Shown here: positions 1-64,000 of the stretch, piece by piece | Layout of the letters: the number at the start of each line of letters is the position of its first letter | Numbering within the stretch: position 1 is the first letter of the stretch | Origin: Sulfurirhabdus autotrophica | GTDB lineage: Bacteria; Pseudomonadota; Gammaproteobacteria; Burkholderiales; SMCO01 | Assembly (NCBI RefSeq): GCF_004346685.1 | Contig: NZ_SMCO01000001.1 | Coordinates: 682,001-746,000 of the forward strand | DNA: 64,000 bases | Direction of reading: 5' to 3' | Notes under the pieces: model-generated | Database searches by the model: none | Told to the model about the DNA's origin: nothing | What the model saw: only the letters and a program-made list of their open reading frames with translations | Made by a program: the position numbers and the translations under genes

Positions 1-1
1 T

Positions 2-205
2 GCTACTAAAGACACACTCAAGCGTGGACAACTGTCATGGATTAAAGAGCGTAACGATCAATGCAGTAAAGAAGATAGTACAGGTTTCTTTGTGAACCTT
101 GATTGTGCAAATACCATGACCACGGATCGACTGTCCTTTTTAAAAGAAAGGGAACGTGAGTGCACCAGTACAGGATGTGTTGAATCCAAGATTGGGGGTC
201 GTTGA
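2..205 (+). CDS. LprI-like (DUF1311) protein, C-terminal end
   Basis: The first 204 bases read as one open frame ending in TGA; the 5' part lies outside the window. The visible 67 residues contain the pattern LKRGQLSWIKERNDQC followed by four more cysteines, which resembles the lysozyme-inhibitor LprI N-terminal / DUF1311 family, where paired cysteines form disulfides in a small periplasmic domain. The family link rests on the 'Q..W...R...C' pattern only. A stem-loop with a short T-rich tail follows at 286-310. The antisense frame over the same bases has no ribosome-binding site and is a shadow. Confidence 0.6.
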   Translation, partial: ATKDTLKRGQLSWIKERNDQCSKEDSTGFFVNLDCANTMTTDRLSFLKERERECTSTGCVESKIGGR

Positions 206-235
206 AACATGAGGTTAGGAATTAAACGAAGTGTC

Positions 236-249
236 GCCACTATAGTGGC
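236..249. repeat. 14-bp perfect palindrome
   Basis: GCCACTATAGTGGC is a perfect palindrome 30 bases after the stop of the LprI-like gene, flanked by imperfect arms (GAAGTGTC / TTCACGAC). It could be the top of an RNA hairpin or a protein-binding dyad. No T-run follows. Confidence 0.4.
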
Positions 250-285
250 TTCACGACAAGCCATTTAATCCTGACATCTACATTG

Positions 286-310
286 ATACGGACAATTGAA
301 TTGTCCGTAT
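286..310 (+). terminator. Rho-independent terminator after the LprI-like gene
   Basis: ATACGGACAA / TTGTCCGTAT form a perfect 10-bp stem around TTGAA, followed by ATTTTCT. It lies between the plus-strand LprI-like gene and the end of a minus-strand hydrolase gene, so it may serve both directions. The stem is AT-rich and the T-tract is short. Confidence 0.55.
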
Positions 311-389
311 ATTTTCTAAACGCTTTTTTTAATCAACCGTATGTAAATTCTACAACCCACAATAAAAAATGGGTAAGTAAGGTTACACT

Positions 390-1187
390 TCAGGGTTTTA
401 CCGCATTTGCCACTTGCACAGTCCATCTCACAATCTCATCCAGTGATGCGGAAGGTGCTCCCAGATGATCAGAATTGGCTTCGTAAAATTTCGTCAGTTT
501 ATTGGGGGGTAGCTTTTCAAACAAAGGAATATTGACCCGTCTTAGTGCTGGGTAATCATTTTTTGCCACGATCCATAAAATCGGGATATTCGAATTTGCT
601 TCCTTTACAGAGCGTTTCAAGCTCATGGGGCCTTCAGGGTCAAACCAGTTCAGGTAATTGACTGGTGTTGTATTGATCGCATACTTACCTTTTTTACCTT
701 CATAATCATAAAATCCGGTTTTCTCGTTTCCCTTCCCATCAGCTATTAATTTCCGGGCCTGGGCTACGTGTTCCCCAAGGTTTTCCTGAAACGTATTATT
801 CCCAACGTCACCACCTGGTGCAATGGCTATCAATCCATCTACAATATGTTGCCTGGCAAGGTAAATAGTAAATACACCACCTTGACTATGCCCCGCAACA
901 AAAACTGCCTTTGCACCCTTACTGCGTAAATCAGTCAAAGCTGATTCAACTTCCGCCTCTGCATGGCTGACATCTACATCATAATCCCGGCTACCAGACC
1001 AGGGCATTTCAATATTGGCAACGAGATAGCCCTTCCCTTTAAGATCATTTGCCAGATCTACCACGTGTTTGGTGGGGGCTCCGCCCTTGCCATGCATGAT
1101 AACAATGCCCATTGCCGGGGTATCAGCAATTGCACTTAAGGAAATAAAACCAATCAACAGCAAACCTGCAATGATACATATTTTCAT
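390..1187 (-). CDS. Secreted alpha/beta hydrolase
   Basis: 265 residues. The N-terminus is a Sec signal peptide (hydrophobic residues 5-19, likely cleavage after AIA near residue 21). An alpha/beta-hydrolase fold is indicated by the HGKGG oxyanion strand near residue 32, the nucleophile elbow GHSQGG with Ser101, an acidic candidate in VAKNDYP and a C-terminal His in NSDHLG (about 246). The substrate is unknown; the arrangement resembles dienelactone-hydrolase or DUF3530-like esterases. It is last in a minus-strand run after the HD-GYP regulator gene (69-bp gap), and its end faces the plus-strand LprI-like gene. Confidence 0.75.
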   Translation of the reverse strand: MKICIIAGLLLIGFISLSAIADTPAMGIVIMHGKGGAPTKHVVDLANDLKGKGYLVANIEMPWSGSRDYDVDVSHAEAEVESALTDLRSKGAKAVFVAGHSQGGVFTIYLARQHIVDGLIAIAPGGDVGNNTFQENLGEHVAQARKLIADGKGNEKTGFYDYEGKKGKYAINTTPVNYLNWFDPEGPMSLKRSVKEANSNIPILWIVAKNDYPALRRVNIPLFEKLPPNKLTKFYEANSDHLGAPSASLDEIVRWTVQVANAVKP

Positions 1188-1256
1188 TTTTGCTTCCCCT
1201 GAGTAATTTTTTACGACCCATATTCAAAATCTGTTTTTATCTTTCTCTATAAGATG

Positions 1257-2345
1257 CTAATGGTGCAAAACAGATACAGCGTCCATTAACTCATTCCTGA
1301 CCGCTTTGACCTGGTCCATTTTATCTATAAAGATATGTACCAGATTCGGGTCAAAGCTCTTTCCTGCCTCTTCCTGGAGGTATTCCACGGCATGCTCAAC
1401 AGACCATGGCTCTTTGTAAGGACGACGTGTGGTGAGAGCGTCAAAAACATCGCTTATGGAAGCGATACGACCTTCTATGGGGATCGACTCCCCTTTGATC
1501 TGGCGTGGGTAACCCGTGCCGTTCCATTTTTCATGATGATGCAGTGCAATGCTGGCGGCCATCTGCAGCAACAATGAATCTGATGCGTATTCACCCAGCA
1601 ATTCAAGGCCTTTGGTGGTATGGGAATCCATGATTTTCCGTTCAGATTCTATCAAACGCCCTTGTTTGAGCAAGATACCATCAGGAATGCCAATCTTGCC
1701 TACATCATGTAAAGGGGCGGCTCTTTCAATCATGAAACAGAGTTCAGGGGGAAGGCCAGCTCCTTCTGCTAGAATACGGCTATACTTTCCCACTCTTGCA
1801 ACGTGCTTACCGGTTTCTCCATCACGCATTTCACCAGCTAATGCCAAAATATGAATCAGCATGTCATTTGCTTTGCTTAGCTCTTCGGTACGATGTTGCA
1901 CCTGCAGCTCCAATTCCTTAGCATAGCGAGTCTGAATTTTCAGTGCATTATTCACGTTTAGCAGGTTACGAATTCTGAGAGCTACTTCAACTGGATCAAA
2001 AGGTTTGACCAGAAAATCGTTTGCACCTTCCTGCAAGGCGCGGTGGCGCATTTCTTTTTCCTGATGACCTGTGATGATGAGAATAGGAAAAGTATGATCT
2101 GGTATTTCCTGAGCAATAGCCTTTAGAACATCAAATCCGCTCATATAGGGCATTTCCAGGTCCAGTATCAGCAAATCAATGTCTCCACCTCGCTCATGAA
2201 TGAATGGAAGTACCTTGCGTGGATCTGAAAACCCCTGAATATGCTTGACGCCTTCAACTTCGGCCAGCTTTGTCAGAATCATTACATTGGTAATATCATC
2301 ATCGCAAAGTACGACTTGTGAATCAGTAAAATCGTTGATATCCAT
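1257..2345 (-). CDS. Response regulator with HD-GYP domain (c-di-GMP phosphodiesterase)
   Basis: 362 residues. Residues 8-130 form a receiver domain with acidic pocket DDD near 15-17, phospho-acceptor Asp62 in LILDLEMP and Lys114 in FLVKPF. A short coiled linker (about 135-165) leads into an HD-GYP domain with the HDVGK metal motif at 213-217 and HHEKWNGTGYP ending at 280. HD-GYP domains hydrolyse c-di-GMP to GMP/pGpG, so phosphorylation of the receiver probably controls c-di-GMP levels, for example in motility or biofilm switching. RpfG has the same architecture. No partner kinase lies next to it. A diguanylate cyclase with the opposite activity is encoded at 44893-46716. Confidence 0.93.
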   Translation of the reverse strand: MDINDFTDSQVVLCDDDITNVMILTKLAEVEGVKHIQGFSDPRKVLPFIHERGGDIDLLILDLEMPYMSGFDVLKAIAQEIPDHTFPILIITGHQEKEMRHRALQEGANDFLVKPFDPVEVALRIRNLLNVNNALKIQTRYAKELELQVQHRTEELSKANDMLIHILALAGEMRDGETGKHVARVGKYSRILAEGAGLPPELCFMIERAAPLHDVGKIGIPDGILLKQGRLIESERKIMDSHTTKGLELLGEYASDSLLLQMAASIALHHHEKWNGTGYPRQIKGESIPIEGRIASISDVFDALTTRRPYKEPWSVEHAVEYLQEEAGKSFDPNLVHIFIDKMDQVKAVRNELMDAVSVLHH

Positions 2346-2527
2346 TTAATTGACATCGCCTCGTGATTTTATTAACTGATCTAAGTCTAGAGTAATCCGG
2401 CTAAAAGAAAACCAGTATTTGCATATGGTTTTCTATGAATTTTCAGGGAATATAAAGAACATGAAAAACAAATAAATACAGATTGTTACCATCATAATTC
2501 AGCATTAAGCATTCAGCAGACAAAAAC

Positions 2528-3070
2528 TCAACTTCTTGCAGGTTCTATACTGGCATCCAGATTCAGATCGTCGCAATAAGCCATAAACCCCTCTCTTAGC
2601 CGGGCAATTGAATCACCCGCAGGTACACCCACAGTGATATGGACTGCAAACATGGGACTTCCAGTGTGAGGTGCCGGATAAGCTTCTGTTTCAAGTTCTT
2701 CAATATTAATACCATTGATCGAAAAAAACTGGGCAAGTTTATGTACGATACCGGGATGATCCAGTGCTACTACTTCTACGTTATAAGGGATAAATGCATC
2801 TCTTGCTGCTTTTTTATGCGTCCATTTATGAATCAGAGACAGTCCTAATGATTCTCCTGCAGAAGGTAACTGCTTTTCCAGCGCTGACAACGCTTCCTGC
2901 CCACCAGTTATCAGCATGATCAGGGCAAACTGCCCACCCAGCACACTCATACGGCTTTGTTCAATATTGCATCCGGCAGCGGTCACCTGTTGAGTCAGCT
3001 TTTCAACCAATCCAACGCGATCTTCTCCTGAAGCATTTATAACAAGACATTCTTTTTTTATTTGATTCAT
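2528..3070 (-). CDS. GcvR-like ACT-domain regulator
   Basis: 180 residues with two ACT modules: residues 5-75 (VINASGEDRVGLVEKLTQQVTAAGCNIEQSR) and 90-170 (VEVVALDHPGIVHKLAQFFSINGINIEEL). This tandem arrangement is typical of GcvR, the accessory repressor that binds GcvA in response to glycine in enterobacteria. Whether this protein acts with a GcvA here is not visible; no gcv genes are in the window and no glycine riboswitch is seen upstream. ATG start. The TonB-receptor gene ends 39 bases upstream on the same strand. Confidence 0.8.
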   Translation of the reverse strand: MNQIKKECLVINASGEDRVGLVEKLTQQVTAAGCNIEQSRMSVLGGQFALIMLITGGQEALSALEKQLPSAGESLGLSLIHKWTHKKAARDAFIPYNVEVVALDHPGIVHKLAQFFSINGINIEELETEAYPAPHTGSPMFAVHITVGVPAGDSIARLREGFMAYCDDLNLDASIEPARS

Positions 3071-3109
3071 TGTCTACTCCAATTTAAAGTAAGTGCAGCA
3101 ATTATCCAG

Positions 3110-5128
3110 TTACATTTCCAGCTTGAGGTTCAACCAGGCACTTCTGCCAGGTGGTTCATTATCAAAACGAAATTCAAAATAGTTGGCATCAGACAGGTTT
3201 TGCACTACCAAAGCCAATTCACCTTTGGTTTGCCCTACTCTGAACTGGTATCCCACACGCCCATCCCAGCGGCGATGGGTAGGAATAAAATACAGATCGC
3301 TGCCTTGCGGGCCACCACCGGTTTTTCGGAAATGTACCTCTCCTACCTGATAACCCATCAGGCTGGCTGACCAATGTGCGCTAAATTGATGAGTTAACAT
3401 CATGCTCTGGGTATTGGTTGGTATAGAGTTAGTATAGGGAACTTTGTCTGTATCAGCGCTTTTCACAATTGCATGCGACCAGTTATAAATCAAACGGGTA
3501 TGGTCAGTTACATTCCATTTTAATTGAGTCTCAAAACCACGTACTAGCGCCTTACCAGAGTTCAGATTACCACTTGCTACAGGCTGCTTCTCTTGCACAA
3601 TCAAATCAGAATAATCATCCCTAAATAAGCGAAAATCCACATCAAGCGAGGAAAACTTCCCTAAATACCCAATATCCAGAGAACTAACGTGCTCTTGGGT
3701 CACGTCGGCCAACAATGGGTTTTTAGTTAAACGTTGACCTTCCATATAGGCTTTGTCTGAAACCGTAGGTGTGCGAGTTGCTCTGGATTTACTCAAACGA
3801 AGCGTATGATTTGGGTAAAAATGCCAATTAACCGTATATCTTGGGGTAATATCAGTCCCGGTAAAATTATTGTTTTCCAGCATTGCGCCCACATTAAACA
3901 ACAAATCAGGCCTGGCGCGCCATTCTACATTACCAAACAATCTGGAAAGCTGATAAAGCCAGGTTCGGGTAGTATCAAGGTTATTTGCTTCACCCAACTC
4001 ATACGGAGCATAAGTCGTATCTCGACGAACACTCCCCCCCCATACTATCCGAGTTGTCTTGCTGGGGATTAATGTATGTTGCACTTCAAGATCATAACGT
4101 TGTGCAACTACATCTCCATTCTTTGGGGCTGGCGAATTATCAGGGTTTGTATCCACTAATTTGGCATAGCTGCTTTCAACCAAATGATATAGTTGCACCG
4201 ACAATTCACCACCATCTTCCATTGCTCTGCGCCAATGGAGTTGTTCGAAATGATTATCAGCCCTTTTATCCAGTGACATGACATCATGCACCTCGCCCTG
4301 TTCTCGGTATCCTCCGTTATAACCTAGCTGGAACTCCACTTCATCTATCGGACTGGCACGATAATCCGCACGAAAAGACAGCGTTTTAATTTTTTTGTCA
4401 TCAAATTTATTCTTCGTCCAGATATATTCTGTTGTAGTAGGTCGTACCAGATTTTCATCTTCACCACTATCATTACGCAAACTTGCTGTTAGCCGGTAGG
4501 AAAGATCTCCGTCACTCCCACCATAGCGAGCAACCATTTCATCTCGGCTCCGACCTGTAGTTAAGGATAAAAATTTCCCTTTCGTCTCTGAAGAATGACG
4601 AGTGATGATATTAATTACCCCCAGAAAAGAATTGGCACCGTGAGTGACTGAATTTGCCCCTCTCGTAATTTCCACACGTTCAATATCATCCAGAACCAAT
4701 GGCAAATCGCTCCAGATTACCCCCCCAAACAAAGGAGAATAAACCGTGCGTCCATCCACCAGTATCTGCATTCGGTTTGACATGGTTTCAACCAAAAGCC
4801 CGTGATAGGCAACAGTGCTATCTGTCGCATATGCACGAGTTGAATGGTAGCTGACAAACATACCTGGAACCAAACGGAACAATTCAGACAAATCCCACAC
4901 ACCTGACTGCTTGATCATTTCTCGATCTATGATGGTCATGGCTACCGGCGCTTCAGTAATTGGCTGAGATAGACGTGATGCTGTCAAAACTATAGGCACA
5001 TCAGCTAAATACATGTCTTCTGATGGTAAAGCCGCTGTTGCAGCCATCGATGTTGTAACGTGATTTAACCCGATGCAAATCAATAGCAGACACGGCTTTG
5101 TAGATAGCCAGTTTTTCTTTTTTACCAT
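3110..5128 (-). CDS. TonB-dependent outer-membrane receptor
   Basis: 672 residues: signal peptide (hydrophobic 12-28, ending at AMAA-like TTSMAA), a TonB-box-like start (DVPIVLTASR near 43-52), plug domain (PVAMTIIDREMIKQSGVWDLSELFRLVPGMFV ... VLVDGRTVYSPLFGGVIWSDLPLVLDDIERVEITRG) and a 22-strand barrel region. It takes up an unknown ligand using TonB energy; siderophore, vitamin B12 or other metal complex are all possible. The last residues are LNLKLEM, without the usual terminal aromatic residue of outer-membrane barrels. No Fur box or cobalamin riboswitch was recognised in the leader. A sigma-70-like promoter is at 5207-5236. Confidence 0.88.
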   Translation of the reverse strand: MVKKKNWLSTKPCLLLICIGLNHVTTSMAATAALPSEDMYLADVPIVLTASRLSQPITEAPVAMTIIDREMIKQSGVWDLSELFRLVPGMFVSYHSTRAYATDSTVAYHGLLVETMSNRMQILVDGRTVYSPLFGGVIWSDLPLVLDDIERVEITRGANSVTHGANSFLGVINIITRHSSETKGKFLSLTTGRSRDEMVARYGGSDGDLSYRLTASLRNDSGEDENLVRPTTTEYIWTKNKFDDKKIKTLSFRADYRASPIDEVEFQLGYNGGYREQGEVHDVMSLDKRADNHFEQLHWRRAMEDGGELSVQLYHLVESSYAKLVDTNPDNSPAPKNGDVVAQRYDLEVQHTLIPSKTTRIVWGGSVRRDTTYAPYELGEANNLDTTRTWLYQLSRLFGNVEWRARPDLLFNVGAMLENNNFTGTDITPRYTVNWHFYPNHTLRLSKSRATRTPTVSDKAYMEGQRLTKNPLLADVTQEHVSSLDIGYLGKFSSLDVDFRLFRDDYSDLIVQEKQPVASGNLNSGKALVRGFETQLKWNVTDHTRLIYNWSHAIVKSADTDKVPYTNSIPTNTQSMMLTHQFSAHWSASLMGYQVGEVHFRKTGGGPQGSDLYFIPTHRRWDGRVGYQFRVGQTKGELALVVQNLSDANYFEFRFDNEPPGRSAWLNLKLEM

Positions 5129-5206
5129 TTAATATTTCTTTAAGAGACAGTGATTAAAACAACCTGTTGATATTATTATTTAATTTTTTTCACAGGCCAA
5201 TCCGGC

Positions 5207-5236
5207 ATTATAAGTTGAAATTTCATGCAAACTCAA
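5207..5236 (-). promoter_or_regulatory. Putative sigma-70 promoter for the TonB receptor gene
   Basis: On the minus strand TTGAGT (5231-5236) and TATAAT (5207-5212) are separated by 18 bases. This would give a leader of about 70 bases before the ATG at 5128. The -10 is perfect; the -35 matches four of six positions. Confidence 0.5.
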
Positions 5237-5321
5237 CCAACTGAATTTAAATGGCTTTTTTATTGCATTTACTCTCGAACACTACTACCTCAACGCTTTA
5301 ATACTTAAATCCTGAACTGCC

Positions 5322-5350
5322 TACCCTGTCTGATTGCATCTGACAGGGTA
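5322..5350. repeat. 9-bp inverted repeat
   Basis: TACCCTGTC and GACAGGGTA are perfect inverted copies separated by 11 bases, just beside the terminator hairpin at 5361-5390. It may be a second hairpin of the termination region or an operator. Confidence 0.45.
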
Positions 5351-5360
5351 TCCAAAAAAC

Positions 5361-5390
5361 AAAACCCCATCGATTTAGCGATGGGGTTTT
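5361..5390. terminator. Bidirectional rho-independent terminator
   Basis: AAAACCCCATCG / CGATGGGGTTTT form a perfect 12-bp stem with loop ATTTAG; A- and T-tracts flank it on both sides. It lies 56 bases downstream of the glycine-zipper gene stop on the minus strand and insulates that gene from the receptor gene. Confidence 0.85.
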
Positions 5391-5445
5391 AGTGTTTCTA
5401 CGGCTACTTTATACAAAGCACCGTTTAGTTAAGGTTTTCTCCCAA

Positions 5446-5784
5446 TTAATCATCATAGTCGTGACCATGCTTGTGCTTATGCTTGTAATGGCCTCTATGG
5501 CGACCATTGTCATGACGATCATAGTCGTCATCATTGACATAAACGACATCTCTTCTTGTTCTTTCATTTCTTTGGCCAGAAGTTGCCACTGCAGCACCCG
5601 TGGCACCACCAAGTCCACCACCGATAATTGCACCGTTACGACCACCAACTGCTGAGCCTATTGCCGCTCCTGCCGCACCTCCGAGTGCGCCACCGATGAC
5701 AGCATCACCATTTATTCCACCAGCAACGGCAGGAACTGAAAGCGCTGAAGCCAGCAACAATCCAACCAGTCCTAATTTATTCAT
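5446..5784 (-). CDS. Glycine-zipper protein with His-rich tail
   Basis: 112 residues. A Sec signal peptide (residues 1-21, cleavage likely after AVA) precedes a glycine-zipper segment (about 28-68, repeated GxxxG such as IGGALGGAAGAAIGS), a feature of small envelope proteins that insert into or bind membranes. The C-terminal 35 residues are charged and rich in His, Asp and Lys (HKHKHGHDYDD), a possible metal-binding tail. A ribosome-binding site (AGGAAC) precedes the ATG. It stands alone between two intergenic regions with its own terminator. Function unknown. Confidence 0.75.
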   Translation of the reverse strand: MNKLGLVGLLLASALSVPAVAGGINGDAVIGGALGGAAGAAIGSAVGGRNGAIIGGGLGGATGAAVATSGQRNERTRRDVVYVNDDDYDRHDNGRHRGHYKHKHKHGHDYDD

Positions 5785-5878
5785 TTGAGTTCCTCAAAAT
5801 ACAGTGCGAAGTGATATTTGTGTAATATAACTTAATTAGCCATTCAAATTAATGAATATTTTGTCATTTTCCAAATGA

Positions 5879-6259
5879 TCAGCCTGCTTTATTCCGCATA
5901 AAATCAGCAGTTTTCCAGAATGCCTGAACCAACTCTTTCTGCATTTGCTCATCCACGCCTTCATCTTTCATTGCCTGAGCCATACACGCCATCCATTGAT
6001 CACGTTCAGACTCCCCTATTTCAAAAGGCATATGCCGGCGCCGTAACATGGGATGACCAAATTTTTCGACAAATAACTGCGGGCCACCCATCCAGCCGGA
6101 TAAAAACATAAACAGCTTTTCCCGTGCTTCTGCAAGATCCTTTTGGTGAAGCTTACGTATCCCATAATAGTCAGGATCTTCATCCATCAAATCATAAAAC
6201 CGGTTCACTACTCGGCGAACCACATCTTCCCCACCCAACCGACTGTAATGCGTTTCCAT
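5879..6259 (-). CDS. Group II truncated haemoglobin
   Basis: 126 residues, the full length of a 2-on-2 globin. Family marks are Tyr22 (B10) in NRFYDLM, the FGHPMLRRRHMPF block with proximal haem ligand His76 (F8), and Trp89 (G8) in ERDQWMACM, which is diagnostic for group II. Such proteins bind O2, NO or peroxide and are linked to redox or NO stress; the exact role here is not shown. The gene is downstream of purT on the same strand with a 46-bp gap, so co-transcription is possible. Confidence 0.92.
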   Translation of the reverse strand: METHYSRLGGEDVVRRVVNRFYDLMDEDPDYYGIRKLHQKDLAEAREKLFMFLSGWMGGPQLFVEKFGHPMLRRRHMPFEIGESERDQWMACMAQAMKDEGVDEQMQKELVQAFWKTADFMRNKAG

Positions 6260-6305
6260 CTTGCCTTTCCACTTTCTAAATGACTGACTAAAATCAGATT
6301 ATTGA

Positions 6306-7502
6306 CTACTTGATTGGCTTTACCAAACTAGCAGCCAACTTGGCACGCTCACGCGCTTCTTCGGTATCTTTTCCATTTGCCAGTGCCACACCCATTCGGC
6401 GACGTTCAAATGCAACGGGCTTGCCAAACAATCTGATATCGCTTTGCGGTACACGTAATGCCTTATCCACACCTTCAAAAGTAATACCTTCTGCCTCCAT
6501 GCCACCATAAATAACGGCACTGGCACCTGGCGCACGCATGGAAACATCCACCGGCAGCCCTAAAATTGCCCGGGCATGCAAATCAAATTCACTTTGAACC
6601 TGGCTTGCCATTGTTACCATACCAGTATCGTGAGGGCGTGGGCTGACCTCTGAGAACCACACTTGATCACCTTTAATAAACAATTCCACGCCAAAAATGC
6701 CACGTCCGCCCAAGTTATCGGTAACGGCTTTGGCTATTTCACGGGATTTGTGCAATGCGACTTCATTCATCACTTGCGGTTGCCAGCTTTCCACATAATC
6801 CCCTTTCACCTGCAAGTGGCCTATAGGTTCGCAGAAATATGTCTCCACCTGATTCTTTTCACCTATAGCGCGAACTGTGAGCTGAGTGATTTCATAATCA
6901 AAATCGATAAATCCTTCTACTATCACTTTTCCAAGCTCTACCCTACCTCCGCTGGCTGCATAATCCCAAGCTGCTTTCACATCATCGGGTCCATCAATTT
7001 TAGATTGGCCTTTTCCTGAGGATGACATGACTGGTTTGATCACACAGGGATAGCCGATACCACGATCAATAGCCGATTGCAGCGCTTCCAGACTTTCAGC
7101 AAAGGCATAGGGTGAAGTAGGCAACTGCAAAGTTTCAGCTGCAAGACGACGAATACCTTCCCGGTTCATGGTTAGCTGTGCAGCTCGTGCAGTGGGAATC
7201 ACCTCTGCCAGACCAGCTCGCTCGATTTCCACCAGCATTTCCGTAGCAATGGCTTCAATTTCTGGCACCACTAAATGCGGTTTTTCTTGTTCAATCAGGG
7301 CTCTAAGTGCCTTACCATCAGCCATGTTAATGACGTGCGACCGATGCGCCACCTGATGACCGGGTGCGTTGGCGTAACGGTCAACCGCAATGACTTCCAC
7401 ACCCAACCGTTGCAGGGCAATGATGACTTCCTTACCCAATTCACCACTACCCAGGAGCATGACACGCGTTGCCGAGGGGCTAAGAGGGGTACCGATTTTC
7501 AT
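6306..7502 (-). CDS. purT: Formate-dependent GAR transformylase (PurT)
   Basis: 398 residues. PurT makes formylglycinamide ribonucleotide from GAR, formate and ATP, the folate-independent route for step 3 of purine synthesis. The sequence begins with the ATP-grasp preamble [14 protein letters not shown] and [17 protein letters not shown], typical of PurT, and continues with VVKP-like ATP-binding strand [15 protein letters not shown] and [14 protein letters not shown]. The ATG at 7502 is chosen over a TTG 18 bases upstream: it has GGAGAG five bases before it and matches the known N-terminus. Cytoplasmic. Confidence 0.96.
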
Positions 7503-7683
7503 TACGCTCTCCAACACCAAAAGCTGAAAATCTTATCATATCGTCAAAATTAAGCAGAATTTTTCATTAGATTCCAGCCTCGCCACGCAGGTCAATTTGA
7601 ATTTAGCAAATTGATTATGTTGAAAACTTAGAATTTAAAGCGGTTTAAATTGACGAGTTTGAGATGTGCTAGCTAACCCGCTT

Positions 7684-8652
7684 CTATTTTGGAAGCACTG
7701 CACCCGGTGAACCAACTGTTCCGAACCAAAAAGCCTCATCCTTCTCAAGAAATTCCTCCGCAGTCATATAGTGAGAGCCATCACAGGAAAATGTTAGCCC
7801 CACCATGCCATTGATCACATTCAACGACCCTGAGCGCAGATATATATTTTCATCTGCATCTCTTAACAGTTTGAAACGCTCAAAAACAGGCCTCACCAAT
7901 TCTGGCAAAACAATTGCCTGCGGGGAGTATCCCCGGTTTGGATATGCCAGACAAACGGCAGGGTCGATAATCTCATCCAGCACATGCAGTCGATAACGAT
8001 AAGGATCATCAGTCAGCCAGAGTGTTGCGCGAGAACTGGAGAAATGCAGCTTGCCATGAAATACGCCACGCTCACAGATGAGTTCGTCCATGATTGCTAT
8101 CACATCGTCCATCTGATCGTCCATAGCGCTCTTAGCACGTTCTTGCATAAACAGAGTGCCACGAATTGCCGGATCACCTTTCATCTGACGCCAACTACTT
8201 TGCTTGGCAGCCGGCTCTTCCAGCAACGGTAAATCCCGCAAATAAAAATCCGCAGCTACAAACCCCAGCATAGTGCCATTTTTCGAGACTGGTTGAACCG
8301 CAGTGATACATGCGCCACCACCAAGCTGACTGATATAAACCTCAGAAAGCAGCACCCCTGTTCGGGGAACAGCATTGGCAAAAAAAGGGCGCAAGGAGAG
8401 ATCTTGACCGCGTTTTTCAGAATCAATAGATAGCGTTGAAATGTTAGAGCTTACTTGTATACCCTCTGTATTAAGCGCATAGAGCACTTGGCAAAGAGGA
8501 ATTTGCGACAAACTCTGATTCAACACCCGATCCAGCGCATCCATATCACTCCATACGACTGAAGCGTTATGCGCCACCTCATTCAAAGGCCGCTGCAGAA
8601 ATTGGGATAACCCTTGCCTTTGGTGCTCCACTGTTTTTTTAAGCCAAGTCAT
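7684..8652 (-). CDS. Orphan PDC/Cache-type sensor domain protein
   Basis: 322 residues. The middle (about 60-170) has the PDC/dCache ligand-pocket pattern: RGQDLSLRPFFANA, TGVLLSEVYISQLGGGACITAVQPV and GTMLGFVAADF. Such domains normally sense small molecules outside the cell in chemoreceptors and kinases. Here no transmembrane segment, signal peptide or output domain (kinase, GGDEF, MCP) is visible, so it appears to be a soluble, stand-alone sensor. The C-terminal 150 residues match nothing I recognise. ATG at 8652 is preferred to the TTG 18 bases upstream; its ribosome-binding site is weak. Flanks of about 150 bp on both sides suggest a single-gene unit. Confidence 0.7.
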   Translation of the reverse strand: MTWLKKTVEHQRQGLSQFLQRPLNEVAHNASVVWSDMDALDRVLNQSLSQIPLCQVLYALNTEGIQVSSNISTLSIDSEKRGQDLSLRPFFANAVPRTGVLLSEVYISQLGGGACITAVQPVSKNGTMLGFVAADFYLRDLPLLEEPAAKQSSWRQMKGDPAIRGTLFMQERAKSAMDDQMDDVIAIMDELICERGVFHGKLHFSSSRATLWLTDDPYRYRLHVLDEIIDPAVCLAYPNRGYSPQAIVLPELVRPVFERFKLLRDADENIYLRSGSLNVINGMVGLTFSCDGSHYMTAEEFLEKDEAFWFGTVGSPGAVLPK

Positions 8653-8795
8653 AACCCTAGTACCAAGCAAGATTCATGCTTATTCATTCAATAAAAAGAA
8701 GAAATTAATAATTTATTAATATTCATACGCTTAAAAGTTCCTGCAGATAATATCAACTTTAAAGCACAACCATTTTAGGCACTTGAACAGTGCAT

Positions 8796-11294
8796 TCAAC
8801 CATTAATAGCACTACGAATGGTCAAAAGTGGAGGTTGATTCAAGGTTTTCCTTATTCCGAGCCATCCAGCAAATGCGATACCCACCCCGCCAAGCACGAT
8901 ACCTGCAACCCAAATCCATGGATTAAAGTGAAATGGTAAATTTAATATGCGGGTGCTCAACACGTAACTTGCTCCACTCGCACCCAACGCAGCAACAAAT
9001 CCGGACAGCACCCCAATAGAAACAAACTCTGTTAATTGTGCTGCCAATAATTGACGTCGGCTTGCACCCAATGTTCTCATCACTGCATTCTCAAAAATTC
9101 GTTCATCCTGCGTGGCTGAAATTGCCGCATACAGTACCATCAACCCAGCTAACAACGTAAATAAGAATACAAATTCTACTGCACTCGCCACGCGCTCCAT
9201 AATGCTGCGTACTTGCGTCATCACTGCCGCCACATCAATCACCGTAAAGTTAGGAAACCTTTTAACCATCTGGTTAAGTAGAATGCCATCGCTTTCAGGC
9301 CAGTAAAAGCTCGTAATATAGCTTGCTGGTGAATCATTCAACAAACCTGAAGGCGCCACGACAAAAAAATTCACATTGAACGAATCCCAATTCACTTTAC
9401 GTAAATTACTCACTTTGGCCGTTATCCGGCTTCCTGCCACATCGTATGTCAATTCGTCACCAAGTTGTATACCCAGTGTCTTGGCAATACCCTCTTCTAC
9501 CGAGAGCAAAGCTTTGCCTTTATCACTTGCCTGCCACCAACGCCCTGCAACAACTTTATTGTCAGTTTGAAGTTGATCAGACCAGGATAGATTAAACTCC
9601 CTTTCAACCAGTCTTCGCGCTCGATCATCCGGGAATGCGGCAACCGATATTTTCTTGCCGTTAATCGACACTAGTCGTCCACGCACCATCGGTAATATTT
9701 GGGGGACACTAACCCGTGCAGACTTAAAAAACTGCTGCATAGGGATAATTTGATCTGGCTGTATATTGATTACAAACCGGTTAGGCGCTTCAGGAGGCAA
9801 GGTGGTTTGCCAACTGGTCATCAAATCACTGCGTACTAAAGTAAGCAATAACAAAGCTGTCATACCTAGTCCAAATGCCACCACTTGAGCCACGCTTCCT
9901 ATTCCGCGTCTACTGACATTTGCAAGACCATAAAACCAGGAGGAACCGGCATACTTGCGCAATTTTGTAATACCCAGAATCAGTCCCCAGGTTAGTAGGG
10001 CAGCCAGTATCATGGCCATAGCCAATCCTGCAAAAGCATACACACCCAAAGTGACATCGCCTGCTTTCCATATCAGCAAACCACCAACTGCCATCAAACC
10101 CAGACCATAGCTTGCAAGACTGGAATACTCTGGCGCACCCAATTCCCTGCGCAAGACTCTGAGAGTAGGTACCTTTCTGAGTTGCAACAAAGGAGGCAGA
10201 CTGAATGCCAGCAACAATACCAAGCCCGTGAGTACCCCTTCCGCAACTGGAAACAATGTGGGTTGTGGCAATTCTCCTGGCACAACAGAACTTAACCAAT
10301 GAGCCAAAACTGTCTGGGCCAGATAGCCGAATAGACTACCGATCAAGCTTGCTGCTATTCCTAACCACAAAAATTGATAAAAATTCAATTTAAAAATCAA
10401 GGATTGACTCGCCCCCACACACCTCATGACGGCACATCCATCCAGATGACGCCGCATAAACCGGCGTGAAGCAACCGCTACAGCTACCGCTGCGAGCACA
10501 ACACTGACCAGAGAAGCCAGCCCTAAATACTTCTGGGCGCGCTCAAGGGCAGCACGAATTTCAGGCCGGGCATCCTGCACGCCTTCCAGCTTTTCACCCC
10601 TGGCAATATGCTGCTCTGCCCAAGCACGATATTTTTCAACGGCAAGGGCGTCACCTGCTATAAGCAGTCGATAATTAGCCCGGCTACCCGGTTGAATCAA
10701 TCCTGTTTTGGCCAGATCATCCAGATTCATCATCAACCGGGGGGCGATACTGAAAAAATCACCTGACCGATCCGGCTCTTGAGTGAGAACAGCAGATACA
10801 GTCAGGCTTAGCCCACCCAACTCAATTTTATCCCCCGTCTGCAAACCCAACTGCGTCAAAAGACGAGGCTCGGCCCAAACATTCCCTTTTTTTGGGCCTT
10901 CATTTACTGCCACACCTGCTGCATATAATTGACTACCTGCCTTCAATTTTCCACGCAATGGGTAACCAGGGCTTACCGCTTTAATTTCAGCGAGCTGGCT
11001 TGCTTCCTGGTTTAACACCATGCTTGGAAACAAGACAAAACTCGCCACTTTCAACCCTGAAGAAATGGCTTGAACAGAAAATTCAGTACGAATTGGATGG
11101 TCTGATGCAATAATCAAATCAGCACCCAATAACTGATTGGCCTGCCTGCTTAAAACTTGCTGCACCCGGTCAGTAAAAAAACCGACTGTTGTGACGCTGG
11201 CTACAGCAATAATGACCGCGAGCAATAACACATTCAACTCGCCAACTCGCCACTCCCGCAGAAGAAATCGCAGGGATAATTTAATCGTGTTCAT
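8796..11294 (-). CDS. ybbP: YbbP-type ABC permease (FtsX superfamily)
   Basis: 832 residues, close to E. coli YbbP (about 800). It has an N-terminal transmembrane helix (15-40), a large periplasmic domain, then a cluster of helices (about 260-470) and a second periplasmic domain followed by C-terminal FtsX helices (about 700-815), the duplicated layout of YbbP/FtsX type VII permeases. It pairs with the upstream ATPase (14-bp overlap, 11281-11294). In enterobacteria YbbA-YbbP sits next to tesA, and the system is proposed to pull hydrophobic molecules from the inner membrane for TesA; the same neighbourhood is present here. Confidence 0.92.
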   Translation of the reverse strand: MNTIKLSLRFLLREWRVGELNVLLLAVIIAVASVTTVGFFTDRVQQVLSRQANQLLGADLIIASDHPIRTEFSVQAISSGLKVASFVLFPSMVLNQEASQLAEIKAVSPGYPLRGKLKAGSQLYAAGVAVNEGPKKGNVWAEPRLLTQLGLQTGDKIELGGLSLTVSAVLTQEPDRSGDFFSIAPRLMMNLDDLAKTGLIQPGSRANYRLLIAGDALAVEKYRAWAEQHIARGEKLEGVQDARPEIRAALERAQKYLGLASLVSVVLAAVAVAVASRRFMRRHLDGCAVMRCVGASQSLIFKLNFYQFLWLGIAASLIGSLFGYLAQTVLAHWLSSVVPGELPQPTLFPVAEGVLTGLVLLLAFSLPPLLQLRKVPTLRVLRRELGAPEYSSLASYGLGLMAVGGLLIWKAGDVTLGVYAFAGLAMAMILAALLTWGLILGITKLRKYAGSSWFYGLANVSRRGIGSVAQVVAFGLGMTALLLLTLVRSDLMTSWQTTLPPEAPNRFVINIQPDQIIPMQQFFKSARVSVPQILPMVRGRLVSINGKKISVAAFPDDRARRLVEREFNLSWSDQLQTDNKVVAGRWWQASDKGKALLSVEEGIAKTLGIQLGDELTYDVAGSRITAKVSNLRKVNWDSFNVNFFVVAPSGLLNDSPASYITSFYWPESDGILLNQMVKRFPNFTVIDVAAVMTQVRSIMERVASAVEFVFLFTLLAGLMVLYAAISATQDERIFENAVMRTLGASRRQLLAAQLTEFVSIGVLSGFVAALGASGASYVLSTRILNLPFHFNPWIWVAGIVLGGVGIAFAGWLGIRKTLNQPPLLTIRSAING

Positions 11295-12021
11295 GCTTTT
11301 TCAACAATACACCAATGTTGCGATCATCAGCATTACCTTCCATGATAAATTTACCCGATGCCAACTTGATACGGCGATCACACCTCCCTGCCAGGGCTTC
11401 ATCATGCGTTACCATCATTAATGTAGTGCGTTGTTCACGATTTAATTCAAACATCAGGTCAATAACTTTGGCACCTGTATCTGTGTCCAGATTGCCTGTC
11501 GGTTCATCTGCAAGCAATAAGGCCGGTTGCGTAACAAAAGCTCGCGCAATCGCCACACGCTGCTGCTCACCACCTGAAAGCTGCTTGGGGTAATGCCCCA
11601 CTCTGTCTGATAACGCCACCCGGTCAAGTATATTCAGCGCCTTATCTCGCGCATTCCTTGTGCCCGACAATTCAAGGGGCAGCATGACATTTTCTAATGC
11701 GGTCAAAGCAGGCAACAATTGAAAAGACTGAAATACAAAGCCCAGCATTTCACCTCGCAGGGCTGCCCGACCATCTTCATCAAGTGAAAAAAGTTCCTGA
11801 CTATTGATAAAAACCTCTCCGGAACTTGGTGTATCTAAACCAGCGAGCAACCCCAGCAAGGTTGATTTACCTGAACCGGAAGCGCCAACAATTGCTACCG
11901 ATTCGCCCTGTGATACTTTAAGATTGATATCATGCAAGATAATTAACGGCTTACCTTCACTCATTACTTGCTTGGTCAAGCCGTTAGCTTGAACTATTGG
12001 ACCCGAGAAAATATCTGACAT
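11281..12021 (-). CDS. ybbA: YbbA-type ABC transporter ATPase
   Basis: 246 residues. Walker A GASGSGKST, signature [14 protein letters not shown], Walker B LLADEPT and the switch His in MVTHDE are all present, as in LolD/MacB-type ATPases. It drives the YbbP permease. The start is set to the ATG at 12021 (MSDIFSG), which fits family length; two further in-frame starts upstream (about 12042 and 12069) would run deeper into the divergent tesA gene. With this start the ATG shares the CATG at 12019-12022 with the tesA start codon. A purine-rich AGAGGA lies 11 bases upstream. Confidence 0.92.
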   Translation of the reverse strand: MSDIFSGPIVQANGLTKQVMSEGKPLIILHDINLKVSQGESVAIVGASGSGKSTLLGLLAGLDTPSSGEVFINSQELFSLDEDGRAALRGEMLGFVFQSFQLLPALTALENVMLPLELSGTRNARDKALNILDRVALSDRVGHYPKQLSGGEQQRVAIARAFVTQPALLLADEPTGNLDTDTGAKVIDLMFELNREQRTTLMMVTHDEALAGRCDRRIKLASGKFIMEGNADDRNIGVLLKKHEHD

Positions 12022-12628
12022 GCTTACACGATTCCTCTTCATTTTTGCGTTACTTTTCGCCACACCCATCCATGCAGCTCAAACCATACTGGTATTTGGA
12101 GACAGCCTTTCAGCCGGCTACGGTTTGCCTCAAAACACTGGCTGGGTGAGCCTGCTGGAGCAAAAACTGAAACTAAATAAATTAAATTACAAAGTGGTTA
12201 ACACCAGTATTAGCGGAGAAACGACAACAGGCGGGCTATACCGCATAGAAAAAACACTGGCCCTGCATAAACCTAAAATCGCCATTATCGAACTCGGTGC
12301 AAATGACGGATTACGCGGCTTGTCACTCCAGGCAACAAAAAACAATCTTGAAGGTATCCTGCGAGCATGTAAGCAACAAAAGGCTGACATTCTGATTATC
12401 GGTATGCGACTCCCTCCCAATTATGGCAGGGCTTATGCTGAAAAGTTCCACAATATTTTTCTGGAAGTAGCTCAGCATAGCAAATCCTCCCTTGTTCCTT
12501 TCTTGCTGGACGGTTTTGCAGATCATCGTGAATTATTTCAGTCGGATGGATTGCATCCCACTGTTGAGGCACAACAACTTATTCTGAATAATGTTTGGAG
12601 AAAACTGCAGCCTATGTTGGCAGAATAA
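12020..12628 (+). CDS. tesA: TesA-type GDSL esterase / lysophospholipase L1
   Basis: 202 residues. A signal peptide (LTRFLFIFALLFATPIHAA) sends it to the periplasm. The SGNH-hydrolase blocks are complete: FGDSLSAGYGL (catalytic Ser), GANDG (block III) and DGLHPT (catalytic Asp/His). It hydrolyses acyl esters or thioesters. It is transcribed away from ybbA-ybbP and its start codon overlaps that of ybbA. Its last 17 bases overlap the end of the convergent histidine kinase gene. Confidence 0.94.
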   Translation: MLTRFLFIFALLFATPIHAAQTILVFGDSLSAGYGLPQNTGWVSLLEQKLKLNKLNYKVVNTSISGETTTGGLYRIEKTLALHKPKIAIIELGANDGLRGLSLQATKNNLEGILRACKQQKADILIIGMRLPPNYGRAYAEKFHNIFLEVAQHSKSSLVPFLLDGFADHRELFQSDGLHPTVEAQQLILNNVWRKLQPMLAE

Positions 12629-13973
12629 TTCTAAAGGCGGCTCCACCCAATGGGCTTTCATATACATCAACACTGCCATTATGCAGCTCAATAAATGCCC
12701 TGACCAGCGCCAAGCCAAGACCAGAACCAGACAACGTCCGGCTTGGATCGATTCGCGAAAACCGTTCAAATATCTTTTCACGCATCTCGGGTGGAATGCC
12801 GGGGCCGTTATCTTCCAGCACAATTTCAACAATATTATCTTTCTGGGATGCACGCAACTGTAACGTACCCCCTTCTGGGACATATTTTAATGCGTTATCA
12901 AACAAATTTGATAACGCTTGCGCAATCAACTGCCGATCAACACGAAGGTGAATATCAGATGCAATTTCACTTTTCAATTCCAGGCCATGTTCTTCTGCAC
13001 TGGGTGCGTACAACTCTACCATTTCACCCAGGAATGCCGTGATATCCACTTCCTTGCGCTTGATCCGCATGCCGCCAGCTTCTGCCTGCCCCAAGGACAA
13101 TAATGAATTAAAAATAGTTTGCATATTTTCCAATTCTTCCAGCACCCGTTCCAGCGTGGCATGATCAATTTCCGGGTCCTGCTGCCTTAAAGCGACTTCC
13201 ACATCTGCCCGCAAACGCGTTAGCGGGGTGCGTAAATCATGGGCAATATTGTCGCTCACCTGGCGAATACCTTGAACCAGCCGATCTATTCGCTCTAACA
13301 TCGCATTGACGTTAATTGCCAGACTGGCAAATTCATCGTTACCCGCAACAGGCATACGGCTGGACAAATCACCGGATTTCACAATTTGCTTTGCTAACTG
13401 GTTGAATGACTCTATACGACCATGAAACCGTTGGGTCAGCCAAAAACCTACTGCTGCACCTAGCAAAACAATCAGAATTTCAGTTTTAACAAACGTCAAC
13501 CATAATTCTTGTTTAAGCTGCTGCAACTGACGGGTGCCAATAGCGACAAACATATTTAATTTATCGGAAAGCGGAAAGGCAATTACTCGCGCGTCGGTTT
13601 TGTCTTTTTCGTTCCCAAGCCCACCTAATGTAATTTCCTTAATGCCTTTGAAAGGCTTCATTTCTGGCAAAAAAAGACCGCCGATTTCGAACAAAGTCTT
13701 TCCTTTTGCATCGACAACGCGATAAGCCCGGTCTTCTTTACCCTTACTGGAAATCTCATTATCAACAGCTTGAACCATGCCACGATAGCCAGAATCATGC
13801 TGTTTGAGCAACATGAGTGTCTGCTGATCTTTCAGCGCACGATCAATCTGCAACGTGAGCGTGGCTGACAACTGGTAATTGAGATACCCAAAAATCAGCA
13901 AAGAGCCGAAAATATAGAGCGAAAGAAACCCGATGGTTAACTTAACCGGGGTAGACAAAGAAAAAAAGTTCAC
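12612..13973 (-). CDS. Sensor histidine kinase
   Basis: 453 residues. Transmembrane helices at about 12-32 and 160-180 frame a periplasmic domain of about 125 residues; a HAMP linker follows (about 180-235). HisKA contains the phospho-acceptor His245 in DNIAHDLRTPLTRLR, and the catalytic domain has N-box DNALKYV, DNGPGIPPEMREKIFERF and GSGLGLALV. It is of the EnvZ/QseC-like type. It overlaps the upstream response regulator gene by ATGA (13970-13973) and so is translationally coupled to it. The signal is unknown. The 3' end overlaps tesA. Confidence 0.93.
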   Translation of the reverse strand: MNFFSLSTPVKLTIGFLSLYIFGSLLIFGYLNYQLSATLTLQIDRALKDQQTLMLLKQHDSGYRGMVQAVDNEISSKGKEDRAYRVVDAKGKTLFEIGGLFLPEMKPFKGIKEITLGGLGNEKDKTDARVIAFPLSDKLNMFVAIGTRQLQQLKQELWLTFVKTEILIVLLGAAVGFWLTQRFHGRIESFNQLAKQIVKSGDLSSRMPVAGNDEFASLAINVNAMLERIDRLVQGIRQVSDNIAHDLRTPLTRLRADVEVALRQQDPEIDHATLERVLEELENMQTIFNSLLSLGQAEAGGMRIKRKEVDITAFLGEMVELYAPSAEEHGLELKSEIASDIHLRVDRQLIAQALSNLFDNALKYVPEGGTLQLRASQKDNIVEIVLEDNGPGIPPEMREKIFERFSRIDPSRTLSGSGLGLALVRAFIELHNGSVDVYESPLGGAAFRIILPT

Positions 13974-14653
13974 TTGACCGATCTAATCACATATCCCGCA
14001 CCGCGTACTGTATGCAGCAAAGGTGGCGAATAATATTTATCGATCTTGAAGCGCAAACGGCTGATATGTACATCCACTACATTCGTTTGCGGATCAAAAA
14101 ACAGATCCCACACGTTTTCCAGCAACATGGTTCGAGTGACCACTTGATCGGTGTGCCGTACTAAATACTCTAGCAGCCTGAATTCTCGAGGCTTGAGAAA
14201 AATTTCCTGACCTGCACGGGTAACGGTACGTTTAAGCAAATCCAGTTTGAGATCAGCCAACTCAAGCTCAGTTTCAGGTGAGGCTTCTGCAGACATTGAC
14301 CGACGCAACAAAGCTTCTATCCGTGCCTGAAGTTCTGAAAACGCATAAGGCTTAACGAGATAATCATCACCTCCTGCACGCAATCCCTCCACGCGGTCGT
14401 CCACATCACTCTTGGCACTCAAAATTAGCGCGGGCGTTTGCCGGCCTTCTGCACGCAGCATTTTCAGCATGGAAAGGCCGTCCAGCTTTGGCATCATGAT
14501 ATCAATGACCCAGAGGTCGTAAGTGTTGGCTCGTGCCATTTCGAGCCCTTGCTCACCATCCAGTGCCACATCAACTTCATAGCCAAATCCTAGCAGCCCT
14601 TTCTTTAAGGAATCCGCTGCCGCTGCATCATCTTCTACAATCAGGAACTTCAT
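13970..14653 (-). CDS. OmpR-family response regulator
   Basis: 227 residues. Receiver domain with Asp51 in VIDIMMPKLDG and Lys101 in DDYLVKPYAF, then a winged-helix DNA-binding domain (FLKPREFRLLEYLVRHTDQVVTR ... VDVHISRLRFKID ... VRGAGYVI). Partner of the histidine kinase encoded directly downstream. The regulon is not visible; the divergent small gene at 14815 shares its upstream region, which contains a 15-bp inverted repeat. Confidence 0.94.
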   Translation of the reverse strand: MKFLIVEDDAAAADSLKKGLLGFGYEVDVALDGEQGLEMARANTYDLWVIDIMMPKLDGLSMLKMLRAEGRQTPALILSAKSDVDDRVEGLRAGGDDYLVKPYAFSELQARIEALLRRSMSAEASPETELELADLKLDLLKRTVTRAGQEIFLKPREFRLLEYLVRHTDQVVTRTMLLENVWDLFFDPQTNVVDVHISRLRFKIDKYYSPPLLHTVRGAGYVIRSVK

Positions 14654-14770
14654 AAACTTCCCCCATACCCCTATGTTGTATTGTCGAATGTTATCCGAAG
14701 CCTAGAGATTTAATATTAAAACTATTTAATTAGGATTAAATAAATCAGCAAATTATAATTTGCAATATTA

Positions 14771-14785
14771 GCTAGTTATACTAGC
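14771..14785. promoter_or_regulatory. Operator-like inverted repeat
   Basis: GCTAGT-TAT-ACTAGC is a perfect 6-bp dyad in the 161-bp gap between the response regulator gene and a divergent small gene, 30 bases before the latter's start. TATACT inside it could be a -10 element. It is a candidate binding site for a regulator; which one is unknown. Confidence 0.4.
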
Positions 14786-14814
14786 ATTGATGTATAACTT
14801 ACCGGAGGAAGCAA

Positions 14815-15006
14815 ATGAACAACAAACCTTCTCTTGCCGGCTATGTAGTTGAGTTTATTCCTTTTGAACGCAGGCTCGCTCCAAGAAGAACCCCCGTAGA
14901 AAATGCTGTTTCTGAACTGAAAGGTGAGCGCAGAAGAACATTTGGACGACGGGGTGATGACCTTGTTGAATCTAAAGCTACGAAACCTGCAAACCTTTCA
15001 CACTGA
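14815..15006 (+). CDS. Small basic protein, unknown function
   Basis: 63 residues with a very good ribosome-binding site (GGAGGA at 14804-14809, five bases before the ATG). The protein is hydrophilic and Arg-rich; two related segments are seen, PFERRLAPRRTPVE (18-31) and KGERRRTFGRRGDD (41-54). There is no signal peptide, Cys pair or recognised domain. It is transcribed away from the OmpR-type regulator and converges on selD, with a hairpin between. The strong Shine-Dalgarno and isolated position argue for a real gene. Confidence 0.65.
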   Translation: MNNKPSLAGYVVEFIPFERRLAPRRTPVENAVSELKGERRRTFGRRGDDLVESKATKPANLSH

Positions 15007-15031
15007 TTCAGTTTTTCCAAAACATTTAAAG

Positions 15032-15053
15032 TGGCATGGTTCAAACCATGCCA
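15032..15053. terminator. Hairpin between the small gene and selD
   Basis: TGGCATGGTT / AACCATGCCA form a perfect 10-bp stem with only two unpaired bases (four in practice). It lies between two convergent genes; the minus-strand side is followed by CTTTAAATGTTTT. It is probably a shared terminator, though neither side has a clean T-run. Confidence 0.5.
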
Positions 15054-15057
15054 GTGG

Positions 15058-16116
15058 TTAGAATACGCTAATTTCACTCTCACCGAATTTTAGCTTCCCA
15101 ACGATTGTTGCGTATTCAAAACCTTGCTTGTGAAACAATTCCAGCACACTATCAGCCGCTTCTGGCGAACATGAAACCAGTAATCCCCCACTGGTCTGAG
15201 GATCACACAGCACATTTTTTTGCCATTCTGGCATGTTTTCAGGTAAAACCACATTATCACCGTAACTTGCCCAATTTCGGCTAGCTGCACCGGGTGCGTA
15301 TCCTTTTTTTGCAAGCTCTAACGCTACAGGCAGTATAGGCAGTTTAGCAAACTCGATCTCAGCCGATAACCTGGAACCACGACAAATTTCCAGTAAATGT
15401 CCCAACAAAGCAAATCCGGTAACATCTGTCAGGGCATGCACTCCCGGCATATCCACCAAAACGGAGCCAGGTGTATTAAGTTGCGTCGTACTGGCCACCA
15501 TCTGCTGATACCCTTCATCAGATAGTTCACCTTTTTTCAAAGCCGCACTCATGATCCCGATCCCGATTCCTTTCCCGAGTATCAAAACATCGCCAGCTTT
15601 GGCTGCATCATTTCGCTTAACTTTGTCAGGATGCACTATTCCCAACGCAACCAAACCGTAAATCGGTTCAGGTGAGTCTATGGAATGACCTCCTGCGATA
15701 GGAATCCCCACAGAAGCGCAAACCGACTCTCCCCCTGCCAGTATTCCCTGAATGGTTTCTATTGGCAGTTTATCAATGGGCATACCGACAATTGCCAAGG
15801 CAAAAATCGGCTGCGCACCCATAGCGTATATATCCGAAATAGCATTTGTTGCTGCGATTCGACCAAAATCGAATGGATCATCAACAATGGGCATGAAAAA
15901 ATCGGTTGTGGCGACGATAGCCTGATAATCATTCAAGCGATATACTGCTGCATCATCGCTAGATTCTGTCCCTACCAATAAATTGGGGTTTGGAAGTCTC
16001 ACTGGGGATTTAGCAAGAATTTCGCTCAAAATGGCGGGAGCAATCTTACAACCACACCCTCCGCCATGAGAAAACTGTGTCAATTTGACATCCATATTAT
16101 AATCTTTCTGTTCCAT
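15058..16116 (-). CDS. selD: Selenide, water dikinase (selenophosphate synthase)
   Basis: 352 residues. SelD converts selenide and ATP to selenophosphate, the Se donor for selenouridine in tRNA and for selenocysteine. The N-terminal motif SHGGGCGCK carries the active-site Cys and Lys (Cys, not selenocysteine); GTESSDDAAVY and LTDVTGFALLGHL are typical of SelD. Start at 16116 is kept; an internal ATG at 16095 would also fit the family length, and neither has a strong ribosome-binding site. It is divergent from mnmH with a gap of only 23 bases. Confidence 0.95.
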   Translation of the reverse strand: MEQKDYNMDVKLTQFSHGGGCGCKIAPAILSEILAKSPVRLPNPNLLVGTESSDDAAVYRLNDYQAIVATTDFFMPIVDDPFDFGRIAATNAISDIYAMGAQPIFALAIVGMPIDKLPIETIQGILAGGESVCASVGIPIAGGHSIDSPEPIYGLVALGIVHPDKVKRNDAAKAGDVLILGKGIGIGIMSAALKKGELSDEGYQQMVASTTQLNTPGSVLVDMPGVHALTDVTGFALLGHLLEICRGSRLSAEIEFAKLPILPVALELAKKGYAPGAASRNWASYGDNVVLPENMPEWQKNVLCDPQTSGGLLVSCSPEAADSVLELFHKQGFEYATIVGKLKFGESEISVF

Positions 16117-16139
16117 GTATTTTTAAGGCCTGATTTTTG

Positions 16140-17177
16140 ATGCAATCCAATGGTATCACCGTATCACAATTGTCTGAATTTGACGAGATCATTGACGTTC
16201 GCTCTCCTTCAGAGTTCCGAGAGGATCACATTCCAGGTGCGATTAATTTTCCAGTACTGAATGATGAAGAACGCGCACGGGTTGGGACTATCTACAAGCA
16301 GGTCTCTACTTTTGATGCTAAAAAAGTAGGGGCTGCTCTGGTATCCCGCAACATAGCCGACCATATTGACGAACATTTTTGCAATAAGCCTAAAAACTGG
16401 CGTCCACTGATATATTGCTGGCGTGGTGGTAGCCGTAGCGGCGCTATGGTGCATATTTTAAACAAAATCGGCTGGCGCGCAGGGCAATTGGAAGGGGGAT
16501 ACAAAAGTTACCGTCGCAGCGTTCTGGAAGAGTTGGAAATATTACCGGCAAAATTTCAATATCGGGTGGTGTGTGGTTTAACTGGATCCGGCAAAAGTCG
16601 CTTGCTCCAAGCCATTGAAAAACTCGGTGCACAAGTGCTAGATCTGGAAGGCTTGGCTTTGCACCGTGGTTCGGTGTTGGGAAACTGGCCAGAAACAGAT
16701 CAACCTCCACAAAAATTATTTGATAGTTCAGTATGGTGGAAATTACGTCACTTCGACCCGGCACGCCCTGTCTACTTGGAAGCTGAAAGCAAGAAGGTAG
16801 GCAATATACGTGTGCCAGAAGCCCTCATTCAGGCTATGTGGCAAGGGCAGTGTATTCGCCTGGAAGTCAGCCGGGAATTGCGTATTACACTCTTGAAAGA
16901 AGAGTATGCGCATTATCTGGAAAATCCGGAATCATTGAACAAAAAACTGGATTTTTTGACCAGTATTTACGGGCATGATCAGATCGAAAAATGGAAACAG
17001 CTGGTACAAGATGGACATTGGGATAGTCTGGTCATGGCGCTTTTAGAAAGACATTACGATCCCTCTTATAGTCGTTCCATGCTGAAACACTACCCTCATT
17101 TTGATCAGGGAATCCTGCTGAATGTCACTCAAATTGACGAATCGGGCATGCTTGCCTTGGCTCGGCAAGCTTTATAA
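16140..17177 (+). CDS. mnmH: tRNA 2-selenouridine synthase (MnmH/SelU)
   Basis: 345 residues. MnmH replaces sulfur by selenium at the wobble 2-thiouridine of several tRNAs, via a geranylated intermediate, using selenophosphate from SelD. An N-terminal rhodanese domain (7-125) contains Cys93 in IYCWRGGSRSGAM, followed by a P-loop domain (GLTGSGKS, 146-153). The ATG at 16140 is preferred to an in-frame TTG just before it; AAGG lies 11 bases upstream. Divergent from selD, which makes a functional selenium pair. Confidence 0.95.
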   Translation: MQSNGITVSQLSEFDEIIDVRSPSEFREDHIPGAINFPVLNDEERARVGTIYKQVSTFDAKKVGAALVSRNIADHIDEHFCNKPKNWRPLIYCWRGGSRSGAMVHILNKIGWRAGQLEGGYKSYRRSVLEELEILPAKFQYRVVCGLTGSGKSRLLQAIEKLGAQVLDLEGLALHRGSVLGNWPETDQPPQKLFDSSVWWKLRHFDPARPVYLEAESKKVGNIRVPEALIQAMWQGQCIRLEVSRELRITLLKEEYAHYLENPESLNKKLDFLTSIYGHDQIEKWKQLVQDGHWDSLVMALLERHYDPSYSRSMLKHYPHFDQGILLNVTQIDESGMLALARQAL

Positions 17178-17215
17178 ATATACTTGTTCATAAACAATAC
17201 GATAAATTCATTTAC

Positions 17216-17243
17216 TTGACGATCAATTCAAAAGTGCTAGGCT
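17216..17243 (+). promoter_or_regulatory. Putative promoter of first host-attachment gene
   Basis: TTGACG (17216-17221) and TAGGCT (17238-17243) with 16-bp spacing, about 40 bases before the ATG at 17284. The second paralogue has a promoter with the same -35 and spacing. Confidence 0.5.
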
Positions 17244-17283
17244 GAATTCAGGGCATCCCTTTAAATCTTCCAGGCATTAAAGT

Positions 17284-17724
17284 ATGAGCATAACTTGGGT
17301 TCTTGTTGCAAATTCAAGCAACGCAAATTTATACGTCAATAATGGTCCTCACAAAGGGCTGCAACTCACCAAACAATTCACACATCCAGAAAGCAGGGAA
17401 AAAGCTTCTGAACTGGTCTCGGACCGCCCAGGGCACGATCAAGCCCATGGAGGAGGTCATGGATCTTTTACACCGGCAACCTCTCCCAAAGAGCATGAAG
17501 CAGAACAGTTTGCTCAGCAATTGGCACATGAACTTGACCAAGGCCGGGCAACGAATTTATACAGCCGCCTTATTCTGATTGCTTCTCCTCATTTCATCGG
17601 GATATTAAATAACCGGATCGATGAGCATGTTCGTAAACTGGTGAGTGAAACCATTGAAAAAGATTACACGCAAGCAACTGAAAAAGAACTCGCCGAGCAT
17701 CTTAAACCTTACCTGTTTTTATAA
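17284..17724 (+). CDS. Host attachment family protein (PF10116), copy 1
   Basis: 146 residues, matching the family annotated 'protein required for attachment to host cells' (PF10116), which belongs to the bacterial-archaeal eRF1-like fold. Visible features: WVLVANSSNANLY at the N-terminus, HPESREKASELVSDRPGH and GGGHGSFTPATSPKEHE in the middle, and LILIASPHFIGIL. The family name comes from an Agrobacterium screen; a real biochemical role is not established. Soluble, no signal peptide. A paralogue of identical length follows 124 bases downstream. Confidence 0.85.
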   Translation: MSITWVLVANSSNANLYVNNGPHKGLQLTKQFTHPESREKASELVSDRPGHDQAHGGGHGSFTPATSPKEHEAEQFAQQLAHELDQGRATNLYSRLILIASPHFIGILNNRIDEHVRKLVSETIEKDYTQATEKELAEHLKPYLFL

Positions 17725-17771
17725 CTTTTCCAGGTATTCGGATTATTAATCGGGTACCTTTTCCTGGCATC

Positions 17772-17799
17772 TTGACGCAACATTTGAAGAGAGTATTCT
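17772..17799 (+). promoter_or_regulatory. Putative promoter of second host-attachment gene
   Basis: TTGACG (17772-17777) and TATTCT (17794-17799) are separated by 16 bases, 49 bases before the ATG at 17849. The -35 hexamer and spacing are the same as at 17216-17243, so the duplication may have included the promoter. Confidence 0.55.
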
Positions 17800-17848
17800 G
17801 ATTATGTATTTCAGGATGTTTTTATCTACAATTAAATTTGGAGAGATC

Positions 17849-18289
17849 ATGGCTACAACTTGGATATTAATTGCTAATGCCAGTTTCGCACGTCTATACG
17901 CAAACCATGGTGTAAAAAAAGGATTAGAACTCATCAAAGAATTCAGTCACCCGGAAAGCCGCGAAAAGAGCTCCGAACTGGTATCAGACCGTCCTGGACA
18001 TAACCAGGGACAGGGTAATGGACATGGCTCATTTGTGCCCGCTTCTGAACCCAAGCAAGTTGAGGCTGGCAGGTTTGCTCAGGAACTCGCGAAAGAACTG
18101 GAACATGGGCGTGCAAACAATATCTATGACCGGATTATTCTGGTTGCTTCATCTCCATTTATCGGATTACTGAACAGCCGTTTCAGCAACCACGTGCGCG
18201 GATTTATTACCGACAGCATCGAAAAAGATTACACCAAAGTTGCCCAGCAGGAACTGCCTGGCCGTCTGGCGCATTGCATTTACCTTTAA
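17849..18289 (+). CDS. Host attachment family protein (PF10116), copy 2
   Basis: 146 residues, the same length as the gene before it and alignable end to end without gaps: WILIANASFARLY, HPESREKSSELVSDRPGH, GNGHGSFVPASEPK, IILVASSPFIGLL, IEKDYTKVAQQEL. The start ATG at 17849 has GGAGAG three bases upstream; a longer frame from 17804 would add 15 residues without parallel in copy 1. It arose by tandem duplication, with divergence greatest in the C-terminal third. Function unknown. Confidence 0.85.
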   Translation: MATTWILIANASFARLYANHGVKKGLELIKEFSHPESREKSSELVSDRPGHNQGQGNGHGSFVPASEPKQVEAGRFAQELAKELEHGRANNIYDRIILVASSPFIGLLNSRFSNHVRGFITDSIEKDYTKVAQQELPGRLAHCIYL

Positions 18290-18300
18290 CATTGCGACTG

Positions 18301-18327
18301 GCCATTCCCGATTATTGCGGGGATGGC
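18301..18327. terminator. Hairpin between host-attachment copy 2 and thpR
   Basis: GCCATTCCCG / CGGGGATGGC form a 10-bp stem (one G-U on the RNA) with a 7-base loop, located 11 bases after the stop of the plus-strand gene and touching the thpR stop. It probably ends transcription from both convergent genes, though no T-run follows. Confidence 0.5.
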
Positions 18328-18875
18328 TACTTAGCCACTGATTTTAATGGCCACCGCCCGACCACCTCGTAAGTCGACCCCTTTTCGCTCACCACAGATT
18401 GCACCAGCACAAACTCCTTGTTACCCCACAAAATCGGATCAATTTCCGGCATTTTCTCATGGCAATTTGCCTTTCTTAGCAAAGTTGCATGTGGCACATA
18501 AGGGCGCTCATCAAAATGGAATCCGGCTTCTTTAAGCCGAGATGACAAATTTGCTACAAGCTCAGTTAATGCTTCTGGCGTTTCTTCAGGTGTTGCCCAG
18601 GCAACCCGGTTATGCCGCCACCAACCTAGTCGGGTGATATTGAGTTCAAACGCAGATGCCTCAACCAGTGCAGCTTGCGCCTTGAGCTCTTCAATACGAT
18701 CTACTACCACATCTCCAAGGAATACCAGAGTAATGTGAATGGTCTCCGCCCTGGTACGCCGCCCACCGCAGACTGTGAGCAATTTCTTCCCTGCCCGATC
18801 CAGTGCTGACCTCACCTTGGCAGTTGGCCACAATGCAAAAAACATACGTGATGTTTTTTGGCCTTCTTCTGTCAT
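18327..18875 (-). CDS. thpR: RNA 2',3'-cyclic phosphodiesterase (ThpR/LigT)
   Basis: 182 residues of the 2H phosphoesterase family, with both HxTx motifs: HITL in [12 protein letters not shown] and HATL in [11 protein letters not shown]. These enzymes open 2',3'-cyclic phosphates to 2'-phosphates on RNA. The start is ATG 18875 ([17 protein letters not shown]), which overlaps the ispF stop as ATGA (18872-18875); a longer frame upstream would lie inside ispF and encode an Arg-rich stretch unlike the family. Co-transcribed with ispF. Confidence 0.92.
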
Positions 18876-19345
18876 ACTTTCCGAATCAAGCACACTGCTT
18901 CTGCGGCGATACCTTCGCCTCGCCCCGTAAAACCCAGTTTTTCCGTAGTAGTTGCTTTTACATTGACACAATCTGCTGTCACACCGATATCCTCAGCAAT
19001 ATTGAGCACCATTTGCGCAATATGCGGTGCCATTTTAGGGGCCTGAGCAATAATGGTAGTGTCTACATTACCCACCACATAGCCCTTTTCACGAATGATA
19101 CGTGCCACTTCTTGCAATAATTTTCTACTATCTATTCCCTTGAACCGGGCATCTGTATCGGGAAAATGTTTGCCGATATCACCCAAACCCGCTGCACCCA
19201 GCAGCCCATCGCAAATTGCATGTAACAGTACATCTGCATCGGAATGCCCAGCCAAACCTAAATGATAAGGAATATTGACACCACCAATAATCAGTTTGCG
19301 GTTTTCTGCAAACGCGTGGACATCAAAACCGTGGCCTATTTTCAT
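18872..19345 (-). CDS. ispF: 2-C-methyl-D-erythritol 2,4-cyclodiphosphate synthase
   Basis: 157 residues, normal length. IspF acts in the MEP pathway of isoprenoid synthesis. Metal and substrate residues are seen in GHGFDVHAF (DxH), [17 protein letters not shown] and the C-terminal [19 protein letters not shown]. It lies upstream of thpR with a 4-bp overlap and 123 bases after ispD. A separate ispD gene, not a fused ispDF, is used here. Confidence 0.96.
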
Positions 19346-19468
19346 TGTTTTCCTTTTAATAAAGATTTTTCAGTGTTTGCTAAGGGGCGAGGGAACCTGC
19401 TGCTGACAAATATTTAAGTTTAACTTACCCAAAAAACGCCAGACAAAACGTAAAAATTACCAATACAA

Positions 19469-20164
19469 TTAATCCACCAAATTTTCCAGAATTAACGCTG
19501 CCAATTGCAAATCCTGCGGATAGGTGACTTTTAAATTTCGGCTATCGCAAGCGACTAACTTTGGATGAAATCCGAGGTGCTCCACTGCGCGAGCTTCATC
19601 CGTAGGAGTATCCGTCCCTAACGCCTGTAAAGCTTTCACCAACAAGCCATATCGGAACATTTGCGGTGTTTGCGCCTGCCAGAGCCCTTCCCGTGGCTCT
19701 GTTTGTTTGACTCTACCCTGCGCGTCTGCACGTTTCAATGTATCCGCTACAGGTACAGCAAGCAGCCCGCCTGTTTCATCCTCTCCAATTACTCGAATCA
19801 AATTGGCAAGATGCTCATTGGTCAGACAGGGGCGTGCGGCATCGTGCACCAGCACCCAGTCGTCAGCCTGAACAGTTTCCTGAATTTTCTGCAATCCATT
19901 CAATACGCTTTCCGCACGGGTATCTCCCCCGCAAAACAGAGGGTTAAGCTTAGATTTAAAAGCACTCCAGTCATATTCGTTCCACATAGTGTCTTCAGGG
20001 GACAGTACCACATAGACCTGTTTGATAACGTGGGCACTGCACAAGCGCTTGATCGCGTAATAAATCATGGGTTTTCCCAAAAGCGATAAATATTGTTTGG
20101 GAACTTCGTTACCCATTCTGCTGCCAAAACCAGCAGCTGGAATAAGCGCAATATAGTTAGACAT
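19469..20164 (-). CDS. ispD: 2-C-methyl-D-erythritol 4-phosphate cytidylyltransferase
   Basis: 231 residues. IspD makes CDP-ME from MEP and CTP. N-terminal nucleotide loop [19 protein letters not shown], the HDAARP motif and the substrate-binding [13 protein letters not shown] are all present. First gene of the ispD, ispF-thpR group on the minus strand; the gap to the divergent amrB is about 150 bases. Confidence 0.96.
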
Positions 20165-20303
20165 GTTTATCCTAAAGACAGCTTTCAGGTTTATTTTTCT
20201 TTAACAAAGGTAATTATCGTGTCTTGTGAGGAAATACCGCAAGCTGCACTTGATATTTGGCAACTTACCCTCATCTACTTTTTAAGCATAACCTGTTATT
20301 TTT

Positions 20304-20310
20304 AAGGAGG
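20304..20310 (+). promoter_or_regulatory. Consensus ribosome-binding site of amrB
   Basis: AAGGAGG five bases before the ATG at 20316 is a perfect Shine-Dalgarno sequence, one of the strongest in the window, and sets the amrB start without doubt. Confidence 0.85.
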
Positions 20311-20315
20311 TTTAC

Positions 20316-21131
20316 ATGCATCAAGTTCGTCCAGCCGCTGTAGCAGGCGCCTTCTACCAGAGCAACAAACAGGCATTGGAAAATGATGTCAATGCTATGT
20401 TGGCGACTGCCAAAGAAAACAATAGTGAAACAAGTATTGCACCAAAAGCAATTATTGTCCCCCATGCTGGCTACATCTATTCAGGACCAATTGCCGCAGC
20501 TGCCTACGCCAGATTAGCTGCTGTTCGCGCTTTGATCAAACGCGTTGTATTGCTCGGGCCAGTCCATCGTGTGCCAGTTCGCGGGCTCGCTCTACCTGGG
20601 GTAGCCGCATTTGCCACCCCCTTAGGGGAAATTCAGATCGATCAGCCTGCTGTTGCGGCTATAGAGAAGCTGCGTCAAGTGGTTGTAAGCTCAGCTGCCC
20701 ATGCCATGGAACATTCTTTGGAAGTACAACTGCCTTTCCTGCAATCGGTTCTGGATGATTTCAAACTAGTGCCATTAGCCGTAGGGGATGCGACATCGGC
20801 AGAAGTCGCCGAGGTACTGGATACTTTATGGGGAGGCCCGGAAACACTGATTGTGATCAGTTCTGACCTTTCCCATTTCTTGCCTTATCAGGCAGCACAA
20901 GCTGTTGATGCAGAAACGGTACAACATATTCTGAATCTGCACGGCACACTGAATCATGAGCAAGCCTGTGGCGGCACACCTGTCAACGGATTATTGCTTG
21001 CAGCCAAACAACACCACCTGCAGCCACAATTGCTGGACCTGCGCAATTCAGGCGACACCGCAGGCGATAAAAGCCGCGTTGTAGGTTATGCCTCATTCGC
21101 TTTCATGGAGGAAACAAAAGATGTCCATTAA
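20316..21131 (+). CDS. amrB: AmmeMemoRadiSam system protein B (MEMO family)
   Basis: 271 residues, a MEMO1-like protein. MEMO folds resemble non-haem-iron LigB dioxygenases. The positions equal to the metal-site residues of human MEMO1 (two His and one Cys) appear conserved: His50 in VVPHAGYIYSG, His84 in LGPVHRVPVRG and Cys218 in ACGGTPVNG; His187 in SSDLSHF is also typical. First gene of a tight three-gene operon (11-bp overlap with amrA). The role of the bacterial system is, to my knowledge, unestablished. Confidence 0.94.
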   Translation: MHQVRPAAVAGAFYQSNKQALENDVNAMLATAKENNSETSIAPKAIIVPHAGYIYSGPIAAAAYARLAAVRALIKRVVLLGPVHRVPVRGLALPGVAAFATPLGEIQIDQPAVAAIEKLRQVVVSSAAHAMEHSLEVQLPFLQSVLDDFKLVPLAVGDATSAEVAEVLDTLWGGPETLIVISSDLSHFLPYQAAQAVDAETVQHILNLHGTLNHEQACGGTPVNGLLLAAKQHHLQPQLLDLRNSGDTAGDKSRVVGYASFAFMEETKDVH

Positions 21132-21687
21132 TCAGGGTGAAATTTTGCTCCCGATTGCCCGGTCTTCTATTGCTAATGCATTGGGGCAAGTTCATACAGC
21201 AGCAGAGGATGCCCTTTGGCTGCAGGAAAATGGCGCCTGTTTTGTCACGTTAACCCAGGAAGGCCAATTACGGGGATGCATAGGTACACTGGAAGCTCAC
21301 CGCGCTTTATTGGAGGATGTAAAAGCCAATGCCAAAGCGGCGGCTTTTCAGGACCCGCGTTTTTCACCTCTAACCTCTGCTGAATTTAGCTATACTGAAA
21401 TTGAAGTTTCATTACTGTCACCCATGCAAGCTTTAAGTTTCTCTAGTGAGCAGGAGGCGCTGGCGCAGTTGCAACCGGAAGTGGATGGCGTGGTATTTGA
21501 GTTTGGTCGTTACCGCAGTACGTTCCTGCCCCAGGTATGGGAGCAGTTACCTGCCACCACCGATTTCATGGCGCATTTGAAACATAAGGCGGGGTTAAGA
21601 CCTGATTTCTGGGCTGAGGAAGTCAAACTCTACCGCTACACAGTGAGTAAATGGAAAGAACGCGATTTAAAGGCGCAAATAGCATGA
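21121..21687 (+). CDS. amrA: AmmeMemoRadiSam system protein A (AMMECR1 domain)
   Basis: 188 residues. An AMMECR1 domain with the invariant LRGCIG motif (in GQLRGCIGTLEAHR) and DPRFSPLTSAEF. The domain's biochemical activity is unknown. The start ATG at 21121 has GGAGGA about nine bases upstream and overlaps the end of amrB by 11 bases; an upstream in-frame ATG at 21088 lies inside amrB and is not preferred. It ends in ATGA with amrS. Confidence 0.94.
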   Translation: MSINQGEILLPIARSSIANALGQVHTAAEDALWLQENGACFVTLTQEGQLRGCIGTLEAHRALLEDVKANAKAAAFQDPRFSPLTSAEFSYTEIEVSLLSPMQALSFSSEQEALAQLQPEVDGVVFEFGRYRSTFLPQVWEQLPATTDFMAHLKHKAGLRPDFWAEEVKLYRYTVSKWKERDLKAQIA

Positions 21688-22772
21688 TGGAAGGTTCGCA
21701 TCACCCTGGCCGTTACTGGCATGTCATCGACGATGGTCGCATTCAATGCGATCTGTGCCCACGTGACTGCAAGTTACACGATGGTCAGCGTGGTGCGTGT
21801 TTTGTGCGCATGCGCGAAGGCAACCAGATGGTGCTCACCACCTATGGGCGTTCATCCGGGTTCTGTATTGATCCCATCGAGAAAAAGCCGCTTAACCACT
21901 TTTACCCTGGAAGCAGCGTGCTTTCCTTTGGCACTGCCGGTTGCAATCTTGCCTGCAAATTTTGCCAGAACTGGGATATCAGCAAATCCAAAGACATGGA
22001 TCGCCTGATGGATCAGGCTTCGCCAGAAACCATTGCCATTGCAGCTGAAAAAAGCGGCTGCAAGAGTGTCGCTTTTACCTATAACGACCCGGTTATTTTT
22101 GCAGAATATGCCATGGACACGGCCGATGCCTGCCATGCTCGGGGGATCAAAACTGTCGCTGTTACCGCCGGTTACATGCATGCGGAAGCGCGAAAGGATT
22201 TCTACTCAAAAATAGATGCCGCCAATGTAGACCTGAAAGCATTTACCGAAGACTTTTATTTCAAATTGACTGGCTCACAGCTCCAACCAGTGCTGGATAC
22301 TTTGATCTATCTCAAACGTGAAACGGATGTATGGTTTGAAATTACTACCTTGCTCATTCCCGGTAAAAATGACTCAGATGAAGAACTGACCGCTATGAGC
22401 AAATGGATCAAAAAAGAACTGGGGCCGGATGTTCCACTGCATTTTTCTGCATTCCATCCAGATTATAAAATGCCGGACATTCCTCCCACCCCACCTGCAA
22501 CCCTTGTACGTGCGAGGGAAATCGCCCTTAAAGAAGGCTTGAACTATGTCTATACTGGTAATGTGCACAACATTGAAGGGGATACCACCTTTTGCCCGGA
22601 TTGCCACTCTCCGTTGATTGTGCGCGACTGGTATCAAATCAACCTGTACCGGTTAACCAAAGAGGGACATTGCCCTGACTGCGGCTCAGCATTAGCAGGC
22701 AGATTTGCAGAAACCGCCGGGCATTTTGGCAGAAAGCGGATTCCAATTGCAATTAATATGGCCGGAGTCTGA
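21684..22772 (+). CDS. amrS: AmmeMemoRadiSam system radical SAM enzyme
   Basis: 362 residues. The radical-SAM cluster motif is CNLACKFC (CX3CX2C, about residues 87-94) after LSFGTAGC. Extra cysteines flank it: CDLCPRDC near the N-terminus, which resembles the PflA-like group, and two CPDC pairs in the last 60 residues that look like a zinc ribbon or auxiliary cluster. It would generate a 5'-deoxyadenosyl radical on an unknown substrate. The start ATG (21684) overlaps the amrA stop as ATGA. Confidence 0.94.
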   Translation: MMEGSHHPGRYWHVIDDGRIQCDLCPRDCKLHDGQRGACFVRMREGNQMVLTTYGRSSGFCIDPIEKKPLNHFYPGSSVLSFGTAGCNLACKFCQNWDISKSKDMDRLMDQASPETIAIAAEKSGCKSVAFTYNDPVIFAEYAMDTADACHARGIKTVAVTAGYMHAEARKDFYSKIDAANVDLKAFTEDFYFKLTGSQLQPVLDTLIYLKRETDVWFEITTLLIPGKNDSDEELTAMSKWIKKELGPDVPLHFSAFHPDYKMPDIPPTPPATLVRAREIALKEGLNYVYTGNVHNIEGDTTFCPDCHSPLIVRDWYQINLYRLTKEGHCPDCGSALAGRFAETAGHFGRKRIPIAINMAGV

Positions 22773-22853
22773 TAAATTTTGTTTGTCGCAAGGGCGCGGA
22801 TAACTTACGTTTAAGTGCCTCTGTGTCTCTGTATTAATAACCGGGGTTAAACC

Positions 22854-23519
22854 ATGACTGCAAAACTGGAACAACTCGTTCACATTCCTGCTGACCAGGT
22901 AAAAATTGAAGGCATGCTGGTAATACCGGAGCATGCCAAAGGCCTCGTACTGTTTGCTCATGGTAGTGGCAGCAGCCGACATAGCCCGCGCAATAATTAT
23001 GTTGCTCAAGTACTCAGAGAAAGTAACATAGGCACGCTTCTAATGGATTTGCTGACACCACAAGAAGACATGGACTACGAAACCCGATTCAATATTCCAT
23101 TGCTGACTCGCCGTCTGCTCGCTGCCACGCAGTGGATAAAGCATGAATCTGCAACAAAGAATCTGCCAATTGGTTATTTTGGCGCCAGTACAGGCGCTGC
23201 TGCTGCTTTGCAAGCAGCAGCAGAAGCAGGTAAGGAGATCAGCGCTGTTGTCTCTCGAGGGGGGCGCCCGGATCTTGCTGGCAATTCTGCTTTATACAAT
23301 GTTAAATCACCCACATTATTGCTGATCGGAGGCTTCGACGATGTAGTGACCGAACTCAACCGTGAAGCTTACTCCCACATGAATTGCCCAAAGGAATTTT
23401 CAATCATCCAGGGTGCTACTCATCTGTTTGAAGAGCCTGGCACATTAGAAGAGGTTGCACATCAAGCCGCTGCGTGGTTCAGCCGTTATTTGATGCCGCC
23501 GCAAGTGAGCCAACTATAA
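22854..23519 (+). CDS. Dienelactone-hydrolase-like alpha/beta hydrolase
   Basis: 221 residues, cytoplasmic. Nucleophile elbow GASTG with Ser112, acidic residue in GGFDDVV and His in GATHLFEEPG make a complete triad. The HGSGSSRHSPRN oxyanion segment is typical of hydrolases that elsewhere are fused to a phosphoribosyltransferase domain; a stand-alone phosphoribosyltransferase of that type is encoded at 29350-30000. It sits 81 bases after amrS and 131 bases before an ABC exporter on the same strand. Substrate unknown. Confidence 0.82.
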   Translation: MTAKLEQLVHIPADQVKIEGMLVIPEHAKGLVLFAHGSGSSRHSPRNNYVAQVLRESNIGTLLMDLLTPQEDMDYETRFNIPLLTRRLLAATQWIKHESATKNLPIGYFGASTGAAAALQAAAEAGKEISAVVSRGGRPDLAGNSALYNVKSPTLLLIGGFDDVVTELNREAYSHMNCPKEFSIIQGATHLFEEPGTLEEVAHQAAAWFSRYLMPPQVSQL

Positions 23520-23650
23520 CAGGTAGCGTTTCTTATTTTAAATAACCTGCAGTGCTATATCGGGCTGTTGATAACCGATTTGCTATAACCTATACAATAA
23601 TGCGTGCGATACTATCCAGCGCACCTGATAAAAAACGGATATCACAATAC

Positions 23651-24367
23651 ATGCCGGAAAACCCACAAGCCGTTTTTACTGCCAAAGCCCTCACCAAAAC
23701 CTACTATATGGGTGAAGTAGAAATCCCTGCTCTGCGCGGTGTTGATCTGGAAGTTTACCAAAGTGAGTTTATCGTACTACTGGGGCCATCAGGCAGCGGA
23801 AAATCCACCCTGCTCAATATTATGGGTGGACTCGACACCCCTACCAGCGGCGACGCGTTCTGGCGCGACCACGATCTGGCGCATGCCAATGAACGGGAAC
23901 TGACCAGCTATCGACGTGAGCATGTAGGCTTTGTTTTCCAATTTTATAACCTGATCTCCAGTCTCACGGTACGAGAAAACGTGGCGCTGGTTACCGAGAT
24001 TTCGGTCAACCCACTAAAACCTGAAGAAGCACTGCAGCTGGTGGGGCTTGAACACCGGCTGGATCATTTTCCTTCCCAGCTTTCTGGTGGCGAACAGCAG
24101 CGCGTCGCCATCGCCAGAGCCATTGCCAAACGGCCTGATATACTGCTGTGCGACGAACCCACCGGGGCACTTGACTACCAGACAGGTAAAGTAGTGCTGG
24201 AGGTCATAGCTAAAATCAATCAGGAACTGGGCACAACGGCAATCGTTATCACCCACAATGCTTCTATCTCTGGAATGGCTAACCGCGTCATGCACTTGGC
24301 AAACGGACAGATTGTTTCTATTGAAGAAAACGCCCATAAACTCACCCCTGCGGAGTTATCCTGGTGA
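23651..24367 (+). CDS. ABC exporter ATPase (MacB/LolD type)
   Basis: 238 residues. Walker [10 protein letters not shown], signature [18 protein letters not shown], Walker [12 protein letters not shown] and switch His in ITHNAS are present. The start is put at ATG 23651 ([21 protein letters not shown]) because the family begins there; upstream in-frame codons as far as 23552 would add an unlikely 33-residue leader. It drives the permease encoded next; the stop overlaps the permease GTG start (GTGA, 24364-24367). Confidence 0.9.
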
Positions 24368-26724
24368 AGGCGTTGGATAAAAAACTGCTGCGAGACCTGG
24401 CACACATGAAAGGCCAGGCGTTCACCATTGCCCTGGTAGTTGCCGCCGGCATCGGGGCGTTTATTGCTCAGATTTCCACTTATGATTCCTTGAACTGGTC
24501 CCGCCAGTCCTATTACGAAACATCCCGGTTCGCTCAGGTATTTGCCGATGTAAAACGCGCGCCCAAGGCTGCAGAACGCCAGCTTGTAGAAGTCCCCGGG
24601 ATTGCTGATGTTGAAACCACTGTCATGTTCGATGTCACGCTCGATATTCCAGAAGTGGCAGAACCGGTCATCGGGCGCATGATCGGGTTAGCTGATTCCG
24701 GCCAGCTACGATTAAACAAACTGTTTCTGCGTCAGGGGCGGATGATTGAGTCTGGGCGCGGTAATGAAGTGTTGGTATCCGAAGCGTTTGCCAAAGCCCG
24801 GAAACTTAAACCCGGCGATCAACTCGCTGCCATTCTGAACGGTAAACGCGAGCAATTGCGCATTGTTGGCGTGGTATTGTCGCCAGAATACATATTCGCC
24901 ACCCGTGGTGGTGTTCTGCCGGATGACAAGGGGTTCGGGATTTTCTGGATGGACCGTGAACGTCTCGCAAGCGCGTTCAATATGGAAGGGGCATTTAACC
25001 ATGCCGTTTTTCGACTAGCGCCTGGCGCTAACGAACAGGCAGTGATCGATGCATTGGATCGCTTGCTGGAACCCTATGGCGCATTTGGAGCCCACGGGCG
25101 TGAAGACCAGATTTCCAATAAGATTCTGAGCCAGGAAATCAACCAGCAAAAGACCATGTCCACGGTTTTTCCGACAATTTTTCTGGCAGTTGCAGCCTTT
25201 CTGCTCAATGTCGTGCTTTCCCGCCAGGTAGCCACCCAGCGAAGTGAAATTGCAACGCTTAAGGCAATTGGCTATTCAGATACAGCCATCGCCGCACACT
25301 ATCTTAAACTGGTACTGTTTATTGTATTTCTCGGGATTATCATGGGCTGCCTGATCGGGGCATTGCTTGGCTACAAAATGACTTCCTTGTACACCGATTT
25401 TTTTCATTTTCCACAACTCACTTATCGCGTCCAGCCATGGATTCCTTTAGCTGCCTCCGGCATAAGCCTTATTGCAGCTTTGGGGGGTGCGCTTAAAACC
25501 ATGCACGGCATCATGCAGCTTGCACCCGCTGAAGCCATGCGCCCGCCCTCCCCTACCAAATTCAAACGAATGTTGCTGGAGTGTTTGGGGCTGGCCAATT
25601 TACTATCACCTCAGTCACGCATGATTATTCGTAATTTAGAGCGTCGCCCGTTTCGGACGCTTCTCACCTCTTTTGCTATCGCCTGCGCTGTCGCCATCAT
25701 TGTTTCAGGCACTTTTTGGGGAGACGCCATTGATTTTCTTGTTTCTGTCCAATTCAACGCCATTGAAAGAGGTGATGCGCAAGTAGTATTTGCCGAGCCA
25801 GTCAACGGCCGGGCCCAGTATGAAATAGCTCACCTTCCGGGCGTCTTGTTCACTGAAGCTGCACGATCTATTCCGGTGCGCCTGCGCGCAGGCCATCTTT
25901 CTTATCGCACAGCGGTTTCTGGTCTGCCTGAAACTGCTGAATTACACAGAGTTCTGGATACGCACCAGCAACCAGTATTACTGCCAATTGAAGGCGTGCT
26001 ATTAACAGACCGCCTTGCAACAAGACTCAAGGTAAAGCCGGGAGAACATATCCAGCTTGAAGTGATGGAAGGAAATCGCATAAAGCGCGATGTATTGGTT
26101 GCAGGCGTAGTTAACGACATGTTTGGTTTGTCCGCATATATGAATTTCGATACGCTTAACCGCTTGCTTGGTGAAGGTAATACCATTTCTACTGTATCGG
26201 TTTCTTTAGATAATTCCCAACTAAACCAATTCAATGCACAAATAAAAGAAATACCTAAAGTGGCAACAGTTACGTTCAAGACCACAGCACTACAAAGCTT
26301 CCGGGAAACCTCTGCAAAAAACATCCTGGTATTCACCACAATTGTGACGGTTTTTGCAGCAGCCATTGCGATTGGCGTGGTTTACAATAGTGCTCGCATT
26401 GCGCTGGCTGAAAGAGCTTGGGAATTGGCTAGCCTGAGAGTGCTGGGTTTCACAAGGCATGAAGTATCCGCATTGCTGTTAGGCGAGCTCGGTATCGAAC
26501 TACTTTTGGCAATTCCTTTCGGTCTCTGGCTGGGTTATCTTCTCTCCTTGCTCATAGTGACGCTCACGCATACTGAAACCTTTGCCATTCCAATTATCAT
26601 TGAATCTAAAACCTATGCCTATGCAGCTTTAACAACGCTTATTGCAGGGATTGCAAGCGCATTATTTGTAAGGCATCGAATTGACCAGCTGGATCTTGTC
26701 GGCGTACTAAAAACAAGGGAATAA
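24364..26724 (+). CDS. ABC exporter permease with two FtsX domains
   Basis: 786 residues. One N-terminal transmembrane helix (about 18-38), a periplasmic domain, helices at about 260-380, a second single helix (about 430-455), another periplasmic domain and C-terminal helices at about 655-780. This is the duplicated MacB/FtsX layout. GTG start overlapping the ATPase stop gives translational coupling. With the adaptor encoded next it forms a three-part exporter. Cargo unknown; lipid or hydrophobic peptide is typical for this superfamily. Confidence 0.9.
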
Positions 26725-26725
26725 T

Positions 26726-27928
26726 ATGAAATGGACGAAGCGGGCTTTCCCACTTTTAGCAGTATTAGTAATCATCGGTATTTTTATCTGGGCATTTTTA
26801 CCCAAGCCAGTAACTGTTCAGGTTGCAGAAGTAACTCAGGGTGCTTTCCAGCAGATTATTGAAGAAGACGGCAAAACCCGTGTACGTGAGAGATATATTG
26901 TGTCAGCTCCCCTTACCGGGAAGCTTCAACGGATTTCCCTCAAAGCGGGTGACGCCATCCAGCAGAATCAAGTAGTTGCCCTTATCGTAGCCAGTGCCCC
27001 GGCTTTGCTGGATGCACGCTCAGAGCGTGAATTAAAAGAACGTGTCGGCGCAGCCGAAGCACAAAAAGAACAATCTACTGTCACAGTAGCGCGTATTCTG
27101 GCAACACTCGAAAAAACCAAAGCCGATCTCAAACGCGCCAAACAACTTGCCGCCAATAAATTTATTTCAGCCGCTCAGCTCGATCAGACCGAACTGGATG
27201 TCAAAATAAATACCCGCGAGCTGGAAGCCGCAAAATTTGCAGAGCAAGCGGCCAAACATGAGGTTGCCGTGGCCCGCGCCGCATTTCAACAGTTTCACTG
27301 TGATGCAGATTGCGAAAAGCTGTCTGGTCGCCATTGGCAAATTCGCTCACCTGTATCTGGCCGAGTGTTGAAAATCGTGCAGGAAAGTGAATTAGTCGTA
27401 CCAATTGGAGCGCCCTTGCTTGAAATTGGTAACCCCGCGGATTTGGAAGTTGTGGCAGATATACTATCGAGTGATGCTGTCATGATCCCTCCCGGTGCCA
27501 AAGTACAGATGAAAGGATGGGGCAGATCTGAACCGTTACTAGGCCAGGTTCGGCGTATAGAACCCTCCGCGTTCACCAAAGTATCCGCACTCGGCGTAGA
27601 AGAACAACGCGTCAATGTAGTCATTGACCTCACCTCTCCCCCTGATCAATGGCTAAACCTGGGTGATGGCTTCAAAGTGGATACACAAATCATTGTGTTC
27701 AGCACAGACAAAGCCACCAAAACGCCGGTTAGCTCACTATTCAGAAAAGGTAATCAGTGGGCCGTCTTCGTCGCCAAAAATGGCCGCGCTGAAACTCGCA
27801 CCGTAAAAATTGCCCGCCGTAGCGGGCTGGATGCAATGGTCGAGTCCGGACTGAAAGTCGGTGAAAAGGTCATTCTTTATCCAGGAGATCTAGTGAAAGA
27901 TGGCATAAAAATAAAACCACAGGAATAA
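26726..27928 (+). CDS. HlyD/RND-type periplasmic adaptor
   Basis: 400 residues. N-terminal membrane anchor (residues 8-27, AVLVIIGIFIWAFLP), barrel/lipoyl half-motif (GKLQRISLKAGDAIQQNQVVALI), alpha-helical hairpin rich in Glu, Lys and Ala (about 85-190), second lipoyl half (SPVSGRVLKI) and a C-terminal beta domain. The adaptor joins the ABC exporter to an outer-membrane channel, probably TolC, not encoded here. Two cysteines (HCDADC, about residues 192-196) at the hairpin end are unusual and could be disulfide-bonded. ATG two bases after the permease stop, with AAGGGA upstream. Confidence 0.9.
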   Translation: MKWTKRAFPLLAVLVIIGIFIWAFLPKPVTVQVAEVTQGAFQQIIEEDGKTRVRERYIVSAPLTGKLQRISLKAGDAIQQNQVVALIVASAPALLDARSERELKERVGAAEAQKEQSTVTVARILATLEKTKADLKRAKQLAANKFISAAQLDQTELDVKINTRELEAAKFAEQAAKHEVAVARAAFQQFHCDADCEKLSGRHWQIRSPVSGRVLKIVQESELVVPIGAPLLEIGNPADLEVVADILSSDAVMIPPGAKVQMKGWGRSEPLLGQVRRIEPSAFTKVSALGVEEQRVNVVIDLTSPPDQWLNLGDGFKVDTQIIVFSTDKATKTPVSSLFRKGNQWAVFVAKNGRAETRTVKIARRSGLDAMVESGLKVGEKVILYPGDLVKDGIKIKPQE

Positions 27929-27993
27929 AATTCTGTTTTCCTCTCCACACAACAGGTTCCGCATTGATTACCCCTTTTCCATCATGTGCCGTT

Positions 27994-28752
27994 TCAATGA
28001 GCAGTTTTTGCTGCCCTTTGCCTGAAAAGCAAAATACTGGCCAGCATAAAAGCGAAAATAGCCGCCGAAGCAGAATAGCGGCTTAATGCCAGCCCTCCGG
28101 CGCTAAGCGGTTTATCAAGAAAATCACCAACCACTGCACCAAGGGGACGTGTGAGGATGAATGCGGCCCAAAAAAGCACAGTACGAGAAACCATTGTCCA
28201 ATAGTAAGCTGCCAAAACAAGTGCCAGCAGGGCACTAAACACCATCGCACCTCCTTCATAGCCTAGACCCGCCGTTCCAGCTGTCCAATCGCCCAATGCG
28301 GTTCCCAGAGTTTGAGAAAACATGATTGTCATCCAATAAAACATCTCAGCCTTTGGGGAACTAACAGTCTCAACCGATACAGAGCCAAGTGAGCGATACC
28401 ACACGGCCAAAGAGGTAATCAACAAGGCAAACAGTAGCGTACTACCCCCTGCATATCCAATCCCAAGTGAGCGATCCGCATAATCTGCCAATGTCGTTCC
28501 CACTGTTGTTGTAGCGATAATGGTTGTCCAATAAAGGAATGGGTGAAAGCCTTTTGCCTTAATTTGGGCAGCAACAGCAAATAGAAATATTGCTGCAAAG
28601 ATAGCCGTTCCAACCAGATATCCCAAATTCATTGACATGGACACCGCATCCCCCCCTGTTTCACCCAGTGTGGTAGCTGCAATTTTAATAACCCAGAAGA
28701 TCAAAGTCACTTCTGGAACCTTGCTCAAGCTCTGTTCGATAGCCTTGTTCAT
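27994..28752 (-). CDS. COG4705-type membrane protein with four repeats
   Basis: 252 residues and about eight transmembrane segments. Four internal repeats start near residues 19, 74, 139 and 194, each with [FY]W..I......LG....D: ATTLGETGGD, TTTVGTTLADY, SQTLGTALGDW and TRPLGAVVGDF. The family (COG4705) has no known function; the repeated polar motif inside membrane helices suggests a transporter or metal/ion site. ATG 28752 has AAGGGC six bases upstream and is preferred to a start 39 bases further up. Downstream of a PepSY gene on the same strand (80-bp gap). Confidence 0.8.
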   Translation of the reverse strand: MNKAIEQSLSKVPEVTLIFWVIKIAATTLGETGGDAVSMSMNLGYLVGTAIFAAIFLFAVAAQIKAKGFHPFLYWTTIIATTTVGTTLADYADRSLGIGYAGGSTLLFALLITSLAVWYRSLGSVSVETVSSPKAEMFYWMTIMFSQTLGTALGDWTAGTAGLGYEGGAMVFSALLALVLAAYYWTMVSRTVLFWAAFILTRPLGAVVGDFLDKPLSAGGLALSRYSASAAIFAFMLASILLFRQRAAKTAH

Positions 28753-28832
28753 ACGGATGCCCTTTTCAATGCTAAATTTATGACTGCTCATTCATGGGGT
28801 TAAGTACGACGGGAGAAAAAATCTCTAGGCGT

Positions 28833-29144
28833 TTAGTCCGCGTTAGGCCCTTCCGGTGCATTTTCCAGGAGATTGCCAGTTTTGGCATCGACACCAACTT
28901 CTTGCGTTACCTTGCCATGCCGGATATCGAAGGAATAACGAAGCCCACTCCCTCCTTTTTCCTTTTCCAGTTCCTCATCAGTGATTTTTCCAGGATGCGC
29001 TCTGAGTGCAATCACCCGCGCTTGTTCCAGACTTATTTTTGCTTCACCAGCAAGTTCCTGGCCAGTAAATGCGAGTGCATTTGCTGCGGCAACTGTAAAA
29101 ACCAAGCCCAATGCTTTTATTACACGTTTCTTCGATGCTTTCAT
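28833..29144 (-). CDS. PepSY-domain periplasmic protein
   Basis: 103 residues. Signal peptide (MKASKKR, hydrophobic core LGLVFTVAAANALA), then one PepSY domain: ISLEQARVIALRAHPGKI ... GLRYSFDIRHGKVTQEVGVDAKTGNLLE. PepSY proteins are small inhibitors or ligand-binding modules found with transporters and two-component systems. Start is the ATG at 29144; an upstream frame to 29192 would precede the signal peptide with charged residues. Likely co-transcribed with the COG4705 membrane protein gene. Confidence 0.85.
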   Translation of the reverse strand: MKASKKRVIKALGLVFTVAAANALAFTGQELAGEAKISLEQARVIALRAHPGKITDEELEKEKGGSGLRYSFDIRHGKVTQEVGVDAKTGNLLENAPEGPNAD

Positions 29145-29349
29145 GGTTATGCTCTTGTCGAGTTGATTAAAAACATGCAGACGCATTTGCATCTACTGTG
29201 ATAATCACTCTACACCGCAAAAGTTAGCTCAAAATTAGCAAAGGAGAATTAGCTGAGAGATTGAATCGAAAGCCGGTTGCCTCAACAAATTAAGAATACT
29301 GCAGGCGAAATTATCCCATCAAATAATCTACCAACAGTAGTTTGTGAAA

Positions 29350-30000
29350 TTATAACTTTGAAATACTGGATGGCGCACTATGCTTTAAAATCTCCACCAC
29401 TTCTTCATCTTCTACCTGTGGAAAAGATGCATAGAACTGCCCTACTGCCTGAAAATAATCAGGGGTTTCAAGGCACACCACCTCATCCGCCATATTGGCT
29501 ACCTTTTCCAGCGTATCCGGTGGTGAGACGGGAACGGCACAAATCAGTTTGGCAGGATTTTTGGCTCGTATGCTATGCAGGGCTGAGATCATGGTTGAAC
29601 CGGTGGCTAACCCGTCATCAATGACTATGACTATTCGCCCAGCCGGGTCAATAGGCGGACGAATTGGTGTGTATTGGACGCGGCGCTTGCGGATGGTTTC
29701 CAGTTGCGCCTGTTTTTCAGACTCAATGTACTCCTGAGTCCCTCCCGCAGATGCCGCATAATCTCCAATATAGGTCCAACCGCTTTCGTCAACGGAACCG
29801 ATGGCAAATTCGGGGCTGAACGGTGCACGCAATTTTCTCACCAGCACCACATCAAACTCCCCATCGAGTGCATCGGCAATGATTTTTGCCATTGGTACAG
29901 CCCCGCGGGGGATAGCCAGAATCAGAGGATTTTTACCTTTGAAGGGAGCAAGCCTTTCAGCAAGAAGAATTGCGGCATGATGGCGATCAGCAAATTGCAT
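29350..30000 (-). CDS. Type I phosphoribosyltransferase
   Basis: 216 residues. The PRPP-binding loop VIVIDDGLATGSTMISAL is canonical for type I phosphoribosyltransferases; LILAIPRGAVPMAKIIADAL and VVLVRKLRAPFSPEFAIGSV belong to the subfamily that is often fused to a dienelactone-hydrolase domain. The base or acceptor substrate is not known. Divergent from mfd; its own leader is about 140 bases from the mfd start. Confidence 0.88.
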   Translation of the reverse strand: MQFADRHHAAILLAERLAPFKGKNPLILAIPRGAVPMAKIIADALDGEFDVVLVRKLRAPFSPEFAIGSVDESGWTYIGDYAASAGGTQEYIESEKQAQLETIRKRRVQYTPIRPPIDPAGRIVIVIDDGLATGSTMISALHSIRAKNPAKLICAVPVSPPDTLEKVANMADEVVCLETPDYFQAVGQFYASFPQVEDEEVVEILKHSAPSSISKL

Positions 30001-30140
30001 GGTTGCTTACCTCGAATTTTGATTGTATTTATTTAACTCTAGCCGTTTCTTGCCGTTTTACCAGCTCAAGCCATTAGTTAAAGCGCATGCTGATTTATTG
30101 TCTTAAAATCGGTATAATTACTGGATTTTTCTTTCACGAC

Positions 30141-33100
30141 ATGCTTTTTAATCAACCACTTCCAAAGCAGGGTTTACGCAAACGCTACACTAACCTCAAT
30201 GGTTCAAGTGATGCCTTGGCTGTGGCGCAATTGGCCTTGCAAGCACAACCCCTGATTGTTATTACGGAAACAGCGCTGGAAGCGGCCCGCCTGTGCGAAG
30301 AAATCCCCTACTTTGCACCGCAACTCAAAGTTAGCCTGTTACCTGATTGGGAAACGCTCCCCTACGATACATTTTCTCCACATCAGGATCTGGTTTCAGA
30401 AAGATTAGCCACGCTTTACCAGATCAAGCACAACCAGTGTGACGTTGCAATCATTCCGGTCACCACTGCACTCTACCGCTTACCCCCTGTTGAATTTCTG
30501 GCAGCTTATACATTCTTTCTGAAGCAGGGCGAGAAACTGGATTTGGCCATATTCAAGAGCCAGATGACTTTGGCTGGATATAGCCACGTAAACCAGGTAT
30601 TGACGCCCGGGGAATACAGTATACGGGGCGGTTTAATAGACTTGTTCCCCATGGGCAGCGCAGTACCCTACCGGGTCGATTTGTTCGACAATGAAGTGGA
30701 AACCATTCGCACTTTTGATGTGGATACTCAGCGGAGTATTTATCCGGTTAAAGAAATTCGCATGCTGCCTGCGCGCGAATTCCCTCTTGACGAAGGAGGT
30801 ATCAGTCACTTTCGCCAGAGCTTCAGAGAAAAATTTGAAGGCGACCCATCCAAAAGCCAGCTATATAAGGATGTCAGCAAGGGTTTAGCACCCAATGGGG
30901 TGGAATATTATTTACCGCTGTTTTTTGATAACACGGCCACCTTGTTTGACTATATTCCTGACAACGCCACCCTTTGTCTTTACCACGCATTAGAGTCTGC
31001 CACTCAGCATTTCTGGCAAGACACCCAGTCACGTTTCGAATTGTTGCGTGGGGATCGTGATCGCCCTCTCCTGGCTCCGCAAGAGTTGTTCCTGACAGTC
31101 GATATTTTTTTCGGTGCGTTGAAAGCTTATCCGCGCATTGAAATACTCAAAAATGCCGAAGAAGCGTCGGAAACTAAAGATATCGTCGCATGTACCACTG
31201 GCCCCCTGCCTTCTATCCAGGTAGATCGACGAGCCGATGACCCCACACAAAAACTCAAACAGTTTGTGGATGGATTTAGTGGGCGTGTCCTGCTCCTTGC
31301 AGAAAGTTTGGGACGACGCGAAACCATGTCTCAATATTTTGCCGAGCAAGGTCTGATACCTTCGCTGTGCGAAGGCTATGAGCAATGCATGGACAGCGGC
31401 CAGCATTTCATGTTGGGTACAGGGCCCCTCAATAACGGCTTTATTCTGGATGATGGCCTCGTAGCCATCATTACAGAAAACGAGCTATACGCGAATCTGG
31501 TTCGGAGCCGGTCTGCAAGAGATATCTCACGCAAAACTTCAACAGAAGGCATGCTGCGCGACCTATCCGAGCTCAAAGTGGGTGATCCGGTAGTCCATGA
31601 GCAGCACGGAATCGGCCGTTACCTTGGTTTAATCAATATGGATCTGGGTGAAGGGGAAACGGAATTTCTGCATCTGGAATACACCGGTGGCGATAAATTA
31701 TACGTCCCCGTTTCTCAGCTACACCTGATCAGTCGATACAGCGGCGCTTCGCCAGATGCTGCACCATTGCATAAATTAGGCAGCGGACATTGGGAAAAAG
31801 CCAAACACCGTGCCATGAAACAAATCCGCGACACAGCTGCGGAATTACTCAACCTTTATGCCCAGCGTGCTGCCCGCAAAGGCCATTCCTTCACGATAAA
31901 ACAGCATGACTACGAAGCCTTTTCCGATGGTTTTGGCTTTGAAGAAACCCGTGATCAAGCCCAGGCTATTCAGGCGGTCATGGCTGACATGCAAAGCGGC
32001 AAACCCATGGACCGCCTTATCTGTGGTGATGTTGGCTTTGGTAAAACGGAAGTTGCGCTGCGTGCTGCATTTATCGCCATGATGGATGGGCGACAGGTTG
32101 CCGTTCTTGTGCCCACAACGCTTTTGGCTGAACAGCACTTTCTGACTTTTTCTGATCGATTTGCAGACTGGCCCATTAAAATTGCCGAAATATCCCGATT
32201 TCGTTCGGCCAAAGAGCAAGCTGAAGCCTTGAAGGGGCTGGCTGAAGGAAAAATCGATATTATCATCGGCACTCACCGCCTTATCCAGAAAGATGTGAAA
32301 TTCAAAAATCTGGGGCTGGTCATCATTGATGAAGAGCATCGATTCGGTGTGCGTCAGAAAGAGCGTTTTAAAGCACTGCGCTCAGAAGTTGACGTCCTGA
32401 CTCTAACTGCAACCCCTATCCCACGCACTTTGGCTATGTCATTGGAAGGACTGCGAGAATTCTCCATTATCGCTACCGCCCCGCAACGGCGGCTCGCAAT
32501 CAAAACATTTGTCAGTAAATACAGCGATGGCGTGATTCGAGAGGCCGTCCTGCGTGAATTAAAACGCGGCGGACAAATCTACTTCCTGCACAATGAAGTC
32601 GAAACCATTCAGAACATGCAGGACAAACTCGTCAAGCTCTTGCCAGAGGCGCGCATTGCCATTGCCCACGGCCAAATGCGCGAACGTGAGTTGGAACATG
32701 TCATGCGTGACTTCTACCAGCAAAGGTTCAACATCCTGCTGTGTACCACTATCATCGAAACCGGTATCGATGTCCCCACGGCCAACACCATCATCATGAA
32801 CCGGGCTGATCGTTTCGGACTGGCTCAGCTACACCAGTTACGCGGGCGTGTCGGCCGTTCCCATCATCAGGCATACGCCTATCTGCTTACCCCCGGTGAC
32901 GAAGCGCTTTCCGCACAAGCAAAAAAACGACTGGAGGCCATCCAGATGATGGAAGACCTTGGTTCGGGCCTCTATCTTGCCATGCATGATCTGGAAATTC
33001 GTGGTGCCGGTGAAGTGTTAGGTGAATCGCAAAGTGGTGAAATGCAGGAAATAGGGTTTTCTCTTTACACCGAGATGCTAAACGCTGCAGTAAAATCACT

Positions 33101-33572
33101 CAAAAATGGTGAAGAACCTGACATGCTGCAACCGCTGGGTATTACGACAGAAATCAATCTGCACCAGCCAGCACTCTTACCCAACGACTATTGCGGCGAT
33201 ATTCACGAACGGCTGGTACTATACAAACGCCTTGCCAACTGTGATCTGCAAGAAGAATTGGACGGCTTGCATGAAGAGTTAGTTGACCGATTCGGCCTAT
33301 TACCGGATGCTGCCAAAGCATTGCTGGAAACACATCGTTTGCGCATACTCTCAAAACCCCTGGGCATTGCCAGAATCGACGCTAGCAGTGAAAGTATATT
33401 AGTTCAATTTGTGCCTAATCCACCCATTGATGCGATAAAAATTATCCAGCTGATTCAGCAAAGACGCAATTACAAACTGAGTGGGCAGGACAAATTGCGA
33501 ATCGAAGTGTCCACCCCAAACCTTGCTGAACGACTTAATACGATCAAAACACTGTTCAACGAACTTACTTAA
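30141..33572 (+). CDS. mfd: Transcription-repair coupling factor
   Basis: 1143 residues. Mfd removes RNA polymerase stalled at lesions and recruits UvrA. In order: UvrB-like N-terminal domains (1-330), RNA polymerase interaction domain (VGDPVVHEQHGIGRYLGL ... YVPVSQLHLISRY, about 480-550), RecG-like helicase with Walker A GDVGFGKTE, DEEH box and TATPIPRTL, motif VI HQLRGRVGRS, and C-terminal UvrA-binding domain. The ATG at 30141 (MLFNQPLPKQ) is preferred over 30087, whose extra residues form an unlikely hydrophobic leader. Upstream region is shared with the divergent phosphoribosyltransferase. Confidence 0.97.
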   Translation: MLFNQPLPKQGLRKRYTNLNGSSDALAVAQLALQAQPLIVITETALEAARLCEEIPYFAPQLKVSLLPDWETLPYDTFSPHQDLVSERLATLYQIKHNQCDVAIIPVTTALYRLPPVEFLAAYTFFLKQGEKLDLAIFKSQMTLAGYSHVNQVLTPGEYSIRGGLIDLFPMGSAVPYRVDLFDNEVETIRTFDVDTQRSIYPVKEIRMLPAREFPLDEGGISHFRQSFREKFEGDPSKSQLYKDVSKGLAPNGVEYYLPLFFDNTATLFDYIPDNATLCLYHALESATQHFWQDTQSRFELLRGDRDRPLLAPQELFLTVDIFFGALKAYPRIEILKNAEEASETKDIVACTTGPLPSIQVDRRADDPTQKLKQFVDGFSGRVLLLAESLGRRETMSQYFAEQGLIPSLCEGYEQCMDSGQHFMLGTGPLNNGFILDDGLVAIITENELYANLVRSRSARDISRKTSTEGMLRDLSELKVGDPVVHEQHGIGRYLGLINMDLGEGETEFLHLEYTGGDKLYVPVSQLHLISRYSGASPDAAPLHKLGSGHWEKAKHRAMKQIRDTAAELLNLYAQRAARKGHSFTIKQHDYEAFSDGFGFEETRDQAQAIQAVMADMQSGKPMDRLICGDVGFGKTEVALRAAFIAMMDGRQVAVLVPTTLLAEQHFLTFSDRFADWPIKIAEISRFRSAKEQAEALKGLAEGKIDIIIGTHRLIQKDVKFKNLGLVIIDEEHRFGVRQKERFKALRSEVDVLTLTATPIPRTLAMSLEGLREFSIIATAPQRRLAIKTFVSKYSDGVIREAVLRELKRGGQIYFLHNEVETIQNMQDKLVKLLPEARIAIAHGQMRERELEHVMRDFYQQRFNILLCTTIIETGIDVPTANTIIMNRADRFGLAQLHQLRGRVGRSHHQAYAYLLTPGDEALSAQAKKRLEAIQMMEDLGSGLYLAMHDLEIRGAGEVLGESQSGEMQEIGFSLYTEMLNAAVKSLKNGEEPDMLQPLGITTEINLHQPALLPNDYCGDIHERLVLYKRLANCDLQEELDGLHEELVDRFGLLPDAAKALLETHRLRILSKPLGIARIDASSESILVQFVPNPPIDAIKIIQLIQQRRNYKLSGQDKLRIEVSTPNLAERLNTIKTLFNELT

Positions 33573-33593
33573 CTTTACAGGAAGCATTGTTTC

Positions 33594-34439
33594 ATGAATC
33601 TGATTATCCAGGGCCTGGAAGTCCAAACTCAAGACCTCAAACAAATTGCCAAACTTTGTGCCGCAAACGGTATTGAAAGTATTAATCAGCAAGCCTTCCG
33701 TCTGGTAAACACCCACCACACTGACAACATTGCTGAAATTGAGTCTTATTGTGCAAACGCCAAACTGGATTACGCATTTGTTCCAGAAACCCGTGCTATT
33801 GATCAATTTGGCTTGCTTGTCATGGATATGGATTCCACCCTGATCACCATAGAATGCATCGACGAAATTGCCGATATGGTAGGCGTAAAGCCTCAAGTAG
33901 CGGAGATCACCGAAGCAGCCATGCGCGGCGAAATTGATTTTGCAGAAAGCCTGACGCGTCGGGTTGCACTGCTAAAAGGACTTGATGAATCTGCGCTGCA
34001 ACGAGTCTATGATGAAAGACTGGAACTCAGTCCTGGCGCAGAAAAAATGTTAAAAAAACTGAAAGACCACGGCATAAAAACTTTGCTCGTTTCAGGGGGA
34101 TTTACTTTTTTCACAGAAAAACTCAAATCTCGCTTAGGACTGGATTACGCCTCATCCAATACCCTTGAAATCATTGACGGGAAACTCACTGGCAATGTCC
34201 TGGGGAAAATTCTGGATGCACAAGGCAAAGCTGATGCACTGAATCAGCTTCGTACAGAACTAGGTATGACAAAAGAACAGGTAATCAGTATGGGGGATGG
34301 CGCAAACGACCTGAAAATGATGGCCGAGGCAGGTATCAGTATTGCTTATCGGGCAAAGCCGATAGTAAGAGCACAAGCCAGCTATGCCATCAGCCACGTT
34401 GGACTGGATGGCATGCTCAATCTGCTTAATGCATTATAG
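33594..34439 (+). CDS. serB: Phosphoserine phosphatase
   Basis: 281 residues. HAD-family enzyme for the last step of serine synthesis. Motif I MDMDSTLITIECIDEIAD, motif II LLVSGGFTFF, motif III Lys region and DGANDLKM are all present; an N-terminal region of about 75 residues precedes the catalytic domain as in the E. coli type. AGGAAG lies before the ATG. 21 bases after mfd, so probably co-transcribed. The last six bases overlap the convergent flgL. Confidence 0.96.
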   Translation: MNLIIQGLEVQTQDLKQIAKLCAANGIESINQQAFRLVNTHHTDNIAEIESYCANAKLDYAFVPETRAIDQFGLLVMDMDSTLITIECIDEIADMVGVKPQVAEITEAAMRGEIDFAESLTRRVALLKGLDESALQRVYDERLELSPGAEKMLKKLKDHGIKTLLVSGGFTFFTEKLKSRLGLDYASSNTLEIIDGKLTGNVLGKILDAQGKADALNQLRTELGMTKEQVISMGDGANDLKMMAEAGISIAYRAKPIVRAQASYAISHVGLDGMLNLLNAL

Positions 34440-35345
34440 TAATTTAAACATGGACAGGCTGGTCACTTGCACATATGTTTTTTGCGAAGCTTCCAGATTA
34501 AACTGGCGCTGGGTCATCTCACTGATTATTTTATAGGGATCTACATCCAGCAATGATGAAAGCGTTGCAGTATATTGGAGAGTCAAATCGCTATTAATAC
34601 TTTGTGCGTTATCTATTTCATTCAATCGCAAGCCAACCGATGCCCTGACTGTAGAAACATTCTTTAATTCGTTACTTAATTCAGCCAAGGCTGTTTGTAC
34701 AGCGGTTGCAACAGAGGCTGGCGTTGCCGTTGAATTCAATGCATTGGCTAAGTCATCCAGCGTTTTAAAGATATCTTGACCTGCAACGCCCGGCTTAAAA
34801 ACGGCCGCACCAGAATCATTCGCATCGATTTGTCGTGAAGGGCTGATCTGAATTTTTCTCTGTCCTTGATCCCCAACATACACTCCCGCACCGCTCAGTT
34901 GGGTAAAAGGTGGTGTTGAACCTTGGTAGTACCCTGAAAAAATATACTCACCACTACTATCTTTCTGATTAGCCAACCCTAACAACTCATTGTATCTGGC
35001 ACGTACTGCAACACCCAGACCTTCATATCCTACAGACCCGATCGTTGGGTTACCCGCCTGTACAGCACTATCCTGAACATTTTGAATCAAACTGGTAATA
35101 CTGCCCAAAAACCCATCTTCCAGACTTAAGTTTCCTTTTACCAAGTTTGCATTCGCATCATATTGTTTGATAATTGATTGCGATTGCTGCATCTCTAACC
35201 CACGAGCAGAAGCGATAGGATCATCCGAAGGATTTAAAACACGCCTCCCTGTAGAAAACTGCTCCTGATTTTTTACCAAAGCAGCTTGCTGGTCTTGCAT
35301 CGCTTTGACGCCGGTTTCATAAATCATATTAGAACTAATACGCAT
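34434..35345 (-). CDS. flgL: Flagellar hook-filament junction protein FlgL
   Basis: 303 residues. FlgL (HAP3) joins hook and filament. N-terminal helix with MRISSNMIYETGVKAMQDQQAALVK and GRRVLNPSDDPIASARGLEMQQS, and C-terminal coiled-coil region, are typical of the flagellin-like family. AAGGAG stands before the ATG. 12 bases after flgK; last gene in the flgB-L cluster, ending against serB. Confidence 0.96.
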   Translation of the reverse strand: MRISSNMIYETGVKAMQDQQAALVKNQEQFSTGRRVLNPSDDPIASARGLEMQQSQSIIKQYDANANLVKGNLSLEDGFLGSITSLIQNVQDSAVQAGNPTIGSVGYEGLGVAVRARYNELLGLANQKDSSGEYIFSGYYQGSTPPFTQLSGAGVYVGDQGQRKIQISPSRQIDANDSGAAVFKPGVAGQDIFKTLDDLANALNSTATPASVATAVQTALAELSNELKNVSTVRASVGLRLNEIDNAQSINSDLTLQYTATLSSLLDVDPYKIISEMTQRQFNLEASQKTYVQVTSLSMFKLL

Positions 35346-35357
35346 GGCAGCTCCTTA

Positions 35358-37307
35358 CTATCCTAGGCTCAAAATTGTATCAAACAATTTAGATGAAATT
35401 TCCAGCGCTTTGCTTGCTGCCTGATAAGCCTGTTGATATCGAACAAGATTTGCAGCCTCTTCATCCAGATTCACACCAGATAAAGATTGTTCTGCCTGAC
35501 GTGTCTGATCAATCAGTGAAGTTTGCGCCTGATTTCTGATGTCGATTTCGCGTGTTTTAATGCCAACCGTGCTAACTAACTGGCTGTACGCACTCTGATA
35601 AGAAACTGTAGCTTTACCCGCCGCATTATTGACGAGTGTATTTGCTGTTTGCAAACTGGTTAACTGAAGCGCGTTTCGATTATCACTGGTAGCAGTAAAA
35701 CCAGGGCCATAATTTGGAGAGATATTAAAAGTATCTCCGTTAGCCGGTGTGCCAGTAATGACAAAATTCACGCCATTCAAAGATATCGTACTGCCAGATG
35801 TGTAGGGAATGGGTGCACCGCCGTTGTAACTTGGATCAGCAGAAGACTTTACAAAAGATGAAGTGCTGCTGTCGTATGTCAGCGTTACACTAGCAGTTGG
35901 CAGAGTTGCCACACTGCTAACACCGTTAGAACTAATCTGTCCAGTACCCGTATTACTCGGTGTTGCAGAAGTCTGAACCGGTGCAGCTGCAGCGAGATCA
36001 GATGTATTCGTTATAGCTACGCTAATATCACGCGCACCATAACGCGTTGGCAATACCAGGAAAGAGTCGCCATTATTGGGAGTACCCGAAGCACTTAAGG
36101 TAATTCCGCCAATTGCGGTAGAAAGCGATGCAGCTGCAACGGTTGTAGACGTATTTGAAGTCAGATCGGTGATATTGTAATTTGCCCCTGCTGAATCATA
36201 AGTTATTCTATAACTGCCAGTCGTCAGTGAACCCGCAGCGTTAGGGTCAAATGCTGCTGTGAGCTTTACTCCACTGGTATTATTTGTATTTCCACTTACG
36301 GAAGGGGACGTGGCAGCTATACTAAAAAAATCTTTTCCCAATACACCGTTCAGATCAACGCCTAGCTTATGTTGGCTATTAAATGTTTCGGCTAAACCAA
36401 CAGCCACCCTGCCTAATGAGTTTTGAGCAGTTTCGAGAATATTACTGCGAAAATCCAGCAATCCGCCTAATTTACCACCGCCAAGGCTTGCAGTGCTAAT
36501 AGGTGTATTGGTCGTACCGCTTGAGTTGTAACCAATTACCAGATTATCTGGATCCTCAGCTGACTGATTAACCGTTAAACTGAATGTGCGTTGCCCAACT
36601 ACCAATGCCTGACCGTTTCCAATATAGACATTTAGGGTGCCATCATATTGCTTTACAACAGTTGCCTTAGCCAGCTTGTTGAGATCACTGACTAATTTAT
36701 CACGTAGATCCAATAAATCATTAGGTGACTGAGTCGCACTTGCCGTTCCCTGAGCCAAAACAATTTGTTCATTCAAGTTGGCAATTTGTTTTGCGGCGGA
36801 GTTAATTTCAGCAACAGTCCCAGACAATTGAGTATTCACATCCTGACGTAAATCAGAAAGGCGCTGATTAATTGTGCCAAAACGACTCACTAAAGTTTGT
36901 GCTTCACTCAATACTGATTGTCGCGCTGGAGCTGAAGATGGATTTGAGGCCAGCTCCTGAACGGCGCTAAAAAACTGCTGTACTGAAGGGGAGAGTCCCG
37001 CATTGGGATCAGCCAATAAATTATCTATCTGTTTGACTTGACCGTAATACGCGTTCAGGTATTGACCTTGTGCCTCGGTATTCATCACTTGATCGGTTAA
37101 AAATTGACTATATAACCGTTGAACGTCGGTAACCTGAACACCTTGCCCCAGGAAGCCCACACCCGATTGCTGAGGTATAGCAGCACCCTGAATAATTTGC
37201 TGGCGATGAAAACCGGGCGTAGCAGCATTGGCAATATTATGTTGGGTCGTGATCAAACCGGCTTGAGCAGCCTGAAGTGCGGATATCCCAATACTATATG
37301 TGCTCAT
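35358..37307 (-). CDS. flgK: Flagellar hook-associated protein 1 FlgK
   Basis: 649 residues, about 100 more than enteric FlgK. N-terminal rod/hook motif LQAAQAGLITTQHNIANAATPGFHRQ and C-terminal EEAANLVRYQQAYQAASKALEISSKLFDTILSL are the family ends. The extra length is in the surface-exposed middle, where two related segments are seen (about residues 360-420 and 468-532, both with TYDS and GTPxNGDxF). A sigma-28 promoter lies 44 bases before the start (37351-37377), so flgK-flgL can be made as late genes. Confidence 0.96.
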   Translation of the reverse strand: MSTYSIGISALQAAQAGLITTQHNIANAATPGFHRQQIIQGAAIPQQSGVGFLGQGVQVTDVQRLYSQFLTDQVMNTEAQGQYLNAYYGQVKQIDNLLADPNAGLSPSVQQFFSAVQELASNPSSAPARQSVLSEAQTLVSRFGTINQRLSDLRQDVNTQLSGTVAEINSAAKQIANLNEQIVLAQGTASATQSPNDLLDLRDKLVSDLNKLAKATVVKQYDGTLNVYIGNGQALVVGQRTFSLTVNQSAEDPDNLVIGYNSSGTTNTPISTASLGGGKLGGLLDFRSNILETAQNSLGRVAVGLAETFNSQHKLGVDLNGVLGKDFFSIAATSPSVSGNTNNTSGVKLTAAFDPNAAGSLTTGSYRITYDSAGANYNITDLTSNTSTTVAAASLSTAIGGITLSASGTPNNGDSFLVLPTRYGARDISVAITNTSDLAAAAPVQTSATPSNTGTGQISSNGVSSVATLPTASVTLTYDSSTSSFVKSSADPSYNGGAPIPYTSGSTISLNGVNFVITGTPANGDTFNISPNYGPGFTATSDNRNALQLTSLQTANTLVNNAAGKATVSYQSAYSQLVSTVGIKTREIDIRNQAQTSLIDQTRQAEQSLSGVNLDEEAANLVRYQQAYQAASKALEISSKLFDTILSLG

Positions 37308-37350
37308 CTAAACTCCCAGAATGGCACCGAATGGCCATCAATTTAACTAT

Positions 37351-37377
37351 TTATCGGCTGAAAAATCGGAAACTTAA
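37351..37377 (-). promoter_or_regulatory. Sigma-28 (FliA) promoter for flgK-flgL
   Basis: On the minus strand TTAAGTTT, 11 bases, then GCCGATAA. The -10 element is a perfect match to the FliA consensus, the -35 has one difference from TAAAGTTT, and the spacing is exact. Confidence 0.85.
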
Positions 37378-37461
37378 ATGATATTTTACATCCCCGTTTA
37401 AATACCTGTTTATCAGCTCGTTACAAATTAACATTGTAAATATATAAGTAAAAATCGAAAC

Positions 37462-38385
37462 TCAGGCATTTGTTAACGCAAGCTGCATCGTTTTGCTATT
37501 TAAAATACGAGTAATTTTGCTGGCGTAAAGTGGATCCGTTGCATATCCGCCTTGCTGCAAACCTTTGGCAAATCCTGCCGCATCTGTCCCTTGCTCAAGA
37601 GCTGAAGCATAGCGTGGATTATTACGCAGTAAATCCGCATAATCACGAAAAGCATCCGCATAGGAATCATAGGCGCGAAAACGCTCAACTGATTTAGTCG
37701 CCACGCCGTTGACATATTCTGTTGTCGTTGCCTCGGCTACCGCCCCTTTCCAGTTTTTTCCTGCCTTGATACCAAACAGGTTATAGCTGTTATTTCCCGC
37801 TGTATCGCGAATTTCGCGGCGCCCCCAACCACTTTCCAATGCAGCATGACCAATCAGAAAATGTGCCGGCACACCCAATTCTTTACTTGCATCAACCGCT
37901 TGTGGCCACATTTTATCAACAAAATCTTTGGGGGAATTCATTCGTGCTGCATCTGAGGGGGTTTCTGCCGCACCCGGAATCACATTCATTTCAGGCAATG
38001 GCGTACCTACAATACGATTAGCAGCAGTAACATTGCGCTCAAGTGGCTTTATGACAGGCGGTACATCGCCAGGTTGCACTGAATTGCGCGTTAACTGCTT
38101 TACCATCATGTCTGCAAGTCCCAAACCGCCGGAAGTGGAGAACTTCTGAGACAGCTGCTGATCCAGGATGCCTGTATATAAATCGGATTGACTGCTATCA
38201 AATAGACCGTCTTTAGGTGTTGCATCGCGCATGCTTTTGAGCAGCATGTTCATGAACAGCGCTTCAAACTGCTTGGCAACCACTTTAAGTGATTCAGTAG
38301 TATCCGTTTTAGCTGCCATGCGCAGCTTGCCGACGCTATTAACATCCAACGCAAAATCTGTATGAGTATCTAATCGGTTAATCAT
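37462..38385 (-). CDS. flgJ: Flagellar rod assembly protein / muramidase FlgJ
   Basis: 307 residues. N-terminal rod-binding domain (KVVAKQFEALFMNMLLKSMRDATPKDGLF, about 35-65) and C-terminal glucosaminidase domain (about 155-305, FLIGHAALESGWGRREI with catalytic Glu, NNSYNLFGIKAG). It caps the rod and opens the peptidoglycan layer. 19 bases after flgI; 154-bp gap to flgK holds the sigma-28 promoter. Confidence 0.96.
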   Translation of the reverse strand: MINRLDTHTDFALDVNSVGKLRMAAKTDTTESLKVVAKQFEALFMNMLLKSMRDATPKDGLFDSSQSDLYTGILDQQLSQKFSTSGGLGLADMMVKQLTRNSVQPGDVPPVIKPLERNVTAANRIVGTPLPEMNVIPGAAETPSDAARMNSPKDFVDKMWPQAVDASKELGVPAHFLIGHAALESGWGRREIRDTAGNNSYNLFGIKAGKNWKGAVAEATTTEYVNGVATKSVERFRAYDSYADAFRDYADLLRNNPRYASALEQGTDAAGFAKGLQQGGYATDPLYASKITRILNSKTMQLALTNA

Positions 38386-38404
38386 AAAGACCGCCCCTCA
38401 TTCA

Positions 38405-39517
38405 TTAGATCACTTCCAACTCAGCGCGTAGTGCACCTGCGGATTTCATGGCTTGCAATATGGCCAGCATATCCTGTGGGGTAGCGCCAACTGCATTCAA
38501 TGCCTTAACCACATCACCCAGATTAACACTGGCTGGCAACACAATCAGCCCACCTTTTCCAAACACCACATCAACCTGCGCCTTTTCAGCCACAACTGTT
38601 TTACCCTTTGAAAGCGGTGCGGGTTGACTGACAACCGGTTCACTTGAAATGGTAACAGATAAATTACCATGTGCCACCGCACATTTATCCACAGTCACCG
38701 TCTGATTCATGACTACAGATCCAGTTCGCGCATTCACAATGACTTTGGGTGCAGATATCCCTGGATTTACCGGCAAGTTTTCCATTCTGGCCATAAAAGC
38801 CACACGCTGATTGGCATCCAAAGGGGCACGCACCTGAATCATGCGACTGTCCAACGCATTGGCGACGCCATCTCCCATAGCCAGATTTATAGCCTGCACC
38901 ATTCGATTTGCTGTAGTAAAGTCAGCGTCGTTCAATTCCAGATTAACATATTCACCTTGGCCTAAAGGGGTATCCACTTGCCTTTCCACTGTTGCGCCAG
39001 ACGGTATGCGCCCAACATTCAAATGGTTCACCTGAGCGCTGCTCCCTCCGGCTGAAGCACCTGCACCGCTCACCACAATATTCCCCTGAGCAACGGCATA
39101 GACCTGACCATCCGCTCCTTTTAAAGGACTCATCAATAACGTTCCGCCACGCAAGCTTTTAGCGTTTCCAATGGAAGAAACTGTCACATCAAGAAGTTGG
39201 CCTGGCCGGGTAAAAGCCTGCAAACTGGCTGTCACTGTCACGGCCGCCACATTTTTCAATTGCAAACTTGTGCCGGCGGGCAAATTAACGCCCAGCTGCG
39301 ACATCATGCTGACCAAACTTTGCACTGTAAATGGCGTTTGCGTGGTCTGATCGCCGCTGCCGTCCAGACCCACAACCAAACCATAACCAATTAACTGGTT
39401 GGTGCGCACACCTTGTATAGAAGCGATGTCCTTGATCCGATCCGCACGGGCCGGCAGCACGGTCAAAAGTGCCGAAACCAGTAATATCCAGCGCATTTTT
39501 TTCATTTTTAACATCAT
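38405..39517 (-). CDS. flgI: Flagellar P-ring protein FlgI
   Basis: 370 residues. Signal peptide ending PARA, then [33 protein letters not shown], the FlgI hallmark. It forms the P ring in the peptidoglycan layer with help of FlgA. The first of several ATG codons (39517) has AGAGGA six bases upstream. Downstream of flgH by 21 bases. Confidence 0.97.
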
Positions 39518-39538
39518 TATATTTCCTCTAAGCCCTGC

Positions 39539-40219
39539 TCAGAAAGGTAGCACTGTCAGGAAAAATCTAGCCAGCCAGCCCATGGTCTGCGCTTCATCAA
39601 TATACCCCGTACCCTTGTATTCGATTCTTGCATCAGCCACTTTGGTTGAAGATACCGCATTACTTCCATTGATAGTAGTTGGATTGACAATACCAGAGAA
39701 ACGTATGTATTCAGTCCCCTGATCAATCGCCACTTGTTTTTCACCACTCACAAGCAAATTGCCATTGGCAAGCACTTCAATCACTGTTACGGCAATATTG
39801 CCCGTGAACAAGTTATTGCTGCCGCTATCCCCTTTACCAGCAAAAGTATTCGAAGATGAACCATCTAGCGCAGTACCCTGGAAAGTTTTGCCAGGCAAGC
39901 CAAATATGGTGGGCACTGAGGCACTGGCACTGCCAGTTCGACTGGCTGAACTACTGGATTTTTTAGTCGCGTTGGTTTTTTCTTCAATGAGTATATTCAA
40001 GGTATCGCCGACAAAGCGCGCTCGTCTGTCCTCAAAAAGTGTCAACCTGGCAGTTTCTGCCTTATAGATACCACCGTTTGCCGCTGCTTTTTCAGGCATC
40101 GGCTGCGGTCTGGCGCTCATCGGCTGATGAACATTTGTTGGTGGAACCATGGCACATCCAGATAACACGAGCATTCCCAGGCATCCGGATAATAAAATCT
40201 TGCTTACGTTTTTCAGCAT
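39539..40219 (-). CDS. flgH: Flagellar L-ring lipoprotein FlgH
   Basis: 226 residues. Lipoprotein signal with lipobox LSGC (Cys about 22), then LTLFEDRRARFVGDTLNILIEEKTNATKKSSSSASR and the C-terminal VLPF end typical of FlgH. It forms the outer-membrane L ring. The ATG at 40219 is preferred to one 30 bases upstream because GGAAG precedes it and the signal peptide starts there. Confidence 0.96.
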   Translation of the reverse strand: MLKNVSKILLSGCLGMLVLSGCAMVPPTNVHQPMSARPQPMPEKAAANGGIYKAETARLTLFEDRRARFVGDTLNILIEEKTNATKKSSSSASRTGSASASVPTIFGLPGKTFQGTALDGSSSNTFAGKGDSGSNNLFTGNIAVTVIEVLANGNLLVSGEKQVAIDQGTEYIRFSGIVNPTTINGSNAVSSTKVADARIEYKGTGYIDEAQTMGWLARFFLTVLPF

Positions 40220-40281
40220 ATTCACTTCCACCACTTTTAACTGGAACACACTTTAATTTAAAGCAAGATTAATGCCAGTTT

Positions 40282-41067
40282 TTATGTCATCTGAACCAGT
40301 TTCTGAAGCATCTGATCAGAAGTAGTGATTGCTTTAGAATTAATCTCGAAAGCACGCTGTGTCTGAATCATGTTAACCAACTCTTCAGCCACATTGACGT
40401 TAGAAGTTTCCACCATCCCCTGATTCAGGACACCCAAACCATTTGCGCCAGGTGCATTAGCACTGGGCGCACCCGATGCAGAGGTTTCAACGTACAAATT
40501 TTCACCCTGGCTTTGCAAACCAGCCGGATTGATAAAACTTGCCAGTTGCAAACTACCCACTTGAGAAGGGTTAGCACTGCCAGGCTGCAATACAGATACT
40601 GTACCATCCCGGGCGACTGTTACGGTAATGGCATCAGCGGGAACTGTAATAGCCGGCTGCAGTTGATAACCGCTGGCTGTTACAACTTGCCCCTGACTAT
40701 CCACCTGAAAAGAACCATCACGCGTATAAGCAGTAGTACCATCCGGCTGCAAAATCTGAAAGAATCCCTTACCGCTGATAGCAATATCCAGCGTGTTGCC
40801 TGTTTGCTGAAGATTTCCCTGAGTAAAAATTCTTTCTGTCGCTACCGGCCGAACCCCCGTACCTACCTGAAGACCAGATGGCAATTGCGTTTGCTGAGAG
40901 GATTGCGCACCCGGCTGACGCAATGTCTGATAGAGCAAATCTTCAAAAACGCCTCGCGCCCGTTTGAAACCGTTTGTACTCACGTTTGCAAGGTTGTTGG
41001 ATATGACATCCATCTGCAACTGCTGGGCTTCCAGTCCGGTTTTGGCAATCCATAATGAGCGAATCAT
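40282..41067 (-). CDS. flgG: Flagellar distal rod protein FlgG
   Basis: 261 residues, exact family length. N-terminus [47 protein letters not shown] and C-terminus [37 protein letters not shown] are the conserved rod coiled-coil ends. It forms the distal rod through the P and L rings. Confidence 0.97.
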
Positions 41068-41103
41068 GATTTTCCTTTTTTATCTTAAAATCGACTTTCC
41101 GCG

Positions 41104-41844
41104 TTATGCGGTAAGGCTCAGAATCTGGCTGCTTGATTGCGCATTACTTGCCGCTGTTTGTATCAGTTTTGTTTGCATATCAAACTGTCTGGCCAAGTTA
41201 ATCATATTTACCAATATTTCTGCAGCATTTACATTACTGCCTTCCAACGCCCCTCCAGCCAAATTCACATTGGCATCTGCTGGTGCTATCGTACCGTCCC
41301 TAAGTCGAAACAGACCGTCGCCCGACTTAACGATATTAATCTCAGACGGGTTAACCAGTTTAATCCGGCCAACAATGGCTCCTGAAGCAGCCTGCCCAAT
41401 CGGCACTGTGGAGACAGTTCCATCTTTACCTACAGTAATTTCAGAATCAGGCGGGATAGAGATTGGACCAGAATCGCCCAATACATTTTGGCCGTCGCGT
41501 GTTTGCAACACACCATTGGGACTGATCTGCAAACTGCCATTGCGGGTATACGCCTCACTACCATCAGAAGCCTGCACTGCAATCCAGCCCTTACCGTGAA
41601 CCGCCATGTCCAGATCACGCCCGGTTTGCTGGATCACACCAGGCGTAAAATCGGCGCCAGTTGTGGAATCCACTACAAAAGTCCGAGTAGGCAGCCCCTC
41701 TCCATATACAGGCAACGCACGGAAAGCATTTAACTCTGCCTTGAAACCGGTTGTCGTTACATTGGCAAGGTTATGGGCTACCGTAGCCTGCTGCCCTAAC
41801 GTATGGTTAGCGCCTGTCATTGCAATATAGATCATGCGATCCAT
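41104..41844 (-). CDS. flgF: Flagellar proximal rod protein FlgF
   Basis: 246 residues. MDRMIYIAMTGANHTLGQQATVAHNLANVTTTGFKAELNAF at the start and EGSNVNAAEILVNMINLARQFDMQTKLIQTA at the end identify FlgF. It is part of the proximal rod. Located between flgE and flgG in the standard order. Confidence 0.96.
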   Translation of the reverse strand: MDRMIYIAMTGANHTLGQQATVAHNLANVTTTGFKAELNAFRALPVYGEGLPTRTFVVDSTTGADFTPGVIQQTGRDLDMAVHGKGWIAVQASDGSEAYTRNGSLQISPNGVLQTRDGQNVLGDSGPISIPPDSEITVGKDGTVSTVPIGQAASGAIVGRIKLVNPSEINIVKSGDGLFRLRDGTIAPADANVNLAGGALEGSNVNAAEILVNMINLARQFDMQTKLIQTAASNAQSSSQILSLTA

Positions 41845-41868
41845 TTGATTACCCTCTCAATCCTTCAG

Positions 41869-43149
41869 TTATCTCAAGTTCACCAATGTCTGCAGAACCT
41901 GATCCTGCGTTTTAATAGTTTGCGCATTGGCCTGATATGAACGTTGGGCTGTAATCATGTTTACCAATTCCTGAGTCAGATCCACATTTGAATCTTCTAC
42001 AGCTGACGACTGCAACACCCCTAAGCTCGATGTACCCGGCGCACCTGGAATTGGCTGACCTGAAGCTGCCGTTTCCGCCCAAAGGTTATTACCCAGCGGC
42101 TGCAATCCCTGCGGATTTTTAAAATCTGCCAGCACTACTTGCCCGAGATTGAGTGACTGACCGTTTGAATACCGAGCCTGCAAAATGCCGTCAGCGTCAA
42201 TTCCAAAGCCTGTTGTTCGTCCTGAAGCATAACCATTTTGAGTTAACGCACTGACACCAAACGAACTTCCATATTGTGTTGAACCAGTAAAGCTTGGTAA
42301 AAACGATGCAATCGCAGTTGCTCCTGTCCCCAGCATGGTAGATGTAATTGCAGGCAACGTCACCGTAGATGAAGCCAGCGCGCCGGTACTTGCACTAAAG
42401 GTTAGCGTACCCAAACTGGTAACCGCTGTTGGCGTCCCTGTTGGCGTTGTAGCAGGCGTGGCATTCAATATAGTGACATCGCCAGCCGGGTTCGTCACGG
42501 TGCCATATACATCCCATGTGTTTGCAGCAGTTTTTGCAAAATAGACACCCAGCGTTTGCGCATTCCCCAAAGCATCATAAACTGTCATAGCAGTTGACGT
42601 AGTGTAAGACGTTGTTACCGTGGGGTCGAAGGGCGTGGCCGTAACAACTGAAGCGCGCGAATCCAGATTCACGCCAATATTTGCAGTGGTAGTCACTGAC
42701 GGCGGAAGATTTGCCGTTGTCACCTGCATATTGGTTATCGATCCAGGGGTAATAACACCCGCAGCATTAGCAGCATAGCCTGTCAGGTTCTTTCCTGAAG
42801 AAGTAACAATGAAACCATCTTTATCCAACTGAAACTGACCGTTTCGAGCATACGCAATCGTACCGTTATCACTTATCCGGTAAAACCCTTTTCCATTTAT
42901 TGCAAGATCCAGTGGGTTGTTGCTAGTGGTTACATTACCCTGAGTAAATTGCTGCACAACGGATGACACCTGCGTACCAATACCAATTTGCAAACCACCA
43001 GCACCTGTCAGAGAATTTGCATACACGTCTGCAAACTGCGCTTGGGAAGCCTTAAAACCCACCGTTCCAGAATTCGATACGTTATTACCAATCGTATCCA
43101 GATTCTTGGAAGCCGCATTTAACCCGCTCAATCCTTGTTGGAAGCCCAT
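41869..43149 (-). CDS. flgE: Flagellar hook protein FlgE
   Basis: 426 residues. The hook subunit, with GFQQGLSGLNAASKNLDTIGNNVSNSGTVGFKASQAQFADVYA at the N-terminus and VDLTQELVNMITAQRSYQANAQTIKTQDQVLQTLVNLR at the C-terminus. The middle is Thr/Ala-rich, as is usual for the exposed D2 domain. Downstream of flgD by 16 bases. Confidence 0.97.
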   Translation of the reverse strand: MGFQQGLSGLNAASKNLDTIGNNVSNSGTVGFKASQAQFADVYANSLTGAGGLQIGIGTQVSSVVQQFTQGNVTTSNNPLDLAINGKGFYRISDNGTIAYARNGQFQLDKDGFIVTSSGKNLTGYAANAAGVITPGSITNMQVTTANLPPSVTTTANIGVNLDSRASVVTATPFDPTVTTSYTTSTAMTVYDALGNAQTLGVYFAKTAANTWDVYGTVTNPAGDVTILNATPATTPTGTPTAVTSLGTLTFSASTGALASSTVTLPAITSTMLGTGATAIASFLPSFTGSTQYGSSFGVSALTQNGYASGRTTGFGIDADGILQARYSNGQSLNLGQVVLADFKNPQGLQPLGNNLWAETAASGQPIPGAPGTSSLGVLQSSAVEDSNVDLTQELVNMITAQRSYQANAQTIKTQDQVLQTLVNLR

Positions 43150-43165
43150 ATCTGTCTCCTGATTT

Positions 43166-43834
43166 CTATAGTATTTGTTTGATCAGCGATAATGCAACAG
43201 TCCCTAAACCCGTAGTGTTCAGTGCCGTGCCCAGTGCACCCAATGTAACGCTGCCAACCTGACCATAAGCCAGTTGATCCGCCACAACACTAACACCTTT
43301 CTGCACGGCTTTAACGCTAAAGGCATAAGCACCATCTGCAGCAGTTGACCCATCACTCTTAACACCATCCCATTGAAAAGCAACTACACCTGCGTTTTGT
43401 GGACCCAAATCAATACTCTGCTGCGCATTACCAGCAAGATCGTTCACAGTCACGACAACACTGTCTGCTGGTTGACTTAAATCAATCCCACCAATTGCCA
43501 TGCCACTTTGCAACGCGAGCGATGAGCCAGGCGCCAAAACACCTCTACCAATCAACGAAGCTGCTTGCAAGGTTTGACCTTGCGCATAGGAGGCAGACAG
43601 TGCTTGCACCGTAGCATTAAGCTTATTGATACCATCAACCGTACTAAGTTGTGCCAATTGAGAGGTAACCTGCGCATTATCCAGCGGATTTAACGGATCC
43701 TGGTTTTGCATTTGCGTGACAAGTAATTTCAAAAACCGAGTCTGACCATCATCTACAGCCGATTTGGTGACAGCGCTGGTATTATTCACGCCAAACAACT
43801 GACTAGCGCTTGTCGCATCCTGAACTGTGCTCAT
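43166..43834 (-). CDS. flgD: Flagellar hook-capping protein FlgD
   Basis: 222 residues. N-terminal export/assembly part FLKLLVTQMQNQDPLNPLDNAQVTSQLAQLSTVDGINKLNATVQAL and a C-terminal FlgD Ig-like/tudor domain (DSVVVTVNDLAGNAQQSIDLG ... FQWDGVKSDGSTAADGAYAFSV). It caps the growing hook. Confidence 0.96.
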   Translation of the reverse strand: MSTVQDATSASQLFGVNNTSAVTKSAVDDGQTRFLKLLVTQMQNQDPLNPLDNAQVTSQLAQLSTVDGINKLNATVQALSASYAQGQTLQAASLIGRGVLAPGSSLALQSGMAIGGIDLSQPADSVVVTVNDLAGNAQQSIDLGPQNAGVVAFQWDGVKSDGSTAADGAYAFSVKAVQKGVSVVADQLAYGQVGSVTLGALGTALNTTGLGTVALSLIKQIL

Positions 43835-43854
43835 TTTATTTCTCCTTTAACCTG

Positions 43855-44259
43855 TTACTGCCCTAAAGCCAATGTCTTAAGCAGTAACGTCTTGGCTGTA
43901 TTCATCATATCCACGTTGGTTTGATACGAACGGGATGCGGAAATCATATTCACCATTTCTTCCACAACATTTACATTCGGCATAGATACATAACCTTTTG
44001 AATCCGCCAAAGGATTTTTCGGGTCATATACCTGTTTCATCGGAGAGGGATCTTCAATAACCGAAGTCACTTTGACACCCGTTGCGCCGGCAGCCTGAAG
44101 TGGCACTGCTGAAAAAACCACTTGTTTAGCGCGATAGGGCTGACCTGTGGAACTTGTTGCACTATCTGCATTGGCCAGATTACTCGCCACCACATTCAGC
44201 CTTTGTGACTGCGCAGTTAACGCGGAACCCGCAATGCTAAAGACATTAAACATTGACAT
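43855..44259 (-). CDS. flgC: Flagellar proximal rod protein FlgC
   Basis: 134 residues, exact family length. [49 protein letters not shown] and [34 protein letters not shown] are diagnostic. Two bases separate it from flgB. Confidence 0.97.
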
Positions 44260-44261
44260 AG

Positions 44262-44663
44262 TTATTGACCTTGAATTGCAGACTTTCTCATCTGAACTTC
44301 AGCATTCAGAAAACTGAGGACAGCCTGGTAATGAATGGCATTGTCAGTAAATTGCGCCATTTCCACATTTGTATCTACAGTATTGCCGTCAATACTGGCT
44401 TGTGAAGGCACTCTGTACATTTCAGCGGCATTCAGAGGCCCACCAGCGTGGCCTTTAATATGGGCGGATGCTGATGTATCCATGGGCAATACACCCCGTG
44501 CTGATTGGGCACCTTTCAACACACTTGCGAAATCTACATCGACTGCTTTGTAATTAGGGGTATCCGCATTAGCAATATTTGAGGCCAGCATTTGTTGACG
44601 ATGGGCGCGCAGATTCAACGCATCCTCAAAAAAATTATTAACTGAGCTCATTCCTTTCATCAT
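44262..44663 (-). CDS. flgB: Flagellar proximal rod protein FlgB
   Basis: 133 residues with the chosen start. [40 protein letters not shown] and [35 protein letters not shown] are typical. Several in-frame starts exist: TTG 44672, ATG 44663, ATG 44660 and ATG 44651; GGAG lies ten bases before 44663, so this is the preferred but not certain start. First gene of the flgB-J cluster, with a sigma-54 type promoter 40 bases upstream. Confidence 0.95.
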
Positions 44664-44702
44664 CGCAAGCAAACTCCAAATTAGTTACTTGATAAAGACA
44701 CA

Positions 44703-44718
44703 AGCATGAAACATGCCA
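44703..44718 (-). promoter_or_regulatory. Sigma-54 type promoter for the flgB operon
   Basis: On the minus strand TGGCATG-TTTC-ATGCT: GG and GC are ten bases apart as in -24/-12 promoters, and 10 of 12 fixed positions fit TGGCACG-N4-TTGCW. The start of transcription would be near 44692, about 30 bases before flgB. Confidence 0.75.
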
Positions 44719-44782
44719 AGTCGGTTTATTGCGAAACTGAATGACTTAATGCTTGAATTATTCGAAGAGAAAAAATAATGCG

Positions 44783-44814
44783 GCAATTCTTGCCGCCCAT
44801 ACGGCAAGAATTGC
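44783..44814 (-). terminator. Terminator after the diguanylate cyclase gene
   Basis: GCAATTCTTGCCG / CGGCAAGAATTGC form a perfect 13-bp stem with a 6-base loop. Read on the minus strand it is followed by CGCATTATTTTTT. It separates the GGDEF gene from the flgB promoter region. Confidence 0.8.
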
Positions 44815-44892
44815 ATTGGAACAACGAAGGGATGTTTATTGCAGAGAACGACTTAAAAAATAGGATTCAAAATTGATATAGCTCAGAAACGG

Positions 44893-46716
44893 TTACGCCA
44901 CTTCCACTCTGTTTCGACCCGCTTCCTTGGCAACATATACCGCCTTATCCGCCCGACCAATCAAAGACTCAACACCTTCATCAGGAAGACGTTCGGCAAT
45001 ACCGGCACTAAACGTGATGAGCACACGTTCGTTCTTGTGCAAGAAAAACTTTTTGGTTAATTCTCGTTGAACCCGTGTCATCACCTTAACGGCTTCTTCA
45101 ACGGGCGTATCGGGCAATATAATGACAAACTCTTCCCCACCATACCGTGCAATCGTATCCATCGGCCGCAAAGCCTCTTTTACAACGCGCACCAGGTGAA
45201 TCAAAGCCTCATCCCCAGCCTGATGACCGAGAGAGTCGTTTAATCGCTTAAAATGATCCACGTCCAGAACCGCTACAGATAAGCTAGACTTTACGCGATC
45301 AGACCTTGCTATCTCTCGCTCGAACGCGTCGTCCATACCCCGGCGGTTCAAAGTGCCTGTTAACTGGTCTTCGCGCACCAGTTCACTCACCTCATCCAAC
45401 TCAACTTCCAGCTTAATAATTTTCTGCTCAGCTGATTCAACCTGCTTCCGCGCTTCTATCAACTCATCTCGCGAACGCATTACATCTAACTGCATGCCTT
45501 TAGTATCTGCCAGCAACTCTTCCAGAATTTTATTCAGTTGCAGAATATCCTCTGTCTGACTGATTTTGGTTGAGTAACCTTCAATCTTCGAATGATATCC
45601 GTCAGTACTTTCAGACAGTTCACCCAATCGATCTACAAAGGTAGTCAGCATGTTTTTCAGGGTAGTTTTTGCGTCATTCAAGCTATGCTTCAATGCGCTT
45701 TGCTTGTATATCACTTCCTTAAAACTTCTCTCAGCATCAAACAGCGAGCGAGTATCCAAAGGCTGAGCAATAATCTCCTGAATCACCGCGACTTGCCCAT
45801 GCAACCATTGGTCATCAATGACCAACTCGCCTACATTATCCACTAGCAAACGCAATAAGCTCATTATGCCAGCCAGCACTTCAGAATCGCTCTCACCCCT
45901 TACTTCCAGCTTAAACCAGAATTGTTTCAAATCCTTTGCAAGCCCTTGAAATGCAAGCTCATCCCTAGCTTCTCTGGCCTGTTTTGCTAATTTACCAGCC
46001 TCGCCCATCAGTTCAGGAAAATGCGACAAACGTGGCATCACACCTAACTCCAGTGACTGCACCAACAATTCTTGAAGGTATGACTTTGCATCCCCTTTAA
46101 TGATGCCTGCCAATTGATCTTCACTTCTGGATTGCCTGGGCACTTCACTCTTAGACTCAATCGTCTTAGATTCGGGTTTGCCAACCTCTGCATCAGCCAA
46201 ACTATCATCCATCTCAATGCCAGATTGCTTGGGCATTTCTGACCAGGATCGAACCAAAGCACCCAGTTTTTCCTGAAGCGCTGCAGAATCGGCAGAGAAA
46301 TTAGCCAGTACGCGGTCAACACCTTCACGTTTTCGTTTTGAAGTAATACCGCTATGTTTCAGTTCCCATTGTTTGAGCAACTCTTTGATCAAAGTTCCCC
46401 AGGAACCTTTTGCTGAACCTGCTACACCTGTACCGCTAGCCAGCGCTGAGAAAGCATGCTCAAATTCTACCCAGTTTTTTTCAGAAAATGCCTTTTCCAG
46501 CAAATGCACTGGCTGTTTAAGCCCCGGCGCGTTTTTGACGACATCTTTAAAGATTTTCTGAAGAGCAGGCTCTATACCAGTAGCTACATCCCCTCCAGCA
46601 CCAGAAATTTCTTGATAAAGCTTTTGATAGTTATCAGGTGTAGGAACCAATCGACGAGTCGTCAAGAGTTTCAACGTTTCACGCGCGATATCTGTAGGGT
46701 TAGTGAGCTTTTGCAT
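44893..46716 (-). CDS. GGDEF diguanylate cyclase
   Basis: 607 residues. The last 170 residues form a GGDEF domain with DQLTGTLNRRGMDDAFERE, active-site GGEEF at 526-530 and the product-inhibition I-site RPMD at 517-520, so it should make c-di-GMP and be feedback-inhibited. The first 400 residues are helical with no membrane segment; a heptad-rich region (about 350-435) leads into the catalytic domain. The N-terminal domain is not one I can name. It lies between the flgB operon and flgA, suggesting a link to the motile-sessile switch. Confidence 0.92.
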   Translation of the reverse strand: MQKLTNPTDIARETLKLLTTRRLVPTPDNYQKLYQEISGAGGDVATGIEPALQKIFKDVVKNAPGLKQPVHLLEKAFSEKNWVEFEHAFSALASGTGVAGSAKGSWGTLIKELLKQWELKHSGITSKRKREGVDRVLANFSADSAALQEKLGALVRSWSEMPKQSGIEMDDSLADAEVGKPESKTIESKSEVPRQSRSEDQLAGIIKGDAKSYLQELLVQSLELGVMPRLSHFPELMGEAGKLAKQAREARDELAFQGLAKDLKQFWFKLEVRGESDSEVLAGIMSLLRLLVDNVGELVIDDQWLHGQVAVIQEIIAQPLDTRSLFDAERSFKEVIYKQSALKHSLNDAKTTLKNMLTTFVDRLGELSESTDGYHSKIEGYSTKISQTEDILQLNKILEELLADTKGMQLDVMRSRDELIEARKQVESAEQKIIKLEVELDEVSELVREDQLTGTLNRRGMDDAFEREIARSDRVKSSLSVAVLDVDHFKRLNDSLGHQAGDEALIHLVRVVKEALRPMDTIARYGGEEFVIILPDTPVEEAVKVMTRVQRELTKKFFLHKNERVLITFSAGIAERLPDEGVESLIGRADKAVYVAKEAGRNRVEVA

Positions 46717-46853
46717 AGGATTTTATTGAAAGTAATCTAAAACAAAAATAAACATAGAATAGGCCTTATTTTTGTAATTTTCCATTGAATATCATATCAT
46801 CCGAAAGGATGTTGCCACAATCGCGCATCCTTCCCAATCATCTGGAATTTTTC

Positions 46854-47540
46854 ATGTTACGCATTCGTCTGCTCTTACTATTCTGCTTTTTAGTACCACA
46901 CTCTGCTTTGGCAGCCTGGCAAGACATTAATGAAATGCGCAATACGATTGATCAATACATTAAATCTCAAACAACTGAATTGCCAGGCAAAGTTGAAACA
47001 TCCATCGGTACTATTGACCCTCGATTACAACTACCACAATGCCTGAAACTGGAAGCATTTAATATTTCTGGCGGCAGACTTTGGGGAAACAGTACTGTAG
47101 GCATTCGTTGCGAGCAGCCTTCATCCTGGTCAATCTATGTACCTGTCAATGTCAAAGTCACAGGAGAGGTTGTGGTCAGTGCACGCCCATTATCCCGTGG
47201 CGCGACAATTGGACCGGATGACCTCACTAGACAAAACGCAGATTTAACACAATTACCATCAAGCGTCATAACTCAGCCTGAACAGGCCATTGGCAAAACC
47301 GTCACCAGCAGTGTACCGGCTGGAAATATCCTGCGTATTGAAATGCTACGCGCCCCAATTGCAGTAAAGCAAGGTCAAATCGTAAAAATCATCACCAAGG
47401 GTTCCGGATTTACTGTCAGCTCTGAAGGAAAAGCATTGTCCAGTGCAAGTGCAGACCAGATAATTTCGGTACGCACATCATCCGGTCAAATTATTAGTGG
47501 AACGGTCACCCCTGAAGGAACGGTAGAAGTTCAATTCTAA
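46854..47540 (+). CDS. flgA: Flagellar P-ring assembly chaperone FlgA
   Basis: 228 residues. Signal peptide (LRIRLLLLFCFLVPHSALA), then the FlgA core with WQDINEMRNTIDQYIKSQ, a SAF domain (VVVSARPLSRGATIGPDDLTRQNADLTQLPSSVITQPEQAIGKTV) and GTVTPEGTVEVQF at the end. Periplasmic helper of FlgI. The ATG at 46854 is chosen over 46785 since the signal peptide starts there; GGAA lies seven bases upstream. A small CATCC-GAAA-GGATG hairpin lies in the leader at 46798-46811. Divergent from the GGDEF gene. Confidence 0.95.
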   Translation: MLRIRLLLLFCFLVPHSALAAWQDINEMRNTIDQYIKSQTTELPGKVETSIGTIDPRLQLPQCLKLEAFNISGGRLWGNSTVGIRCEQPSSWSIYVPVNVKVTGEVVVSARPLSRGATIGPDDLTRQNADLTQLPSSVITQPEQAIGKTVTSSVPAGNILRIEMLRAPIAVKQGQIVKIITKGSGFTVSSEGKALSSASADQIISVRTSSGQIISGTVTPEGTVEVQF

Positions 47541-47656
47541 AATTCGTTCCACTCAAGACGCTAACCGAAACAATCGCTTTTTGCATATATTATTGCCCAT
47601 GATATTGCTATAATTTCATGAGAAACACTTGTTAATTAAGCGACATAAAATAAACC

Positions 47657-47683
47657 TAAAGTTATTCGGCTATTAGTCGATAT
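47657..47683 (+). promoter_or_regulatory. Sigma-28 (FliA) promoter for flgM-flgN
   Basis: TAAAGTTA, 11 bases, then GTCGATAT: seven of eight -35 positions and six of eight -10 positions match the FliA consensus TAAAGTTT-N11-GCCGATAA. It lies about 90 bases before the flgM start and explains the 230-bp gap after flgA. Confidence 0.8.
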
Positions 47684-47770
47684 CCTCGTCATGAGGGTTG
47701 TTTTATTGTCACCAACCTTAGTTACAACTCATATTTTAAATGGTTTTATAAGTTGATAGAGGTAATAACC

Positions 47771-48082
47771 TTGAAGATCGATCATACAGTTACAACAGCC
47801 TCCGGCCTCAAAATTAATGAGAGCAAGGGTCAGCAAAATCGGGTAAGCAGTACACCTGCGCCTTCCTCCAAACCCGCTGCCGACAGTGTTAGCATCACAT
47901 CGCTGTCATCCCAGCTACAGGCTTTGGAAAGCAGTTTGTCTGCTGTTAGCGTAGTAGATACCGCCAGGGTAAATGCCATTAAGCAAGCAATTACCGAAGG
48001 GCGTTTCAAAATCAATCCTGAAGTGGTTGCAGACAAACTGCTTAATTCTGTTAAAGATCTGGTTTTTAACCAGAAGGTATAA
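47771..48082 (+). CDS. flgM: Anti-sigma-28 factor FlgM
   Basis: 103 residues. FlgM binds FliA until it is exported through the finished hook-basal body. The N-terminus MKIDHTVTT..GLKINESKGQQNR and C-terminal sigma-binding part VNAIKQAITEGRFKINPEVVADKLLNSVKDLV are typical. The start is a TTG (47771) with GAGGT seven bases upstream; another TTG at 47753 is possible but would add six residues and lacks a ribosome-binding site. No ATG is available. Own sigma-28 promoter upstream. Confidence 0.93.
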   Translation: MKIDHTVTTASGLKINESKGQQNRVSSTPAPSSKPAADSVSITSLSSQLQALESSLSAVSVVDTARVNAIKQAITEGRFKINPEVVADKLLNSVKDLVFNQKV

Positions 48083-48084
48083 TT

Positions 48085-48585
48085 TTGGCAACAAGCGGCA
48101 ATATCAGCACCACTTCTCAATTAGTCGCCAACATCAAGGCAGAAATTGAGAATTTTGCTGCATTTTGCGAAATTCTCAAAACAGAACAGGAAGTGTTAAA
48201 TAATAACGAAATTGATCAACTACTCTCAATTTCAAAGCTAAAATCAGAAAAAGTTGTGCTTTTATCCCAGCTTGCAGAAATTCGTAATCGATTTCTTGCC
48301 GGACAAAATTTACTCCCCGATCAGAATGGAATGGAAATTCTCATTAAAATGGGAAATTTACCTGATCCGGATGGTGATATATCCAAATATTGGGGGAAGC
48401 TAATTGAGTTAGCAAAAAAAGCACAGCAGTTGAATGAAACAAATGGCATCATGATTGAGACAAAACTTAGTCATAATCAGCAAGCTCTGACAGCACTACA
48501 ATCTGCAGCAAACCAAGCCACGCTATATGGGCCTGATGGTAAAACGCATTCCACAGGGACTGGCCGCCCGTTAGGCAAGGGTTAA
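48085..48585 (+). CDS. flgN: Flagellar chaperone FlgN
   Basis: 166 residues, mostly helical (VANIKAEIENFAAFCEILKTEQEVLNNNEIDQLLSISKLKSEKVVLLSQLAEIRNRFL), as expected for FlgN, the export chaperone of FlgK and FlgL. It starts at TTG two bases after the flgM stop, with AGAAGG seven bases before it inside flgM. Co-transcribed with flgM. Its end faces motD; no terminator is seen in the 31-bp gap. Confidence 0.9.
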   Translation: MATSGNISTTSQLVANIKAEIENFAAFCEILKTEQEVLNNNEIDQLLSISKLKSEKVVLLSQLAEIRNRFLAGQNLLPDQNGMEILIKMGNLPDPDGDISKYWGKLIELAKKAQQLNETNGIMIETKLSHNQQALTALQSAANQATLYGPDGKTHSTGTGRPLGKG

Positions 48586-48616
48586 TCTTTAGATCAGCAT
48601 ACCCTGTTCAGGCTAA

Positions 48617-49402
48617 TTACTGAGTACCGAGTGGAATTTCAGTTACCCCTTCCTGAACATCCGAAAGAATCATCACTGTCACTCTCCGATTTCTGGACCG
48701 CCCTTCAGCTGTATCATTGGTATCAACTGGCTTGTTTTCACCATAACCAATCGCCACTAATCTTTCGGGCGAAACACCACTGGCAGTAAAAACGCGTACA
48801 ACGCTACTGGAACGAGCGGATGACAATTCCCAATTCGATGGATACTGGGGTGTACTGATTGGAGAATTATCACTATAGCCCTCTACCTGAATATTATTAT
48901 TTACCCCGGCCAGAACATGCCCAACTGCGGTTAATGCATTGGTAGAGTCAGGCTCCAGCAAGGCCATCCCTGACTCAAAAAGAAGACTAGCGTTAATCTC
49001 AATTGCCACACCGCGACTACTCTGCGTCACTCTCACCTTCCCCCCTTTCACTAAGGGTTCCAGAACCTTCAGGATATCCTTTGCAATGCTTTTCATTTTA
49101 GCTTCTTGCTGTTTGCGTTTCTGGTCCTGCACCGGCGTTCTCTTGATGGGTAAAACTTGCGACGGCTGATTTCTTTTTGCAGCACCACTTTGCGTACCTG
49201 TTGGAACAGGCATATCTGCTCGCGATTGTGTTTTAAACGCATTCACGAGGGAATCGCTCAACACACGATACTTACCTTCATTGACTTGGGAAATAGAATA
49301 CATGACCACAAAGAATGCAAACAGCAACGTGATAAAGTCGGCATAGGAAACCAGCCAACGTTCATGATTTTCATGTTCTTCCTGTTTATGTTTGCGCGCC
49401 AT
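48617..49402 (-). CDS. motD: Flagellar stator protein MotD (MotB family)
   Basis: 261 residues. N-terminal plug/transmembrane segment HERWLVSYADFITLLFAFFVVMYSISQVNEGKYRVL contains the proton-binding Asp in SYADF. A C-terminal OmpA-like peptidoglycan-binding domain (INASLLFESGMALLEPDSTNALTAVGHVL ... NWELSSARSSSVVRVFTASGVSPERLVAIGYGENKP) follows. The sequence resembles Pseudomonas MotD rather than MotB. Paired with motC, 68 bases upstream. Confidence 0.93.
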   Translation of the reverse strand: MARKHKQEEHENHERWLVSYADFITLLFAFFVVMYSISQVNEGKYRVLSDSLVNAFKTQSRADMPVPTGTQSGAAKRNQPSQVLPIKRTPVQDQKRKQQEAKMKSIAKDILKVLEPLVKGGKVRVTQSSRGVAIEINASLLFESGMALLEPDSTNALTAVGHVLAGVNNNIQVEGYSDNSPISTPQYPSNWELSSARSSSVVRVFTASGVSPERLVAIGYGENKPVDTNDTAEGRSRNRRVTVMILSDVQEGVTEIPLGTQ

Positions 49403-49470
49403 AACGCCGGCTCCAGGCAGTCTGTTCTGAAACGCTCACTACTATTTGTAGAATAGGCAGCTTCAAGCAG

Positions 49471-50211
49471 CTAAACCCAATATCCCCGAAGTTTGGTTTC
49501 TATCATGCGAGGATTCTCGCCATTGGAAATAGAGACCAAACCATCAATTAACATCGATTTCATCATGACTTCATGGGAAACCAATGATTTCAGTTTATTT
49601 GCTATTGGTAAAAAAAACAGATTAGCTGAACCCACGCCATAAATAGTCGCTACAAAAGCTACAGCAATACCGCCACCCAGCTTGGATGGATCTGAAAGAT
49701 TTTCCATCACATGTATCAAGCCCATCACGGCGCCCAAAATACCGATGGTCGGCGCATACCCCCCTGCGGCCTCCCAAATTTTCGCCGCTGCGCGATAGTG
49801 TTCTTCATAGGCATCTATTTCAAGCTCCATGGACTCACGAAGCGTTCCCGGTTCTGCTCCATCCACCAGCATTTGCAAGCCTTTCCGAATAAATGGTTCA
49901 TCTACCGATTCAATCATGGGTTCAAGTGCCAACAAGCCACCCTTACGAGAAACGTTGCTCCATTGGACAATCTGATCAATTAAAACCTGAGGCTCTTTTT
50001 CAGGGGGACGAAAAACCCATTTCAGCATTTTCAACCCGAGAAAAAACACTGGCATCGAACTCTGCAACATGACCGCACCAATCGTGCCGCCCATCACTAT
50101 GATAAAAGCAGTAAACTGGACAAGCGAGTGAACGTTTCCACCTTCCAGCAACTGCCCACCCAGAATGGCTACAAAAGAGATGACAATACCGAAGATACTA
50201 ACCCGATCCAT
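49471..50211 (-). CDS. motC: Flagellar stator protein MotC (MotA family)
   Basis: 246 residues, four transmembrane helices (about 3-22, 30-50, 150-172 and 182-202) and a cytoplasmic loop. Typical MotA/TolQ/ExbB parts: GGTIGAVMLQSS, EAAGGYAPTIGILGAVMGLIHVMENLSDPSKLGGGIAVAFVATIYGVGSANLFFLPIANKL. Works with MotD to drive rotation. The ATG at 50211 has AGGGA seven bases upstream. A sigma-28 promoter lies between it and fliA. Confidence 0.94.
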   Translation of the reverse strand: MDRVSIFGIVISFVAILGGQLLEGGNVHSLVQFTAFIIVMGGTIGAVMLQSSMPVFFLGLKMLKWVFRPPEKEPQVLIDQIVQWSNVSRKGGLLALEPMIESVDEPFIRKGLQMLVDGAEPGTLRESMELEIDAYEEHYRAAAKIWEAAGGYAPTIGILGAVMGLIHVMENLSDPSKLGGGIAVAFVATIYGVGSANLFFLPIANKLKSLVSHEVMMKSMLIDGLVSISNGENPRMIETKLRGYWV

Positions 50212-50350
50212 CAGCAATTCCCTGCTTTGTATTGTAAGTTAAATAAACGGGTAGGCAAGCTTAGGCATCCTCTGGCATTATTCATTTTCAACATATCAGG
50301 GAAAAAGTTCAGCAACCATTCAAGCAAGGTTTTTGGGGCATAAGTGAGCT

Positions 50351-50377
50351 ATAACGACACACTTTCCATTTTCTTTA
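50351..50377 (-). promoter_or_regulatory. Putative sigma-28 promoter for motC-motD
   Basis: On the minus strand TAAAGAAA, 11 bases, then GTCGTTAT. Spacing is exact; five of eight positions of each element fit the FliA consensus, and GTCGxTAT resembles the flgM promoter. It lies 140 bases before motC and just after the fliA stop. Confidence 0.55.
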
Positions 50378-50386
50378 CAGCGTGGA

Positions 50387-51103
50387 TTAATCGCGCCATT
50401 CTTTTAGACGGCCTCTGAGCCTGGCAACAGCCTGGCTATGTAACTGGCAAACCCTGGATTCACTGACACCCAATACCTCGCCAATTTCCTTTAGGTTTAA
50501 CTCCTGATCATAATACAAGCCCATTACCAGTTTTTCGCGTTCAGGCAGATTTTCAATACTTTCTGTCAAAACATGGCGAAAACGGTCATCTTCCATGATT
50601 TCCAGGGGGTTTGGCGCACCGCCTTCAGCATAGCTTTCAAAAAAATCGCCATCTTCAGACCCTTGAAAATCTTCATAATGCAGCAGTTGATAGCCCCGGG
50701 CATCCTGCAACATATCCTGATACTCTGCCAGCGGCACATCAATTTCTTGTGCCAGTTCTTCTTCATTTGGTTGCCGGCCAAGACGTTGTTGCAATTTATT
50801 GATCGCCGTTTCAATCGTACGCAATTTTTTACGCATAGTGCGCGGCAACCAGTCAGCCTGCCTTAATTCATCCAGCATGGAACCTCTGACGCGTTGCACT
50901 GCATAGGTTTCAAACTGTGCGCCACGATCACCATCATAATTTTCGACGGCTTCCAGAAGACCGATCAATCCAACCTGAATCAGATCATCTACGTGCACAC
51001 TGGCCGGCAATCTTGCCATAAGATGATAGGCAACGCGTTTCACCATTGGTGCGAATTCAGCAACTATCTGTGTTTTATCAAAACCTGATGCGATTTCACT
51101 CAT
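50387..51103 (-). CDS. fliA: Flagellar sigma factor FliA (sigma-28)
   Basis: 238 residues. Region 2: VKRVAYHLMARLPASVHVDDLIQVGLIGLLEAVENYDGDRGAQFETYAVQRVRGSMLDELRQADWLPR; region 4: LPEREKLVMGLYYDQELNLKEIGEVLGVSESRVCQLHSQAVARLRGRL. It reads the late flagellar promoters seen at 37351, 47657 and 50351. Seven bases after flhG, so in the flhB-A-F-G-fliA operon. Confidence 0.97.
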   Translation of the reverse strand: MSEIASGFDKTQIVAEFAPMVKRVAYHLMARLPASVHVDDLIQVGLIGLLEAVENYDGDRGAQFETYAVQRVRGSMLDELRQADWLPRTMRKKLRTIETAINKLQQRLGRQPNEEELAQEIDVPLAEYQDMLQDARGYQLLHYEDFQGSEDGDFFESYAEGGAPNPLEIMEDDRFRHVLTESIENLPEREKLVMGLYYDQELNLKEIGEVLGVSESRVCQLHSQAVARLRGRLKEWRD

Positions 51104-51110
51104 AACAATC

Positions 51111-52001
51111 TCATGTCATGCGGGTATTATGTAAATTACCGGTAATACGGCTACTTTGAATGAGGCGTTGCATAAATACATCCAGGCGCCCATTGTCCGC
51201 TGTTGGGTAAGGCCACTGCTCCAGCATTTCGGTCAATTGCCGGAATGCAACCGCTGATGGTGCCGAAGGAAAAGCATCCACCACGGGCCGATGCATACGG
51301 GATGATTGTTTCAGTTTATCATCAAGCGGAACATAGCCCATATAATCGAGAGAAACATCCAGAAAACGACCGGCAGCCTGTGCCATATTATCAAATATTG
51401 CCTGTGCTGCTTCAGCTGAAACCGTATTAATCAGAATACGAAATTTTTGTTTCGCATAATCTTGGCTCAATACTTTAATCAATGCATAGGCATCCGTAAT
51501 AGAGGCAGGTTGATTAGAAACCACAACTACCACTTCTTGCGCTGCCAGACTGAGTGAAAGTACATTACGCTCAATGCCTGCTACTGCATCCATTAATACC
51601 ACATCTACCGGTTGTGGAAGTTGACGAAAAGACTCTACTAGTCTTTCCCCACTTCCTGCATCCAATTCTGCCAGTGCTTTGACACCCTGCGCAGCTGGCA
51701 CAATGCCTATTCCTTCTGGACCACGCAGAATAATCTGCTCCATGGTTTTTTCACGACGCAATACATGCAGCAAATCATATTGTGGCTCCAGGCCTAACAA
51801 GCGAGACAGGTTTGTCTTTCCCGCATTTTCGTCCAGAACCAATACATTTCTACCCCGTCTGGCAAGCGAAACGGCAAGATTCAGCACTATGCCCGTTTTC
51901 CCCACTCCGTTACGACCACTGGCGATGGTAACAATCCGCGCTACGTCCTGAGCAAGCAGGCGCCTTAAACCTTCTGCCTGATCATGTAACGTGTCATCCA
52001 C
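51111..52001 (-). CDS. flhG: Flagellar number regulator FlhG (FleN-like)
   Basis: 296 residues from a GTG start at 52001 (AGGGAG six bases upstream, eight bases overlap with flhF). The N-terminus contains DQAEGLR, matching the DQAxxLR motif by which FlhG activates the FlhF GTPase. The MinD-like P-loop is GRNGVGKT, where the usual KGGVGKT signature lysine is Arg; the DxD-type strand is LDENAGKTN and the switch region LMDAVAGIE also departs from DTGAG. It may bind ATP weakly or not at all. A longer frame to 52103 overlaps flhF more and lacks a ribosome-binding site. Confidence 0.9.
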   Translation of the reverse strand: MDDTLHDQAEGLRRLLAQDVARIVTIASGRNGVGKTGIVLNLAVSLARRGRNVLVLDENAGKTNLSRLLGLEPQYDLLHVLRREKTMEQIILRGPEGIGIVPAAQGVKALAELDAGSGERLVESFRQLPQPVDVVLMDAVAGIERNVLSLSLAAQEVVVVVSNQPASITDAYALIKVLSQDYAKQKFRILINTVSAEAAQAIFDNMAQAAGRFLDVSLDYMGYVPLDDKLKQSSRMHRPVVDAFPSAPSAVAFRQLTEMLEQWPYPTADNGRLDVFMQRLIQSSRITGNLHNTRMT

Positions 52002-53346
52002 GGTATGCTCCCTCACCTGATTTTCCTGTATCGCGAGCAAAACCTGGCTTTTCTTCTGTTGCATTCGCCCCACCAGCCATAACCAGAGGGCAATCGAGCT
52101 CATTCATGGAAAAAGGAGAATCGTCTTTACCCGCTTTAAGTGCACGATCAATAAGATAAAGCGGATTAGCAAGATGTAGATCCTCCGGTACACGCTGGCC
52201 ATTTGTCACAAAGTGCAGGGTTAGCTTATGACGCGTTACTACATCCAGAGCACTACCAAGGCTAAGTGCTTCATCCACCTTGGTTAAAATACATCCAGCC
52301 ATCCCTTCACCCTGATAGGCACGCACGACGTCTTCCAGAGTATTACCTTGAGAAGTAGCACTCACAAGCAACAAACGTTTTACATCGCGCCCTTTACCGC
52401 ACAATAAAGAAATTTGCTGAGCCAGCCTGCGATCACGTTGACTCATACCAACCGTGTCGATCAATACCAGATGACGATTTTGCAAGTCAGCTAGAGTCAG
52501 CTGCAAATCGGCTTCGTCTTTAACGGCATAGACTGGGACACCAAGAATACGCCCGTATATGCGCAACTGGTCATGGGCGCCAATCCGATAGCTGTCTGTC
52601 GTAATCAAAGCAAGGCTATTCGGCCCATGTCTCAGGGTGCAACGCGCTGCCAGCTTGGCCACTGTCGTGGTTTTCCCTACTCCAGTAGGCCCTACCAAGG
52701 CATAAATACCCCCTTTTTCTATAATGTCCTGCCCTGACCCAACCGCATGCAGATTATGTACCAGAGCAGTCTTTATCCATTTCAGCCCTTTATCAAAATC
52801 ATAACCAGCGGGCATATTATCGAGCAACTGCCGGGAAAGCGTCGGGCTGAATCCGACTGTCAGCATCTGGCGCAGGATTTCAACTTTGGCCGGTTCGCGT
52901 CTTTGCAAATCTGACCACGCCAACCCGGCTAACTGACCTTCCAGCATCCCTCGCAGAAAACGGATTTCCTTCACTATTTCGGAATTGACTTCCTGATTCT
53001 TATCTGCCGCTGGTGTTGCAGGCGAAGGGGTAGGTTCAGGTGCCGGCTGTTGGTTGGAAACAGGGGCACGGGCAGGAGTTGGAGAAACCGTCGGTCGAAT
53101 GTGCTCTGCAAATATCTCATGTTGAACACTTTGTGGCGCAGGGTTCAGTGGCATCTGAATGCCGGAAGCAGGAGATGCCATGCCGGGATGGTTGGACAGT
53201 GACGCCACATCCATATCAGCAACCGCCATGATTTCCACGCCCCCCCCAACCTGACGATTAGAGAGAATAATTGCGTTTGGCCCTAATGCATCCCGCACCT
53301 GCCGCAAAGCTTCCCGAGTAGTACTGGCGTGAAACTTTTTAATCAT
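51994..53346 (-). CDS. flhF: SRP-like GTPase FlhF
   Basis: 450 residues. N-terminal MIKKFHASTTREALRQVRDALGPNAIILSNRQV is the FlhF B-domain start; a Pro-rich linker (about 75-125) precedes the NG domain with GPTGVGKTTTVAKLAA, DTVGMSQRD and TKVDEALSLG. It places the flagellum at the pole. ATG overlaps the flhA stop as TAATG. Confidence 0.96.
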   Translation of the reverse strand: MIKKFHASTTREALRQVRDALGPNAIILSNRQVGGGVEIMAVADMDVASLSNHPGMASPASGIQMPLNPAPQSVQHEIFAEHIRPTVSPTPARAPVSNQQPAPEPTPSPATPAADKNQEVNSEIVKEIRFLRGMLEGQLAGLAWSDLQRREPAKVEILRQMLTVGFSPTLSRQLLDNMPAGYDFDKGLKWIKTALVHNLHAVGSGQDIIEKGGIYALVGPTGVGKTTTVAKLAARCTLRHGPNSLALITTDSYRIGAHDQLRIYGRILGVPVYAVKDEADLQLTLADLQNRHLVLIDTVGMSQRDRRLAQQISLLCGKGRDVKRLLLVSATSQGNTLEDVVRAYQGEGMAGCILTKVDEALSLGSALDVVTRHKLTLHFVTNGQRVPEDLHLANPLYLIDRALKAGKDDSPFSMNELDCPLVMAGGANATEEKPGFARDTGKSGEGAYRG

Positions 53347-55427
53347 TAAGCCCTGCCCCCGATAACGGCGGTCACTCTAATCGACTTGGTTTCGGGTACT
53401 TCGGCATGAGAAATTACTTTTAACTGGGGAATAGAACGTCGAAGGAAACGGGATAATAGTGTTCTTAATGGAGCAGGCACCAGCAATACCGCTGGCAATC
53501 CAAGTTGTTCCTGACGCTGCACCGTCACATCTGCCTGCTGCAGAAGATTCTCGGCCAAGCCCGGTTCGAGTCCGGCACCCTCCACTCCCTTGGTTTGGGT
53601 CGCTTGCATCAGAATATTTTCTAGCGTGGGCTCCAGCGTTATCACCTGCAATTCGTTTACACCTGGATAAATTTGATGAATGATAGCACGACCAAGCCTG
53701 GTGCGTACCGCTGCCGTCAATTCCTCTGCATCTTGTGTACGCGGACCATATTCAGCCATCACATCGATTATGGAACGCATATCGCGTATATGCACCCCTT
53801 CATCCATCAGATTCTGCAATACTTTCTGCAATACGCCCAGCGGCACAACCTTGGGAACCACCTCTTCCACCAATTTTGGAAACTCTTTGGAAAGATGATC
53901 CAGCAACTGCTGCGTTTCTTCCCTGCCCAGCAATTCAGCAGCATGGCTCTGAATCAGGTTGCTCAGGTGTGTCGCTACTACTGTACTTGCATCCACTACA
54001 GTATACCCAAAAGTTTGCGCCTGTTCACGCAAACCGGCCTCTATCCAAACCGCTTCAAGGCCAAATGTCGGATCTTTAGTGACAGTGCCTGGCAATGCAC
54101 CCAGTACTCGGCCTGGGTTAATAGCCAGAAACATGCCGCCATACGCCTCGCCTTGACCCACTTCAACGCCTTTAAGGGTAATACGATAAGCATTGGGGCG
54201 TAGCTCCAGATTATCTCGGATATGCACTGCTGGCACCAGAAAACCCATCTCTTGCGCGAATTTTTTACGAATACCCCTGATCCTGCGCAACAATTCACCA
54301 TCCTGTGTCTTGTCTACCAAGGGAATAAGGCGATAACCTACTTCAAGTCCTAACACATCTACAGGCAACACATCATCCCAACTGACTTCAATGGGCTCCG
54401 TGCTGGATGGGGGCACCATAACGGGTGTTTCTTCTACAACTTCCACCTGCCTGTCGAGCATATAAGCTGAGCCACTCAAAATTGCCGCGATCAAGAAAAA
54501 GGCAAAGTGCGGCATACCGGGAATCAAACCCATCATGAACAAAATAGCGGCTGTTACATACAGCACCTGAGACTTTTTGAATAATTGACCTAACAATTGC
54601 TGACTCAGATCTTCATCAGTCGCCACTCGACTGACAACCAAACCAGCCGCGGTAGAAATTATCAACGCGGGAATTTGTGCTACCAGACCATCACCAATTG
54701 CCAAAAGTGTATAGTTGGTTAAGGCGGTGTTTATATCCAGGTCATGTTGAAAAATACCGACTGCCAAACCACCCACAATATTAATCAAGAGAATCATGAT
54801 GCCGGCAATCGCGTCACCACGAACAAACTTGCTCGCACCATCCATGGAACCAAAGAAGTCTGCTTCCTGAGAAATTTCTGAGCGCCTTTTTCTGGCTTCA
54901 TCTTCAGCAATCAGGCCGGCATTAAGATCGGCATCAATCGCCATCTGTTTGCCCGGCATGGCATCCAAAGTGAAACGCGCGCTCACTTCAGCAATACGGC
55001 CGGCACCTTTGGTGATCACGACAAAGTTAATGACGACCAAAATAATAAATACCACCAGACCGACGGTATAATTCCCGCCCACCAGAAAGTGTCCAAATGC
55101 CTCAATAACTTTTCCTGCGGCATCCGGCCCGGTGTGCCCTTCCAACAACACAACACGAGTGGATGCAACGTTAAGAGAAAGTCTCAATAACGTGGTGACC
55201 AGCAACACTGTGGGAAATACAGAAAACTCCAGGGGCTTTTTGGTGTACAGACTGACCAACAGCACTATCATTGCCATCGCAATGTTGAAAGTAAACAGCA
55301 AATCCAGCAAAAATGGGGGGAGCGGCAGTATCATCATTGCGAGAATCATGATGATGAGAACCGGCCCTGCCAGCTTGGTCAGATTCATTCTGCCAAGAAC
55401 TGATTGATCTTCAACTCTCGCATTCAT
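53346..55427 (-). CDS. flhA: Flagellar export gate protein FlhA
   Basis: 693 residues, the full length. Eight N-terminal membrane helices (1-320) with the FHIPEP-family segment VVINFVVITKGAGRIAEVSARFTLDAMPGKQMAIDADLNAGLI, then a cytoplasmic export domain. It opens the type III export channel. Overlaps flhB by ATGA and flhF by one base. Confidence 0.97.
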   Translation of the reverse strand: MNARVEDQSVLGRMNLTKLAGPVLIIMILAMMILPLPPFLLDLLFTFNIAMAMIVLLVSLYTKKPLEFSVFPTVLLVTTLLRLSLNVASTRVVLLEGHTGPDAAGKVIEAFGHFLVGGNYTVGLVVFIILVVINFVVITKGAGRIAEVSARFTLDAMPGKQMAIDADLNAGLIAEDEARKRRSEISQEADFFGSMDGASKFVRGDAIAGIMILLINIVGGLAVGIFQHDLDINTALTNYTLLAIGDGLVAQIPALIISTAAGLVVSRVATDEDLSQQLLGQLFKKSQVLYVTAAILFMMGLIPGMPHFAFFLIAAILSGSAYMLDRQVEVVEETPVMVPPSSTEPIEVSWDDVLPVDVLGLEVGYRLIPLVDKTQDGELLRRIRGIRKKFAQEMGFLVPAVHIRDNLELRPNAYRITLKGVEVGQGEAYGGMFLAINPGRVLGALPGTVTKDPTFGLEAVWIEAGLREQAQTFGYTVVDASTVVATHLSNLIQSHAAELLGREETQQLLDHLSKEFPKLVEEVVPKVVPLGVLQKVLQNLMDEGVHIRDMRSIIDVMAEYGPRTQDAEELTAAVRTRLGRAIIHQIYPGVNELQVITLEPTLENILMQATQTKGVEGAGLEPGLAENLLQQADVTVQRQEQLGLPAVLLVPAPLRTLLSRFLRRSIPQLKVISHAEVPETKSIRVTAVIGGRA

Positions 55428-56563
55428 TCTTCAGTTCCCGGATCAAGGTTTTCCGGAACAGGCAAATCACCTGGCGCTTGAGGGATTGCACCTCCACGCG
55501 TATCGTATTGACGAAGCTGGTAAATATAGGCCAGCACTTCTGCAACAGCCGTATACAATTCAGAAGGAATTTCTTCACCCATTTCGGCATGTCGATATAA
55601 TGCACGCGCCAAAGGTGGTGTGCGCAAGATAGGAATCCGATTTTCTTTACCCAGTTCAATAATCCTTTCGGCTAAAAGATGCGCACCTTTTGCGACCACC
55701 TGTGGCGCACTCATAGCCTTATCTTGATAACGCAATGCAACAGCATAATGTGTCGGGTTAGTAACAATTACATCCGCCTTCGGCACTTCTGACATCATGC
55801 GTCTACGCGCCATTTCACGCTGCATGCTGCGAATTCTTGCTTTGAGCTGAGGATCACCCTCAGATTCCTTGGCTTCCTTGCGTACTTCCTCCTTGGTCAT
55901 TTTCAGTTTTTTACTGTGTTCCCAAAGCTGGAAGGGCACATCTATCGCCACGATCAAAATCATCGATCCGGAAACAAAGAGCAGTGTATTGCCCATTAAG
56001 CGAATGACCTGCCCCATCCCTTCGTCCAACGGAATAGTCAGCAAACTTAACATAACATCGACATTGTGCCAGATAAACCATGCTCCCACTCCCCCTATCA
56101 ATGCAGATTTAGCAACAGCCTTCGCGAGTTCAACCAGACTGTGCGAAGAAAACATCCGCGCCATCCCTTTGAAGAGATTGAGACGTTTAATATCAGGCGT
56201 CAGTGCCTGGAATGAAAACATCCAGCCTGAAAGCATAATAGAAGAGGCCACTGCTGCAACTGCCATCAGTAATAAAAAAGGGAGAAATGCAATCAATATT
56301 TCTTGTGAAGCCTGATGCAGCCGGGTTAACATCAGCGTAGTATTAAAAATATCTTCTCGGCTCAATGTAAGTCCATGGCGCATTACTGCAGAAAGACGAT
56401 CTATCAGAGTTGGCCCCATGAGTATCAGCCCACCGGCAGAAGCCAGCAAACCAGCGAAAGTAGTTAACTCACGCGACCGTGCTATCTGACCCTTTTCACG
56501 TGCTTCTTCAATTCGTCGGGGCGACGCAGGTTCTGTTTTTTCTAAGTCGCTATCTTCAGCCAT
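55424..56563 (-). CDS. flhB: Flagellar export switch protein FlhB
   Basis: 379 residues. Four membrane helices (about 30-210) and a C-terminal domain with the self-cleavage site NPTH in VIVTNPTHYAVALRY; the switch from hook to filament export depends on it. N-terminus MAEDSDLEKTEPASPRRIEEAREKGQIARSREL is typical. The ATG at 56563 has AGAGG five bases upstream; a GTG six bases further up is less likely. First gene of flhB-flhA-flhF-flhG-fliA. Confidence 0.96.
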   Translation of the reverse strand: MAEDSDLEKTEPASPRRIEEAREKGQIARSRELTTFAGLLASAGGLILMGPTLIDRLSAVMRHGLTLSREDIFNTTLMLTRLHQASQEILIAFLPFLLLMAVAAVASSIMLSGWMFSFQALTPDIKRLNLFKGMARMFSSHSLVELAKAVAKSALIGGVGAWFIWHNVDVMLSLLTIPLDEGMGQVIRLMGNTLLFVSGSMILIVAIDVPFQLWEHSKKLKMTKEEVRKEAKESEGDPQLKARIRSMQREMARRRMMSEVPKADVIVTNPTHYAVALRYQDKAMSAPQVVAKGAHLLAERIIELGKENRIPILRTPPLARALYRHAEMGEEIPSELYTAVAEVLAYIYQLRQYDTRGGAIPQAPGDLPVPENLDPGTEE

Positions 56564-56624
56564 TCCCACCTCTTTGGTGCGGCTAGTTTACCATGCCAGG
56601 AGGCAGTGAAAAACTAAGTTTTAA

Positions 56625-56640
56625 CGCAATTCATGCACCC
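56625..56640 (-). promoter_or_regulatory. Candidate sigma-54 promoter for flhB
   Basis: On the minus strand GGGTGCA-TGAA-TTGCG: GG and GC are ten bases apart and TTGC fits the -12 box, but the -24 box (TGGCACG) fits poorly. It would place the transcript start about 50 bases before flhB. Confidence 0.4.
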
Positions 56641-56667
56641 TGGTTTTCTGACAGACATACCCAAATA

Positions 56668-56697
56668 AAAAGGGCGCCCATTGCGGAGCGCCCTTTT
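56668..56697 (-). terminator. Terminator of the isc operon
   Basis: AAAAGGGCGC / GCGCCCTTTT form a 10-bp stem with a 10-base loop, followed on the minus strand by TTTTTATTT. It is 24 bases after the iscX stop. Confidence 0.85.
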
Positions 56698-56720
56698 CTG
56701 AAATCACCTGAAGAAACAAT

Positions 56721-56915
56721 CTATTCTGCCTCATCAATCCAGGCTAACTGAATCGCTTCCAGAATTTTCTCGTTAGATTTATTGGGATCATCATCAAAAC
56801 CATCCAACTCTGTTACCCATCGATGCAAATCTGTAAAACGAACATATTGCGGATCTACATCGGTATGCTTTTCACTTAATTCAATGGCAATATCCAGCGT
56901 ATCAACCCATTTCAT
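56721..56915 (-). CDS. iscX: IscX, Fe-S assembly accessory protein
   Basis: 64 residues, acidic. MKWVDTLDIAIELSEKHTDVDPQYVRFTDLHRWVTELDGFDDDPNKSNEKILEAIQLAWIDEAE is full-family length in its motif order (KWVDT at the start, LDGFDDDP, LEAIQ..W at the end). IscX binds IscS and iron and moderates cluster assembly. Last gene of the operon, 11 bases after fdx. Confidence 0.96.
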   Translation of the reverse strand: MKWVDTLDIAIELSEKHTDVDPQYVRFTDLHRWVTELDGFDDDPNKSNEKILEAIQLAWIDEAE

Positions 56916-56926
56916 GGAATTACTCC

Positions 56927-57265
56927 TTAATGGCCTTCTTTTACCATATTAATCGTATATTTAGGGATTTCAATCACTAAATCCTGTCCATCCACAATTG
57001 TCTGGCAACTCAGACGGGAATTAGGCTCCAGACCCCACGCTTTATCCAGCAGATCATCTTCCTTTTCGTCAGAAGGATTTAAAGATTCCAATCCTTCCCG
57101 GACAATCACATGGCACGTTGTACAAGCGCAGGATTTCTCACATGCATGCTCAATATCCACCCCATTAGCCAATAATGTGTCACAAATGGTTTCACCTTTT
57201 TTGGCTTCAATTACAGTTCCTTCCGGACATAATTCCTCGTGGGGCAATACAATCAATTGTGGCAT
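56927..57265 (-). CDS. fdx: ISC-type [2Fe-2S] ferredoxin
   Basis: 112 residues. Cluster ligands in CEKSCACTTCHVIV and SCQT, with MPQLIVLPHEELCPEGTVIEAKKGETI at the N-terminus, typical of adrenodoxin-like Fdx of the ISC system. It supplies electrons for cluster assembly on IscU. 71 bases after hscA. Confidence 0.96.
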   Translation of the reverse strand: MPQLIVLPHEELCPEGTVIEAKKGETICDTLLANGVDIEHACEKSCACTTCHVIVREGLESLNPSDEKEDDLLDKAWGLEPNSRLSCQTIVDGQDLVIEIPKYTINMVKEGH

Positions 57266-57336
57266 AAATAAACTCTGTTTTAGTTTTAAATAATCAAAAT
57301 AATTTGTTCGCGTGGCAGCAGTATCCCGCCGCCAGA

Positions 57337-59208
57337 TCAGGAGTTGGCAATCTCTTCAATTTTCTGGCCTGCCAGCGCTTTTTTGACGCTTTGATCCATA
57401 CGCCGTCCAGCAAAGTCAGTTGTAACATGATTAAGCGCCTCAGCAGCCTGCTTAATAGCCTGATGATTATCACCGTCAAGTACTGCACGTAGTTTATCCA
57501 AAGCTTCCAATATGGTAGTGCGCTCTTCTTCATTCAGCAGAGTATCACCATCTTCAGCCAAAGCATTTGCAGTTGCTTCCACCAGTGAACGCCCTTCTAC
57601 CTGCTGTTCGCGCAATGCACGGGAATGCACATCATCTTTTGCATACACATAGGAATCCTTGAGCATACGCGTAATTTCATCATCAGTCAGACCGTAGGAC
57701 GGTTTCACGGTAATGGCAGATTCTACGCCAGAACTTTGTTCCTTGGCAGAAACGCTTAGCAAACCATCTGCATCCACCTGAAAAGTCACCCGGATTTTTG
57801 CAGAACCAGCCACCATAGGAGGGATGCCGCGTAATTCAAACTTGGCCAAGGACCGGCAATCACTTACCAACTCTCGCTCACCCTGCACCACATGAAAACT
57901 CATTGCGGTCTGACCATCTTTATAGGTCGTAAATTCCTGGGCACGCGCCGTAGGAATTGTGGAGTTTCGAGGAATCACCTTTTCCGCTAATCCGCCCATG
58001 GTTTCAAGGCCCAAAGATAAGGGAATCACATCCAGCAGAAGCCAATCATCATCAGCACGATTACCTGCCAGCACATTCGCTTGAATAGCTGCACCCAAAG
58101 CAACCACTTTATCCGGGTCCAGATTATTAAGTGGTTCCTGCCTGAAAAATTCGGCAACAGCTTGCTGAATTCGTGGCATACGCGTTGAACCGCCCACCAT
58201 CACTACACCCTTGATATCATCGACGGACAGGTCTGCATCTCTCAGCGCCTTACGGGTCGGAATCAAGGTTTTATTCACCAGACTCTGCGTCATTTCCGTA
58301 AAATGATCCGTAGTCAACACCAAATCAATAGTTTCACCTGTCGACAACACCGCTGTTATCCGTGTTTCAGAATAGTCCGTCAGACCTTCCTTGGCTTCGC
58401 GTGCTTTGGTCAACAACAGTCGCGTATCGTGCGCATTCAAGGCAGACAGTTTGGCTTCTGCCAGAATCCAGCAATAGATGCGATGATCAAAATCATCGCC
58501 ACCCAGTGCAGAATCGCCATTTGTAGCCAACACTTCAAACACGCCACGGGAAAGCTTTAAAATGGAGATATCAAAGGTACCGCCCCCCAGATCAAATACG
58601 GCGTACACACCTTCAGCCGAATTATCCAGGCCATAGGCAACAGCTGCGGCAGTCGGCTCATTCAATAAGCGAAGTACATTCAAACCCGCCAGCCTGGCAG
58701 CATCTTTCGTTGCCTGACGTTGGGCATCATCAAAATAGGCAGGCACTGTAATCACGGCACCAACCAACTCCCCACCTAGCGCTTTTTCAGCACGTTCGCG
58801 CATTACTTTCAGTATCTCGGCAGACACTTCTACTGGACTTTTCACGCCAGCAATCGTCTTGAGTTGCACCATACCTGGCGCATCTACAAAACCGTAAGGC
58901 ATATCACTCACATCCGGCAGATCTTTTAATCCGCGCCCCATGAAACGCTTCGCAGAGACGATTGTATTATGTGGATCTTCGCTCTGCTTGGCTTGTGCGG
59001 GGCAACCGACGTCCACATGACCATCCGCAAAATACCGTACTACGGAAGGTAATAGTGGACGACCTTTCTCATCGTTGATAACGACACTGATACCATTCCG
59101 AACAGTCGCAACCAGCGAGTTGGTCGTGCCAAGGTCTATCCCGATCGCCAGCCGATGCTGGTGTGGGGCCGTGCTCATGCCAGGTTCAGCTATTTGCAAT
59201 AATGCCAT
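57337..59208 (-). CDS. hscA: Chaperone HscA (Hsp70 family)
   Basis: 623 residues. Actin-like ATPase domain starts [32 protein letters not shown] and [11 protein letters not shown] follow, then the substrate-binding domain. It drives cluster transfer from IscU, recognising the LPPVK motif that is present in IscU here. Start overlaps the hscB stop (TAATG). An internal ATG ten codons later is an alternative start. Confidence 0.97.
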
Positions 59209-59741
59209 TATGAATCCATTGTTTCGTATGCGTCATTGATCTCAGAAATCAGTTTTTCCAGAAAGCGCAGCTTACGCACATTTTGCGCTGCACCCGGGTA
59301 ATCTGCCTCTACATCCAGCTGTTTCTCAAGTACGCCATGCAGAGATTTTATTTCCGCTTTTAAACTACTTTCGGTTTGTTCCAGAGCATTTATATCATGC
59401 GCCATTTTGGCGTCCATAACCGCTTCACGCAACTCCATCTGCTCCATTAGAAACGCAGCAGGCATAGCCGTATTGGTTTCTTCCTGAGTGTCTACCTGAT
59501 GGAGATTAAGTAAATAACGTGCACGATTAATAGGTTTTTTCAGGGTCTGGTACGCTTCATTGGTCAGCGTTGCCCATTGCATGGATAGCCGGCGTTCAGC
59601 ATCGCCCAAATGGGCAAATTTATCCGGATGTACTTGACTCTGTATATCTCGATAAATTTGATCCAACTGGTTGAGATCAAGCTTGAATGCTGGCTGGAAG
59701 CCAAAAAGCTCAAAAAAGTTTTTATTGAAATCGTACTTCAT
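59208..59741 (-). CDS. hscB: Co-chaperone HscB (J-domain)
   Basis: 177 residues. N-terminal J-domain with the HPD motif in [50 protein letters not shown], then a three-helix IscU-binding domain. Delivers IscU to HscA. One-base overlap with hscA. Confidence 0.96.
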
Positions 59742-59807
59742 TGTGCAGTTAGCCGTTCCGGGTATTGCAGTACAACTAGCTAAACCCGGAACCTGATGAT
59801 TGAAAGG

Positions 59808-60131
59808 TTAAACGTTGAAGCTTTCGCCACAACCACATGCATCTTTTACATTGGGGTTATTGAACTTGAATCCCTCGTTCAGTCCTTCGCGCACAAAGTC
59901 CAGCTCCGTGCCTTCAAGATAAATGAGACTTTTCGGGTCAACCAGAACAGTTACGCCATAGCTCTCAAAATGCAAATCATCATCATTTGCCTCATCAGCA
60001 AACTCTAATTTATAAGCCATGCCCGAACAGCCCGATGTACGAACGCCCAAACGCAGCCCAGCACCTTTACCACGCTTGGCAATAAAGTTTTTCACATGGG
60101 TTGCTGCGCTTTCAGTCAATGTCACTGCCAT
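59808..60131 (-). CDS. iscA: A-type Fe-S carrier IscA
   Basis: 107 residues. The three cysteines are in [12 protein letters not shown] and CGCGESF at the C-terminus. It carries iron or Fe-S clusters to target proteins. 36 bases after iscU. Confidence 0.97.
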
Positions 60132-60167
60132 AACAATGCCTCTTTATGGATTTCAATAAATAAAGGG

Positions 60168-60578
60168 TTAGCTCGCAGCTGCCTGCTCGGACTCTGCTGA
60201 ACCATGTTTGGTTTTATAGTCGGAAACAGCGGCTTTAATCGCATCTTCCGCTAAAATAGAACAGTGAATCTTTACCGGTGGCAACGCCAGTTCTTCAGCG
60301 ATCTGGGTGTTTTTAATCTCCATGGCCTGGTCCAGAGTTTTCCCCTTGACCCATTCGGTTACCAAAGAGCTGGATGCAATAGCCGAACCGCAGCCATAGG
60401 TTTTGAACTTGGCATCTTCAATAATGCCGTCCTTGTTCACTTTGATCTGCAACTTCATCACGTCACCACAAGCTGGCGCGCCGACCATGCCAGTACCAAC
60501 ACTGTCGTCACCTTTTTCAAAAGCACCCACGTTGCGGGGATTTTCGTAATGATCCAATACTTTTTCGCTGTATGCCAT
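60168..60578 (-). CDS. iscU: Fe-S scaffold IscU
   Basis: 136 residues. Cluster cysteines in GAPACGDVMKL, TYGCGSAIASSSLVTEW and KIHCSILAEDAI; LPPVK is the HscA recognition motif. The C-terminal tail (HGSAESEQAAAS) is a few residues longer than in E. coli. 47 bases after iscS. Confidence 0.97.
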   Translation of the reverse strand: MAYSEKVLDHYENPRNVGAFEKGDDSVGTGMVGAPACGDVMKLQIKVNKDGIIEDAKFKTYGCGSAIASSSLVTEWVKGKTLDQAMEIKNTQIAEELALPPVKIHCSILAEDAIKAAVSDYKTKHGSAESEQAAAS

Positions 60579-60625
60579 GATGTTACTCCTTACAAGTTAT
60601 CTGGTTTTACTACGTAAACTTTTAA

Positions 60626-61837
60626 TTAGTGAGCTGCCCACTGCACGGTATTCAAATCAATACCTTCTTTAAACATATCCCAAAGCGGCGACAGTTCGCG
60701 CAATTTTGCGATTTTATCCTTTAACAGCTGAATAGCGTAATCTACATCTTCAACAGTCGTAAAACGTCCAATGGTAAAACGAATGGAGCTATGCGCCAAT
60801 TCATCATTACGGCCCAGCGCTTTCAATACATATGAAGGTTCAAGGCTCGCTGAGGTACAAGCTGACCCACTGGAAACAGCCAAATCCTTGATCGCCATGA
60901 TCAGGGACTCGCCCTCGACAAAATTAAAGCTGATGTTCAGGTTGTGAGGGACGCGATGTTCCATATCGCCATTCACATACACCTCTTCCATGTCTTTCAA
61001 ACCGTTATATAATCTGTCGCGCAGCATACGAATACGTTCATTTTCTGTCGCCATTTCTTCGCGGGCAATACGGAAAGCCTCACCCATACCAACAATCTGG
61101 TGAGGAGCAAGCGTACCGGAGCGCATACCTCTTTCGTGACCACCACCATGCATTTGCGCTTCAAGGCGAATACGTGGCTTGCGACGCACAAACAAAGCAC
61201 CAATTCCTTTTGGTCCGTAGGTTTTATGAGCAGAAAAAGACATCAGGTCTACTTTCAGCTTTTGCAAATCAATGGCTACTTTTCCAGTGGACTGAGCTGC
61301 ATCAACGTGGAAAATGATGCCTTTTTCACGGCATATTTCACCGATAGCCGCGATATCCTGAATCACACCGATTTCGTTGTTAACATGCATAATGGAAACA
61401 AGCACAGTATCAGGGCGAATTGCAGCCTTGAGTTTTTCAATGTCCAGCAAACCATTTGGTTGTGGATCGAGGTAGGTCACTTCATACCCTTCGCGTTCTA
61501 ATTCGCGCATGGTATCAATGACAGCCTTATGCTCTGTTTTCATGGTGATCAAATGCTTGCCTTTACCCTTGTAAAAATGAGCAGCACCTTTGATAGCAAG
61601 GTTATTGGATTCGGTTGCACCAGATGTCCAGATGATTTCCTTTGGATCGGCATTGACCAGCTTGGCCACTTCGTCACGTGCATTCTCAACTGCTTTTTCA
61701 GCAGTCCAGCCAAATACGTGGGAACGACTTGCAGGATTACCGAAATCTTCCGTCAGGTACTTCATCATCAATGTTGCAACACGTGGATCAACGGGTGTTG
61801 TCGCCGAATAATCCATGTAAATTGGTAACTTAACCAT
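60626..61837 (-). CDS. iscS: Cysteine desulfurase IscS
   Basis: 403 residues. PLP lysine in [23 protein letters not shown], and active Cys in [17 protein letters not shown]. Group I enzyme that gives sulfur to IscU and to tRNA thiolation; sulfur on the wobble uridine is the substrate for MnmH. C-terminus [21 protein letters not shown] is the IscU-binding tail, which marks this copy as the true IscS. 38 bases after a second desulfurase gene. Confidence 0.97.
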
Positions 61838-61875
61838 AACCTTCTCCGCTTATAACTTATTTGCCAATAACGATA

Positions 61876-63018
61876 CTAAACTGCAATCGCAGATAATTTT
61901 CTCAAACGCGCCAATACGGTTTCCAATGCCACTACAAATCCATCAATTTGCGCATCTGCAGTGTCTTTTCCAAGGCTGACCCTTAAAGCGCCACGCGCCA
62001 AGTCACGCTCAACCTGCATAGCCATCAGCACTGAACTGGGTTCTGTGCTTCCGCTGGAACAGGCAGATCCGCTCGCCACCGCATATCCAGTACGGTCCAA
62101 CTCCATTACCAACGTTTCGCCATCAATGCCGGGAAACGCAAAATAACTGGTATTCTGCACCCGATTAGTTGCCTGACCAAATATCACTGCACCTAACCCA
62201 GCTAACCCATTCTCAAGTTTTTCGCGCATTGCGAACAAAATGCCGGATGAACCAGCCAACCTTTTTTGAGCTAGCTCGCAAGCCACTCCAAAACCCACAA
62301 TCGCTGATACATTTTCAGTACCTGCTCTTAATCCTTTTTCATGCCCACCCCCTGAGATCAGGGGTTTCAACTCAAGTCGCTTATCTACCACCAGCGCTGC
62401 GGCACCTTTTGGGCCGTATATTTTATGAGCTGACAGCGTCATCGCATGGACATTCAACGATGCAAAATTTACATTAATCTTTCCTAACGCCTGCACTGCA
62501 TCGGTATGCATCCATGCACCCTGTTTGCGTGCCAGCTCAGCTATTGCTGATACATTCTGTATGACACCCGTTTCGTTATTCACTAACATTGTTGAGACCA
62601 ATCCGGTTGGTGTCTGCAATGCCAGCTCTGCATCACTTAAATCCAGTAAACCATGACCATCAGATGCAATTTTTCGCAAACTCCAGCCCATACATGCTAA
62701 CTCTTGCGCTGGTTTCATCACACTGGGATGTTCAACTGAGCCTACAACCAACTGGGAAGGTTTGAGATACGCAGATGCGCCCTTCAACATAAAATTATTG
62801 GCTTCAGTCCCACCGCTGGTAAATATCACCTGAGAAGGGTGCGCTCCAACAGCATTAGCTACTTGCTCACGCGCCTCTTCTACTGCCTTTCGCGCATTTC
62901 GCCCATATTCATGACGACTGGAGGCATTTCCGAAATGTTGCCTGAAATATGGCAGCATTGCTTCAAAAACTTTTTCGTCTAGTGGCGTTGTGGCATTGTG
63001 ATCTAGATAAGCCAGCAT
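61876..63018 (-). CDS. Second cysteine desulfurase (NifS-like)
   Basis: 380 residues. All catalytic parts are kept: DHNATTPLDEKV, TDAVQALGKINV, LSAHKIYGPKG with the PLP lysine, and the active Cys in ASGSACSSGSTEPSSVL. It is shorter than IscS and lacks the IscU-binding C-terminal tail; the end is LRKLSAIAV. So it is an active group I desulfurase with probably another partner, or a back-up. It is between iscR (8-bp gap) and iscS. Confidence 0.93.
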   Translation of the reverse strand: MLAYLDHNATTPLDEKVFEAMLPYFRQHFGNASSRHEYGRNARKAVEEAREQVANAVGAHPSQVIFTSGGTEANNFMLKGASAYLKPSQLVVGSVEHPSVMKPAQELACMGWSLRKIASDGHGLLDLSDAELALQTPTGLVSTMLVNNETGVIQNVSAIAELARKQGAWMHTDAVQALGKINVNFASLNVHAMTLSAHKIYGPKGAAALVVDKRLELKPLISGGGHEKGLRAGTENVSAIVGFGVACELAQKRLAGSSGILFAMREKLENGLAGLGAVIFGQATNRVQNTSYFAFPGIDGETLVMELDRTGYAVASGSACSSGSTEPSSVLMAMQVERDLARGALRVSLGKDTADAQIDGFVVALETVLARLRKLSAIAV

Positions 63019-63025
63019 ACTGCAA

Positions 63026-63505
63026 CTATGCTACAAGCAATCCTTCAGCTTTACCGATATGACCACCGCGCCCATCATTTGCAACAGCGACACCTTCGAC
63101 ATTCTGACTTTCAACCAGATGCGAGAGTTTTACCGATGTAAGATAGTCAAAAATGCGCGCATTCAGATTCATCCAAAGATCATGGGTCATGCATTGCTGT
63201 TCATCATCGCGACAGTTGCCACGCCCGCCACATTGCGTTGCATCGATCGGTTCATCGACAGCGCGAATAATATCGGCAACGGATACTTCATCCATACTCT
63301 TGGCCAGACAGTAACCTCCACCTGGGCCACGAACACTATCAACCAGTGCATGGCGACGCAGCTTGCCAAATAATTGCTCTAAATAGGATAATGATATTTT
63401 TTGGCGGTCACTGATACCTGCCAAGGTCACCGGGCCTTGGCCGTGACGCATACCCAAGTCAATCATCGCTGTTACCGCAAAACGGCCTTTCGTTGTCAAT
63501 CGCAT
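63026..63505 (-). CDS. iscR: Fe-S sensing repressor IscR
   Basis: 159 residues. Rrf2-family winged helix (MRLTTKGRFAVTAMIDLGM ... ISLSYLEQLFGKLRRHALVDSVRGPGGGYCLA) and [2Fe-2S] ligands Cys92, Cys98, Cys105 and His108 in CGGRGNCRDDEQQCMTH; the spacing between the last two cysteines is one residue longer than in E. coli. It represses the isc operon when holding a cluster. Its promoter and operator are at 63551-63583. Confidence 0.96.
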   Translation of the reverse strand: MRLTTKGRFAVTAMIDLGMRHGQGPVTLAGISDRQKISLSYLEQLFGKLRRHALVDSVRGPGGGYCLAKSMDEVSVADIIRAVDEPIDATQCGGRGNCRDDEQQCMTHDLWMNLNARIFDYLTSVKLSHLVESQNVEGVAVANDGRGGHIGKAEGLLVA

Positions 63506-63550
63506 TTTTAACCCGTCCCAGATGAAACGTAACGTTAATATTCGAGATTG

Positions 63551-63579
63551 ATAATATAATACCCGATTGTTTTAGTCAA
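63551..63579 (-). promoter_or_regulatory. Promoter of the isc operon
   Basis: On the minus strand TTGACT (63574-63579), 17 bases, TATTAT (63551-63556). Near-consensus sigma-70 promoter; the -35 lies in the last codons of cysE. The transcript leader to iscR would be about 40 bases. Confidence 0.8.
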
Positions 63580-63583
63580 CAAT
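63559..63583 (-). promoter_or_regulatory. Type-1 IscR operator
   Basis: Read on the minus strand, the 25-base site starts ATTGTTGACTAAAAC and ends AATCGGGTAT. It agrees with 23 of 25 positions of the type-1 IscR consensus (ATASYYGACTRWWWYAGTC, then RRSTAT). It covers the -35 box and most of the spacer, so bound holo-IscR would block RNA polymerase. Confidence 0.8.
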
Positions 63584-64000
63584 TTTATTCAGGTATTTCG
63601 GATCAAATTTATCAGCGGATTCCGGCTCCGGTTCAATCTGAATCCCCATCTTCTCCAACTGTTCCAGAATCAATTCTAGACGATGATCTGTCGTCACGCT
63701 GTGGTCTATCAAACCATGCACCGCTTTAACAATGGGATCATTCATGTCTTCACTAATGGCATAAGCGGAAAACCCCAATTTTTCAGCTTTGGCAGCCCGC
63801 GCCTTGTCTTGATCGCCATCCAGAATACGTGCTGGTATGCCTACTGCTGTGGCACCGGCAGGCACATCTTTTACAACAACCGCATTAGACCCGATTTTAG
63901 CACCATCACCAATCATGATTGGCCCAAGTATCTTTGCGCCAGCTCCCACCACAACACCCTTGCCAAGTGTAGGATGGCGCTTACCTTTATTCCAGGAAGT
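63572..64000 (-). CDS. cysE: Serine O-acetyltransferase, C-terminal part
   Basis: 143 codons visible including the stop; the frame runs through the right edge, so the N-terminal part is missing. The left-handed beta-helix repeats [54 protein letters not shown] are the CysE active-site region. CysE makes O-acetylserine for cysteine synthesis, the sulfur source for IscS. The first visible GTG (63952) is an internal codon, not the start. The stop overlaps the iscR promoter. Confidence 0.95.

Follow-up and report, generated by a model that had tools for sequence, protein, structure and literature searches.

According to the accessible parts of the respective reports, Balon serves ribosome hibernation in stationary phase and during cold shock, with its middle domain acting at the peptidyl-transferase centre (PMC10901736), and most baeRF families, three of which are reduced to the core domain, have been proposed to act on or block the ribosome non-catalytically, with baeRF10 named as possibly catalytic (PMC6514570). 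The census of Balon was taken after homologues of under 300 amino acids had been removed (PMC10901736). As to promoters of stationary phase, the available text on E. coli gives KCTAYRCTTAA as the sigma-S consensus (PMC5650638).

We analysed a stretch of 64,000 nt from Sulfurirhabdus autotrophica (NZ_SMCO01000001.1, positions 682,001 to 746,000, forward strand; hereafter the window) that carries two neighbouring genes, HA1 and HA2. The gene order is selD (–), mnmH (+), HA1 (+), HA2 (+), thpR (–), ispF (–) and ispD (–), then Memo, AMMECR1 and radical-SAM genes (+), in which the names ispF, ispD, Memo, AMMECR1 and radical-SAM reflect our own reading of the proteins. The features concerned are the following:

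16137–17177, plus strand: mnmH, tRNA 2-selenouridine synthase (NCBIfam, 504.6 bits), the conserved upstream neighbour
17216–17243, plus strand: P1 of HA1, with TTGACG at 17216–17221, an N16 spacer ending in TGC, TAGGCT at 17238–17243, and then GAATT
17284–17724, plus strand: HA1, 146 residues, PF10116/baeRF12, stand-alone and eRF1-middle-domain-like (Pfam and predicted model)
17772–17799, plus strand: candidate P2 of HA2, TTGACG-N16-TATTCT, lacking the TGC extension and AAA
17840–17845, plus strand: putative ribosome-binding site of HA2, GGAGAG, by appearance
17849–18289, plus strand: HA2, 146 residues, PF10116/baeRF12 paralogue (Pfam, and clade with f34 downstream copies and f47)
18327–18971, minus strand: thpR, RNA 2',3'-cyclic phosphodiesterase (TIGR02258, 116.9 bits), the conserved convergent neighbour

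Profile searches bore out the initial annotation in that two 146-residue 'host attachment' proteins are encoded in a row at this place. Both exceed the curated Pfam cut-offs over the full domain, i.e., those of PF10116 (HA1: 3e-43, 148.1 bits; HA2: 3.8e-39, 134.9 bits; cut-off 26.7) and of PF18856 baeRF_family12 (HA1: 2.9e-33, 115.8 bits; HA2: 1.3e-26, 94.2 bits; cut-off 27.7). With 146 residues, and on the predicted model, each amounts to a stand-alone RNase H-fold core devoid of N and C domains, and they are the only PF10116 matches in their own genome. NCBIfam returned a family for neither protein, Rfam gave no match in 15000–20500 of the window (E up to 1), and no tandem-repeat array was found in the window. 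The HA2 start listed for the open reading frame is 17804; the homologous start is 17849, preceded by GGAGAG. HA1 and HA2 are identical at 84 of 146 residues and 276 of 441 nucleotides, agree at only 41% of third codon positions, and have a synonymous distance that is not computable, i.e., saturated. Most likely, they are old paralogues that have diverged from each other, and each represents a bacterial, stand-alone version of the eRF1-type middle domain (baeRF12/PF10116). This kind of protein is already known, and the new parts are a conserved promoter and an old, shared pair.

The eRF1-like fold suggested by the initial annotation, which had asked for a structure prediction, was upheld when that prediction was run. 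An AlphaFold2 model (four sequences) reached a pLDDT of 76 and a pTM of 0.70, with residues 37–65 below 50, and its best matches in the PDB were Balon, aRF1/eRF1 and Pelota. Specifically, Foldseek ranked Balon (Msmeg1130) first and second (E of 3.0e-6 and 6.4e-6), followed by aRF1, eRF1, more Balon and Pelota. VIA-align gave Z 13.1 for Balon (rmsd 3.7, 123 aligned), Z 12.6 for eRF1 (5lzv; rmsd 4.0, 125 aligned) and Z 11.9 for Pelota (3obw; rmsd 3.2, 114 aligned), and the first chains of other proteins (mitoribosomal) appeared at 8.6. When the PDB was searched by sequence, nothing was returned for a single protein (E up to 1) or for a profile of 64 sequences (E up to 10). The structural matches to Balon, eRF1 and Pelota are confined to their middle domain, and the predicted model aligns end to end with eRF1 residues 143–277. 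On this model, the eRF1-like role is strengthened to a reading in which the proteins would resemble the middle domain of Balon.

The disordered loop of the model falls where the GGQ loop of eRF1 lies, which we take to be at about residues 183–185. A glycine-rich loop at this place in a predicted eRF1 middle-domain fold would suit catalytic rescue, i.e., a miniature eRF1 whose single domain releases peptides from stalled ribosomes. The loops of 46 of 64 members, among them HA1 and HA2, contain a glutamine at one place or another, which points the same way, as does baeRF10, the family named as possibly catalytic in the accessible part of PMC6514570, which matched 32 of the 64 sampled homologues at E <= 0.01 (PF10116 and baeRF12 matched all 64). 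However, the GGQ of catalytic aeRF1 release factors is absent from HA1 and HA2, whose loops read GGGHG and GNGHG, respectively, and it occurs in only 8 of 158 homologues, with a GGQ-like loop in 4 of 64. Moreover, the loop glutamine occupies no conserved column (15 of 64 in the best one), and loop length ranges from 19 to 43 among the 64 members. Catalytic rescue is therefore unlikely.

The initial annotation had also placed a similar promoter before each gene, which stood as far as the -35 hexamer and the N16 spacing are concerned, both being exact in the two sites. TTGACG-N16-TANNCT, a pattern chosen after the sites had been seen, occurs twice in the 64 kb, both times here, with 0.05 expected, and a generic consensus scan reported the HA2 site and missed the HA1 site. 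Among 64 close homologues (profile score >=185, our own cut; identical ones merged, both window copies included), TTGACn-N16-TAnnnT was found within 250 nt upstream in 31 (29 of 62 without HA1 and HA2; 31 of 158 homologues overall), whereas 60 dinucleotide shuffles gave 0.17 on average and never more than 2. Other spacings in the close homologues were nearly absent (none with N12–N15, N17, N19 or N20, two with N18 and one with N21, the wider spacings being counted without shuffle controls). The N16 sites, whose -35 begins 65 to 227 nt before the start codon, are distributed over f1, f15, f33, f34, f43, f45, f47, f50 and two named metagenome-assembled genomes.

Since these 31 sites were selected by TTGACN17TANNNT, those positions are fixed by choice, and the flanking TG, C, AAA and the leading C were free to vary. 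At the free positions, a C precedes TTGAC in 81%, T and G precede the -10 in 90% and 97% with an adjoining C in 74%, and AAA runs from the second base after the -10 in 81, 90 and 77%. The HA1 site has all of these except the last A. When scored with a matrix made from the sites of other families, i.e., with its own genome left out, the HA1 site obtained 27.3 bits and ranked first among 127,934 window positions (next 9.2). The HA2 site, without TGC or AAA, obtained 8.1 bits with the same matrix and ranked fourth, behind two other window sites of 9.2 bits. These scores put the HA1 promoter far beyond chance and leave the HA2 promoter suggestive only. Judged by sequence, the HA1 N16 element is a conserved promoter of the family, and P2 might be a weak promoter of HA2's own, so that the similarity of the two promoters held in hexamer and spacing but not in strength or in the flanking bases.

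The stretch between HA1 and HA2 yielded no terminator-like site, so that P1 may serve both genes and one transcript could cover both. In f34, three of the four upstream-type copies (L049, L050 and L110, not L115) retain TGCTAGTCTTAA with a poor -35, and no N16-type site was found before the downstream copies. The promoter begins 199–227 nt before the start codon in L109, L038, L113 and L118 (f34 single-type) and in L015 and L089 (f47), which predicts a leader of about 170–190 nt for these genes. At gathering score, Rfam contained no family matching the loci of four relatives (L052, L122, L129 and L089).

The genome of S. autotrophica carries rpoS (431.5 bits; cut-off 378.7), as do 162 of 399 genomes of the order at the same cut-off. 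Bases two and three after the -10 are AA in 18 of 23 N16 sites from genomes with rpoS vs. 0 of 3 from genomes without it, where the latter three represent one clade and five sites of unknown rpoS status are excluded. Three rpoS-less genomes nevertheless retain TTGAC-N16-TGCTAGNCT, so that RpoS is not needed for the conservation of the element, and the rows of f37, f48 and f35, which are rpoS-bearing families, show no N16 site before HA. Within the S. autotrophica genome, the strict pattern TTGACN15GCTANNYTNAA has one exact match (HA1), and its 9 matches with up to one mismatch equal the 9 of the reversed control, so that an RpoS regulon is not seen in this genome. The -10 region agrees in part with the sigma-S consensus, and control of the HA1 promoter by RpoS is likely but unproven.

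The chromosomal position of the gene is itself conserved. The gene thpR lies convergently downstream in 56 of the 64 close homologues and mnmH upstream on the same strand in 30, both being lower bounds since many loci reach only 1.5 kb per side; with the same short flanks, 26 of the 64 have both neighbours and 4 have neither. These counts make HA the resident gene of a conserved slot, which in the window holds two HA genes. Both neighbours were also found in 2 of 14 intermediate homologues, and neither mnmH nor thpR in any of 80 distant homologues within the same flanks. Directly 5' of the HA pair, selD and mnmH (selenium-to-tRNA pathway) lie back to back at 15058–17177.

Such company might suggest an RNA- or tRNA-linked role that is tied to mnmH and thpR and involves no docking on the ribosome. 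However, thpR is not co-transcribed with HA, being convergent, the two neighbours are missing from the fetched flanks of the distant homologues, and the promoter accompanies HA even at loci for which no nearby mnmH was found (f47 and part of f15 and f43), which together render this role improbable. In other orders, 58 loci with two ORFs each (116 in all) revealed no dominant neighbour. Of the 123 Pfam families matched by these ORFs, 25 were listed, the commonest being cNMP-binding (5), PEP-utilising (4) and PCMT (4), and the raiA/HPF families were absent from those 25. The recurrent neighbours at L131–L188 (Crp-type regulators/cNMP-binding, PEP-utilising enzymes and PCMT) resemble genes listed near bll4645 in the accessible part of a Bradyrhizobium low-oxygen table.

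In samples that overlap in part, the numbers of genomes with a PF10116 match were 104 of 399 for the order, 179 of 369 for the class and 124 of 398 for the phylum. Among the matches listed, adjacent intact pairs other than that of the window occur in G195 and G225 (both f34) and in G558 (another order of the class). The two copies of G558 are not fresh duplicates, since they are only 52% alike and the upstream one shares 95.6% identity with the only copy in a related genome. Within f34, PF10116 is present in 8 of 18 genomes; in one of them, G400, it occurs twice, on separate contigs. In G314, a truncated and stop-bearing remnant (L051, G314:C6:411322-411498) lies upstream of an intact copy, and it looks as if the upstream pair member was lost in this species. 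Elsewhere, a PF10116 gene split into two frames (L056, G091:C5:42861-43272), in a genome with another intact copy, is probably a frameshifted pseudogene.

The adjacency of HA1 and HA2 and their shared -35 hexamer and spacing had led the initial annotation to read the pair as a duplication of a whole transcription unit. This did not hold up as a recent event in this lineage. A sister relation of HA1 and HA2 was rejected by the AU test in a 68-row tree (p of 0.0031; 96 rows minus 28 distant or long-branched ones dropped by hand) and in a 64-row tree (p of 0.0175). In both trees, HA2 belongs to one clade (99/98 support) with two f47 genes and three f34 copies, two of which are downstream pair members and the third of which lies beside the remnant; HA2 and the f34 copies alone received 97/71 and 96/56. 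HA1 has a long branch and its position differs among trees. It grouped with the f34 upstream copies in the 64-row tree, the best sampled with four such copies (87/81), and with L072, a single-copy gene of f33, in the 96-row (97/88) and 68-row (92/71) trees. In the 68-row tree, neither a grouping of HA1 with two f34 upstream copies (p of 0.47) nor a single clade uniting the seven tandem-type copies of f1 and f34 (p of 0.134) was rejected; separate acquisition of the two copies is one possible history among others.

Moreover, the alignment of the regions upstream of HA1 and HA2 is no better than that of shuffled sequences, 222 of 1000 of which scored as well, third positions are as divergent as given above, and tandem pairs exist in a second family, f34. 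The similar promoters are no sign of unit duplication either, because the HA1 promoter also precedes single-copy homologues, i.e., is the family's own, and the HA2 site lacks TGC and AAA. A recent duplication is thus rejected under the models used, and we regard it as highly improbable.

A comparison of f34 genomes with a pair or remnant vs. those with a single mnmH-linked copy showed a higher identity to the window in the former for HA2 (79–81% vs. 63–70%), thpR (50–56% vs. 42–44%), Memo (68–73% vs. 64–65%) and AMMECR1 (69–71% vs. about 61%), but not for HA1 (55–60% vs. 58–64%). A control gene distant from the pair, at 57340–59232 (HscA-like by our reading), did not differ in this way, with 76, 76 and 75% in G225, G314 and G195 vs. 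75 and 74% in G399 and G285; the comparison with G402, G400 and G403 yielded 70%, fragments or a paralogue. Set against this one control gene, the identities hint that the tandem block may have moved as a unit between lineages.

Taken together, we propose that HA is a stand-alone middle domain that would cover the peptidyl-transferase region of the ribosome non-catalytically in stationary phase or stress, a proposal to which we give roughly even chances and in which ribosome binding and RpoS control are inferred. The -10 element would let RpoS, and probably sigma-70 too, turn on HA1 at growth stop or stress, perhaps along with HA2 by read-through from P1. HA would then dock on the large ribosomal subunit in the manner of the Balon and eRF1 middle domains. 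Its loop of about residues 37–65, rich in glycine and without GGQ, would cover the peptidyl-transferase region and leave the peptide uncut, whereby ribosomes might be kept silent or protected. With its own weak promoter, HA2 may permit differently timed expression. The parts of this proposal that were checked are the family, the predicted fold, the HA1 promoter, the synteny and the non-sister status of the copies. Several points count against the proposal. HA has neither the N nor the C domain, which serve Balon for the decoding centre and EF-Tu, many members have a glutamine in the loop, P2 is weak, and raiA/HPF families were absent from the neighbour families listed. As to RpoS, rpoS-less genomes keep the element, f37, f48 and f35 show no N16 sites, and the own genome reveals no regulon. 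A search of the open-licence literature yielded no study of ribosome binding by PF10116 proteins or of the N16 promoter.

In Bradyrhizobium at 0.5% oxygen, two 'host attachment' proteins, equated with PF10116 by name only, were upregulated (protein log2 of 2.9 and 3.2; transcripts 15.0- and 21.8-fold), and one of the genes concerned, bll4645, is numbered next to bll4644, encoding a universal stress protein (PMC6515984, accessible part). The gene bll4645 is among the FixK2-box genes, with a 10.6-fold drop without FixK2 (PMC9104804, accessible part), and the second 'host attachment' gene is listed as a FixK2 target, RpoS not being named in the portions available.

A role at the cell surface or in host attachment, as the family name says and as the link of the domain to plant-pathogen proteins would have it (PMC8638967, accessible part), is barely credible, since the 146 residues cover only the eRF1-type domain of the model, with the first strand from residue 4, and a Leptospira homologue is marked 'CY' in the same source, which we read as cytoplasmic; the predicted fold thereby backs the doubt that the initial annotation had cast on this name.

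In a wider and more tentative form, which we hold to be possible rather than probable, PF10116 proteins in general would be 'mini-Balons', i.e., single domains that plug the peptidyl-transferase centre without catalysis and stand under RpoS-type stationary-phase promoter control, forming a widespread hibernation family with separately tuned tandem copies. Such a family would have been overlooked because of its misleading name and because the Balon census left out proteins of under 300 amino acids. Between about a quarter and a half of the sampled genomes of order, class and phylum carry PF10116 under a misleading virulence name, and evidence for a ribosome-type domain whose promoter is conserved and probably of the stress type would allow this common family to be annotated correctly. 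It also offers a cheap and direct way to ask whether relatives of Balon with a single domain put ribosomes into dormancy.

Compared with the sigma-S promoters of E. coli, the HA element likewise has G and C before TA, T at the last -10 position and AA thereafter, but differs in its strongly conserved TTGAC and rigid N16, in a mid -10 that is mostly G or C instead of Y-R, and in its persistence in a clade without rpoS. As members of baeRF family 12/PF10116 Host_attach, HA1 and HA2 pass the curated cut-offs, consist of the RNase H-fold core alone and lack GGQ, so that the proteins themselves have no distinguishing feature; the tandem pair and the conserved N16 promoter, on the other hand, are not described in the accessible part of PMC6514570. 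With the middle domain of aeRF1/eRF1 and Pelota they share the same predicted fold (Z up to 12.6 for eRF1 and 11.9 for Pelota), yet they lack the flanking domains and, unlike eRF1, GGQ. Balon (PDB 8rd8, 8v9j and others) has three domains, including those for the decoding centre and EF-Tu, whereas HA, at 146 amino acids, corresponds to the middle domain only. Over that middle domain, however, Balon is the best structural match, and HA is, on the predicted model, likewise an aeRF1-type middle domain in which GGQ is missing, and for which expression under stress would be expected as well.
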